Shown piece by piece: positions 1 through 45,647 of a DNA stretch of 45,647 bases. The DNA lies in contig CALVPP010000005.1 in assembly GCA_944351395.1 (NCBI GenBank), forward strand, positions 1 to 45,647, in the 5' to 3' direction. The first letter of the stretch is position 1; the number at the start of each line of letters is the position of its first letter. The notes beneath the pieces are model-generated. The model ran no database searches. It was not told the origin of the DNA and saw only the letters and a program-made list of their open reading frames with translations. This DNA comes from an uncultured Bacilli bacterium. GTDB lineage: Bacteria > Bacillota_I > Bacilli_A > RFN20 > CAG-826. The position numbers were made by a program, and so were the translations under genes.

Positions 1-33
1 TAAAACTTTATCTATGATATAGTTTTTTCGTCG

Positions 34-62
34 TGGACTTTAAGAAAAAAATACTTGATAAT
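34..62 (+). promoter_or_regulatory. Promoter for the endonuclease gene, leaderless type
   Basis: A -10 box GATAAT lies at 57-62 and a weak -35 TGGACT at 34-39, with a 17-base spacer. The ATG at 70 follows the -10 box by 7 bases, so transcription would start at or next to the start codon. There is no Shine-Dalgarno site. Confidence 0.5.
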
Positions 63-69
63 TGTAGGT

Positions 70-2484
70 ATGAAAAAAATGACTTTTAAATTTATTCCTC
101 TAGTAGCGATTGCTACACTATTCACTCTTTTATCCTCTTTTAATCCATCTCCACAGTTTATTGCTAATGCAGCGAGCGAAAATATTGACTCTACTGATAC
201 AAGCGCTGATGAAATTCAAGATTATTATTCTTCTATAGTTAATTTAAGTGGCGAACAATTGTTAACATCTCTTAGTGACATAATCGATGATCATACTACT
301 ATTAGTTATGCAGAAGCATTTGAATGGATGATTATAACTGATAGAGATTATCTTCAATCACCATTAACTGATGAAGAATTATTGAATTATGACTTTAATG
401 CTATTAAAAATGATAATCCATACATGAGAATCATGTATCGTAACGATAATTTTCTTCCCACTGCTCAAAAATATTGGTTGAATAGTAACGATAGAACATT
501 TGATAGAGAACACACTTGGGCGCAATCTTTAGGTAGCTTCGATACATCGGCAGGCAAAGGAACCGATTTACATCATCTATTTGCTAGCGACGAGAAAAAT
601 AATCAACATGGCCATAATAACTTAATGTATGGGAATGCAAATAATAACACTCAACTCATCGGTGATACTCCTTATAATCAAACAGGCTATACTGGATATC
701 AAAACGGTAATTCGACTGTCAAGATTTATGAACCTCTTGATGAGGTTAAAGGCGATATTGCTCGTGCCCTATTTTATATGGCTACGAGATATGATGAGGA
801 TTTGCATCTAGCATTTGGATTAGATAATTTAGGCGAAAATACCATTGGTAATTTAGAAGTTCTTCTCGAATGGAATGAACTTGATCCAGTCGATCAATTT
901 GAAATACATAGAAACAATCTTATTTTTAATAATATCCAATACAATAGAAATCCATTCATCGATTACCCAGAATGGGCTAACGCTATTTGGGGAGACGGAG
1001 TAGCAAATGTCACAACAGATGAGCCTTGTTTAATAGAAAACACTATCGATATACGTCCAAGTGCAAACGGACGATTAGAAGTTGCATCTTTACCAAGTAA
1101 AATATCATATACACGCGGTGAACCCTTTAGTAGCGAAGGTCTCGTAATCAATAAAGCTAATGGCACTAATGTTCAACCGGTTGAAACATATGAATTAAGT
1201 ATCGTTGACGGAACTATTCTTGATAAACCTGGTACGATTGAAGTTCACGTCATAGCGAAGGAAGAAAAAGTTACCTATACATCTTTTACTATTGAGGTAA
1301 ATAACACAACCGAAGAAACGCCTATTTCGACCACTATCTATTCCACTGGATTTGATTATGAAAAAGGAACAAATTATGAAGGAACAGTAACTGTAGGTCC
1401 AGAAGGCCAACAATGGATTATTGATGGTAATATTTCAGAAACTAAAGCAGGTTCGATAGATGGGTTGACTGCTAGAATGCGCTTATACTCATACGGTATT
1501 GCTAATAAAGAGATTAAGATGGATTTTGATGTCAATAATGCATCAAAGTTAGAATTTGATACGATGATGAACACAAACCTTACTCTCGATGTTTATTATA
1601 GTGTTGACCATGGTCTTTCATATGAACCAATGTTAAATGAAGATGGCACCCCTTTTATAAACAAAAAATACACTTCTAGAACACATATTAGTTTAGATGT
1701 TCCTGAAGAAACTAAAAATGGACCAATTCGTTTTAAATGGGCACTAGGTGATGAATCTATTAGGCCTGGGAGTAAAAATTACGAATTATCTTTAGATAAC
1801 GTTCGCGTCTCTGGCGAAAATTACAACACTCCTTATGATGATTACCTTTTAATAAACGATATGCCTCGCACAACTTATTATCATGTCGGCGATAAATTTG
1901 ACGCTTCTAATCTATCGATTAGTCAAGCCTCTTACACGAATCCCACCGCTATCGTCAGCAATTATACTTTAAGCATTCAAAATGGCACAATCTTAAATGA
2001 AATTGGGCGAATTGATGTAATAGTGACAAGCAACTCTGTTAATGTGACACCAGTAAGTTTTCCCATCTACGTTTATGAGGAATTAAGCCCTGCTCAAATA
2101 TTTGCTAATAAATTAGCGACATATAGAACTTGCGATCAATACATTGATGCATATAACGATCTCATCGATGATTATAATGCTTTGAGTGAAGGCGATAAAG
2201 ACGCGCTCACGGATATATTTATCAATGATTTTTCTTACGAAGAATACATTCAAAATGGGTCGAGTTATGATGGGTTAAACCCTTCCGTTCGTATTAATGC
2301 ATACGAGAAATGGATGCAAATCGTTGCGTATTACGAAACCAATCAAGACGCAAATTGGTTAGAAGTAATGCTTCGCTCACCAGAAACATATATAGCGGTT
2401 ATCGTGATAAGTATTTCTATCGTGACTATATCGTTAACAGCCTACTTTATAAATAAAAAGATTAAAGCAAAAAATATTCGTTAA
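70..2484 (+). CDS. Secreted membrane-anchored endonuclease I family protein with Ig-like domains
   Basis: About 804 residues. An N-terminal signal peptide (basic MKK, then a hydrophobic stretch to about residue 30) is followed by an endonuclease I (EndA/NucM, ββα-metal) domain. Its motifs are REHTW near residue 147 and DLHHLF near 166 (the catalytic His lies in this type of motif), then an Asn-rich stretch ending NNLMYGN. Ig-like β domains lie around residues 331-410 and 594-671, with a β-rich, jelly-roll-like region between. A helical module (about 674-770) precedes a C-terminal membrane helix (about 774-793) and a Lys/Arg tail, so the enzyme should face outward. It probably degrades extracellular DNA for nucleotide scavenging. 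An in-frame TTG at 55 could extend the protein; I chose the ATG at 70 because it precedes a normal signal peptide. The stop overlaps that of the convergent peptidase gene by a few bases. Confidence 0.85.
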   Translation: MKKMTFKFIPLVAIATLFTLLSSFNPSPQFIANAASENIDSTDTSADEIQDYYSSIVNLSGEQLLTSLSDIIDDHTTISYAEAFEWMIITDRDYLQSPLTDEELLNYDFNAIKNDNPYMRIMYRNDNFLPTAQKYWLNSNDRTFDREHTWAQSLGSFDTSAGKGTDLHHLFASDEKNNQHGHNNLMYGNANNNTQLIGDTPYNQTGYTGYQNGNSTVKIYEPLDEVKGDIARALFYMATRYDEDLHLAFGLDNLGENTIGNLEVLLEWNELDPVDQFEIHRNNLIFNNIQYNRNPFIDYPEWANAIWGDGVANVTTDEPCLIENTIDIRPSANGRLEVASLPSKISYTRGEPFSSEGLVINKANGTNVQPVETYELSIVDGTILDKPGTIEVHVIAKEEKVTYTSFTIEVNNTTEETPISTTIYSTGFDYEKGTNYEGTVTVGPEGQQWIIDGNISETKAGSIDGLTARMRLYSYGIANKEIKMDFDVNNASKLEFDTMMNTNLTLDVYYSVDHGLSYEPMLNEDGTPFINKKYTSRTHISLDVPEETKNGPIRFKWALGDESIRPGSKNYELSLDNVRVSGENYNTPYDDYLLINDMPRTTYYHVGDKFDASNLSISQASYTNPTAIVSNYTLSIQNGTILNEIGRIDVIVTSNSVNVTPVSFPIYVYEELSPAQIFANKLATYRTCDQYIDAYNDLIDDYNALSEGDKDALTDIFINDFSYEEYIQNGSSYDGLNPSVRINAYEKWMQIVAYYETNQDANWLEVMLRSPETYIAVIVISISIVTISLTAYFINKKIKAKNIR

Positions 2485-3746
2485 GAAGCGCGATTATGGA
2501 AGATGATTTCTAAATCGTTCATCTCTTTTTTGATGTCGCTACTCAAATTGAGAGAACCATCTTCTGTCACTAATACATCATCTTCTATACGAATACCGAT
2601 GCCCATCTCTTCTATGTATAATCCAGGCTCAACAGTGATGACGTTACCTGGTTCTAAAGGAGTGCTACGATCACTTTCGTCATGTGTATCTAACCCGAGA
2701 TGGTGCGATACACTATGATAATAATATTTAAAAACGTCTTTTGGTTCGTTTATTAAACCAATTTTATAAAGTTCGTCTTGATAGAATTTCACCGTTTCAT
2801 CTTGTAAATCTTTTAATGTTAGACCAGGTTTAATGAAATCGATGATATGTTTATTACATCTGACGACGATATCATAAATTTGTTTTTGTTCAGGATTAAA
2901 TTTACCGTTGATTGGATAAGTTCTTGAAATATCGGCATGATATCCTTCTACCTCAGCACCTAAATCAAATAAAATTAAATCGTTATCCTTTAGTTTTGCT
3001 AAAGGTGTTGGATAATGTAAAATAGTCGCATTCTTTCCACTTGCGGCAATCGTAGCAAAGGATAGATTTGCATTCGCATAATCTTTGATTATATATTCGA
3101 ATAAAGCAACCGTTTGATATTCATAAAGACCTGGTTCTAAAACATTCATAATAGCGTTTAAGCCGACATTCGTCACTTTGATGGCGTCTTTTATAGTTTT
3201 AATTTCTTCATCTGATTTAACCATTCGTAAGCGAATAATAGTGTTTGAAAGGTCCATTACCTCTAATCCATAATCTTTTTCGATATCTTCCTTTAAATTT
3301 TCTAGATAATAATTTTCCTTAATTTTTACTTCTTTAGAACTGTCCAAGTACACCTTCTCTATTAGTCCGTATTGTGCTTCTTTACCAAGAATCAAAGCAA
3401 GTTTTTCAAAGAAATGATCAAAAAATAGGACGTTATCGATACCGCTAAGAGATTTAGCTTCTTCGACGCTCAAGCGCTTCCCTACCCATTTCGCTTTCGT
3501 TTCATTAGGTTCTTTAACAAAAAGAATTACTTTTTTGTCCGTTGCTGTCTTTACGAACATGATAAGAGATTCTTCTTGAGTAATATTTGTTAAATAGAAA
3601 AAATTACGATTAGCTGTAAAAGGATAAGTAGTGTCATCACCGCACTCTAGTTTTGCCATGCCGCCGAAGACGAGACCGATCGATTCATCTTCCATCGCAT
3701 TAAATATTTTTTCTCTTCTTAATTTAAGTTCATTGACACTAATCAT
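2481..3746 (-). CDS. pepP: Xaa-Pro aminopeptidase (M24B family)
   Basis: About 421 residues. Cytoplasmic metallopeptidase that removes an N-terminal residue preceding proline. An N-terminal AMP_N/creatinase-like domain is followed by the pita-bread M24 domain. All metal-ligand motifs are present: the two Asp of FDLGAEVEGYHADISRT, the His of SVSHHLGLDTHD, and the Glu residues of TVEPGLYIEE and GIRIEDD. The start is set at the ATG at 3746 because GAGGTG lies 6-7 bases upstream; an upstream in-frame TTG at 3764 lies before that Shine-Dalgarno site. Length is normal for the family. It sits after yigZ with a 56-base gap containing its own -10 box. Confidence 0.93.
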   Translation of the reverse strand: MISVNELKLRREKIFNAMEDESIGLVFGGMAKLECGDDTTYPFTANRNFFYLTNITQEESLIMFVKTATDKKVILFVKEPNETKAKWVGKRLSVEEAKSLSGIDNVLFFDHFFEKLALILGKEAQYGLIEKVYLDSSKEVKIKENYYLENLKEDIEKDYGLEVMDLSNTIIRLRMVKSDEEIKTIKDAIKVTNVGLNAIMNVLEPGLYEYQTVALFEYIIKDYANANLSFATIAASGKNATILHYPTPLAKLKDNDLILFDLGAEVEGYHADISRTYPINGKFNPEQKQIYDIVVRCNKHIIDFIKPGLTLKDLQDETVKFYQDELYKIGLINEPKDVFKYYYHSVSHHLGLDTHDESDRSTPLEPGNVITVEPGLYIEEMGIGIRIEDDVLVTEDGSLNLSSDIKKEMNDLEIIFHNRAS

Positions 3747-3769
3747 ATTTATCACCTCATTCAATGTCT

Positions 3770-3775
3770 ATTATA
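3770..3775 (-). promoter_or_regulatory. -10 box for pepP
   Basis: TATAAT on the minus strand at 3770-3775, preceded by GTGGG. It would give a short leader carrying GAGGTG before the ATG at 3746. The -35 is poor. An AT-rich inverted repeat (GCAT...ATGC) lies just upstream, at the end of the yigZ transcript. Confidence 0.45.
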
Positions 3776-3802
3776 CCCACGCATTAAATTTATGCATGTA
3801 GT

Positions 3803-4372
3803 TTATTGTTTTAATTTTATTTTTTCTTCCTTTACTATCTTTATTCCGTCACTACTAAATATTTGGTTTAAACACATGATCGTAATTGAAGCGTCTTCAT
3901 CGTGATGTTTTTCATCTATGATTTTAATATCACTATCATTTTTAAAATCGGCGAGCTTTTCATATTTGACGATTAGATTATATTTATAGCCACCGACGAG
4001 TTCTACTTTCTTAGCATTATTTAAAGTAAGGTTTGCAATATCGACATAAGTACGAAGTAACCTTCCTGCCCCTAATAAAGTACCGCCAAAATAACGAACG
4101 ACGATTAATAGACAATAATCGATGTCCTTTTTATCAAATAATTCCAATACTGGTTTAGCAAAAGTGTTGTGAGGTTCACCATCACTAGATGCATATCTAT
4201 CTATCCCGCATTTGTAAGCATAACAATAGTGGCGTGCCTTAGGATACATTTCCTTAGCAAGTTTTAATTTATCTACTACTTCACTTTTTTTAGAAATGGG
4301 CCACAAAAGCCCAATAAACCTAGACTTAAGTACTTCTATTTCTTCCTCATGAAAAGATTCGAATGTATACAT
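3803..4372 (-). CDS. YigZ/IMPACT (UPF0029) family protein
   Basis: About 189 residues. It matches the YigZ/YvyE/IMPACT family: SRFIGLLWPISK near the N-terminus, then DGEPHNTFAKPVLE and VVRYFGGTLLGAGRLLRTY, corresponding to the family's DGEPxGTAGxP and YFGGxxLGxGGLxRAY signatures. The second Gly of the LGxGGL motif is Arg here. The eukaryotic IMPACT homologue acts on GCN2 and translational control; the bacterial role is uncertain. It starts 2 bases after the stop of the giant 2529-residue gene and should be translationally coupled to it. The functional link between the two is unknown. Confidence 0.88.
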   Translation of the reverse strand: MYTFESFHEEEIEVLKSRFIGLLWPISKKSEVVDKLKLAKEMYPKARHYCYAYKCGIDRYASSDGEPHNTFAKPVLELFDKKDIDYCLLIVVRYFGGTLLGAGRLLRTYVDIANLTLNNAKKVELVGGYKYNLIVKYEKLADFKNDSDIKIIDEKHHDEDASITIMCLNQIFSSDGIKIVKEEKIKLKQ

Positions 4373-4374
4373 AA

Positions 4375-7300
4375 TTAAATTGATAATATTGCTTCTGCTA
4401 GTTGAGAATAATTATCTTGTTCAGTTAAGAATGGTTTTTCATAATTGGCGAAATCAACGCCTTGGCCAGCATAAATATCTACTAGATCATCATGATAATA
4501 AGCGCTATAGAGGCTGTCACCAAGAATGTTATCATCTAAAAGTTTTAACGTATCAGCGAGTAAAGTTACATCTTCACCCATATGATTAATTAGTTCCATC
4601 GTATTAACAATTGAGGTGACAAGTTTTTCATCTACTGCACTTAAGTTCGTCGCATCGATGATAATACTCTTATAACCTTCAAAAATTGAATTTTGTGATG
4701 AAGTAGTTTTAATATAATTATCGATACGTAAGGAAATAGGATTGATGATGAAATTGACGAAAATATCTTTAGCAAAATAAGAATCAAATTCACCATTTGA
4801 AAGGGTTAATTCGAGAGATAGTATCTTATTTGAGTAAGAAAGATAATCTAGTAGATTGGAGCCGCCTTGCAGTTTTAGCATCATAAATGCTTGGCTATCT
4901 AGGATGAAATCATTTAAGAAATTCGATAACAACGTCCCTTCTAATCTTGCATCAAAGTCTACGTTAACACTATAGGTATAGAATCTCTTCGCTAAGCCCA
5001 TCTTAGTATTATCAGTTAGGAAAAGTTCATTCGTGTTCGATAACTCAAATATGTTACTTAAAGATAGGCTATGTCCAGAATAAGAAGGTGTTGATGCATC
5101 ATCCACTTCGTCAAGAATGTGAATATTAAATAAGACATCAAATAAATCAGGGAACAAAGTTCTATTTTCTACGAGGAAATTAGCATCCATGATGTCGAAA
5201 CTACCATAAGTTGGTGTAGCTTCACTAGTATCGAGGAATATATCGAATAATTTTTCTAGAAGAATCAAATCTTCACTATACGATATTTGACCGATATCGT
5301 AATTTGCAAAGCTCTCCCCTTTATCATTGACAAATAAATCACTGAAATGATAAACGGTACCGCTCGATTGACTGCTAAGAGGAATATTATCAAATTGAGT
5401 AGCAAATAAAGAAGGTAAAATATTATCAAGAGAATCAAGATTATTAATTTTATCGAGAAGCTTAAAAATCTTCGTGTTAGCGTCTTCACCTAGATGAGTA
5501 ATCAAACCATTTAAGTCATCAACTTCTTCAATCGACAATGTCGAGCCATTAAACATGTCGTGTAACGTGTCTAATAAAACTTTAAAATCGTCTAATTCAG
5601 CGATGAACGAACCACCATTTAAAACACCATTTGTAGATTCATAGTTGTTCAATATGCGTAATTGATAGTCATTAGCATTCAATCCACCAGCGTCGTTTTC
5701 ATCATAATTTAAACTTGATAGCCCTAATGCATCATAAATTTCAGACATGACATCGATGAACATAGTTGCATCAGATCCAGTCTTTGGACCAGCCGCGTGC
5801 AAAACGTTTGAATCGTGGAATAATTTTAAAGTTTCGATAATTAAAGAATTGTTTTCGTGTGACAAGTTACTAATGGAATGAATGTCGATGTTCATAATTA
5901 GTTTAGCTTGATCGATAATTTCGCTAATGCGATACAATTCAGCTGCATCGTATCTAGCTTCATATCCGTCTCTGTAATGGTAGAAAATGTTCGCGTTCTT
6001 TAAATCGATATTAATGCCATCTTGGTTCGTGAAAGGATTTTCATTAACAAAATAGTACATGACATTCGTAACACCATCATAAAGAGTGTCTGATTCATTC
6101 ATGAGTGACATGAGTTCATATAATTCATTACCGCCTATATTGCTAAAGTCAATCAAGGAAACATTCATCGAATTGCCATCAGCCAAATTTAAAGATTTGA
6201 TGGAGCGGAAAACATCCACAACTTTTTGAAGTTCTAGATTTTGTAAATCATAATTCATGTCAAGATAAGCATCTTGACTTTCATATGGGAAATTTAAATC
6301 TGCGAGATAAATTGCTTTAGTTTGTCCGTCAGTGTAAATATTAGACAAAGCTACGTCTTTAGGCGAATTCTCATTGTAAATGAGCCTCTGCAAGTCTTCC
6401 ATCTTTAAAATTGAAGAGATGATAGTTTGCAAGAAACTATGCTTATTAATAGAATTAGCATTCGGTCCAGCGCGATGGAAAATATTTGATGAATGAATAT
6501 CGATAAATGTCTTTTCTAATAAGTCTAAATCTAGTTCAGAGAGATTTGTAAAATGCGAATTTCTTAAATTTCTTAAATCGTTCATGATAGCGGTTATGGC
6601 TCTGATTTCGCTTTCTGGATAAGGTTTATCGCCTTGATAACGAACATTCACTGTCGAAAAATCTAAATCTGAAAGTGCTTCTAAACCACTAATAGAATCA
6701 CTGTTGCTCATCGCTTCATCAAAATGATTAGGAATGATTCTAAATAAAAGACGCGAATTATTGATGTGAACGAGTAAATTTTGGAAGGCTGATTCATTTT
6801 CAGACATCTTAAGAAGTGACTCCATTGTATCAAAAGCAATATAACCATTAGTGTCCATGAGAGGTTCAGAACTTTGAATAGTCATGAGTAATCTTTCTAT
6901 TTCTCCTTCATCATCGCCAAGAGGGAGCCATCCTTCACGTATAACATTTTTATCTGCTTTTGCATTACCGATACTAATGATGACATCTATTGAATCTTGA
7001 CCAACAGGAGAAACATCTTCTTTAAAATTCATAGTAGCTAATAAGTTATCGATGAGGTCTTCGTAGACCGTCGTATTCTTCTCAATTCGAGTTTCACTAC
7101 CAACGAAAGTATTAAAAACATTTGATTGATAAGTGTCGACTAAAATATTACGTAACACATCGATGTTCTCATTAACATAAGATAGAGAGATATCTTCTGT
7201 CGTACCTTCTTCTGGCAAGAATGAATTGAAATTAGTCATGATACTTGTAAGTCGAACAATTTCATCTTCTGGGTAAGGAACATCATAATTATCATTTTGA

Positions 7301-10300
7301 TAATGATAATAAACATTTGCCTTGTTAAGATCGAACATAAAATCATCTAACGTAGTAGAGAAAGGATTTGTATCGACGATCATTTGAAGAATGTTCGGCA
7401 CACCATCATAAAGAAGTGAAGAACGATTCATCGTCAACATAGCACTTTCAATTTCTTTCATATCGACATTACGGTAGTCAATCGTGTCGATATTTGCCCA
7501 ATCAACATCTAATTTTTTTAGTTCGCTCAGCGTATTGAATAATTCATTAATCTCGTTTACTTGCCATGACCAATCATCATTACTTACCGCACTTGGGAAT
7601 GCACTATGAACGAGATAATGCATCTTAGTAGAAGCGTTGCTATATAATGGGCGATTATAAACATCCTTCGGTGATTTTTCATTATATAATAATGAATTCA
7701 TTTCATCTAAATCTAAGGAAGATGAAAGAATATTTTGGAATAAAGTTTCGTCATTGACGTTTTTATCTTTTGGTCCAGCACGATGGAAAATTTTAGAAGA
7801 ATGAATATTAAGCATCGTGTCTTCCAATATATCTAATGTTTGTTCATCTATGGAATCAATTGAAGTAAATGTGACATTTTCTAAATCTTTAAGATTTAAT
7901 AATATCTTTACCAATACGTCTATTTCTCCACTTTCATATTTTATATCGCCGCGATAGTGTACATTAGCTAAAGAAAAATCGACGTCCTTTAATATTTCTA
8001 TATCGGTAGAATTAGCGTTTGTTAAAGCAGTATCTAAGGCATTAGGGAGCGCTGAATACAATAGCCTGGAGTCATTTATCGAATGGAGTAAACTACTAAC
8101 TTCATTGACGCCATTTTCCTTATCTAACATATAGAAGAAATCATCCAAATTTTCGATAGTTAATGATTCACCTTCGTCCACTAAAGCAGATGCATGTATG
8201 ATGACTTCAATAAGACGGCTAATTTCACCGATATCATTTTCAGTGTCTAGCCATCCTTCAACGACGCTGCTCGCATCCGCGTGTTTGTTACCAATGCCGA
8301 TAATCGTATTCGTCTTATCGTCAATATATTCATTCAATCCAGCTTCAGTAACGACATAAGAGATGACATTCTCAAAGGAAGTTAGTGAATTTTCTATGCG
8401 ATATCCTTTTTCAAAAGTATTTAAAATCGTAGAATCATACATCTTCACTAATAGATTTTTAAAAGTTAGTGAGTCATTCGCGATCGTGTCTATATTCACA
8501 TTCGCACCAGAAGAAAGGAGACCAAATGATTTAAGATCAGAAATGATATCTACAAGAATATTTAATTCCTCTTTTCTTTCATCTAAATTCATAGCGATGA
8601 TAGAAGAAATGTTTGCGTTGTCAAATTTCAGCGTACCAACTTCTAAAGTGTCAAATGCATCATTTAGCATATGATATAAAGGAATACGCAAAACGCTCAC
8701 ATCATTGAAAGATAAAACGACATCACGTAAAAGAGCGTCATCAAGATTTTCATCCAATAAAATATCACTAGGATTGAATGTATTCCCAACGATGCCTAAT
8801 TGATTTTTTGCTTCGTTTAACGCACGAACTAATTCTGTGATTTTAAAGTTTAAATCTACTCCATTGCCATCGACACGCGTTTCAACATCTTTCCAATCTA
8901 ATTTGGTAGAAACGTTAGAGAAATCAATGTCCATTTCATCATATCCAAGCCCGTCTGGATCGATAAAATAGTCTTTGCCAGTTAGACTAGAAAAAGAAGA
9001 TTGAATTTTATCTTTTACAAAAATTGGGAAAAGGAATTCACCACTCGATTTTTCGACGAAGATATGTGATTCGACGAGTGCATCAAGTAATGCACGCAAA
9101 TCTAAATAATCGACATTGAATATATTAATTTCATTGATATTTTCCGTGAATTTGCCGATTATCGTACAAATTTCTCCGAAGATTTGTCCTTCTTTCGACC
9201 AATCGACGATGTTATTAAAAGTTATACCATCTTCAATATCGATAATGCCTGTCGAAGATAGATAATAGTCAAATGTATCACCAATAGAAGACTTCGTCAC
9301 TTCGCTCATGTCAATTGCACTAAAAATCTTCGAAATATGATATGTCGTTTCAAGTTGACCAATTATTTCGTTACTAATCTCTTCTTTATTTAAAGCATCA
9401 TAGATGCCGCTTTCTGCATAAGTATCAAAGAAATTAATAATGTATCCTAATTCTCCATCATATAAGATGTTACCATCACGGTCACGAACATAATCACCAT
9501 TTAAAAGTTTAGTATTAGTCCATTTCGTCACTTCGAAAGCAGTCGAATCAAAATCAAAATATGGAACATAGTTTTCGTATATATTTCCTAAACAATTATA
9601 GAAATTCATCGTGCGCATAGTGCCGTCACGTGTCTTAGGATTTATGATATTAGAAATGTAAAAACTTTCGAACAAATTGAGCAATAATTCTTCATTCCCA
9701 TCGATCATCTTAAGCGAACTGCTCACATCATCTACACCAGAATTAAATGAGTCATTCACAAAAAGAACACCATCTAAAGCCGAGAAAATAATGCTTAATT
9801 CTTCACCTATATGGTCTACTTCCCAATCGAACGTTTTACTATCTAAACCAACCTGCAATAAAGTGTTATGAATGCTAGGATCATCCATAAACCCTTTGAT
9901 GACATCGGGTATAATTACACTTAATAATTTAGAATTATCTATGGTAGGAAGTGCAACTTCCATGCCCTCTATAAATTCATCATCGATAGAAACGATATTT
10001 CCTTCATTATCAAAGATAATTGCGTCGTTATCTTCTGGATTCAATAAATAATCGACGATTGAATCGTATCTTCCAAGAGTCGATAACGATTCGAGTAAAG
10101 CACCAAATTCTTTTTTGAAATTATAGAAAGCACGATCATCGTTCATATTCGCGATAATCGAATCAATTTCATTCATATCGATGTTAACTTCATTTGTATT
10201 TAAATTAGTAGCTAATAAGTTGACTAATTCATCAATTGCGTATCTAATTAAGTCAGAATCAAAAAGACAATAATCAGCACCATCTAACCAATTACCATCA

Positions 10301-11964
10301 CTATCAGTCGTAATCGTGCGGCCGTATTCATCCACGCCGATAGGATTATTGTTTTGGTCGGTTTCGCCGACGATAATACGTTTTAATTCGTCACCACTCT
10401 TAAGTAAATTAGCAACAAAAGATAAGTCGCTGGCGTTTTCTCCTTCCGCTATGTCTTCAGTAGATGTATTGCTGCCACTCACTTCTATGATGCTAGAAAG
10501 CAAAGTAGGATCCAATTCATTCAATTCATAAAGCGAATCATAAATAATAGCGAGATTTTTGCCCCAATCGATATTTTTATATTGTTCGATAGTATCAGGT
10601 AGATAAGCACTAACCTCTTCCCCTATCACTCCGCTACTAGAAACGCTATAGAGGACAATTGGGATGAGATTTGATAAAAGTTCACTTTGTGAAATAGTGT
10701 CAAATATTCGCATGAAATAGCCATAAGAATCTGTAGCTAATAATTGCTCATAAATAGCGTCGATATCGATATTATTAATATCTTTCCAACCAATTGGCTC
10801 ATTATTGATATCGTATTCAATAAAAGCGTCGATAAATCCACTATCATAGACGTCGCTCACGATAAGTTGTAAATTATTGATCTCGTCTTGTACATTGAAA
10901 TCAAACGATTCGACCAAACTAGGATCAATATAATCTTTCATCGCTTCCTGATTCATAGCGATAGAAAGCGCTAATGGTAAAGCGTAGACGATTAAATCAC
11001 TCGCTGAAAAACTTTCCAGAAGTTCTATCAATAGATCAGCGTCAGCAAAAATAGCACTATCAAAGCTAAAGCCTTGGTCAGTAATTATTCCATTCGATAT
11101 GATAGTTCCGCCTGTTCTACCAGCTTGTGATATGATGTCATAAATCGTATCACCTGTGCCAGTTCCGACGAAATAATCCATAAGCCAACTATCGAAAGAC
11201 CAAATACCATCTTCGCTAGTCCAATTAAAAAATATATTTGAGAAAGCAGAATTATTGTAAACTGAAATGAATTCGTTCATTTGCTCAGCAAGTTGATTAT
11301 CGCTATTACCCGTTGCACCTTTTTGATATGCCTTAGCAAAAATATTGACGATGCTAATAGTTGGAAGTGCGCACATGCAAGTAATAAGCACATATCTTAA
11401 AACATGGAATATAGCGCCTAACCAACGTTTTTTATGCGAACGCCTAATACGTTTTGGGAAAAAACGTTTAAATATTAAGTGCCATAATAAAATGCACAGA
11501 AAACCACCAACACTGACGATGAGTAAACTAGAAATAATGATGCCTACAAGCGCTAATAGGGATAAAGCAATATTTGTAGCATAAGCTGTCATATCACCAC
11601 TTACCGTAACATCATAAAGCTCACATAATCCCTCTATTAAATGAGTTAATGTATCTAAGGCGTTTGAAATCAAAATAGTTGCCGATTCGCCTGTCGCTGT
11701 ATTTGTGATGACAAATGTGTTACCTGCATAGCCAAAAGAATTAAATATAGGTAATAAATCAATCGTACCTAGAAATTTGGCGAACGCTGGTGCACAAAAT
11801 AAAGCAATTATCGCAAGTCCACCCATGAAGCAAAAACGATATAAAGAATTGACGAGTCCTCTCTTCCATCCGATTAGGAAAGATAAAACTAATCCTAAAA
11901 AGAAAAGTACGACAAGAATTATCGTGACAATATTGATAATATTTGCTACTTCAGCCATATCCAT
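4375..11964 (-). CDS. Giant CvpA-like membrane-anchored repeat protein (2529 aa)
   Basis: I do not recognise the full-length protein. The N-terminal ~215 residues hold about four membrane helices (roughly 7-32, 42-64, 131-165, 183-210). The opening, with GWKRGL after the first helix, resembles the CvpA/colicin V production family. The remaining ~2300 residues are hydrophilic, acidic, Asn/Asp/Ser/Leu-rich and predicted mostly helical. They contain repeats: motifs such as IHSSxIFHRAGP, NxSRLLY...PN, LLYDGVPN and ANVxYxY recur, and a unit of about 436 residues is duplicated at about 1175-1610 and 1611-2035. There is no LPXTG and no recognisable enzyme motif. The ATG follows an extended -10 box by 6 bases, without a Shine-Dalgarno site. 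A co-transcribed yigZ gene follows after 2 bases. It is plausibly a surface adhesin, scaffold or envelope-spanning structural protein (inference). Confidence 0.75.
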   Translation of the reverse strand: MDMAEVANIINIVTIILVVLFFLGLVLSFLIGWKRGLVNSLYRFCFMGGLAIIALFCAPAFAKFLGTIDLLPIFNSFGYAGNTFVITNTATGESATILISNALDTLTHLIEGLCELYDVTVSGDMTAYATNIALSLLALVGIIISSLLIVSVGGFLCILLWHLIFKRFFPKRIRRSHKKRWLGAIFHVLRYVLITCMCALPTISIVNIFAKAYQKGATGNSDNQLAEQMNEFISVYNNSAFSNIFFNWTSEDGIWSFDSWLMDYFVGTGTGDTIYDIISQAGRTGGTIISNGIITDQGFSFDSAIFADADLLIELLESFSASDLIVYALPLALSIAMNQEAMKDYIDPSLVESFDFNVQDEINNLQLIVSDVYDSGFIDAFIEYDINNEPIGWKDINNIDIDAIYEQLLATDSYGYFMRIFDTISQSELLSNLIPIVLYSVSSSGVIGEEVSAYLPDTIEQYKNIDWGKNLAIIYDSLYELNELDPTLLSSIIEVSGSNTSTEDIAEGENASDLSFVANLLKSGDELKRIIVGETDQNNNPIGVDEYGRTITTDSDGNWLDGADYCLFDSDLIRYAIDELVNLLATNLNTNEVNIDMNEIDSIIANMNDDRAFYNFKKEFGALLESLSTLGRYDSIVDYLLNPEDNDAIIFDNEGNIVSIDDEFIEGMEVALPTIDNSKLLSVIIPDVIKGFMDDPSIHNTLLQVGLDSKTFDWEVDHIGEELSIIFSALDGVLFVNDSFNSGVDDVSSSLKMIDGNEELLLNLFESFYISNIINPKTRDGTMRTMNFYNCLGNIYENYVPYFDFDSTAFEVTKWTNTKLLNGDYVRDRDGNILYDGELGYIINFFDTYAESGIYDALNKEEISNEIIGQLETTYHISKIFSAIDMSEVTKSSIGDTFDYYLSSTGIIDIEDGITFNNIVDWSKEGQIFGEICTIIGKFTENINEINIFNVDYLDLRALLDALVESHIFVEKSSGEFLFPIFVKDKIQSSFSSLTGKDYFIDPDGLGYDEMDIDFSNVSTKLDWKDVETRVDGNGVDLNFKITELVRALNEAKNQLGIVGNTFNPSDILLDENLDDALLRDVVLSFNDVSVLRIPLYHMLNDAFDTLEVGTLKFDNANISSIIAMNLDERKEELNILVDIISDLKSFGLLSSGANVNIDTIANDSLTFKNLLVKMYDSTILNTFEKGYRIENSLTSFENVISYVVTEAGLNEYIDDKTNTIIGIGNKHADASSVVEGWLDTENDIGEISRLIEVIIHASALVDEGESLTIENLDDFFYMLDKENGVNEVSSLLHSINDSRLLYSALPNALDTALTNANSTDIEILKDVDFSLANVHYRGDIKYESGEIDVLVKILLNLKDLENVTFTSIDSIDEQTLDILEDTMLNIHSSKIFHRAGPKDKNVNDETLFQNILSSSLDLDEMNSLLYNEKSPKDVYNRPLYSNASTKMHYLVHSAFPSAVSNDDWSWQVNEINELFNTLSELKKLDVDWANIDTIDYRNVDMKEIESAMLTMNRSSLLYDGVPNILQMIVDTNPFSTTLDDFMFDLNKANVYYHYQNDNYDVPYPEDEIVRLTSIMTNFNSFLPEEGTTEDISLSYVNENIDVLRNILVDTYQSNVFNTFVGSETRIEKNTTVYEDLIDNLLATMNFKEDVSPVGQDSIDVIISIGNAKADKNVIREGWLPLGDDEGEIERLLMTIQSSEPLMDTNGYIAFDTMESLLKMSENESAFQNLLVHINNSRLLFRIIPNHFDEAMSNSDSISGLEALSDLDFSTVNVRYQGDKPYPESEIRAITAIMNDLRNLRNSHFTNLSELDLDLLEKTFIDIHSSNIFHRAGPNANSINKHSFLQTIISSILKMEDLQRLIYNENSPKDVALSNIYTDGQTKAIYLADLNFPYESQDAYLDMNYDLQNLELQKVVDVFRSIKSLNLADGNSMNVSLIDFSNIGGNELYELMSLMNESDTLYDGVTNVMYYFVNENPFTNQDGINIDLKNANIFYHYRDGYEARYDAAELYRISEIIDQAKLIMNIDIHSISNLSHENNSLIIETLKLFHDSNVLHAAGPKTGSDATMFIDVMSEIYDALGLSSLNYDENDAGGLNANDYQLRILNNYESTNGVLNGGSFIAELDDFKVLLDTLHDMFNGSTLSIEEVDDLNGLITHLGEDANTKIFKLLDKINNLDSLDNILPSLFATQFDNIPLSSQSSGTVYHFSDLFVNDKGESFANYDIGQISYSEDLILLEKLFDIFLDTSEATPTYGSFDIMDANFLVENRTLFPDLFDVLFNIHILDEVDDASTPSYSGHSLSLSNIFELSNTNELFLTDNTKMGLAKRFYTYSVNVDFDARLEGTLLSNFLNDFILDSQAFMMLKLQGGSNLLDYLSYSNKILSLELTLSNGEFDSYFAKDIFVNFIINPISLRIDNYIKTTSSQNSIFEGYKSIIIDATNLSAVDEKLVTSIVNTMELINHMGEDVTLLADTLKLLDDNILGDSLYSAYYHDDLVDIYAGQGVDFANYEKPFLTEQDNYSQLAEAILSI
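5860..8445 (-). repeat. Two ~436-residue tandem protein repeats inside the giant gene
   Basis: Aligned landmarks recur at a spacing of about 1310 bases. They are: STILNTF near 8440 and SNVFNTF near 7130; YRIENS and TRIEKN; NDSRLLY near 8060 and NNSRLLF near 6745; FHRAGP near 7775 and 6465; NEKSPKDV and NENSPKDV; LLYDGVPN near 7410 and TLYDGVTN near 6080. The repeats are diverged at nucleotide level, so this is an old duplication. Smaller shared motifs suggest each unit is itself built from modules of about 110 residues. Confidence 0.75.
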
Positions 11965-11970
11965 GTTTAT

Positions 11971-11979
11971 AATCTAGCA
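11971..11979 (-). promoter_or_regulatory. Extended -10 promoter of the giant gene, leaderless type
   Basis: On the minus strand, TGCTAGATT (TGn plus -10 TAGATT) ends 6 bases before the ATG at 11964. No Shine-Dalgarno site lies between. It is divergent from a similar extended -10 promoter serving the CPBP gene. Confidence 0.5.
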
Positions 11980-12048
11980 TTTTTTGTTAATAAATTTAAT
12001 AAAAATTTATGCACAAATGATAAAAAAATAATAAAATCGCTACCGATG

Positions 12049-12057
12049 TGCTATCAT
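12049..12057 (+). promoter_or_regulatory. Extended -10 promoter of the CPBP protease gene, leaderless type
   Basis: TGCTATCAT (TGn plus -10 TATCAT at 12052-12057), then 7 bases, then the ATG at 12065. There is no Shine-Dalgarno site. The -35 region is AT-rich without a good match, as is common for extended -10 promoters. Confidence 0.55.
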
Positions 12058-12064
12058 TTTATCT

Positions 12065-12859
12065 ATGTTTGACAAAACTATTTGCCCAAAATGCGAAAAA
12101 GCATATGATGATCATCGTGATAAATGTCCAAAATGTCATGCATTGAATGATTCTTTTGCTCGCAATAAAAAAATCAATATGATGTTTTGGCCTCATCCTA
12201 TCATGCAAGTCGTCTATTTTTTAATCGGCTTCCTTCTAATTCAAATCATTCCAATTTTCGTACGTTTAGGGTTAGCAGATCTTGCTTCTAAAAATCCAGT
12301 CTATTACAGTGCTTTGCTAAACTGTATTACTTATTTAACTATTACTATCGTCTTTGCGTTAGTGCTCATTCCAGAATATTTTCAATTAGGTAGACAATTT
12401 CAAAAAGGTTTTAGAACGTATCTTATCGCCATCGTAGGTTTTCTCGTTCTTATCTCTTTTTCATTTTTATGGTCTTATATTTATTCATTAGCGTTCCCAA
12501 ATCAAATAAACGATAATCAAAATAGCATCAATACGATGACTATTTCATATCCTATACTTTCTCTTCTAAGTGTTGTCTTCTTTGCTCCGTTTGTCGAAGA
12601 ACTTACCTATCGAGTTGGTCTATTTGGATTTTTGCATAGAATAAACCGATACTTAGCTTACTCGGTTACTATTATCTTCTTCGCCCTAATACACATCAAT
12701 TTCCAAACGACCAACTGGGGCGCTGAAGCCATGGCGATTCCAACTTATCTTGTTGGCGCTACCATTCTCACTATCGCTTATGAAAAAGGTGGTTTTGCTT
12801 CATCATATCTCATCCATTTAGCTAACAACTTGTTATCGTTCATACTCATTTTCTTATAA
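12065..12859 (+). CDS. Zinc-ribbon CPBP-family intramembrane glutamic protease
   Basis: 264 residues. An N-terminal zinc ribbon with two CPxC knuckles (CPKCEKAYDDHRDKCPKCHA, residues ~7-26) precedes about six to eight membrane helices. The CPBP/Abi (CAAX-processing) motifs are all present: EELTYR (E178, E179, R183), an FFALIH histidine motif, and HLANN near the C-terminus. The family cleaves peptide bonds within the membrane, as in Rce1, bacteriocin-immunity and signalling proteases; the substrate here is unknown. The next gene starts 4 bases downstream, so the two are probably one operon, and the gene is divergent from the giant surface protein. Confidence 0.9.
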   Translation: MFDKTICPKCEKAYDDHRDKCPKCHALNDSFARNKKINMMFWPHPIMQVVYFLIGFLLIQIIPIFVRLGLADLASKNPVYYSALLNCITYLTITIVFALVLIPEYFQLGRQFQKGFRTYLIAIVGFLVLISFSFLWSYIYSLAFPNQINDNQNSINTMTISYPILSLLSVVFFAPFVEELTYRVGLFGFLHRINRYLAYSVTIIFFALIHINFQTTNWGAEAMAIPTYLVGATILTIAYEKGGFASSYLIHLANNLLSFILIFL

Positions 12860-12863
12860 ATTT

Positions 12864-13769
12864 ATGGAAGAAGTAATTGTAAAAGAAAAAAATCATTTCA
12901 ATGTATTATCCAATTTTTGGATAAAAATTTTAGCCATCATTTTCATGACGATAGATCATATCGGAATAGGACTTAGCACCCTTTCCTACGCTGAAAACTC
13001 CCCTCTAGCAATTACGATAAACATTTTTCGTATCATTGGTAGATTAGCTTTTCCTCTTTTTGCTTTTCTTCTCGTCGAGGGATTAAGGCATACACATTCG
13101 ACAAAGAATTATCTTTTACGTCTCGCCTTTATGGCTATTCTAATTTTCTTTTCTTATCTCATCATATACCACGCTTTTGGTCTAACTATTTCTGGAGGCA
13201 ATATTTTCTTCGATTTGCTTCTTGCTGCCATAAGCATAATCTTAATTGAGAAGAAAAAAACCATTTCTTTACTTGCAATATTACCATTTTTATATGCCTT
13301 ATTTTGCACAATAGTAAATGCTTTAGAATTTTCTCAAGTCATCAATTGGACGAATATATTTTTACCATATTTTAGGATGCAATATGATATATTCGGTTAC
13401 CTTCTAATCTTAGGTTTCTTTTACGCTTATAAATTAATTCCTTATATATTCAATAATGATAAATTTAAGGATTTTAGTTTTGAAGCATATAAAACTACTA
13501 ATTCATATCGTCTTTTTGCGAACGCGATGATGATTACTGTCCTCATCATTTTGAACCTAATTTGGTATTTTATAAGTGTCCATGTTCCTGGTCTACAATA
13601 CATCGCTGGTGGATTAGGAATGGAATCATGGTCGATATTTTCCGCTATCATTATACTATTGTATAATGGGAAAAGAGGTTATAATGCAAAATGGTTCGTC
13701 TATAGTGCCTATGCATATTATCCGGTGCATATCATTATCATCGGTTTAATTTTCTATGTTATATTGTAA
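12864..13769 (+). CDS. TraX-family integral membrane protein
   Basis: 301 residues with about eight membrane helices. It shows the TraX (PF05857) signature: MTIDHIGIGL, then FRIIGRLAFPLFAFLLVEG, then a HT...YLLRL motif. TraX acetylates F-pilin in enteric bacteria. In Firmicutes, chromosomal TraX-like proteins are probably membrane acyltransferases acting on envelope components (family-level inference). The ATG lies 4 bases after the CPBP stop without a convincing Shine-Dalgarno site, so translation probably relies on coupling. The thioredoxin gene follows after 28 bases. Confidence 0.85.
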   Translation: MEEVIVKEKNHFNVLSNFWIKILAIIFMTIDHIGIGLSTLSYAENSPLAITINIFRIIGRLAFPLFAFLLVEGLRHTHSTKNYLLRLAFMAILIFFSYLIIYHAFGLTISGGNIFFDLLLAAISIILIEKKKTISLLAILPFLYALFCTIVNALEFSQVINWTNIFLPYFRMQYDIFGYLLILGFFYAYKLIPYIFNNDKFKDFSFEAYKTTNSYRLFANAMMITVLIILNLIWYFISVHVPGLQYIAGGLGMESWSIFSAIIILLYNGKRGYNAKWFVYSAYAYYPVHIIIIGLIFYVIL

Positions 13770-13797
13770 TTGCAAAATAAATAGGAGGATTAAATTA

Positions 13798-14109
13798 ATG
13801 TTAAAACATGTAGAAACAACAAAAGAATTTGTAGAAACGATTAAGGAAGGAACCGCGGTAGTCGACTTCTACGCTGATTGGTGCGGACCTTGTCGTATGC
13901 TAGCACCAATATTCGAAGAAGTAAGCAAAGAACTGTCTGATATTCCTTTTTTGAAAGTAAATGTTGATAATTTACAAGATATAGCAATTAACTATCGCGT
14001 ATCATCCATCCCAACAATCATCATCTTCAAAGATGGGAAAGTTGATAAAATTCAAGTCGGTTACATCGATCAATCAAAACTTCTTAATCTAGTTAAATCT
14101 AGCCTTTAA
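13798..14109 (+). CDS. trxA: Thioredoxin
   Basis: 103 residues, the usual length of TrxA. The active site WCGPC is at residues 28-32, preceded by VVDFYADW. The cis-proline motif SSIPT and the C-terminal IDQSKL helix region are also present. It is a cytoplasmic dithiol-disulfide oxidoreductase. The start is set at the ATG at 13798 because AGGAGG lies about 9 bases upstream; upstream in-frame codons overlap the TraX gene region. No terminator separates it from TraX, so it may be transcribed with that gene. Confidence 0.95.
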   Translation: MLKHVETTKEFVETIKEGTAVVDFYADWCGPCRMLAPIFEEVSKELSDIPFLKVNVDNLQDIAINYRVSSIPTIIIFKDGKVDKIQVGYIDQSKLLNLVKSSL

Positions 14110-14114
14110 TGTAG

Positions 14115-14143
14115 TTGCACCGCGCTAGACTTTATCGTATAAT
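14115..14143 (+). promoter_or_regulatory. Promoter for tRNA-Gly
   Basis: -35 TTGCAC at 14115-14120 and -10 TATAAT at 14138-14143, with a 17-base spacer. The start would lie about 3 bases upstream of the mature tRNA 5' end. Confidence 0.85.
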
Positions 14144-14152
14144 CTTTGGAGC

Positions 14153-14226
<74 letters not shown>

Positions 14227-14326
14227 CTAGAATTGAAATGTCCCCCAAAATTTTGCCCAAATAGGGTAAAATAAATGGGGACACATCTGAACATAACAGG
14301 ATCGATACGATTGGTCCTGTTTTTTT
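14227..14326 (+). ncRNA. Candidate structured RNA or tRNA trailer
   Basis: Directly after tRNA-Gly lies a nested hairpin. The outer stem is TGTCCCC (14239-14245) with GGGGACA (14277-14283). The inner stem is TTTTGCCC (14251-14258) with GGGTAAAA (14264-14271) around an AAATA loop. An intrinsic terminator follows at 14296-14326. It could be a processed small RNA released from the tRNA transcript, a simple trailer, or a mobile-element remnant. No known RNA family was recognised. Confidence 0.4.
14296..14326 (+). terminator. Intrinsic terminator after tRNA-Gly and the candidate RNA
   Basis: ACAGGATC (14296-14303) pairs with GGTCCTGT (14313-14320), including one G-T pair. A run of seven T follows. 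Confidence 0.8.
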
Positions 14327-14493
14327 ATACGTAAGTTGCACTTGGGAAGCTTTTAGATAATATGATTATGAAAAAATAATTTGCGCATCAATAATTATAC
14401 AAAATATGTGTATCACTAAACGATTTAAGCTTTAGTATTAATTTCTTCGATGATAAAAAAGTATATTTATTAAGTTGTTTCACGTATATAACT

Positions 14494-15114
14494 TTATGAT
14501 AAATTTCTCTTTTTCATTCTCGCTAAATCATTGACGACATATTGTAGTTGTTTAGCATCAATTTTCGATACGTCTCTTTTTTCAATATTTTTGATGAGAC
14601 GATTAAGTTTTGAAAGAGGAACAAGAAATGAATCTTTTTCTTTAACATCAAATGGAAAAAGTAAACAATCATCATTAACTACGACGATAGAGATGAGAAG
14701 TTTTGGATCTATGTTTGTAGCATAAGAAAATCTTTTAACTCGTTCTTTATTCTTTAAAAGTGGATTATCAATATAACGTTTTTCAAACATTTTCGGATAA
14801 AAGAACCAAGATTTGTCCATTTCATTGCCTTCAATTGCCCCACGATAAAATCTATCCTTAATGCAATAAATATATTTATCACCAAAAAGAATGTGGTCAA
14901 TGTGAATTGTTTTATCGTCATCAGGACGAAGGATGAAATCGTTAATTAAAAAGAAGTCATAATCAAGAGCGATGCGGTATATTTTTTTGCCATAAAAATA
15001 ATTAAAATGACGAAAGAAAAAAATTCTTTTAACAACTGGGAAAAAGAGCAAAAAGAGGACGAGAAGTCCCCCGAATATACTTAAAACGATATAAGTAATT
15101 TGCTCTGCATTCAT
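14494..15114 (-). CDS. Membrane protein with a NERD-like domain lacking the catalytic residues
   Basis: 206 residues. One N-terminal membrane helix (about 8-28) is followed by a cytoplasmic domain resembling NERD (nuclease-related domain): FLINDFIL, then IHIDHILFG, then YIYCIKDRFYRGAIEG. In NERD the segment after the DH motif normally reads IExK, supplying the Glu/Lys of the nuclease fold; here it is IKDR, so endonuclease activity is doubtful. It starts 14 bases after the deoD stop and is probably co-transcribed with it. No good Shine-Dalgarno site is visible. The function is unknown and the NERD assignment rests on motif pattern only. Confidence 0.6.
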   Translation of the reverse strand: MNAEQITYIVLSIFGGLLVLFLLFFPVVKRIFFFRHFNYFYGKKIYRIALDYDFFLINDFILRPDDDKTIHIDHILFGDKYIYCIKDRFYRGAIEGNEMDKSWFFYPKMFEKRYIDNPLLKNKERVKRFSYATNIDPKLLISIVVVNDDCLLFPFDVKEKDSFLVPLSKLNRLIKNIEKRDVSKIDAKQLQYVVNDLARMKKRNLS

Positions 15115-15128
15115 ATTTAAAAACCAAA

Positions 15129-15845
15129 TTATTTATCTGCTATTTCTAAAGCAATCTCCACCATTGTTTTAACACCAGTTTCACGTTCGCCTGCCGTAGC
15201 TTTCTTACTACCATCCAAAAATAAATCTGTCACTGTTAAAATGCATAGTGCGCGTTTTTTTAATCTAGCTGCTGTGACATAAAGTGCATAACTTTCCATT
15301 TCGACGCCTAGAATACCTAACTTCGCCCAGTTCTTCCAAAAATCGGGATCGAAATCATAAAATATATCACTTGATAAAATATTACCGACATGCACATCTA
15401 AACCGCGTCTCACGACAGCGCTATAAGCAGCTAAAACCATGTCGAAATCAGCACAGGCAGAAAATGTTCCGCCGCGAAGATTAAATTGTTGAGCCCAATC
15501 AGAATCTGTTGAAGCGCTCATACCGATTATGACATCAAATAGATTGATGCCTGGCTGATAAGCACCACATGTTCCGATACGAATAATCGATTCTACACCA
15601 TAATGTGTGAACAATTCATAAGAATATATACCGATAGATGGGAGACCCATACCACTAGCCATAACTGAGACACGTTTGCCTTTTTTTGTGTAACCAGTGT
15701 AACCTAATACACCACGAACATCAGTGACAAGTTTAGCGTCAGTTAAAAAGTTTTCAGCAATCCATTGTGCTCTTTTCGGATCTCCTGGCATGAGAACAGT
15801 TTTTGCAAAAGCGCCATCTTCCGCGTTTATGTGGGGTGTCGGCAT
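15129..15845 (-). CDS. deoD: Purine-nucleoside phosphorylase DeoD
   Basis: 238 residues, the normal length. It phosphorolyses purine (deoxy)ribonucleosides to free base and (deoxy)ribose-1-phosphate in salvage. The trimeric/hexameric DeoD family signatures are present: TPHINA at the N-terminus, MPGDPKRA, ASGMGLPSIGIYSYEL, IRIGTCGA and VEMESYALY. AGGAGGT precedes the ATG by 8 bases, and a -10 box lies about 45 bases upstream. It could use nucleosides released by the surface nuclease encoded at the left end of the window (inference). Confidence 0.96.
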   Translation of the reverse strand: MPTPHINAEDGAFAKTVLMPGDPKRAQWIAENFLTDAKLVTDVRGVLGYTGYTKKGKRVSVMASGMGLPSIGIYSYELFTHYGVESIIRIGTCGAYQPGINLFDVIIGMSASTDSDWAQQFNLRGGTFSACADFDMVLAAYSAVVRRGLDVHVGNILSSDIFYDFDPDFWKNWAKLGILGVEMESYALYVTAARLKKRALCILTVTDLFLDGSKKATAGERETGVKTMVEIALEIADK

Positions 15846-15890
15846 AAAGAAGTACCTCCTAATTATGTTATTTTTCTATTTCGCAAAGTT

Positions 15891-15896
15891 ATTATA
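15891..15896 (-). promoter_or_regulatory. -10 box for deoD
   Basis: TATAAT on the minus strand, with a TTTATA-like -35 at 15914-15919 and a 17-base spacer. The leader is about 40 bases and carries AGGAGGT. No riboswitch fold was seen. Confidence 0.55.
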
Positions 15897-15930
15897 ACAA
15901 TAATTATTGAATTTATAAATAAATTAGAAC

Positions 15931-16539
15931 TTAATCAAAAATAACTTCGCCATCAATCGCAGCTTTTATCATTCTTTTCATATCCTCAATCTTATTTTTG
16001 CCTGAAATTTGAGGTAGTTTATCGATAGCAAAATATCTAACATCGTTTGTCTCGTATGTATGTTCGCTAAAAGGCGAAATTTGTTTAGCTTTAAAAACGA
16101 CGACATATTGTGCTTCGAGTAATCCATTTTGGTCTTTTGAAACATCTAAAACACCGACCAATCTTTCTATTTCTACTTTAACCCCTGCTTCTTGTTCGCA
16201 TTCATTTTTAGCGGCTTCGCTAGGAGTGTCACCTAAATCGCACCATCCACCAGGCAAAGAGTAGCCATTATCTTTCGCTTCTCTTACTAAAAGCACCTCA
16301 TTATTATCATTTAAAATGATGGTTCTAACAGATATGTTGGGAGTAGGATAAATATCCTTTATGAAATAATTGGGGCGATCAAATTTTTCATCGACAAAAT
16401 GTTCTAAAACTTCCATCGATCTTTCTTGTACTTCTCGATAATTTTCTAGCGCATATGGGTCATGCGAATATTTAATGCCAATTTTAGCGATTGCGAGCAT
16501 GCGCATGACATAATTATAAAATTCCTTATTATCTATCAT
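15931..16539 (-). CDS. Nudix hydrolase with N-terminal helical domain (YjhB-like)
   Basis: About 202 residues. The N-terminal ~65 residues resemble the helical NUDIX N-terminal domain (FYNYVMRMLAIAKIGIKYS). A Nudix fold follows with the box GGWCDLGDTPSEAAKNECEQEAGV. Against Gx5Ex7REUxEExGU, the Arg is Asn and the first Glu of the EE pair is Gln, while the other Glu is kept, so metal binding may be altered. Substrates in this subgroup are nucleoside diphosphate derivatives such as ADP-ribose; the precise substrate cannot be told. The start is set at the ATG at 16539, preceded by AGGTG; an upstream GTG at 16548 lies within the Shine-Dalgarno region. Confidence 0.85.
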   Translation of the reverse strand: MIDNKEFYNYVMRMLAIAKIGIKYSHDPYALENYREVQERSMEVLEHFVDEKFDRPNYFIKDIYPTPNISVRTIILNDNNEVLLVREAKDNGYSLPGGWCDLGDTPSEAAKNECEQEAGVKVEIERLVGVLDVSKDQNGLLEAQYVVVFKAKQISPFSEHTYETNDVRYFAIDKLPQISGKNKIEDMKRMIKAAIDGEVIFD

Positions 16540-16586
16540 TTTCTTCACCTACGATAAATCTATATGTGCAATTCACACAAAAATTA

Positions 16587-16592
16587 TATAAT
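16587..16592 (+). promoter_or_regulatory. -10 box of the SPFH-like gene, leaderless type
   Basis: A perfect TATAAT ends 8 bases before the ATG at 16601. The -35 is weak. There is no Shine-Dalgarno site. Confidence 0.55.
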
Positions 16593-16600
16593 AATTAGGT

Positions 16601-17050
16601 ATGAAATTCATAGTTGCTACTTTACTTGGGATTCCAGAAGTTGTCGCCATCGTTTCAGCTATCGTCATCGTTCTTGGTATAGCTATCTTTTTATGTACTG
16701 GTTTTATCCACGTTAAAAAAGACCATATTGCTATCATTGAAAGAGTCGATGTTTATGTTGGTATGCAGAAAAAAAGATGGGCGTATTATACGCCTATCGT
16801 CTATCGACGTGCTGGCTATTATTATTTAGGAACGAATGAAAGAGATATTACCCTTCCTAACGAAATTAAAGCAAGATTGTTCTATAAAATTGATGATGTT
16901 TTACTTTATCATTATTCTGGACATGACATCAAAAGTACGATTGATCGCTACTATTTTTTAAACGGTAATAGACTTAATGTCGACATTTTAAAGCAGGCCT
17001 TAACGTCGATTGGACTAGTGTTTGTCGAGATTGTCGAATTAGATAAATAA
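16601..17050 (+). CDS. Small membrane protein with SPFH-like β segment
   Basis: 149 residues. The N-terminal membrane helix or helices (about 8-38) are followed by HVKKDHIAIIERVDVYVGMQ and a DITLPNEIKARLFYKIDD segment. This layout resembles the first β-strands of the SPFH/band-7 (stomatin, flotillin) domain, but the protein is much too short for a full member. The C-terminal part (about 105-149) has YYFLNGNRLNVDILKQALTSIG, like the oligomerisation region of an SPFH domain. It is convergent with glmS, with 3 bases between stops. The function is unknown. Confidence 0.5.
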   Translation: MKFIVATLLGIPEVVAIVSAIVIVLGIAIFLCTGFIHVKKDHIAIIERVDVYVGMQKKRWAYYTPIVYRRAGYYYLGTNERDITLPNEIKARLFYKIDDVLLYHYSGHDIKSTIDRYYFLNGNRLNVDILKQALTSIGLVFVEIVELDK

Positions 17051-17053
17051 AAA

Positions 17054-18835
17054 TTATTCAACAGTTACTGATTTAGCAAGATTACGAGGCTTATCAACGT
17101 TAAAGCCTTTTTCTAAAGTTATAAAGTAAGTAAGATATTGAGCAACCATCACTTTTGCCATTGGGGCTAAATAGATGGTTGAGTCTAAAACGACGAAGGA
17201 ATCATTTTCTTCTGCTAATGATTTAGAAGATATGACGAACACCTTACCTCCCCTAGCCTTAACTTCTTGAAAGCCGTTTCTCATTTGGTGTGCTGTTTTT
17301 TCTTCACTAATAAAAGCTAAACTTGGGAAGTCTTGTGATACGAGAGCGATTGGACCATGTTTTAATTCGCCTGCTTGGACTGCTGAAGCATGAATATAAG
17401 TAACTTCTTTTATCTTTAATGCAGCTTCTAAAGCACTATCGTAATCTAAACCGCGCCCCAAAATGAAACAATGTTCATAATTCGCCAGTTCTTTAGCGAT
17501 AGGCTTAATTTCTTCTTTACGATTAATTATATCTTTTAAAACTAAAAGTTCTTTGTTTAGTGATTCAATGAGATTTAAATCCATATAAATTGCATCAAAA
17601 AGCATGAGGAGAAGCACTAATTCACTTTGATATACTTTCGTAGAAGCGACACTAACTTCGACTCCAGAATATAAATTTAAATAATATTCAGCTTTTCTCG
17701 CTAATGAGGAATAACGATTGTTTGTAATAGTGAGTAAATGGTATGCGTTATCTGTAATAAACGGTAAACATTTGATGATATCGGCAGTTTCACCAGATTG
17801 CGAGATGATGATAAAAAGAGGATTATCTGTCATGATGACAGGATGATATGCAAATTCGCTAGCGATGTAAGCGTTAGCAATTTTTCCTCTCGCTCTTAAG
17901 ATATCGACCGCTACTAAAGAAGCGTGATATGACGTGCCGCACGCAAGAAAAATTATTTCAGTACTTCTTTCAATAACTCGTAAAAGTTTTTTATCAAATG
18001 TATATTTTTTACGAAAAATATAGTTTTTAATCAAACGTTCGATACAAGACGGAGTTTCTTCTATCTCTTTTAGCATATAATGTTCATAACCATTTAAAGA
18101 TACATCAAGATTCTCGCTGCTGCGAGAAACGAATTCAAAACTAATTTCTTCGCCATTTTGAAAAAGATGAATATCATCTTTAGACATGTAACCATATTGT
18201 CCATCTTTTAAATCGATAAATTCATGTGTAATATCAGCCATCGGAATTTGATCGCTTGCAAGATAATTAGCGCCTTCACCCTTGCCGATGAGAAGAGGCG
18301 ATAAATTTTTCGCAAAATATAACTTATTTGTGTCATAAGTATCGATGATAGCAAGCGCATAACTACCATTTAATTCTTGCATCATCCTTTCTATAGCTTT
18401 CGTCATCGAATTATCAATAGAGAGGATAAATGAAAGAAGATTAGCTATGACTTCGCTATCCGTATTACCACTGAACGAAATACCTTTTTCAATTAAAAAA
18501 TTGCGTATAGATTCGAAATTTTCAATTACTCCGTTATGGACGAGCATGATACGATGATCTGAAGAATAGACAGGATGACAATTGCTTAAAGTTACTCCAC
18601 CATGAGTTGCCCAACGAGTATGAGCAATGCCGACATGCGGATTAAATGACAAATTGAGAGGGACTTTTGATTCTAAAGAATCAACTGTACCAATAGACTT
18701 ATATAGACCGTGGTTTTTACCATTCGAAATGTAGACTCCACAAGAATCATAACCACGATATTCTAATTTATGAAGTCCGTTTAATAGATAAGACCTAAAA
18801 TCTAAAGAACCAATCGCACCAACAATACCACACAT
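17054..18835 (-). CDS. glmS: Glutamine--fructose-6-phosphate aminotransferase
   Basis: 593 residues. It converts fructose-6-phosphate and glutamine to glucosamine-6-phosphate, the entry to peptidoglycan amino sugars. The N-terminal glutaminase domain starts with the catalytic Cys (MCGIVGAIG) and has the LEYRGYDSCG and THGG motifs. Two SIS domains follow (CGTSYHAS, SQSGETADI; GRGLDYDSALEAALKIKE), ending with the conserved DKPRNLAKSVTVE. It lies 3 bases after glmM in the same operon. That spacing leaves no room for a glmS ribozyme, so control must act on the operon promoter or on the protein. Confidence 0.98.
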   Translation of the reverse strand: MCGIVGAIGSLDFRSYLLNGLHKLEYRGYDSCGVYISNGKNHGLYKSIGTVDSLESKVPLNLSFNPHVGIAHTRWATHGGVTLSNCHPVYSSDHRIMLVHNGVIENFESIRNFLIEKGISFSGNTDSEVIANLLSFILSIDNSMTKAIERMMQELNGSYALAIIDTYDTNKLYFAKNLSPLLIGKGEGANYLASDQIPMADITHEFIDLKDGQYGYMSKDDIHLFQNGEEISFEFVSRSSENLDVSLNGYEHYMLKEIEETPSCIERLIKNYIFRKKYTFDKKLLRVIERSTEIIFLACGTSYHASLVAVDILRARGKIANAYIASEFAYHPVIMTDNPLFIIISQSGETADIIKCLPFITDNAYHLLTITNNRYSSLARKAEYYLNLYSGVEVSVASTKVYQSELVLLLMLFDAIYMDLNLIESLNKELLVLKDIINRKEEIKPIAKELANYEHCFILGRGLDYDSALEAALKIKEVTYIHASAVQAGELKHGPIALVSQDFPSLAFISEEKTAHQMRNGFQEVKARGGKVFVISSKSLAEENDSFVVLDSTIYLAPMAKVMVAQYLTYFITLEKGFNVDKPRNLAKSVTVE

Positions 18836-18838
18836 ATA

Positions 18839-20200
18839 CTATTTTTCATCCTCGTTTCTAATGACTTCTAAAACTTTTTCACACACTTCCCGACATTGTT
18901 CATCACTCTTCGCTTCACACATGATACGAATTAATGGTTCAGTACCACTTTTACGTATGAACAAACGACCATCGTCACCTAGTTTATCTTGCATTAATTC
19001 AATAATTTTTACCGTGTCAGGTAAAGATAGCAAATCTTTATCCTTGTTTTGATATCGATAATTGATTAATAGTTGCGGATAAATTTTAATCTCATCTAAC
19101 ACATCATCTAAATTACCATGATGTTTTGCTAACTCATTCAAAATAGCAACTAATGTTAGAAAACCATCACCAGTCATCAATTTGTCGTATTGAATGATAT
19201 GTCCAGATTGCTCTCCACCTAATAACAAGTTATTTTCTTTAAGAGTGCGTTGCACATATTTATCACCAACATCAACTTCTAATACCTTAATCCCTTTTTT
19301 CGCTAGAGCTTTTTTCAAACCAAGATTAGACATTTTGGTGATGACTATCGTATCATCATTTAGTTTGTTTTCTTCTTTTAAACTAATAGCGAGAAGATAC
19401 ATGATCATATCGCCATCGATAACTTTACCATCATGATTAACAGCGAGTAACCTATCAGCGTCACCATCAAAAGCAAAACCCATGTCGTAGTGACCTTCTT
19501 TTACTTTATTAATTAAACCTTCTAGATGAGTAGAACCAGCGTTAAAATTGATATTTTTACCATCAGGAGAATCATTTATAAAAGTGACTTTCGCTTTTAA
19601 ATCTTTAAAAAAGATAGGAGCGATAGACGAAGCAGAACCATTAGCTAAATCCAAAATGATGTTAAGTCCATCTAAATCAGAATGTAAAAAGGATTTTAAA
19701 AACGAGATGTATTCATCTTTAAATTTAGTTCCTTCTGTGCTTAACACACCAGCACGATCAAAGAGTTTTATTTCTAATTCATCTTTTTCATTTTCGATGT
19801 AATCTTCTATTTGCACTTCGAGCGATTCATCAATTTTAGAACCATCCTTTGCAAAAATTTTAATACCATTGTCTGTATAAGGATTATGCGAAGCACTAAT
19901 CATGATGCCGAAATCTAAATTATGATTTCTTACCACATAAGAAATGCTAGGTGTCGTAGTAACACCTAAATCGTAAACATCACCGCCAGAATTTAAAATG
20001 CCATTTTTTAATGATTCAAATAAATATTTTCCGCTATAACGAGTGTCTCTTCCAATCGCGATTTTGTAGCGATGATTAATAGGAGAATAACCAATGTAAC
20101 GTCCGACCCGATATGCGATAAATTTATTTAGCGTTTTGCCATATTCTCCTCTAATTCCATCCGTACCGAATAGATGAGGCTTACGATTTGAATCAGGCAT
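18839..20200 (-). CDS. glmM: Phosphoglucosamine mutase
   Basis: About 453 residues. It isomerises glucosamine-6-phosphate to glucosamine-1-phosphate. Visible motifs are LFGTDGIRGEYG at the N-terminus, the phosphoserine loop ISASHNPYTDNGIKIF, the metal loop AFDGDADR, the sugar loop GGEQSGH, and the phosphate-binding RKSGTEPLIRIM. The ATG at 20200 is favoured because GAGGAGG lies about 7 bases upstream; the adjacent ATG at 20203 is also possible. That Shine-Dalgarno site lies inside the Glu-rich C-terminal codons of cdaA, and the two genes overlap by 8 bases. In Bacilli GlmM also binds and inhibits CdaA, so the overlap may help keep their amounts matched (inference). Confidence 0.97.
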   Translation of the reverse strand: MPDSNRKPHLFGTDGIRGEYGKTLNKFIAYRVGRYIGYSPINHRYKIAIGRDTRYSGKYLFESLKNGILNSGGDVYDLGVTTTPSISYVVRNHNLDFGIMISASHNPYTDNGIKIFAKDGSKIDESLEVQIEDYIENEKDELEIKLFDRAGVLSTEGTKFKDEYISFLKSFLHSDLDGLNIILDLANGSASSIAPIFFKDLKAKVTFINDSPDGKNINFNAGSTHLEGLINKVKEGHYDMGFAFDGDADRLLAVNHDGKVIDGDMIMYLLAISLKEENKLNDDTIVITKMSNLGLKKALAKKGIKVLEVDVGDKYVQRTLKENNLLLGGEQSGHIIQYDKLMTGDGFLTLVAILNELAKHHGNLDDVLDEIKIYPQLLINYRYQNKDKDLLSLPDTVKIIELMQDKLGDDGRLFIRKSGTEPLIRIMCEAKSDEQCREVCEKVLEVIRNEDEK

Positions 20201-21020
20201 CATTTTCCTCCTCTTCATTTTCTTCCATATAAGTGATGAACACACGTTGGAAATTATCTAATTGTACCGATTCTAATTCGCCACCATAAGCGATAGAAAT
20301 ACGGCCTGTTTCTTCGCTGACGACGACAGTCACTGCATCGCTAATCTCACTTATACCGATAGCTGCTCTATGTCTAGAACCATATTTACCAGTCAATGGT
20401 TTTGTCGTTGGGGTGAAATAGACGCTAGCGGCGACAATTTTATCACCATGTATGACGACAGCGCCATCATGTAGTCTCGTACCAGGATAGAAGATGGTGA
20501 CGAGTAACTCCATCGTAACAGGTGCTTCGACGACTGTACCGCTACGCATGACATCACTTAAGGGTGTATGTCTTTCAAAAGTGATGAGAGCCCCGATTTT
20601 ATGTTTGCTGAGATATTGAACTGCATCATCTATGGTGCGATATAGGGCCTCACGATCAAATATTTTTTCCACTTTATTTTTTCTCGAATTGATGAGTAGT
20701 CTCTTATTATTTTTTAAAGGATTTGCTATATAACTTCTAATTGATGAAATATTAATCATAAAGACGAGGATGAGTCCAGCTGCTAATAAGACAATGGAGA
20801 TGAGTGTTAAGAGATAGAGATTAAGGATAAATCCAAGTAATGTTATAAAAGAGAAGACACCGGTATAAATATAAACGGCGACTCGCTTAATAAATTTAAA
20901 TACGAGAAACAAGAAGAATGCAAGAATAATTATTAAAAATATGAGAGTGAGAACATTGTGCCAATCGCTCATATCGACGACAGGCGTTACTATACTGGCT
21001 AAGATATTTAACATTTTCAT
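20193..21020 (-). CDS. cdaA: Diadenylate cyclase CdaA
   Basis: About 275 residues. It makes cyclic di-AMP from two ATP at the membrane. Three N-terminal helices (between about 18 and 92) precede the DAC domain with the catalytic DGA (D185) and RHR (216-218) motifs, plus SEETGRIS. The C-terminus is acidic (ENEEEEN). AAGGA lies 7 bases before the ATG at 21020; a GTG two codons upstream is less likely. The common Bacilli order is cdaA-cdaR-glmM, but here glmM overlaps cdaA directly and the regulator CdaR is absent. Potassium-channel RCK genes, a typical c-di-AMP target family, lie about 2 kb away. Confidence 0.97.
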   Translation of the reverse strand: MKMLNILASIVTPVVDMSDWHNVLTLIFLIIILAFFLFLVFKFIKRVAVYIYTGVFSFITLLGFILNLYLLTLISIVLLAAGLILVFMINISSIRSYIANPLKNNKRLLINSRKNKVEKIFDREALYRTIDDAVQYLSKHKIGALITFERHTPLSDVMRSGTVVEAPVTMELLVTIFYPGTRLHDGAVVIHGDKIVAASVYFTPTTKPLTGKYGSRHRAAIGISEISDAVTVVVSEETGRISIAYGGELESVQLDNFQRVFITYMEENEEEENDA

Positions 21021-21057
21021 AAGCACATCCTTCTTTATTTAAATTAAATGAAATAAA

Positions 21058-21543
21058 TTAACGAATCCAACGATGAGCGAATCTAGAAGCAGCACTAGCG
21101 GCAATGGCACCAACTATATCGTCTATAAATGTATTGCAGTGTCCTTCTTTCTTGCCTTCGCGATTTAATTTATCGATAATTTTGTATTTCTTTTTGTCGA
21201 TATAGCCAAAATTCGTAAGAGCAATTGAACCATATAAATTGCAAATACCATAAGCCAAAACTTCATCGACACCATAAAGACCTTCGTCTTGATCTAATAA
21301 TGTTTCGAGTTCTTTATCATGGAATGATTTTGACTCCACTAACTTATCTAACTCAATAGCGGTCATAATAGCGAATTGTACTTCCCTTTTTTCGATGACG
21401 CTAATGACAGACTCGCGAAGTTCTTCCATCTTTAAATCCACGTGATAATCGGCTTGTAAATAGCGTGCACATTCGGCAATATCGTCAATTGTGACACCTC
21501 GTTCTTCCAATAAATCGATACATTTTTTAGTATAATCGCTCAT
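21058..21543 (-). CDS. Phosphatidylglycerophosphatase A-related protein (YutG-like)
   Basis: 161 residues. Close in pattern to Bacillus YutG: KREVQFAIMTAIELD, GLYGVDEVLAYGICNLYGSIALTNFGY and a C-terminal DDIVGAIAASAASRFAHR. The PgpA family dephosphorylates phosphatidylglycerophosphate to phosphatidylglycerol, although YutG-type members lack the membrane helices of Escherichia coli PgpA and their activity is less clear. It is first in the leftward unit pgpA-like-cdaA-glmM-glmS, with 37 bases before the cdaA ATG and its own promoter. Confidence 0.88.
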   Translation of the reverse strand: MSDYTKKCIDLLEERGVTIDDIAECARYLQADYHVDLKMEELRESVISVIEKREVQFAIMTAIELDKLVESKSFHDKELETLLDQDEGLYGVDEVLAYGICNLYGSIALTNFGYIDKKKYKIIDKLNREGKKEGHCNTFIDDIVGAIAASAASRFAHRWIR

Positions 21544-21560
21544 AATTTTGCTCCTAAACG

Positions 21561-21588
21561 ATTATAACAAACTATGTTTGTAAGTAAA
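21561..21588 (-). promoter_or_regulatory. Promoter of the pgpA-like/cdaA/glmM/glmS unit
   Basis: Minus strand: -35 TTTACT (21583-21588) and -10 TATAAT (21561-21566), with a 16-base spacer. The leader is short and a TTAGGAGC Shine-Dalgarno site lies before the ATG at 21543. Confidence 0.65.
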
Positions 21589-21728
21589 AGCGCGAATTAT
21601 TTTTGTAAACTGTTATTTTTTTAAAAGCTCCGTAAATTGCCTATATATTATAAAAATATTTTGAATTTGTAATATGAGAAAAAAATGCAAATCACTATTT
21701 CACTACTAAAAATTTAATTTCTTACAAT

Positions 21729-21793
21729 TTGACAACATATTATTATTTTGTTAACTATTTTGAACGTGACAAATACTAATTTTGTTCTATAAT
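21729..21793 (+). promoter_or_regulatory. Tandem promoters for the DegV gene
   Basis: The downstream promoter has -35 GTGACA (21766-21771), a 16-base spacer and -10 TATAAT (21788-21793). An upstream candidate has a consensus -35 TTGACA (21729-21734) with a weaker TAACTA 17 bases later. The remaining gap from 21600 to 21728 is AT-rich and shows nothing else. Confidence 0.6.
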
Positions 21794-21821
21794 AAAGGCA
21801 GCTCTTTACGAGGAGGAATTT

Positions 21822-22712
21822 ATGAAAGTTTATATTACTTCTGATGACAACGCTGGTATTTCACCAGAAGAGGCAAAAACAATAGGCATCTCTCTCGTCG
21901 CGATGCCCGTCATCATCGATGGTGTCATATATTATCAAAATAGAAGTTTAACAGACGAGACTTTTTATAAGAAACTTACTGGTGGTGCTAACGTCAGCAC
22001 ATCGCAACCTTTACCACAGGATTTAGTTACGATGTGGGATGAACTTTTAAAACAGTATGATCAAATTGTCCACCTTCCTATGTCCAGTGGCTTAAGTATG
22101 TCTTGCCAAATGGCAAAAACACTTGCTGAGACGCCACCATATGCAGGCAAAGTATTCGTCGTCGATAATCATCGTATTTCAGTTACTTTGAAAAGTTCGG
22201 TTTATGATGCGATTGCCCTAGCAAAAAAAGGTTTTACTGGTGAACAAATCAAGGATACACTCGAAAGCGATGCATACAATTCAAGTATTTACATCATGGT
22301 CGACACTTTAAAATATTTGAAAAAAGGTGGTCGTATTACTCCTGCTGCTGCCTTGTTCGGTGAAGTATTAAACGTCAAGCCTATCCTCAAGATAGAAGGC
22401 GAAAAACTTGACGCATTTAAAAAAGTAATCGGTACAAAAAAAGCAAAACTCGTCATGTTAGAAGCTATTGAGCACGACTTAAACACACGTTTTAAGGATA
22501 TACCTGCTGAAGAATTAAGTTTTGCAATTGCTTATACTTATGATTTAGACGAAGCTAATAACTTTAAAAAAATGGTCCAAGAAAAATTTGGTGCTAAATA
22601 TATCATGATGGACCCTTTGTCGCTGTCGATCGCTACTCATATAGGTCCTGGTGCTGTTGCGATTGCTGTCTCGCACACCTTCAATCCTAATATTAGCAAA
22701 TTGCACGAATAA
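21822..22712 (+). CDS. DegV family fatty-acid-binding protein (FakB-like)
   Basis: 296 residues, the usual length. DegV/FakB proteins bind a fatty acid and present it to the FakA kinase for phosphorylation. Visible signatures are ITSDDNAGIS at the N-terminus, the STSQPLP loop, LPMSSGLSMSCQMA and VVDNHRIS, and DTLKYLKKGGRIT with a KPIL segment. A strong GAGGAGG lies 7 bases upstream of the ATG. A terminator follows immediately, so it is a single-gene unit. No fakA is present in the window. Confidence 0.93.
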   Translation: MKVYITSDDNAGISPEEAKTIGISLVAMPVIIDGVIYYQNRSLTDETFYKKLTGGANVSTSQPLPQDLVTMWDELLKQYDQIVHLPMSSGLSMSCQMAKTLAETPPYAGKVFVVDNHRISVTLKSSVYDAIALAKKGFTGEQIKDTLESDAYNSSIYIMVDTLKYLKKGGRITPAAALFGEVLNVKPILKIEGEKLDAFKKVIGTKKAKLVMLEAIEHDLNTRFKDIPAEELSFAIAYTYDLDEANNFKKMVQEKFGAKYIMMDPLSLSIATHIGPGAVAIAVSHTFNPNISKLHE

Positions 22713-22718
22713 CGTCAT

Positions 22719-22743
22719 TAAAAGGAACTAAGTTCCTTTTTTT
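22719..22743 (+). terminator. Intrinsic terminator after the DegV gene
   Basis: AAAGGAAC (22721-22728) and GTTCCTTT (22732-22739) with a 3-base loop and seven T. It ends a few bases before the Shine-Dalgarno site of the channel gene, so read-through or a promoter within this short gap must serve that gene. Confidence 0.85.
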
Positions 22744-22761
22744 AATAATGGAGGCAAAAAT

Positions 22762-23244
22762 ATGGAAAACGAGAAGAAAAAGAAACATTTAAGTGGTTTA
22801 CGTTTATTTTATCACGTGATGAAAGAAACACATATGCTGCCTGTCATAATAGGTTTTATCGTCTACTTTTTCATCATGTCTACAATTATCTATTTCACTT
22901 CTAATTCTCATGTTAGCGATCATTCTAACATCAATAATTATGGCGATGCTTTATGGTTTTCCTTCGCCAGCGTCTTCACTATTGGATATGGTGATGTGAC
23001 CGTTTCAGGCGTATTAGGTCGTATTCTTACAGTTTTACTCGTCATCTACGGTGTATTCGTCATCGCTTTAATTCCTAGTGTTTTTCTTACCTATTATCAA
23101 GAAAAGATGCAAGCTAAGATGGGATTAAATTCTAATGAATTTTTAGATAAATTTGAGCATTTAGAAGACTTGAGCAAAGAAGAATTAAAAAATCTCTCTA
23201 CTAAACTTATGGCATTAAGAAAAAAGAGAGATTCAAAGAAATAA
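22762..23244 (+). CDS. Two-helix potassium channel subunit
   Basis: 160 residues. Two membrane helices (about 26-48 and 90-112) flank a pore loop with the potassium selectivity filter TIGYGD near residue 74-79 (Ion_trans_2/KcsA-type). The cytoplasmic tail (about 113-160) is a charged, coiled-coil-like helix and has no RCK domain of its own. GGAGG precedes the ATG. Two separate RCK-type proteins are encoded immediately downstream on the other strand and could gate this pore. The stops of channel and RCK gene are 1 base apart. Confidence 0.9.
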   Translation: MENEKKKKHLSGLRLFYHVMKETHMLPVIIGFIVYFFIMSTIIYFTSNSHVSDHSNINNYGDALWFSFASVFTIGYGDVTVSGVLGRILTVLLVIYGVFVIALIPSVFLTYYQEKMQAKMGLNSNEFLDKFEHLEDLSKEELKNLSTKLMALRKKRDSKK

Positions 23245-23245
23245 A

Positions 23246-23905
23246 TTAAGAGAAAATTTGTTCTAATTCTTTAAAGAGATTGTCGCTAGCGAAGAACATA
23301 ATTCTATCGCCAGGATAAATCATCGTTTGGCCATTAGGAACGATTAAATCTTCACCATGATATATAGCGATCATTAAGGCGCTCTTGGGTAGATTTAATT
23401 CGCTAACACGTTTTCCCACTGCTAAAGAATTTTCATTTGCGACGAGTTGGACGATTGAGTGTCCACCTTTTGAAAGTTTCAAAAGTGTAAGGAAAGATTT
23501 CATCGACATTTCTTCTACAACTAAATGACCGATGATATCCGCTTGATTAATACTAGCATCGACACCCATACCAAACGTGAAAAGCCACGCATTATTAGGA
23601 TTGTTCACACGCGCGATAACTCGTGGGGCTTGGAATTCAAATTTAGCGATCATGGAACAGACGAGGTTCGTCTCATCATGCCCCGTAACACAAGCGACGA
23701 CATCAGCTTTATCGATATTAACTGTCGCAAGGACATTAGGATCGCTTGCGTCTCCGAAAAGAACGTGATCTTCACCAAATTTCTTTCTCAAAGAAAGGAT
23801 ATGATTTTGATCGAAATCGATGACGACGAAATCGCAATCATTTTTTCTTAGTAGGTCGGCCATGTAACTTCCAATTTGACCGCCACCGATAATAAGTGCA
23901 TACAT
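23246..23905 (-). CDS. TrkA/KtrA-like RCK protein (second of pair)
   Basis: About 219 residues. An RCK-N Rossmann domain begins with GGGQIGSYMA and has the VVIDFD acidic end of β2 and a GDASDPNVL motif. An RCK-C domain follows (about 140-219) with GKRVSELNLP and IYPGDRIMFF. Such proteins bind NAD(H) or nucleotides and gate potassium transporters, and their RCK-C domain is a known c-di-AMP receptor in Firmicutes. The ATG at 23905 gives the standard N-terminus; a TTG three codons upstream lies closer to the AAAGGAG site and may be the real start. It follows the other RCK gene by 24 bases. Confidence 0.9.
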   Translation of the reverse strand: MYALIIGGGQIGSYMADLLRKNDCDFVVIDFDQNHILSLRKKFGEDHVLFGDASDPNVLATVNIDKADVVACVTGHDETNLVCSMIAKFEFQAPRVIARVNNPNNAWLFTFGMGVDASINQADIIGHLVVEEMSMKSFLTLLKLSKGGHSIVQLVANENSLAVGKRVSELNLPKSALMIAIYHGEDLIVPNGQTMIYPGDRIMFFASDNLFKELEQIFS

Positions 23906-23929
23906 ATTATTCAATTACTCCTTTCTTCA

Positions 23930-24580
23930 TTAAATGCCTAATATATTTTTAAGCGTATTTTTTGCTTTACTTCTCGTGACGATATACAAAATATCACCAG
24001 TTTTAATTTCGTCTTCTAATTGAGGAATAAAAGAAGTATCGTCTCGGACAATGGCAACAATTTTAATATCATTACCATCATTGATGTCGTTGACGAACAT
24101 GCCTTCGACGTTGTGTGTAGCGACAATTCTTACGATTTCAGTAGAAGCGTCTCGACCTAAGATAACTAACGAATCAAATGTATTAAATGAAACGAGTTCA
24201 ATCGCTCTATCGACAGCAAAGCCTGTCGATGATATAGTTCTAATACCTAAAGCTTCAAAAATTTTCGCTTTACGAGGATTATAAATCCTGGCAATGACGT
24301 GTTTTACGTAATAGACATCTTTAGCAATTTTTGCGATGACAGAGTTAATTTCATCACTTCCCGTGGCCGCGACTAAGATATCGGTATATTCGATTTCCCC
24401 TTCTTCAAGAATTTCCTTATCCATGCCGTTACCGACGATTTGTGTGCCGTTAAAATCAGCTCCTAAATCGTAAAATTTGACCGGATCTAAATCGATGATA
24501 CTAATCGTATGTCCACGACGATAAAGTTCTAAGGCTAAAGCAGAACCTAATTTGCCACACCCGACTATTAAAACTTTCAT
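23930..24580 (-). CDS. TrkA/KtrA-like RCK protein (first of pair)
   Basis: 216 residues. The RCK-N domain begins GCGKLGSALALEL with IIDLDP ending β2 and GNGMDKEIL. The RCK-C domain starts near residue 135. The sequence is clearly different from the neighbouring RCK protein, so the two may form a hetero-oligomeric gating ring. The start codon overlaps the stop of the P-type ATPase gene by 4 bases (ATGA), with GAGGTGG upstream, so translation is coupled. No TrkH/KtrB pore gene lies in the window; the nearest pore is the two-helix channel encoded convergently. Confidence 0.9.
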   Translation of the reverse strand: MKVLIVGCGKLGSALALELYRRGHTISIIDLDPVKFYDLGADFNGTQIVGNGMDKEILEEGEIEYTDILVAATGSDEINSVIAKIAKDVYYVKHVIARIYNPRKAKIFEALGIRTISSTGFAVDRAIELVSFNTFDSLVILGRDASTEIVRIVATHNVEGMFVNDINDGNDIKIVAIVRDDTSFIPQLEDEIKTGDILYIVTRSKAKNTLKNILGI

Positions 24581-27477
24581 GATGCCACCTCTTCTTTCTT
24601 TAATTTTACATCATTTTTCTTTCGTCTTTTAATATATTTTCTAAGCTCTTCTACACCCACGACGATAAATGGGAAAGTGAGCATTATTAACCAAATACGA
24701 TAATCGAGAATCATGTTCGTCTCTAAGACGGTAGTGTTTAAGAAAGGGACGAATATGACGACCATGAGTAAAACTAATTCAAAGATTATACCAGTGATGA
24801 TAGACCTATTGGATAATAATCCAATTGAGAATGTCGATTCTTCATCAGTTCGACAATTGAAAACCATACCAACTTGACAAAGTACAATGCTCGCTAAGAC
24901 GACACTTGTCGCGCTCATCCATTCTTGTGTTGGTTGCGCTGCAAAAGAAGTAAAACTTCCAGTTTGGAAATAGGTATACATAAAGAAAGCAAAGACGGCT
25001 AGAACACTCGTCATCATGCCGTAAAAGAATGCTTTACCATAAAGTTTTTTGGTAATTAAGTGGTCGCTCTTTTTGCGAGGCTTAGTGTCCATAATTCCAG
25101 GCAATGGTTTTTCTGAACCTAACCCAAGAGCAGGTAACATATCCGTGCCTAAATCGATAATTAAAACTTCTAAAATAGTGAGCATCATCGGCACTTGCCC
25201 TAAACTCATAAGAGGGATTAAAACAGGAATTGCTTCTGGGATATTTGAATTGAAAATGTAAGTTATAAATTTTTTGATATTAGCGAATATCGCTCTTCCT
25301 TCTTCAATCGCGGTCACAATAGAAGAGAAATTATCATCAGTAAGAATCATATCAGCAGCATCTTTTGCAACATCAGTACCAGCGATACCCATAGCTATAC
25401 CAATATCAGCTTTTTTAAGAGCAGGAGCGTCATTAACACCATCACCTGTCACTGCGACGACTTCACCTAATTCTTGTAAACAAGAAACAATGCGATATTT
25501 TTGTTCTGGTGCCATACGAGCAAAAATGATTTCGCCTTTTAATAACTCTTTCAATTGTTCATCATCCATAGCGTTCAATTCACTGCCGCTCACGACATGT
25601 GGATCTTCGCCACGCACGATGCCAATATTGCGTGCGATAGCTAATGCTGTCAAAGAATAATCACCTGTAATCATGATAATCTTAATACCAGCACGATGAC
25701 ACTTTTCAATAGCTTTTTCAATACCTTCACGCGGAGGATCTTGCATCGCTTCTAATCCGATGAATACCATATTGTTTTCGATGAGTTCTGGTGTATATTC
25801 AGAAATAGCAATAGGTAATTTATCAGTTCTTCTGATAAGTCTAAAAGCCATACCTAAAACGCGTAGCCCGTTTCGAGCGTATTTATCATTCGCTGCCATC
25901 GCTTTTTTCACGTCATCTCCGTTAATTTCTCTAATTTTCCCATTTTCTAAAATATGAGAACATTTTTCAATGAGTTCTTTGGGTGAACCTTTCGTATAAG
26001 CAACTCGCTGAGCGCCATCAACTTCTCTATCTAATTGATGAATGGTAGTCATCATCTTCCTAACAGAATCGAAAGGCAAAGCTCTGATACGCGGATGAAT
26101 TCTTGCAATATTAGGCCCACTTACCAAACCTTTTTCAGCGACTACTCCTAAACACGCTTCAGTTGGATCACCTAAAACGATGAAACGATTTTCTTCTTTC
26201 TTATGCACAATTTTAGCATCACTACATAAAGCACCACATGTCAATAAAGCTTTTAAGTCTTTATCTTTCAAAGCAGTCATTTGTTCGTTTTTAGCGTTGA
26301 GTATTTGTCCTTTTAACGAATATCCACTTCCAGTAACTGTTAGTTCGCCTGTATGTAAATATAAATATTTAACGGTCATTTCATTTTTTGTTAAGGTACC
26401 AGTTTTATCAGAACAAATAACTGTTGTTGATCCCAATGTTTCAGCTTTAGAAAGGGATTTCACTAACGCTCCTTCCTTAGCGAGTCTTTGCACAGCTTTT
26501 GCTAAAGATAAAGAAACAGTAGGTAATAATCCTTCTGGTATAAAAGCGACAATCATGCCCAACGCTACAACAAATTGTTGTAGATACATACTTGGCTTAT
26601 CAAATCCTTCTTGCACACCATAGGTAATGATTGCAAAGACAAAGACTATCATACCAATCGAAAGAGCGATTAAAGCGATGGTTTTAGTCATCTTTTCTAC
26701 TTCTTCTTCAAGAGGGGCTTTATTTTCACCAATCTCCTGAGTAAGAGAGGCAATCTTACCAAATTCGGTGTCCATGCCAGTAGCGATGACGACGCATCTT
26801 GCTGTACCAGTCGAAACGGATGTGCCAGCAAAGACGATATTTTTCGCACGAATAGAAGTTTCGGGCATATCTTTATGAGGTTCGCTCATCTTACGAGACG
26901 GGGTAGCTTCGCCATCTAACGCAGATTGATTACAAGTTAAATCGTTGCAGTTTAAGATTCTCGCATCTGCACTTATACGATCACCTTCTGATAAAATGAT
27001 GACGTCTCCAACAACTAAATCCTTTGCTTCGATTTGTTGTTCTTGTCCATTTCTTATGACACGTGCATAACTCGGAAGCATTTTTGATAATGCGTCGGTC
27101 GATTTCATCGCTTTCGATTGTTGAATAAAAGAAAAAACACCATTGATGATGTTAACAAGAAAAATAGCAATGGCAAGATATAGCATGCCGGGGTCTTTTA
27201 AAGGTCCAATTGAAGACTCAGTTTCTTCGGCAATGAAACAGGCAATAATAGAAATAATCCCAGCTACCCAAAGTAAAATGGCAAGCATTGAAGTAAAATT
27301 TTTGAAGAAAACTTTAAAAATATTTTCTTTTTTCTTCTTCGCTATAACATTAGGACCATTAGTGTCTAGTCTTTTTTTTGCTTCTTCATCACTTAAACCG
27401 TGTGCAGAAGTTTGAAATTCATCGTATATTTGTCTAGTGGTCGCTTTATATATTTTATTGAGCCGATCTTGTTCCAT
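24577..27477 (-). CDS. P-type II cation ATPase with Na,K-ATPase-like site motifs
   Basis: 966 residues with about ten membrane helices. The phosphorylated Asp is D357 in CSDKTGTLT, and the actuator TGD-type loop, TGDxxxTA and VTGDGVNDAPALKKADIGIAMG motifs are all present. The membrane motifs resemble the P2C (Na,K/H,K) group more than Ca-ATPases: PEGLL in M4, SNIPEAIP in M5 and IDLGTDMLPA in M6. In animal Na,K-ATPase those positions carry the Glu, Asn and two Asp cation ligands. It is therefore most likely a Na+ and/or K+ pump, though a general cation/Ca2+ ATPase remains possible. AGGA precedes the ATG. It leads a unit with the two RCK genes, which fits a role in ion homeostasis. Confidence 0.9.
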   Translation of the reverse strand: MEQDRLNKIYKATTRQIYDEFQTSAHGLSDEEAKKRLDTNGPNVIAKKKKENIFKVFFKNFTSMLAILLWVAGIISIIACFIAEETESSIGPLKDPGMLYLAIAIFLVNIINGVFSFIQQSKAMKSTDALSKMLPSYARVIRNGQEQQIEAKDLVVGDVIILSEGDRISADARILNCNDLTCNQSALDGEATPSRKMSEPHKDMPETSIRAKNIVFAGTSVSTGTARCVVIATGMDTEFGKIASLTQEIGENKAPLEEEVEKMTKTIALIALSIGMIVFVFAIITYGVQEGFDKPSMYLQQFVVALGMIVAFIPEGLLPTVSLSLAKAVQRLAKEGALVKSLSKAETLGSTTVICSDKTGTLTKNEMTVKYLYLHTGELTVTGSGYSLKGQILNAKNEQMTALKDKDLKALLTCGALCSDAKIVHKKEENRFIVLGDPTEACLGVVAEKGLVSGPNIARIHPRIRALPFDSVRKMMTTIHQLDREVDGAQRVAYTKGSPKELIEKCSHILENGKIREINGDDVKKAMAANDKYARNGLRVLGMAFRLIRRTDKLPIAISEYTPELIENNMVFIGLEAMQDPPREGIEKAIEKCHRAGIKIIMITGDYSLTALAIARNIGIVRGEDPHVVSGSELNAMDDEQLKELLKGEIIFARMAPEQKYRIVSCLQELGEVVAVTGDGVNDAPALKKADIGIAMGIAGTDVAKDAADMILTDDNFSSIVTAIEEGRAIFANIKKFITYIFNSNIPEAIPVLIPLMSLGQVPMMLTILEVLIIDLGTDMLPALGLGSEKPLPGIMDTKPRKKSDHLITKKLYGKAFFYGMMTSVLAVFAFFMYTYFQTGSFTSFAAQPTQEWMSATSVVLASIVLCQVGMVFNCRTDEESTFSIGLLSNRSIITGIIFELVLLMVVIFVPFLNTTVLETNMILDYRIWLIMLTFPFIVVGVEELRKYIKRRKKNDVKLKKEEVAS

Positions 27478-27559
27478 ATCCTTTTCCTAATTCAAAATAC
27501 ATGCAATATGATATCAAAATTGTCGCAAAAATAAACAAATTTTAAAATAATTTAAAAAG

Positions 27560-29254
27560 TTATCGAACACTTATGAAAAATCCATCTGGCAACAGACTTC
27601 CATTTTCATAGTTATTAGATAAAACGACTTCACCAATATTCGTGTATGTTTTTTGCTTAGAAGAAAGATTCACAAAAAGTGTCACACAATTTTTATCATC
27701 ATAACGAACTAATTTAAATACTTCACCATCAACTTCATAACTAACATTCATTAGATAAAGATTGTTAAGATAATGAACGCTGATGAGTCTTTTAATCGTC
27801 TCGTTTATTTTGACATTCCATTTAGTTTTATCCCACTCAAAACATCGTCTATCATCTGGATCATTTTCCCCTAACATACCAATTTCATCACCATAATAAA
27901 GACATGGGACACCAATCTGCATATATAGCAAGGCATAGCCAATTAAAAAGCGATCAATCTTACCGTCACATTCACTAAGAAACCGTGGTACGTCGTGACT
28001 AGATAAAAGATTTAATAAATTATAATTGACTGGGGTTTTGTAGCGAAAATAGTTCATAACTAGACGATTTTTAAAAGTGTTAACATCGATTTTTTGATAT
28101 GCGACAAAATCGAGGACATCGCGTGTAAAAGCATAATTCATAATGCTATCAAACTTAAATCCGTCATTTAAATATGCATGTGCGTCATGCCAATTTTCAC
28201 CTAATAAAATGATGTCTTTATTCACTTCTTCTAGCGCTAACCTAAACTTAATCCAAAAAGCATGTGGTATCTCATCACTCACGTCTAATCTATAACCATC
28301 TATATTAAAATTTTTAACGTAATGAACGCCTGCTTCTATAAGATAATTTTGAACTTCGATATTGTTCAAATTTAATCTAGGCAAAAATTTAGCAAGACCA
28401 AAAGTTTCGTAATTATCGTCTCTTAATTCGTCACCATCTATGTAAAACCAATCGAAGTAGCGAGATTTTCGACCGTTTTTCTTGACATCTTGAAAGGCAA
28501 AAAATGACGTTGAAACATGATTGTAAACACCATCAAGTAAAATAATCATGTTTCTTTTATGAGCATGTTCGACTAGATTTTTCAAATCTGTTTCGTCCCC
28601 AAAATCTTTCGCTACCTTAAAATAATCGATCGTATCATATTTGTGATTTGTATTTGCTTCTGAAATAGGTGTTAGATATAAGGCATTAACGCCTAAGGAA
28701 GAAATATAATCTAATTTTTCATCTATCCCCCTAAGAGTGCCGCCTGCCAAAGAATTAACACTAACTTTATCACCCCATTTAATATTAATACGTGGATTGT
28801 CATTCGTCTCGTCTTTATTAAATCTATCGACGAAAATTTGATAAAAATTTCGGTTAGCTAAAACAGGATGAATATTAACCAAATCAACCTTGTTGATAAA
28901 TGATACTTGAAAAAAATCAAACTGCGCATGTGCAATATCATAAGAATTATGAATTCCACTTTCACTAAAATAATATTTATTGCCATCTAAAAGAGTGATG
29001 AGAAAAACATACGCTAGTCTTTTATCTTTAACTTTTAGTTTAACTACATAAAAATCATGGACACCATCATCCATGACTTTTTTCATTTCTAAATAATGAA
29101 CTCCTTTTGCAAATTTATATTTTTCGTTGTAGACGAGTTCTACTTTCAAAATATCATCATCTTTTTTTGTGAGTAATCTTATTTCCACTTCATTCATCGA
29201 GAGAGGAAAAGAGTTGAGTGAATCTGATTGATGAATTAGACTTGAAACTTCCAT
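27560..29254 (-). CDS. GH13 α-glucan hydrolase (neopullulanase/cyclomaltodextrinase-like), copy B
   Basis: About 564 residues with no signal peptide, so cytoplasmic. An N-terminal β domain (about 1-125) is followed by the GH13 barrel. The catalytic nucleophile is D324 (GYRLDVSDE), the acid/base E353 (LLGENWHD) and the third acid D421 (LSSHDVPRF). LLDGVYNHVS is region I. It should hydrolyse imported maltodextrins or cyclodextrins. The start at 29254 (MEVSS) is chosen because it aligns with the paralogue's MDVAA start and lies 7 bases after a -10 box; an ATG three codons earlier is less likely. The paralogue at 34851-36572 lies at the other side of the transport genes. Confidence 0.93.
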   Translation of the reverse strand: MEVSSLIHQSDSLNSFPLSMNEVEIRLLTKKDDDILKVELVYNEKYKFAKGVHYLEMKKVMDDGVHDFYVVKLKVKDKRLAYVFLITLLDGNKYYFSESGIHNSYDIAHAQFDFFQVSFINKVDLVNIHPVLANRNFYQIFVDRFNKDETNDNPRINIKWGDKVSVNSLAGGTLRGIDEKLDYISSLGVNALYLTPISEANTNHKYDTIDYFKVAKDFGDETDLKNLVEHAHKRNMIILLDGVYNHVSTSFFAFQDVKKNGRKSRYFDWFYIDGDELRDDNYETFGLAKFLPRLNLNNIEVQNYLIEAGVHYVKNFNIDGYRLDVSDEIPHAFWIKFRLALEEVNKDIILLGENWHDAHAYLNDGFKFDSIMNYAFTRDVLDFVAYQKIDVNTFKNRLVMNYFRYKTPVNYNLLNLLSSHDVPRFLSECDGKIDRFLIGYALLYMQIGVPCLYYGDEIGMLGENDPDDRRCFEWDKTKWNVKINETIKRLISVHYLNNLYLMNVSYEVDGEVFKLVRYDDKNCVTLFVNLSSKQKTYTNIGEVVLSNNYENGSLLPDGFFISVR

Positions 29255-29261
29255 ACCATTC

Positions 29262-29267
29262 ATTTTA
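29262..29267 (-). promoter_or_regulatory. -10 box for GH13 copy B, leaderless type
   Basis: TAAAAT on the minus strand ends 7 bases before the ATG at 29254. No Shine-Dalgarno site and no clear -35. The 157-base gap upstream is AT-rich and holds an AGTGCTTATTT stretch (about 29289-29299) also found upstream of the lipoprotein gene near 38934. Confidence 0.4.
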
Positions 29268-29411
29268 TATGTTTTTGAAAAATTTAATAGTGCTTATTTA
29301 TGCCTAAATTACCTAAATTTAAACCAACTCATTTTTTCTAACTAATTTATATGAATCTCTTAATCAGAAAATTCATTTTATTATCATGGAATGGGTTATA
29401 AAAGAAATAAA

Positions 29412-31145
29412 TTATTTAGTTTTGTTCTTAACAGTTTTTGTATAAAGAAGCATACCATTAAAGAAGTCATCGTCACGCTCGATTCTTAACGACATTTTTT
29501 CTTTCTTTTGATTGATAACGCATAAAAGCATTTTTGAGTTTAAATCATAGATTTTTTCAATGAGCAAAAATTTATGTGCTTTAACGAAGGCTTTATCTTG
29601 ATGAAGAATGTAGTATTCTTTACCAATTCTCTTAGTTTCAACATCTATTATCGGTTTAATGATATCATCATTTACCATTAAAATATTTCCTTCATCATCG
29701 CTTACTCCCAAGCTTGACATTGGAGCGTACAATTTAATGTTTTGACCAATTTTTAAATGCTCGTCTTTAGAGGTGATAAAAGTTATTCTTGATTTATCTT
29801 CTTTCCTTTCAGCAAAGTATACATTCGCATCTGATCTAACGTCTTTTGCTTTAATGATGGTTTCAACCTCAAAATCGTCATCATTTTTTCTTGATAACGT
29901 AAATGAAGTAGATGGTATCCTAATTAATCCTTGATTTATCTCGTTGATTTCACTTACACATTTATCTTTAAAATGACTAATTTTGTGCTCTTTTTCCACT
30001 ATTAAATCTTCACCGCATAATTGCAACGAGACTGGAATATAGTTAAATTCATTAATCTTTAAAATAGATTCTTCCTTATCATTAAATAAATGAATCTTGT
30101 CTTTGTTGACTTTGAGATATAAAGGTCCTTTAAGATCATCACCCATATCCATTTTGAGTGAGACGATAGTGTTCTCTTCTCTTCCAGGCAAATCTAAATA
30201 AAGTAAAGTTTCGTTACCAAGTTTTTCCACTAAGTCAATTTGTGATACTTTGAAATCATAGTCCTCACTAGTGGCGATATCAAAATCACTAGGTCTAATG
30301 CCTAAAATTAATTCCTCTCCATCATAACCAGGAATCATCTTATTTTTTATTTTCTCGCTGACAACAAGATAAGTCCTTTCATCTAAATATAATTTATCTT
30401 CTACTAACTTAACTTTAAAAATGTTCATCTGTGGTGAACCTAAAAATGTCGCTACGAATGTATTTACTGGATGTTCATATAAATTCACTGGGGTATCAAT
30501 TTGTTGCGCGTATCCATCACGCATGACGACGATACGATCACCCATCGTCATCGCTTCTGTTTGATCGTGCGTGACGTAAATAAAGGTGCCTTGAACTTGT
30601 TTGTGTAATTTTGATATTTCACTTCGCATTTGCACGCGGAGCTTTGCATCTAAGTTAGAAAGCGGTTCATCGAATAAAAACGCTTTAGGATTACGAATTA
30701 AGCATCTTCCAAGAGCGACACGTTGTCTTTGACCACCAGATAATTCGCGCGGCTTTCTCTCTAAAAGTTCTTTGATATTTAATAATTTAGCAACGTTGTT
30801 TACTTTTTCTTTGATTACTTCTTTTTTCTCGTGATGGCATTTCAAAGAATATCCTAAGTTGTCAAAGACACTCATATGTGGGTAAAGAGCGTAGTTTTGG
30901 AAGACCATAGCGATATCTCGATCACGTGGTTCAACGTTGTTGATTAATGTATCACCGATATAAATTTTACCCGAGGTAATATCTTCTAAGCCAGCAATCA
31001 TACGCAATGTCGTCGATTTGCCACAGCCCGAAGGTCCGACAAAAATGATAAACTCACCATCTTTGATATTGAGATTAAAATCTGTAACTGCTCTAACATT
31101 GCCTTTATAAACTTTAGAAACATCGATTAATTTAACATTTGCCAT
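29412..31145 (-). CDS. Maltodextrin ABC importer ATPase, MsmX/MalK type, with long C-terminal extension
   Basis: 577 residues against about 370 for typical MsmX/MalK. The N-terminal nucleotide-binding domain has Walker A GPSGCGKST, signature LSGGQRQRVALGR, Walker B FLFDEP and an H-loop (THDQTEA). A MalK-like regulatory β domain follows to about residue 350. The extra ~210 residues are charged and β-rich, with no motif I recognise. The ATPase powers uptake through the MalF/MalG pair encoded just upstream. It begins 6 bases after the malG stop with AAAGGA overlapping that end. It is last in the operon; no clear terminator hairpin follows. Confidence 0.94.
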   Translation of the reverse strand: MANVKLIDVSKVYKGNVRAVTDFNLNIKDGEFIIFVGPSGCGKSTTLRMIAGLEDITSGKIYIGDTLINNVEPRDRDIAMVFQNYALYPHMSVFDNLGYSLKCHHEKKEVIKEKVNNVAKLLNIKELLERKPRELSGGQRQRVALGRCLIRNPKAFLFDEPLSNLDAKLRVQMRSEISKLHKQVQGTFIYVTHDQTEAMTMGDRIVVMRDGYAQQIDTPVNLYEHPVNTFVATFLGSPQMNIFKVKLVEDKLYLDERTYLVVSEKIKNKMIPGYDGEELILGIRPSDFDIATSEDYDFKVSQIDLVEKLGNETLLYLDLPGREENTIVSLKMDMGDDLKGPLYLKVNKDKIHLFNDKEESILKINEFNYIPVSLQLCGEDLIVEKEHKISHFKDKCVSEINEINQGLIRIPSTSFTLSRKNDDDFEVETIIKAKDVRSDANVYFAERKEDKSRITFITSKDEHLKIGQNIKLYAPMSSLGVSDDEGNILMVNDDIIKPIIDVETKRIGKEYYILHQDKAFVKAHKFLLIEKIYDLNSKMLLCVINQKKEKMSLRIERDDDFFNGMLLYTKTVKNKTK

Positions 31146-31151
31146 AACTTA

Positions 31152-32012
31152 TCATCCTTTCACAGCACCACTTGTCATGCCGTTAACCATGTATTTAACT
31201 AGGAAGAAATATAACACTACTATAGGAATTGCAATAAAAACACTACCAGCTGCAAAACGTGCAAATTCGTTTTGCCCCAATTGCATGAGGCCAACCGCTA
31301 CTGTCCAGTTATCTTTTTCTATGAGCAAAAGTTTAGGTAAGATAAAATCGCTCCATGGCCAAGCAAAGCTTGTGAGTGCTGTATAAACGATGATAGGTTT
31401 CGCTAATGGGAGAGTAATCGTCGTAAATATTCTCGCATTGGTCGCACCATCAATTTTAGCAGCTTCATATATGGATTGAGGTATTGTATCAAAGAAACCT
31501 TTTTGCACTAGATATCCTAGCGGTGCGGTACAAGAATAGATGAGAACTAACCCCCAGATGTTGTTCACAAAATTGAATTGAGTCATGAGAATGTAGATGA
31601 CGGTCATCCCCATGAAACTAGGAAACATTGATAAAACCAAAGCGCTTTTCATCAAACCACGTCGTGATTTAAATTGGAAATAAGAGATGACGTAGGCTGT
31701 GCCTATGATCAACATAGTTGAAAAAATGCAATTGAACACAGCGATTACGAGAGTATTAAGTAACCATTTTGGATAGTTATAATTTGAAGTATCTGTAAAA
31801 AGTTTTATAAAAGCATCAAAAGAATATGATTCAGGAAAGAAACCAGGTACATCGTAAAGTGATCCTGTCGATGAAAAACTAGATAATATTAACCAGAGGC
31901 AAGGAAACAAAAATATAGCACAGACGACAAGAAGAATGCAATAAATGCCGACAGCACCTAACACTCTTTTTACTTTTCTATTCATTCCTTTATGAACTAA
32001 AACGTCGTTCAT
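31152..32012 (-). CDS. malG: Maltodextrin ABC importer permease MalG
   Basis: 286 residues with six membrane helices. The EAA loop is EAAKIDGATNARIFTTITLPLAKP, contacting the ATPase. The C-terminus (YMVNGMTSGAVKG) is typical of MalG/MdxG. AGGAGG precedes the ATG, and the start overlaps the malF stop by 4 bases. It forms the translocation pore with MalF. Confidence 0.95.
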   Translation of the reverse strand: MNDVLVHKGMNRKVKRVLGAVGIYCILLVVCAIFLFPCLWLILSSFSSTGSLYDVPGFFPESYSFDAFIKLFTDTSNYNYPKWLLNTLVIAVFNCIFSTMLIIGTAYVISYFQFKSRRGLMKSALVLSMFPSFMGMTVIYILMTQFNFVNNIWGLVLIYSCTAPLGYLVQKGFFDTIPQSIYEAAKIDGATNARIFTTITLPLAKPIIVYTALTSFAWPWSDFILPKLLLIEKDNWTVAVGLMQLGQNEFARFAAGSVFIAIPIVVLYFFLVKYMVNGMTSGAVKG

Positions 32013-33361
32013 CTGAATGTATCCTCCTTTTTATATGCAGGTGATTTAACGTAAATGATTAAAGAAATGCTCGAAGTGATGATGAAAATGATTAAAGATA
32101 TTGCGGCACCGATAGAATAATACTGTTTATCTATTGATAATCTATAGAGCCAGTTTATCAATAAATCGGTATCGTTTGAAACAAAATATCCATCAGAAGT
32201 GATCGTACTACGCAAGAAATAAAATACACCAAAATTGTTAAAATTTCCGATGAACGATGTAATTAATGTCGGGGTCGTTGCAAAGACGACAAAAGGTAAG
32301 GTGATATCTTTGAATTGTCTCATTGAACTCGCGCCATCAATTTTGGCTGCTTCGTATAAATCGTTATTTATGTTACTCAATATTCCAGTAGCGAGTAGCA
32401 TGACGCTAGGCACAGTAAGCCAAGCATTGATGAGCAAGCCAATACCCCTTGCCCACCACGTACCATCTTTGGTGAGGAACGGTATGGGGTCACCGCCGTT
32501 AGAAGTGATCATATTGTTGATAGGTCCGCCTTGAGCAAACATAAATTTAAAGGCTGTCAAAGTTATAAAACCTGGTATAGCATAGGCTAAGATTGGAAAT
32601 AAACGCCAAAAGAATTTGCCTTTTACAATCTTTTTATTGAGCAGAATAGCGAGCAACAAACCAAGAACGTAGTTCAATAATGTGGTTGCAATTGCCCATA
32701 AAATATTCCATCCTAAAATCTTAAAAAATGTCGGACCAATGTCACCCATTGAAAAGATTCTCACAAAATTTTCCATTCCAACCCAATCAACTAAAACTGG
32801 TGGAATAATTGGATCGCCATAATTAGTAAAAGCGATAAGAATCATGAAGACGATTGGTAAAACTGAAAATACTATCGTGCCTAGAAGAGGAAGAAACAAC
32901 ACGGTTTTATAAAATTTCTTGTCGAGCAAATCTTTTAAATCTTCGCGGAAATTTTTAGGTTTTTCACCTTTCAAAACTAGTTTAGATGTGCGACTCACGT
33001 CACGTATGTTTGAAATGTAAAGTGTTATAAAGAGAATAAGCAATATCAAACTCATTAGACCTAGGAGCATAAAGATGACACTATTATCGCCGTCTTTACC
33101 AGTCCATGGATCGCCTTGTACTGTTCCTAAAGTAAATAGGCCAATGAGCCATTGAAAACCATATATAGCGAAGAATAAAATACCTAATATTTCTACTCCG
33201 AGATACATGATTCCTCTACCCACTTGTCGATACATAAATTGTCCGAGGCCCATGAGTCCCATACTAGCCTTTACATTGACGTTAGCGACCTTGAAAAAAT
33301 TTATAAAATTTGTCCAAGAGTCGCTAATCTTTGTTCCTAATCTTCTAAAAGCACGTTTCAT
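32009..33361 (-). CDS. malF: Maltodextrin ABC importer permease MalF
   Basis: About 450 residues. The C-terminal ~280 residues are a binding-protein-dependent permease domain with the EAA loop EAAKIDGASSMRQFKDITLPFV. The N-terminal ~170 residues add a soluble start and two to three extra helices (around 50-80 and 90-120), as in MalF/MdxF proteins with an extended N-terminus. The start is set at the ATG at 33361 because GAGG lies 6 bases upstream; an ATG four codons earlier (33373) almost abuts the malE stop and has no such site. Confidence 0.94.
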   Translation of the reverse strand: MKRAFRRLGTKISDSWTNFINFFKVANVNVKASMGLMGLGQFMYRQVGRGIMYLGVEILGILFFAIYGFQWLIGLFTLGTVQGDPWTGKDGDNSVIFMLLGLMSLILLILFITLYISNIRDVSRTSKLVLKGEKPKNFREDLKDLLDKKFYKTVLFLPLLGTIVFSVLPIVFMILIAFTNYGDPIIPPVLVDWVGMENFVRIFSMGDIGPTFFKILGWNILWAIATTLLNYVLGLLLAILLNKKIVKGKFFWRLFPILAYAIPGFITLTAFKFMFAQGGPINNMITSNGGDPIPFLTKDGTWWARGIGLLINAWLTVPSVMLLATGILSNINNDLYEAAKIDGASSMRQFKDITLPFVVFATTPTLITSFIGNFNNFGVFYFLRSTITSDGYFVSNDTDLLINWLYRLSIDKQYYSIGAAISLIIFIITSSISLIIYVKSPAYKKEDTFR

Positions 33362-33376
33362 AGATGGCCTCATTCA

Positions 33377-34864
33377 TCAATCTAAAAGGTGAATAGCGTC
33401 ATATATATCTTGAGACAATTGTTCTAATGCAGCTTGAATTTTATCTAATGTATCATATTTAGCATTCGCACCACGATTTGGATCGGCAGCGACATCTCCC
33501 ATGAATGAACCAGCAGGAGTCCATACTTGGTTAATAGCTTTAATAGATGGCATGAGAACGATGCTACCATTACTAATTTTTTCAAACAATTGCTGTGATA
33601 GTTCATCGCTCTCCTCGGCTACATCACTACGAACAGGAGCAATTTGTAAAATTTCTTCTCTCAATTTAACCATCTTGTAGGAAGTAGCGAAGTTGATGAA
33701 CGCTAATGATGCATTTGGATATTTAGTATAACTCGACATCGCGTAACCATTAATACCGCCCATTTGCTTACATTCAATCATTTCATCGCTAGGATTTATC
33801 AAATCACCATTCGCAGGTAAATCCGGGAATGGAACACCGACGACGTTTTCATCTGCTAACTGAGTAGCTTCCTCAGCACTTAAACCTTTTTCGCTTTGAT
33901 ATGTAGTTGCGAGAGTGTCGACGATGACGCTGCGAACGTCTGGAGTAGTAACACTAGCAAAATATTTGCCACTAGCCATTGCTCCAGAAATAGCAAGTTT
34001 GGCACTGTCATCGATACATGCTGCACTCATCTCAGCAGCAAATTGTCTTAAAACTTGTACACCTAACTTAGCATCACCTGCATGAAGTCCAATGTCCTCA
34101 TCATCTCTATTATTATCTCCGAATAAATAAGCACCATAGCTAAATAGGTAACCACTTGAAAAATAGAAATCATTCAACGAGAATTCAAATCCATACTTAG
34201 TCGAATCTTCAGCATGATACATTTTAGAAAATTCGTATAAATCTACGAGATTTTCAACCATATCAGGGACGCCATTGTTATCATCATCCCAATTCGTTTG
34301 CCAATCAGAAGGCAATAAATCCTTACGGTAGTAGAGTAAAGGAGCTTGAATATTGAGTGGGACACCGAAAGTATAATTAACATTATTAGCAACTGCTTTG
34401 TATGCTTCTTCGGCAGCAGTAGGAATGACGTCACTTTCATAAGCTTCAATTAGATGTGTTGGTAAAGGCGTGACGTGCTTATCTTGCACCCAACCCATGA
34501 GTACGTCGTTTGCTTGATAAATGACGTCTGGACCATATCCATATGGGCCACTATTAGGTAAATCAGCAAATTCACCTTGATTTGCGTCTACTGCAGTAAT
34601 GCCATATTCAGCATATTCTTCGTTGAACGCATCCAATAATTCGTCTAGATACCCCATTTTAATTGCTGTATCATTCTCTACTATTTTAATGGTAACATTA
34701 CGTTCCAACTCACCATTAAACTTATCGAAGACTGAATCGTCTGGTGATGGATCTGTAATCGTACCTGGATCTGGCGGTACATCTGGATCATCCCCTGGAT
34801 CACAAGACGTAAGTGCGAGCAAACTTACTAAAGAAAATGCAAAAATAAACTTAATCTTCTTCAT
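33377..34864 (-). CDS. Maltodextrin-binding lipoprotein MalE type
   Basis: 495 residues. A lipoprotein signal (KK, hydrophobic core, lipobox LTSC) is followed by a Pro/Asp-rich linker and a type-1 solute-binding fold: YGPDVIYQANDVLMGWVQD, GVPLNIQAPLLYYRKDLLP, and NGYAMSSYTKYPNASLAFINF near the C-terminus. It captures malto-oligosaccharides outside the membrane and delivers them to MalFG. An unusual DDDNNGVPDMVE stretch near residue 190-201 matches an EF-hand calcium loop. GGAGGT precedes the ATG, and the gene overlaps the preceding GH13 gene by 14 bases, so the two are coupled. Confidence 0.94.
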   Translation of the reverse strand: MKKIKFIFAFSLVSLLALTSCDPGDDPDVPPDPGTITDPSPDDSVFDKFNGELERNVTIKIVENDTAIKMGYLDELLDAFNEEYAEYGITAVDANQGEFADLPNSGPYGYGPDVIYQANDVLMGWVQDKHVTPLPTHLIEAYESDVIPTAAEEAYKAVANNVNYTFGVPLNIQAPLLYYRKDLLPSDWQTNWDDDNNGVPDMVENLVDLYEFSKMYHAEDSTKYGFEFSLNDFYFSSGYLFSYGAYLFGDNNRDDEDIGLHAGDAKLGVQVLRQFAAEMSAACIDDSAKLAISGAMASGKYFASVTTPDVRSVIVDTLATTYQSEKGLSAEEATQLADENVVGVPFPDLPANGDLINPSDEMIECKQMGGINGYAMSSYTKYPNASLAFINFATSYKMVKLREEILQIAPVRSDVAEESDELSQQLFEKISNGSIVLMPSIKAINQVWTPAGSFMGDVAADPNRGANAKYDTLDKIQAALEQLSQDIYDAIHLLD

Positions 34865-36572
34865 GATTTTTTACCTCCTTCATCATGATGAATCCTTTAT
34901 TTAATAATTTGTGAAACTGATAATTATTAGCAATTAATATCTCACCATTTAATGCGATATTATGCACTCTATTAGATAAATTGACGTATAACACTATACG
35001 TTTCTTCTCATTTTCTCTAATAATTCGAAGTAACCCATGATGTTCATCAATTTTAAATTGTAGTGAATTAATCATTTCATGATTATGAATATGTATAAGT
35101 TTAATAATATTTTCATTAATTTTTTTATCCCACGTTTTTTCATCCCAATTAAAACATGCTCGATTATATGGATCATAGCCCCCATCGAGTCCTATTTCAT
35201 CGCCATAATAAAGACAAGGCACTCCAATGTATATATAAAGAAGAGCGTATCCAATTAAATATAAATCAACATCATGTTTGGTCTCATTGAAGAACCTATC
35301 AACATCATGACTAGACAGAAGATTTAGCAAATTATAATTGACGTTAGTTTTATACCTAAACAAATTAGAGATAATACGATTTTTAAATGTTCTAGCATCA
35401 TATTTTTGATACGCTACATAATTTAATACTTCTTTGGTAAAAGCATAATTCATAATGCTATCAAATTCTTGTCCGCTATTAAGATAGGCGTGAGCATTAT
35501 GCCAATTTTCACCTAGAAGAATGAAATGTGGATTAACAGCCTGCATTGCTCTTCTAAATCTTATCCAAAACGCATGAGGAATTTCATCACTCACATCTAA
35601 TCTAAAACCATCGATATGAAATAGTTTTGCATAATGTAAGCCGACTTCGATTATATAATCTTGAACCTGCTCATTATTTAAATTTAGACGCGGTAAATTT
35701 ATGCAACTAGCGAACGTTTCGTAATTCTTCCTCACCATGTCAATTTTATGACCTTCTATGAAAAACCAATCAAAATAGATGGATTTTTCCCCGTTATTCT
35801 TCACATCATCGAAAGCGAAAAAATCATCTGATACATGATTAAAAACTCCATCAAGTAAAATGATCATTCCTCTTTTATGCATCTCTTCGATTAATGATTT
35901 TAAAGACGTTTCATCTCCAAAATCTCTACTCACAGTATAATAATCAATTGTGTCATATTTGTGGTTCGAATAAGATTTGAATATAGGTGTTAGATAAATG
36001 GCATCGATTCCTAAACTACAAAGATAATCTAATTTTTGTTCTATACCTTTTAAAGTACCGCCAGCTAATGTATTTCGATCTATTTTATCGCCCCAGCGAA
36101 TGTTGATACGTGGGTTATTGTTATCATTATCTTTATAAAATCTATCGACGAAAATTTGATAGAAACATCGATTCACTAATCTATCGTTGATAGGAATGAT
36201 GTCAGACTTATTAGCGAAAGATATTTGAAAGAAATCGTAATAACCTTTTTTAATGTCATATGATTCATTGACACCACTTTCACTAAAATAAAATTGTTTT
36301 CCGTCTAGTTGAGTAATTCTAAATACGTAGGCAAATCTTTTATCTTTAAGTTCGATTCTTAATACGTAATAATCGTATATATCATCCGAACAAATTTTAG
36401 GCATTAATAAACTTTTAACACATTCGTGAAACGAATATTTATCATTGTAGATAAGTTCTACTTTTAAAATATCATCATCTTTCTTCGTCAAAAGACGAAT
36501 TTCGGCTTCTTTTTCATTCAAACAAAAGGAATAAATTGAATCACTTTTATGTCTTAACGCTGCAACATCCAT
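34851..36572 (-). CDS. GH13 α-glucan hydrolase (neopullulanase/cyclomaltodextrinase-like), copy A
   Basis: About 573 residues, cytoplasmic, paralogous to the GH13 protein at 27560-29254 along its whole length. The catalytic motifs are intact: GFRLDVSDE (nucleophile), LLGENWHN (acid/base) and LSSHDVDRF (third acid), plus LLDGVFNHVS. The ATG at 36572 is preferred over a TTG eight codons upstream because AAAGG lies between them at suitable spacing. It heads the importer operon and diverges from the LacI-family gene with a gap of only 48 bases, so the repressor probably controls both. Confidence 0.94.
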   Translation of the reverse strand: MDVAALRHKSDSIYSFCLNEKEAEIRLLTKKDDDILKVELIYNDKYSFHECVKSLLMPKICSDDIYDYYVLRIELKDKRFAYVFRITQLDGKQFYFSESGVNESYDIKKGYYDFFQISFANKSDIIPINDRLVNRCFYQIFVDRFYKDNDNNNPRINIRWGDKIDRNTLAGGTLKGIEQKLDYLCSLGIDAIYLTPIFKSYSNHKYDTIDYYTVSRDFGDETSLKSLIEEMHKRGMIILLDGVFNHVSDDFFAFDDVKNNGEKSIYFDWFFIEGHKIDMVRKNYETFASCINLPRLNLNNEQVQDYIIEVGLHYAKLFHIDGFRLDVSDEIPHAFWIRFRRAMQAVNPHFILLGENWHNAHAYLNSGQEFDSIMNYAFTKEVLNYVAYQKYDARTFKNRIISNLFRYKTNVNYNLLNLLSSHDVDRFFNETKHDVDLYLIGYALLYIYIGVPCLYYGDEIGLDGGYDPYNRACFNWDEKTWDKKINENIIKLIHIHNHEMINSLQFKIDEHHGLLRIIRENEKKRIVLYVNLSNRVHNIALNGEILIANNYQFHKLLNKGFIMMKEVKNHEED

Positions 36573-36584
36573 AAATTGTTTCCT

Positions 36585-36612
36585 TTGTAAATTCAATCTT
36601 ATAAGTTAGAAT
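36585..36612 (+). promoter_or_regulatory. Promoter of the LacI-family gene, leaderless type
   Basis: -35 TTGTAA (36585-36590), a 16-base spacer, and -10 TAGAAT (36607-36612). The ATG at 36621 lies 8 bases after the -10 box and has no Shine-Dalgarno site. Confidence 0.55.
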
Positions 36613-36625
36613 AATTTCTAATGAA
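36598..36625 (-). promoter_or_regulatory. Candidate promoter of the GH13-A/malEFG/msmX operon
   Basis: Minus strand: -10 TATAAG (36598-36603) and a weak -35 TTCATT (36620-36625), with a 16-base spacer. It overlaps the divergent LacI-family promoter, so the two would interfere with each other. No clear LacI-type palindrome was found in this gap. Confidence 0.35.
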
Positions 36626-37406
36626 GAAGATAACTATGCAAGACATAGCGAAGATGTGTGGAGTTAGTGTCGCGACCGTTTCTTATGTTTTAAACAATAA
36701 GGAGAATTCACGTGTCAGCGAACCTACAAAGCAGAAAATTTTACAAATTGCGAACTTATATACTTATCGTTATAACCCGTACGCTCGTTCGCTAGCGACG
36801 GGTGAAATTCATAATATATTATTCTTTTATGGCGAAGAAAATTTCTCTCTTTATAAAGCTGAGATATTAACTTTTATCAATCAGCTATCTTCATTTTTAA
36901 GACCTTATAAATATAATATCACAATCGCTCCGCATAACATGATTGCTAAATATAATTACGTAGATGCAATTATTACCTTTAGAGTGGATAAAGATACTTT
37001 CATGAAGCTAGGAGAATTAAATTTTATACCTCTCATCGCTATTGACTGTCATATCGATGACGATCTATTTTTTGAAATAAACAACTCTTTTAATAATATT
37101 CCGAAGGATAATTCGCTAATTCTATCTTTCCCATATAAGGATGAGCGAACAAACGAATTATTACGAGATGGAAGAAATGTGTGTTTCATCAATGATTTTG
37201 AATCATTACATGCAATTATTAAGGATAATAATGATAGATTACTCATCACGATCAACGAAGAGATGCACCAATATTTAGATGCGTTAGGGGTCAATCATCA
37301 ATATATTTCATTGAATAGCGAATCTAAATTTCAAGCCATCATTAATTCTATCGATCTTGCAATTAACCGCGAAGAAGTTGACGCACACCAATATCTCATC
37401 GATTGA
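36621..37406 (+). CDS. Short LacI/GalR-family regulator
   Basis: 261 residues; usual members have about 330. The N-terminal DNA-binding domain is canonical: MQDIAKMCGVSVATVSYVLNNK, then RVSEPTKQKILQIANLYTYRYNPYARSLATG, including the hinge-helix region. The effector domain is shortened and atypical: the first subdomain is recognisable (NILFFYG), but the C-terminal part that completes the sugar-binding fold and dimer interface is reduced. It may bind ligand differently or act without one. Its position, divergent from the maltodextrin operon, makes it the likely local regulator. It ends 60 bases before the convergent lipoprotein gene, with a GC-rich hairpin between. Confidence 0.88.
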   Translation: MKKITMQDIAKMCGVSVATVSYVLNNKENSRVSEPTKQKILQIANLYTYRYNPYARSLATGEIHNILFFYGEENFSLYKAEILTFINQLSSFLRPYKYNITIAPHNMIAKYNYVDAIITFRVDKDTFMKLGELNFIPLIAIDCHIDDDLFFEINNSFNNIPKDNSLILSFPYKDERTNELLRDGRNVCFINDFESLHAIIKDNNDRLLITINEEMHQYLDALGVNHQYISLNSESKFQAIINSIDLAINREEVDAHQYLID

Positions 37407-37412
37407 TTACCA

Positions 37413-37443
37413 CGGGTGCGGTAAGAAGGATAATCCGCACCCG
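37413..37443 (+). terminator. GC-rich hairpin between convergent genes
   Basis: Perfect 9-base arms CGGGTGCGG (37413-37421) and CCGCACCCG (37435-37443) with a 13-base loop. It stands out in AT-rich surroundings. No T-run follows on either strand, so it is a possible bidirectional terminator or 3' protective stem rather than a textbook intrinsic terminator. Strand is arbitrary. Confidence 0.45.
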
Positions 37444-37466
37444 CAGTAGAAATATGTTGTATTCGA

Positions 37467-38915
37467 TTAGGCGACCGCTGTAATCGTTATGATGTGTGAA
37501 TATGTGTTGATAGAAATATTATATTGACCTGGCGTCACAAATATTATATTTGTAGCGCTTAAATCATAGGCTTCATCTGCTACCGCTACATATGCTGATC
37601 CAAAGAAGTCGACGTATGGACTTGCAAGAGAAGCATTGTAATATTGAATGCCTAGTTGCTCATCAGCAGCACTTACAGTAATTGGTTCAGCTAAAGTTAG
37701 AACTTCTGGATCATCTGCACTTGCAGTAAGTTTTAAGCTTTCATCAATTCCCCAGGACCTACCACCAAAATTACCATCGACGTAGTAATCTGCAGACGTT
37801 GGAACATAATCTTCAGCTTTAGTGACATCCAAAACCTTAGTTTCAGCATCGTAAACGAAGTTATAATAGCCATCTTCATTTACTTTCATATTAGCTTCTC
37901 CACTAACGAGCGCTTTGCTAGCTTCGCTTAGATTTGAACCACGAATAAATTCATTGCCTTCGCTCGTCTCACCAGTAGCGGTTTCGGTAACCATGGAAGC
38001 GAACATAAATTCATCTTCAGCCTTGATATAGACGTTGTTTAGTGTATGAACACCATCAGTTTCAACCATCTTCGTATGATCATTTAATAAATTTGCCCAA
38101 CTGGTGATCATAGCGCCTTTCATGAAGAAAGTGGTCGTAGTCACAGCTGCAACTTCAGTAGAATCACCGACGCGTTCCCATTCAAGAGTGTCGTAATAAT
38201 TTCTGTTGTTATAAGTTTCTGGCATATCATCCTTTTGGAAATCTCCAGCAGGATAAGTTGTTAAGGTGAAACGGTATCTACCTTCTACTTGGGCTGTAAT
38301 ATTCGAAGTATAGTTATCACTACCTAAGCCACCACCAACTAAGAAATATTCTGTACCATCACGAGTTGGCTCAACAAGATAACCACCACCACGTTGATGA
38401 CCCCAACTATAAGTTTCTGTTTCTGCATCGTAAACTGGAACTGTGAATTGGAATTGATCACCGACGAAAAGATTCATCTCCAATGTAAAGATGTTTTCTG
38501 ATGCAGTAGATTCATCCACCATGTAATGGTCTTCGGTGAAAACCTTGCCCCAATTAGATTGACGAAGCAATGCGGTACCTCCACTACCAGCAACGGCCCA
38601 CTCGCGGGTGTCGTCTTGATAGGAAATAAACGATCCAAAAATGCTAAGATCGTCAGTCACGGGTAATGTGAAGTCATACTCGTGCGTCAAAGTTGGTTCA
38701 CCATACCAACCAAGGAATGTTTTGTCAGTAATCGTCTCGGATGGATCCCAATTAGGAGCTGTTTTTCCATCTTCAACTTTCTCAGTATGGACGACAGTCT
38801 CACCATCGAGATAACTGACGGTATGTGTAGTGTCCGTTGGATCACATGACGCTAAACTAATAGCAAGTGCCACCCCACATAAAAGAGGCACAAATGTGAA
38901 TAGCTTTCTTTTCAT
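37467..38915 (-). CDS. Surface lipoprotein, probable glucan-binding
   Basis: 482 residues. The lipoprotein signal ends in lipobox LASC. Residues ~30-95 resemble an InlB/Listeria-Bacteroides β repeat (VSYLDGETVVHTEKVEDG ... FLGWYGEP). The rest consists of β-rich domains. The C-terminal ~110 residues (YYVDGNFGGRSWG, then VTPGQYNISINTYSHIITI) resemble the SusE/SusF or CBM-like domains used by gut bacteria to hold starch. No catalytic motif was seen. Its promoter carries a LacI-type operator and it adjoins the maltodextrin locus, so a role in binding extracellular α-glucan is likely (inference). GGAGGAAAG precedes the ATG. Confidence 0.75.
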   Translation of the reverse strand: MKRKLFTFVPLLCGVALAISLASCDPTDTTHTVSYLDGETVVHTEKVEDGKTAPNWDPSETITDKTFLGWYGEPTLTHEYDFTLPVTDDLSIFGSFISYQDDTREWAVAGSGGTALLRQSNWGKVFTEDHYMVDESTASENIFTLEMNLFVGDQFQFTVPVYDAETETYSWGHQRGGGYLVEPTRDGTEYFLVGGGLGSDNYTSNITAQVEGRYRFTLTTYPAGDFQKDDMPETYNNRNYYDTLEWERVGDSTEVAAVTTTTFFMKGAMITSWANLLNDHTKMVETDGVHTLNNVYIKAEDEFMFASMVTETATGETSEGNEFIRGSNLSEASKALVSGEANMKVNEDGYYNFVYDAETKVLDVTKAEDYVPTSADYYVDGNFGGRSWGIDESLKLTASADDPEVLTLAEPITVSAADEQLGIQYYNASLASPYVDFFGSAYVAVADEAYDLSATNIIFVTPGQYNISINTYSHIITITAVA

Positions 38916-38947
38916 TAGCTTTCCTCCATAAAGTGCTTATTTGCCTT

Positions 38948-38965
38948 TGCTTAAACGGTTAAGCA
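38948..38965 (-). promoter_or_regulatory. LacI-family operator upstream of the surface lipoprotein
   Basis: A pseudo-palindrome centred on CG: half-site TGCTTAAAC against GGTTAAGCA, 8 of 9 positions symmetric. It lies about 8-25 bases downstream of the predicted transcription start, a position suited to repression. A third half-site (AGTGCTTA at 38933-38940 on the plus strand) can pair with the distal arm TAAGCACT. Confidence 0.6.
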
Positions 38966-38979
38966 CTTCTCTTAATTTC

Positions 38980-39008
38980 ATATTAAAGTCTTATTTTAGC
39001 GTTTGCAA
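38980..39008 (-). promoter_or_regulatory. Promoter of the surface lipoprotein gene
   Basis: Minus strand: -35 TTGCAA (39003-39008), a 17-base spacer, and -10 TAATAT (38980-38985). This gives a leader of about 55-60 bases containing the operator and a GGAGG site. The remainder of the 270-base gap up to the terminator at 39127 is AT-rich. Confidence 0.6.
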
Positions 39009-39126
39009 ATATTTTTTTTCATCGAATTTTAACCTCGATTTTTTTTAAGCATATGATGGTAAATTTTAGTATACTAAAGCGATTTTATTAACATTTATCA
39101 TGTCTTTATACTAAGAAAATTTAAGC

Positions 39127-39155
39127 AAAAAAGCTAAGCATTTACATGCCTAGCT
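39127..39155 (-). terminator. Intrinsic terminator of the two-gene surface operon
   Basis: On the minus strand, AGCTAGGCAT, loop GTAA, ATGCTTAGCT (one G-T pair), followed by six T. It lies about 30 bases after the stop of the 951-residue gene. Confidence 0.85.
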
Positions 39156-39185
39156 CGTGCGAAAAGGAGGTCAATATTGTCAATA

Positions 39186-42041
39186 TTATGAATTAACTTC
39201 TACAACGTAAGTTTTGCCTAATTCATCGTTTATATGTGCATTAACATATGTATTCATCTTTTCTAAGTTCACTGGGCTGCCTAAATCTATTAAATTAAGT
39301 TTAGCATTTACTTTTATCTCAATTCCGACATCGATATTAAGATTTAACTCAAGTCCAGTAAATGTCGAAGACACACTATCCGCATAAATTTTGATGAGTA
39401 AGTTTGACAAATCTTTATTTTTAGTAAGTTCTTCCAAATTCAAATCTAGGAAGAAATAAGATCCGCTAGCGTTATATTCCAAATCATTAATAAGATTTTC
39501 ATAATGAATTACTTGATCATCCGTCGAGGGAGTTGATGATTCAATCATATCTAAATACGTATCACGCAAACCTAATGTAAAATCTAATAAGTAATAGAGA
39601 ATATTATCAAAGAAAGAATTCATTTCTACTACCTCAGAATAAGTGACATCGTATTTCGTGCCAAAGATAGATTTTTTCTGATCGTAATCCGTTCTAGAAA
39701 CATAAACTAATCCATCCTTATAGTAGAAAGATGCACTTCTTTCAATGTTGAACACGCTAGATTGAATATAATCTGTATTATCGTTCACAAGGACGATGAC
39801 AGGTACTTTTTCAAGTTCAATCGCTAATGAAACATTTCCTTCTTCGTTTTTAATTTGAACGTCTATTGGTAAAGTAAACGCATCAATACCGATGAGATTC
39901 AAATTCACTTCACCATTGAAATGATAATCATCATAAATTGCTGTGTTGATACCTAATTCAAGGAATAATTTTAAGGAATTGAAATCAAAATAAGTATCAG
40001 ATATTTTTAATCTATTTGCTTCTATAGAAGCATCATATTCCTTAAGATTTAAAGAAACATTCACCGTCTCTTCTCCAAAAGTAATATTTTTGATGTCAAT
40101 TCCATAAAGATGAGTTTCATCATATCTAATTTCAATGCGCATGAGTAAGTCATCAAACCCAAGTAATGCACCACTAAAGTCAAAACCGATAAGAGTATCA
40201 GACACACTAATGTTAGAAAAGCTTGGCGTAGCAAATAATAATCCAATATCACCATTTAGGGCTTTGAACAAAGGAGTTGATTCAATCATAGTTATAATAT
40301 CGCCAAATAATTCCATGAAGTGTTCATCCTTATTCGCGATGACTTCTTCTATCATATTCATGACATCTTCTATAGAATTACCATCCATCTTCGCTCTTAA
40401 GGAAGTGTTGTATGCCATGAGTAAATTATTATCGCTGCGGTAATCGGCTTGGATGCGATGCGTATAATTCGTTCTATCGACGATGCTTACTTCGCCGAAA
40501 CCAAATTTTTCGGCGACATCAAATTGGAAACCACCGTTTATAGTTACAGGTGCTACATTAACGTCATTAGATACCACGCTACCACCGAGTTCAATTCTAA
40601 ACCTCTCTTGCTTAGTAAGATTCATAATCGTAGGAATGAGATTAAACATCGGATCGATAGATACATATCGTTCTTTTTCGATAATTGGCATATCAAATGT
40701 CGTTTCTAATAAATTTAGGTCGATAATGTATTGTCCAATTTTCACATCTACCAAAGAAAAGCCAATCAATTCATTATCGTTCGTAACAGAGATTTTAAAA
40801 GATTCCATGTCAAGACCGAACACTGATAAATTAAGCGTGATGGTCATACCGCGTTCATTCACTTCGATATGTTCAATCCAACTATTCAAATTCTCTAAAT
40901 TATCTAAAATATTCATCACTTCATCTAACGCTAAACCATCGCTCACACTAGTTAATAAATCATTGATAGTCTGATCGTTGATTTGATTGAGTAGATAAGA
41001 AATTAATGAGGCGATGCTTTCGCTCTCAACGCGGATAAAATTGATATCATTTTGATTTAAAAATACGGCATTATCTTCATATGATAAAGAAAATTCATGG
41101 TTTCTATCATTTTCTAAAACAGTTAAATCAAAATTATACTTGTTCGCATTTAAATCATATGAGATGTCGCCGTTAATGCTCATTGAAGAAACCTTATCTT
41201 CGCCTTTTAAATCAATACTGATGTTGAAAGTATTAGTCTTAGAATTAAAAGTATGATAAAGATTTTCGAACAAGTTCGTAAGCGGTGACATCGATTGATA
41301 AATGACACCACTAGTCTCTGGATTTATAATTTGTGAATTGTCATTCGTCCTTACAATATCACAATCTAAAAAACAGAACAAATCTTCGTAGAAGAATTTA
41401 TTAGTGCGCATACCAGTAAAGTTATATTCGAAATCCGATTTAAAAAATAAGCTTATGTCATCTGTAATTGCTAGCTCAAAAACATATCCATCTGGATCAG
41501 TCATTGGTTCCATTTCTTCAATTTTGCTAACTAATCCAGCTAAATCTAAATCGACGAGAACATTTGGTAAGCCTACTTCAATATTTAAAGAAGATAGCAT
41601 ACTTACAAAGTCTAAGACATTAGCATTCGTCATCTTGAGATGAGCATCATTATAATCTAGGAATAATGTTTCGCTGATATAGTGAACTTTGGCACTAACG
41701 TTTGATGCACCAAAACGCAAAGACAAATCACCTTCTACTTTTAAATTATTTAAATCGCTAGCGTCAGCACGACCACTAATATCGATAAAACCTTGACTTA
41801 ACGATGGTTCGTAAGTAAATGAAAGCTCAGCATCAATATCAAATGTCTTTAATGACGTAAGCGAGGACATGAGTATTTCACTTGGTTTTAAAGGCACATC
41901 TGGATCTGGTTCAATAGGTCCTGGACCTGGTTGAACTGATAAACCACCAATGCCCATGCAGATGTAATAACTACCAAATCCACTGGCAGTTAAAAGCGAT
42001 AAAAATAACGTCGTCCCTTTAAATATGCCTTTTAAATTCAT
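39186..42041 (-). CDS. Large exported protein of unknown function with repeated β-rich domains
   Basis: 951 residues. Not recognised. A hydrophobic N-terminal segment (about 9-33) acts as signal or anchor; it is followed by a Pro-rich linker (QPGPGPIEPDPDVPLKP). The rest is a series of β-rich units, each alternating LxLxF/VxVxL strands with short helices such as VLDFVSMLSSL or IEDVMNMIEE. The pattern resembles LolA/LppX-like lipid-binding sheets, but that is visual analogy only. Phrases such as INGDISYDLNANKYNFDLTV and INGGFQFDVAEKFGFGEVSI indicate internal repeats of about 200-300 residues. GGAGGT precedes the ATG, which lies 2 bases after the stop of the 296-residue gene; the two form an operon ended by a terminator. 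Confidence 0.6.
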   Translation of the reverse strand: MNLKGIFKGTTLFLSLLTASGFGSYYICMGIGGLSVQPGPGPIEPDPDVPLKPSEILMSSLTSLKTFDIDAELSFTYEPSLSQGFIDISGRADASDLNNLKVEGDLSLRFGASNVSAKVHYISETLFLDYNDAHLKMTNANVLDFVSMLSSLNIEVGLPNVLVDLDLAGLVSKIEEMEPMTDPDGYVFELAITDDISLFFKSDFEYNFTGMRTNKFFYEDLFCFLDCDIVRTNDNSQIINPETSGVIYQSMSPLTNLFENLYHTFNSKTNTFNISIDLKGEDKVSSMSINGDISYDLNANKYNFDLTVLENDRNHEFSLSYEDNAVFLNQNDINFIRVESESIASLISYLLNQINDQTINDLLTSVSDGLALDEVMNILDNLENLNSWIEHIEVNERGMTITLNLSVFGLDMESFKISVTNDNELIGFSLVDVKIGQYIIDLNLLETTFDMPIIEKERYVSIDPMFNLIPTIMNLTKQERFRIELGGSVVSNDVNVAPVTINGGFQFDVAEKFGFGEVSIVDRTNYTHRIQADYRSDNNLLMAYNTSLRAKMDGNSIEDVMNMIEEVIANKDEHFMELFGDIITMIESTPLFKALNGDIGLLFATPSFSNISVSDTLIGFDFSGALLGFDDLLMRIEIRYDETHLYGIDIKNITFGEETVNVSLNLKEYDASIEANRLKISDTYFDFNSLKLFLELGINTAIYDDYHFNGEVNLNLIGIDAFTLPIDVQIKNEEGNVSLAIELEKVPVIVLVNDNTDYIQSSVFNIERSASFYYKDGLVYVSRTDYDQKKSIFGTKYDVTYSEVVEMNSFFDNILYYLLDFTLGLRDTYLDMIESSTPSTDDQVIHYENLINDLEYNASGSYFFLDLNLEELTKNKDLSNLLIKIYADSVSSTFTGLELNLNIDVGIEIKVNAKLNLIDLGSPVNLEKMNTYVNAHINDELGKTYVVEVNS

Positions 42042-42043
42042 AA

Positions 42044-42934
42044 CTAAATACCTCCATATTCAAAATTGTCATCTAAAGTGGGAATATCTATTTGATTTTG
42101 ATAATATTTATCAAGTATGGTCGCATTTGATTGATGTGCACCCATCATGTAGACGGTATAAGATTCTTCAACTACTCTTTCGATGAGTCGCATATTGTTA
42201 TCTAACTTAACTTCCATATGTACTTTATCAAATTGTGGTTTACGAGAAAGGTTAGACATCTTAGCCATTTGCTTGACGTATCGCAAAACACTAGTAATAG
42301 GATCTAGATCAATCGAAACTAGGTAACCGTTATCAGTTTCTTCAATAGTGCTATTTAAAACTGTTTTGCTAGAAACAATGTAAATAGATGAACGCGATAA
42401 AGTTTTACCCCAAAGTTCTTCATAATCATTAAGGTTTTCGATAGTTTTATTTTCTTCTGTCCAAGTAGCCATTTTGCCTTCGATGATGTTATGACCATCG
42501 TATGTAGTCACTAAACCATCTTCTTGGTAAAATCTTTTAGCGACTTGTACCATACTCGAAGACGATATAGATTCATTGAAGTACATACCATCATTTTTAA
42601 TGGAAACGCTACAAAGAGTTTGATTGATGATAGAAGCATTAATATCTCCATCAGTCACTACATAATTAGACGTTAACTTTTCAAATTCGTGATATGCAAT
42701 ATTCACTAATTCGTAAGGTTTAAAATCAACGAGAGGATTTGAAGAGCTTTGATAGCGGTTATATAAGTCGCCAATATCGTCTTCATAATAATTTAAATCA
42801 TATGCATCATAATCCGTTCTTGGACCTAAAAATTCTTGACCAAAAAATATGCCTAGCCCCGTACCGATGCTTATGGCTACGACACTTAGTGAAGTGATGG
42901 TGATGATTTTTCTTTTGCTAAGTTCTTTCTTCAT
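42044..42934 (-). CDS. Membrane-anchored extracellular protein of unknown function
   Basis: About 296 residues. A Lys/Arg start, one hydrophobic segment (about 11-31) and a soluble outer domain. That domain has a strand-rich middle with QTLCSVSIKNDGMYFNES and YLVSIDLDPITSVLRYVKQM, then HMEVKLDNNMRLIERVVEESYTV. The ending looks like the repeated strands of the neighbouring 951-residue protein, so both may share a fold. No enzyme motif was seen. The ATG at 42934 is chosen for its MKKELSKRK signal start; upstream in-frame codons add no sensible N-terminus and no Shine-Dalgarno site is present. It is divergent from the membrane HTH gene. Confidence 0.55.
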   Translation of the reverse strand: MKKELSKRKIITITSLSVVAISIGTGLGIFFGQEFLGPRTDYDAYDLNYYEDDIGDLYNRYQSSSNPLVDFKPYELVNIAYHEFEKLTSNYVVTDGDINASIINQTLCSVSIKNDGMYFNESISSSSMVQVAKRFYQEDGLVTTYDGHNIIEGKMATWTEENKTIENLNDYEELWGKTLSRSSIYIVSSKTVLNSTIEETDNGYLVSIDLDPITSVLRYVKQMAKMSNLSRKPQFDKVHMEVKLDNNMRLIERVVEESYTVYMMGAHQSNATILDKYYQNQIDIPTLDDNFEYGGI

Positions 42935-42971
42935 AGCGGTTAAATTAAAGTAAAAAATCAATAATTTGTCC

Positions 42972-43041
42972 CCCTCTTCCTTTAAATCTTTAAAAGAGAG
43001 TTATGTCTACGAATTAGAGAAGAGGGAAATCTAACTCTCTT
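42972..43041. repeat. Interleaved inverted repeats upstream of the HTH-subtilisin pair
   Basis: CCCTCTTC (42972-42979) pairs with GAAGAGGG (43019-43026). AAGAGAGTTA (42994-43003) pairs with TAACTCTCTT (43032-43041). The two pairs are interleaved, so they could form a pseudoknot in RNA or tandem operators in DNA. They lie between two divergent genes, about 50 bases upstream of the HTH gene's -10 box. Confidence 0.6.
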
Positions 43042-43088
43042 ATTTAGAGAATTGAACAAAAAAACTTTATTAAAAAAGTTTACTTCGC

Positions 43089-43094
43089 TATAAT
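43089..43094 (+). promoter_or_regulatory. -10 box of the membrane HTH gene, leaderless type
   Basis: A perfect TATAAT ends 7 bases before the ATG at 43102. No Shine-Dalgarno site and no good -35 at the right spacing, which could indicate activator dependence. Confidence 0.55.
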
Positions 43095-43101
43095 CTCTAG
43101 C

Positions 43102-43695
43102 ATGGAAGAACTTAAGAAAATTGTCGGCAAAAATTTAACTCTCCTCCGTAAGGAGAAAAAAATGACTCAATTAGAGATAGCAGAATTGTTCAATTATAGC
43201 GATAAAGCAGTTTCTAAATGGGAAAATGGCGATACTTTGCCTGATTTAGAAACATTATATAAACTCGCGACTTTTTATGGTGTGACAATTGATTATCTTA
43301 CAAAAGATAGTAAATCATACGAAAAAGATAAATATCGTCTACGCACTCCTAATAAAATATCTATCACCTGTCTTCTCGTAAGTCTCGTCTGGATGCTAGC
43401 GACTATCATCTATGTTTGGCTCCTATTATTTAATAATCTTAATTACTGGCAAACGTTCGTTTGGGCTGCCCCAGTATCATGCGTAGTATTATTCGCCATA
43501 AACCATATTTGGGGTAAAAGAATTTACATTTTCTACATCTCGACTATATTCATTTGGTCGCTCATCACTTCTTGTTATTTATCTTTCCTATCTTTTAACC
43601 CTTGGCCGTTATTCATATTAGGCATCCCAGCACAAGTTTGTCTCATACTTTGGGTAGGAATAAAAGATTCATTATTCAAAAGAAAAAATGATTGA
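43102..43695 (+). CDS. Membrane-bound XRE-family transcriptional regulator
   Basis: 197 residues. An N-terminal Cro/C1-type HTH (about 6-65) has MTQLEIAELFNYSDKAVSKWENGDTLPDLETLYKLATFYGVTIDYL. A basic linker and four membrane helices (between about 90 and 185) follow. Such proteins keep the DNA-binding domain at the inner face of the membrane and often control genes next to them. The membrane-anchored subtilisin gene starts 14 bases downstream in the same transcription unit. Interleaved inverted repeats upstream are candidate operators for autoregulation (inference). Confidence 0.88.
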   Translation: MEELKKIVGKNLTLLRKEKKMTQLEIAELFNYSDKAVSKWENGDTLPDLETLYKLATFYGVTIDYLTKDSKSYEKDKYRLRTPNKISITCLLVSLVWMLATIIYVWLLLFNNLNYWQTFVWAAPVSCVVLFAINHIWGKRIYIFYISTIFIWSLITSCYLSFLSFNPWPLFILGIPAQVCLILWVGIKDSLFKRKND

Positions 43696-43709
43696 TGAGG
43701 TGTTTTAAG

Positions 43710-45236
43710 ATGAAAAACAAAACGACGATTAAATCACTTTCATTAGTTCTACTTTTATCTTCTATAGCAATTCCAACTACCATTTTGCCTAATAATGAAA
43801 TAAGTGCAGAACATCTATCTTTATCAACTTTAAAAGCCACTCCTCTATATGAGATAAAAGAACCAACTAATTATCAATATTTAGTGCAGAATGAACCATA
43901 TCATACGGTACAGCAAAGTAGTCAATACGCTTATCTTAACCCTGGTAGTGTCATGAATCAATATCGTGGCGAAGGGGTCACTGTAGCCATTATCGATACC
44001 GGCTTAAGATATGACGCAGATGCGTTCAATTATAATGGCAAAAGTCGCTTAAGTGACCTTAGTGCATGCGTGACGAGTAACCCCACCACTGAAATAACAA
44101 CTGTCAAATCAGTAAGAGATAATAATGGGGATTATAGTATTCTACAAGAAGATGCGACTGTAAGAGACGAAGATAACAATCCTACATTAATTCATGGTAC
44201 TTCAGTCGCCGGAACGATATTTGACATCGACGATGTCAAAAATGGTTTTGGACTCGCTAGCAACGTCACATTCATCCACGTCAAATTATCGAACTTATAT
44301 CTTGCGGAAATGGCGTATGCATTAGAATATATTTTGTCATTGAATACAGTTGATGTATTGAATATGTCTTTTGGCTTTGTCGGTTATCCAACTAGCGAGA
44401 CGGAGATGATAAACGCAGCCTTAAATCCAATATTAAAAGCACTGCACGACCAAGGTACTTTGATCGTCGCAGCTGCAGGAAATGATGCGACGACGAATGA
44501 TTATTTCCCAGCTTGTAATGATTATGTTTTAAGCGTCGGCGCTTTAAAATATCAATCATTTGATGAACTTGCATATTATAGCACCTATGGGCACTTAGAC
44601 TTAGTCGCCCCTGGCACCGTGTATGTACCACATGTCCAATATAATAGTCCTTATAGGCCAAGTAATTTTGATACCTCTATCAATACTTACGCTCTCGTGA
44701 GCGGCACTTCTTTCGCTAGCCCTTTAGTCGCTAGCAGCGCTGCTCTGTATATGAGCAAATATCAAGGTATATCAAATGAAACAGCAAAATATGCCCTTCT
44801 CGGTAGTACTACTGATATTGGTCTTGATGGATATGATACTTATTTTGGTTATGGTAGATTAAATTTAAACAATCTCATGAATTATTTACCAGAATACGCT
44901 GATGCAGATGCTTTTTGTGATCACCTCGTCACCTATACGCTAAATGGTGTAGATGAAAACATTTGGTATGATTTAAGCCGAGAATATGTTTCACTTAGTG
45001 AAAAAGGTAAGGATTATCTTCCTGAATCGAAGTTTTATGATTCGATGATAAAAAGATACAATCAAATTATCGAACGTTATGAATATAGTGACTTCCTCGA
45101 TGGTGAGATGCCTACTGATCCTAATCTCAACACTTATATTCTTATCATTTCTGTCATCGTTGCCACCGCAGTAATCGCTATCATCATAAGTATCATAACT
45201 GTCAAAAAGCAAAAGAAAATGATGAATAAGCAATAA
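43710..45236 (+). CDS. Membrane-anchored subtilisin-family serine protease (S8)
   Basis: About 508 residues. After a signal peptide and a short propeptide-like region comes the S8 catalytic domain. The Asp is D96 in AIIDTGLR, the His H162 in HGTSVAG, the oxyanion Asn N258 in AAAGND, and the Ser S334 in SGTSFASP. A helical module (about 400-470) precedes a C-terminal membrane helix (about 473-495) and a Lys-rich tail, so the protease faces outward. The start is set at the ATG at 43710 because GAGGTG lies about 8 bases upstream; TTG/ATG codons at 43692-43697 overlap the HTH gene end. It is likely to process surface or secreted proteins. A terminator follows. Confidence 0.93.
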   Translation: MKNKTTIKSLSLVLLLSSIAIPTTILPNNEISAEHLSLSTLKATPLYEIKEPTNYQYLVQNEPYHTVQQSSQYAYLNPGSVMNQYRGEGVTVAIIDTGLRYDADAFNYNGKSRLSDLSACVTSNPTTEITTVKSVRDNNGDYSILQEDATVRDEDNNPTLIHGTSVAGTIFDIDDVKNGFGLASNVTFIHVKLSNLYLAEMAYALEYILSLNTVDVLNMSFGFVGYPTSETEMINAALNPILKALHDQGTLIVAAAGNDATTNDYFPACNDYVLSVGALKYQSFDELAYYSTYGHLDLVAPGTVYVPHVQYNSPYRPSNFDTSINTYALVSGTSFASPLVASSAALYMSKYQGISNETAKYALLGSTTDIGLDGYDTYFGYGRLNLNNLMNYLPEYADADAFCDHLVTYTLNGVDENIWYDLSREYVSLSEKGKDYLPESKFYDSMIKRYNQIIERYEYSDFLDGEMPTDPNLNTYILIISVIVATAVIAIIISIITVKKQKKMMNKQ

Positions 45237-45253
45237 GTCAGGTTCTGTAAATT

Positions 45254-45279
45254 AAGTTGTTCTTAGAACAACTTTTTTT
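45254..45279 (+). terminator. Intrinsic terminator after the subtilisin gene
   Basis: AAGTTGTTC (45254-45262), loop TTA, GAACAACTT (45266-45274) and a T-run to about 45279. Confidence 0.9.
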
Positions 45280-45300
45280 GTTTAATTTTTTTAATTTTTA

Positions 45301-45333
45301 AATAAAAAAGAGAGCCTAGTAACTTAGACTCTC
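45301..45333 (-). terminator. Intrinsic terminator of the tRNA-Thr/tRNA-Val unit
   Basis: On the minus strand, GAGAGTCTA (45333-45325), loop AGTTAC, TAGGCTCTC (45318-45310) with one G-T pair, then a T-run. Confidence 0.85.
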
Positions 45334-45346
45334 GTCTCATTCTGAC

Positions 45347-45422
45347 TGGTGGATGCTGAGAGGATCGAACTCCCGACCTTCTGTACGTCAAACAGATGCT
45401 CTCCCAGCTGAGCTAAACATCC
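45347..45422 (-). tRNA. tRNA-Val(GAC)
   Basis: 76 bases with encoded CCA. Acceptor GGATGTT/AGCATCC (one G-T pair). D arm GCTC/GAGC. Anticodon stem TCTGT/ACAGA with loop TTGACGT (anticodon GAC). T loop TTCGATC. It is close to the Escherichia coli Val(GAC) anticodon loop. Confidence 0.93.
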
Positions 45423-45439
45423 AGCATGAGTTATCGATA

Positions 45440-45516
45440 TGGTGCCGACTATAGGAGTTGAACCTACAACCTACTGATTACGATTCAGTTGCTCTGCCAG
45501 GTTGAGCTAAGTCGGC
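45440..45516 (-). tRNA. tRNA-Thr(CGT)
   Basis: 77 bases with encoded CCA. Acceptor GCCGACT/AGTCGGC pairs fully. Anticodon stem ACTGA/TCAGT with loop ATCGTAA (anticodon CGT). The T loop reads TTCAACT. It lies 17 bases upstream of tRNA-Val in the same transcript. Confidence 0.93.
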
Positions 45517-45530
45517 AGTCGGCGTTATTT

Positions 45531-45559
45531 ATACTATAAAATTAAAAGAAAAAATGCAA
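45531..45559 (-). promoter_or_regulatory. Promoter of the tRNA-Thr/tRNA-Val unit
   Basis: Minus strand: -35 TTGCAT (45554-45559), a 17-base spacer, and -10 TAGTAT (45531-45536), about 14 bases before the tRNA-Thr 5' end. Confidence 0.65.
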
Positions 45560-45591
45560 CATAAACTTTTTGGTTAATTGAAAAACAAAAT

Positions 45592-45616
45592 GCAACAAAT
45601 CATTTCTCTTTGTTGC
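45592..45616 (-). terminator. Probable terminator of a gene entering from the right edge
   Basis: GCAACAAA (45592-45599) and TTTGTTGC (45609-45616) with a 9-base loop. On the minus strand it is followed by ATTTTGTTTTT, suggesting the end of a leftward transcript that starts beyond the window. The plus strand also has TTTT after it, so the direction is not certain. Confidence 0.55.
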
Positions 45617-45647
45617 TTTTGCCTTTTCAACTTAAATATGCCACTAT

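Follow-up and report, generated by a model that had tools for sequence, protein, structure and literature searches.

Which task a protein of 2529 residues performs when its N-terminus resembles CvpA, a membrane protein an order of magnitude shorter, and why its gene adjoins yigZ at a distance of 2 bases, are the questions raised by a locus of an uncultured Bacilli bacterium. The window, i.e. the whole analysed stretch of 45,647 nucleotides, was compared with genomes of the same genus, order and class, and the features of the locus are collected in Table 1.

Table 1. Features of the giant gene, its encoded parts and its conserved flanks (window coordinates)
Feature	Position	Strand	Basis or remark
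Giant CvpA-headed protein, whole gene	4375..11964	minus	2529 aa, ATG start
Four-helix membrane head, residues 1-215; distant CvpA (PF02674-type) domain; GWKRGL at 32-37; positively charged loop 164-181	11320..11964	minus	AlphaFold, profile comparison, charges
Residues 216-1024, first ectodomain part, constant length order-wide	8893..11319	minus	Near-invariant residues; model pLDDT 80.9 (1-1024)
Residues 1025-1960, variable number of tandem helical repeats, units of ~105-120 aa	6085..8892	minus	Repeat analysis, model
Residues 1961-2529, conserved C-terminal ectodomain part, further helical repeats	4378..6084	minus	Alignment, model, sequence
yigZ / UPF0029 (IMPACT family)	3803..4372	minus	PF01205 E 6e-26; 2 bases past giant
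pepP-like Xaa-Pro aminopeptidase, conserved flank	2481..3764	minus	PF00557 E 9e-56
CPBP/CAAX protease with N-terminal zinc ribbon	12065-12859	plus	Pfam; divergent flank, order-wide
TraX-like	12864-13769	plus	Pfam; divergent flank, order-wide
Thioredoxin	13756-14109	plus	Pfam; divergent flank, order-wide

The giant gene, its family and its slot

The preliminary description had reported an uninterrupted frame of 2529 residues as the largest gene in the window, leaving its strand unmentioned, and both statements were confirmed: the frame is intact and ATG-initiated, its translation is identical under tables 11 and 4, and the runner-up encodes only 969 aa. Each of the four genus members has an ortholog; the three outside the window's own genome measure 2103-2106 aa and are 47-48% identical across the long alignment, rising to 56-58% in the first thousand residues. 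The gene is under purifying selection along its full length, with dN/dS of 0.115-0.129 between congeners (2103 codons) and values below 1 in each fifth. A chance frame is excluded by the orthologs in 4/4 genus members together with these ratios. That the gene might be an assembly artefact, a chimera or a decaying frame has a practically negligible probability, as nothing but its size favors this reading, whereas independent assemblies, single-contig genomes included, share the architecture and the locus, and purifying selection spans the whole length.

The giant is only 47% identical to its nearest congener, compared with 60-94% for most neighbour genes, and is therefore diverging faster, at a rate that is surface-like; other neighbours of lower identity to the nearest congener are yigZ (50%), an endonuclease (52%) and thioredoxin (57%). 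The endonuclease, an 809-aa product of the plus strand at 55-2484, combines an endonuclease I domain (PF04231, E 2e-35) with subsequent Big_3/Reelin-like domains, is fast-evolving with 52% identity in the genus, and is likely a surface or secreted nuclease.

The search for other giant CvpA-headed proteins, proposed in the preliminary description, was positive at both taxonomic levels. A profile of residues 1-500 recovered the family from 152/279 order genomes, reaching every one of the seven sampled families, though some only weakly, with frames of up to 3921 aa, and from 115/395 genomes and 62/193 genera of the class, where frames extend to 4803 aa. For such a scan of the genome collection the A2 alignment proved too divergent. 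Full-length orthologs of the order comprise 1200-3907 aa. A head of four helices is combined with an acidic ectodomain (net charge -117 to -292) in 21/21 full-length members examined, and this combination recurred in the 16 class-level loci that were opened, with frames of 882-4800 aa; relatives of such sizes are spread over many other families of the class. Literature searches for giant CvpA-headed proteins returned nothing. The giant thus represents a real, widespread and unnamed protein family of well-supported architecture, for which a binding or scaffold function is inferred; the family is large, ranks among the longest genes of these small genomes and has no name in the libraries searched.

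One locus (L163) encodes tandem giants at 4191-11408 (2405 aa) and 11750-15424 (1224 aa), and match pairs in other genomes of its family suggest the same arrangement. Another (L162, 2921-17323) holds the longest member opened, of 4800 aa, preceded immediately upstream by one more related frame, and belongs to a family that retains murC.

Throughout the order the giant occupies a single slot, in which the thioredoxin, TraX-like and CPBP genes diverge from giant-yigZ-(mrp)-pepP-(glpK). The divergent trio at 12065-14109 is conserved across the order and stays intact where the giant has been lost. In 10/10 opened genomes of the same family without a giant, the flanks are kept with CPBP and yigZ directly adjacent, and the 1-500 profile located no giant elsewhere in these ten genomes; one weak match to the full giant protein (E 6e-4) was found in giant-less genome G048. 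A tree of the flanking genes requires seven changes between presence and absence; well-supported branches force six of these, and outgroup families carry the giant in the same slot. The tree alone cannot separate gain from loss; because at least six changes are forced and the outgroup families hold the giant in that slot, the simplest interpretation is one of repeated loss. The clean absence in 10/10 genomes and the changes on the tree establish the gene as accessory. Consequently, the important role thought probable in the preliminary description does not hold in the sense of indispensable, as many close relatives have that slot cleanly devoid of the giant.

The distance of 2 bases to yigZ was reproduced, and the adjacency recurs order-wide, mostly with a spacing of -4 to +6 bases. 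Since the two genes usually overlap by 4 bases or adjoin within 6, they are probably co-transcribed, which is what a functional pair acting in one pathway would lead one to expect. Such a partnership is nevertheless very improbable, as yigZ stays in place in all ten giant-less genomes, the giant has no yigZ next to it in some lineages, mrp intervenes between the two in another, and the giant has different neighbours outside the order. The pairing, formerly called unexplained, can be ascribed to inherited ancestral gene order, with yigZ as a neighbour rather than a functional partner. In several genera of the family yigZ itself is only ~125 aa long and retains just the first UPF0029 domain (e.g. 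L039 13573-13959 and L040 5373-5750), compared with ~200 aa elsewhere.

The CvpA-type head

The four N-terminal membrane helices noticed at the outset lie within residues 1-216, at 3-35, 37-66, 123-163 and 180-216 of the AlphaFold model, with the GWKRGL motif at residues 32-37. The Pfam Colicin_V/CvpA model (PF02674) aligned in the correct placement to residues 23-87 of the window protein, reaching 12.6 bits against a gathering score of 29.3 (E 0.14), and none of 40 relatives matched it at E<=0.01. When the head alignment was compared by hhalign with an alignment of true CvpA, i.e. proteins retrieved by PF02674, a probability of 93.7 (E 2e-7) was obtained over head columns 28-204, nearly the entire domain; four control families encoded at these loci, of which two consist of multi-pass membrane proteins, reached 0-3.6. 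The true-CvpA set contains two wrong-frame rows (L111 and L133), whose effect is to weaken the match, not to strengthen it. Among 973 neighbouring proteins the CvpA HMM ranked 13 members of the giant family and a 283-aa head-only protein at the top, the first outsider following at E 0.028, and reciprocally the head HMM recovered true CvpA proteins with E down to 1e-7. EI24/CysZ was weakly matched by Pfam in 2/40 relatives instead, which is probably a membrane-helix artefact.

The head is accordingly well supported, by reciprocal profile matches set against control families, as a remote CvpA domain below the Pfam cut-off, so that the CvpA-likeness first noted stands at the level of profiles and falls short only of the Pfam threshold; an N-terminus devoid of CvpA similarity was not what the profile check found. 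The protein is better called CvpA-headed than CvpA, having the four helices and 10 times too great a length.

Shorter relatives were also encountered. The head-only protein of 283 aa (L091 10750-11601, genome G051) is recognised by the giant-head profile as well as by PF02674 and lies outside the conserved slot, while CvpA-headed proteins of 570-850 aa above the Pfam cut-off occur in other families of the class (G317, G326, G322, G346 and others) and are possibly intermediates or separate fusions. The only other PF02674 match in the window's own genome (C1:757-858) covers 34 positions of an unrelated 229-aa frame and was judged spurious. The idea that the giant replaces an ordinary CvpA was rejected as a rule, with both proteins found in some genomes and neither in others.

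Loops 32-37 and 164-181 of the window protein contain K/R and no acidic residue, whereas loop 67-122 and the ectodomain show the reverse, with 132 K+R against 396 D+E from residue 213 onwards. Loop 164-181 is net basic, and acids exceed bases in the first ectodomain stretch, in 41/41 relatives. By the positive-inside rule applied to these charges, the placement of both protein ends outside the cell is well supported as a prediction.

The ectodomain

The ~2300 hydrophilic, repeat-bearing residues of the preliminary description correspond to residues ~216-2529, which are indeed hydrophilic and acidic, with significant internal repeats. The first ~1,000 residues of the protein are almost constant in length across the order, and near-invariant positions of the stretch 216-1024 are Y236, S239, D258, P330, N338, G533, E619, S678, N775, E838, W922, E925 and W1024. 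The differences in length among orthologs arise chiefly from the number of repeats in the middle part (1025-1960), whose motif is NxSxLLxxxxP / HxSxIFHRAGP. Within the genus a regular expression for this repeat was matched 9 times compared with 0.1 in shuffled sequences, and the same expression fails class-wide. Residues 1251-1550 align with 1692-1992 at E 6.5e-58, and further matches at offsets of ~218 residues define a super-period made of ~110-residue units. In its first two rounds a repeat HMM detected 10 to 13 units of ~105-120 residues, which cover most of the ectodomain; on further iteration it drifted to the double unit, and counts past the second round were not used. No sorting motif was seen in the sequence of the C-terminal part.

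AlphaFold models of residues 1-1024 of the window protein (pLDDT 80.9, pTM 0.59) and of residues 1000-2103 of an ortholog, L036 (pLDDT 77.2, pTM 0.60), are nearly all helix, with long helices every 104-124 residues in the repeat region; with input alignments of 20-40 sequences and pTM of ~0.6, the overall rod shape is uncertain. The nearest PDB shapes found by Foldseek were generic HEAT-type solenoids, with best E of 6.6e-2 and 2.3e-3 for the two models. The structure prediction proposed earlier for the ectodomain yielded a long helical-repeat region, predicted to lie outside the membrane. Single-protein and profile searches with both halves identified no sequence relative in the PDB, and no family in Pfam or NCBIfam named the ectodomain significantly, the NCBIfam matches being weak and at chance level; a known adhesin or Mollicutes surface family, which would have spoken against the preliminary description, was thus not encountered in Pfam, NCBIfam or PDB. 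A continuous alpha-solenoid of ~105-120-residue units on the outer face is well supported as a prediction from the models. Dividing the ectodomain length by the unit length gives a rough estimate of ~20 helical units, and the extended length is roughly estimated at a few tens of nanometres.

Proposed role and likeness to known systems

The best explanation, given about an even chance of being right, is that the giant works as a surface rod independent of sortase and wall, an alpha-solenoid on a CvpA base operating in the manner of Ebh/Embp. The CvpA-type four-helix head would be seated in the membrane with both ends outside, bearing on its outer face the predicted, strongly acidic alpha-solenoid of ~2,300 residues. 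This long curved or elongated rod would reach outwards from the membrane, by a few tens of nanometres if extended, and may bind partners such as polymers of the matrix, the host or adjacent cells, or the surface coat of the cell itself. Repeat number, which differs between relatives, would set the reach of the rod, and the constant first ~1,000 residues would probably form a shared functional base; their strong conservation and scattered invariants would also fit a receptor-like base. Such a protein may be useful in some niches and repeatedly lost in others. The original proposal of a membrane module anchoring a filament or scaffold is borne out in so far as a CvpA-type head and an outside helical-repeat rod are predicted, with binding or scaffolding itself only inferred; against the best explanation, no sequence feature points to an adhesive activity.

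The state of the cell wall raises the unlikely alternative of an envelope scaffold, in which many side-by-side copies would form a coat or corset lending mechanical or osmotic support to peptidoglycan-deficient cells. The window's organism is probably wall-less, as judged from its gene content: in a genome 99.5% complete no match to murC was found, and the single Mur-ligase match is a 412-aa frame, FolC-like by size. For these orders a mixture of walled and wall-less families is predicted, with several lineages lacking peptidoglycan and sortases (PMC10868615); the order of the window's organism is presumably GTDB RFN20, and its family may be among the peptidoglycan-deficient ones there. Likewise in keeping with a scaffold, murC occurs in 30/115 giant carriers and 144/280 non-carriers (Fisher p 4e-6), an association confounded by kinship. 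However, walled relatives (families f3, f12 and f23 and genus g6) also carry the giant, which is hence not confined to wall-less cells, and many close relatives without murC have cleanly lost it, so wall-less cells do not require it; the same observations weaken the notion of a simple wall substitute. Still less likely is an activity residing in the CvpA head, as a module related to transport or resistance, with a solenoid that would capture its substrate or serve as a docking site for surface partners. The head is conserved to the same degree as the ectodomain, some relatives of 283-305 aa consist of a head alone, and enteric bacteria require cvpA to resist the bile salt deoxycholate (PMC6705877), a lead that concerns the head only. 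The literature examined, however, establishes no transport activity of CvpA, and a three-fold variation in length and repeat number behind the same head is more readily reconciled with a tether than with a gate for substrate.

The surface rod, if correct, suggests a way for bacteria that have no sortases, and in part no wall, to present a long protein on their surface, and would add a novel type of cargo to the CvpA fold, itself poorly understood. A broader reading, tentative and rather doubtful, is that the class-wide giants constitute a general surface-display or envelope-architecture system of Mollicutes-related Bacilli that replaces sortase and wall anchoring where peptidoglycan has been thinned or lost. 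The clean present and empty slots in near relatives make the role directly testable by comparison of niche and phenotype.

Among known systems, CvpA (PF02674) shares with the giant the four-helix head, a G-x-x-[KR]-G-type motif past the first helix and the two-way profile similarity; true CvpA proteins in the sample are ~160-250 aa long without an ectodomain, whereas the giant carries one and stays below the Pfam cut-off. The N-terminal helices of the MarP / Rv3671c type are CvpA-type helices. MarP bears a domain outside the membrane on four N-terminal membrane helices (PMC4992679) and may thus be a precedent for the arrangement proposed here, with the difference that its cargo is a trypsin-like protease, whereas Pfam matched no protease domain behind the giant head in the window protein and 40 relatives. 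HEAT/ARM-type alpha-solenoids (SF3B1, Scc2, importins) resemble the ectodomain in helical-repeat shape (Foldseek E 2.3e-3, probability 0.72), but are eukaryotic and intracellular, have units of ~40 rather than ~110 residues, and show no sequence similarity and TM-scores of only ~0.1. Ebh/Embp, giant staphylococcal matrix-binding proteins with helical repeats of ~125 residues, form an elongated membrane-associated surface rod (PMC7587433). They have a signal at the N-terminus and a membrane segment at the C-terminus, where the giant is anchored by its N-terminal four-helix CvpA head, and the predicted continuous solenoid differs from their fold; neither FIVAR, GA nor DUF1542 was found in the giant by Pfam, and no PDB sequence match to Ebh repeats was obtained. 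As giant extracytoplasmic helical-repeat proteins serving as a surface rod, a character predicted from sequence and models for the CvpA-headed protein, Ebh/Embp would by analogy be its nearest functional likeness.
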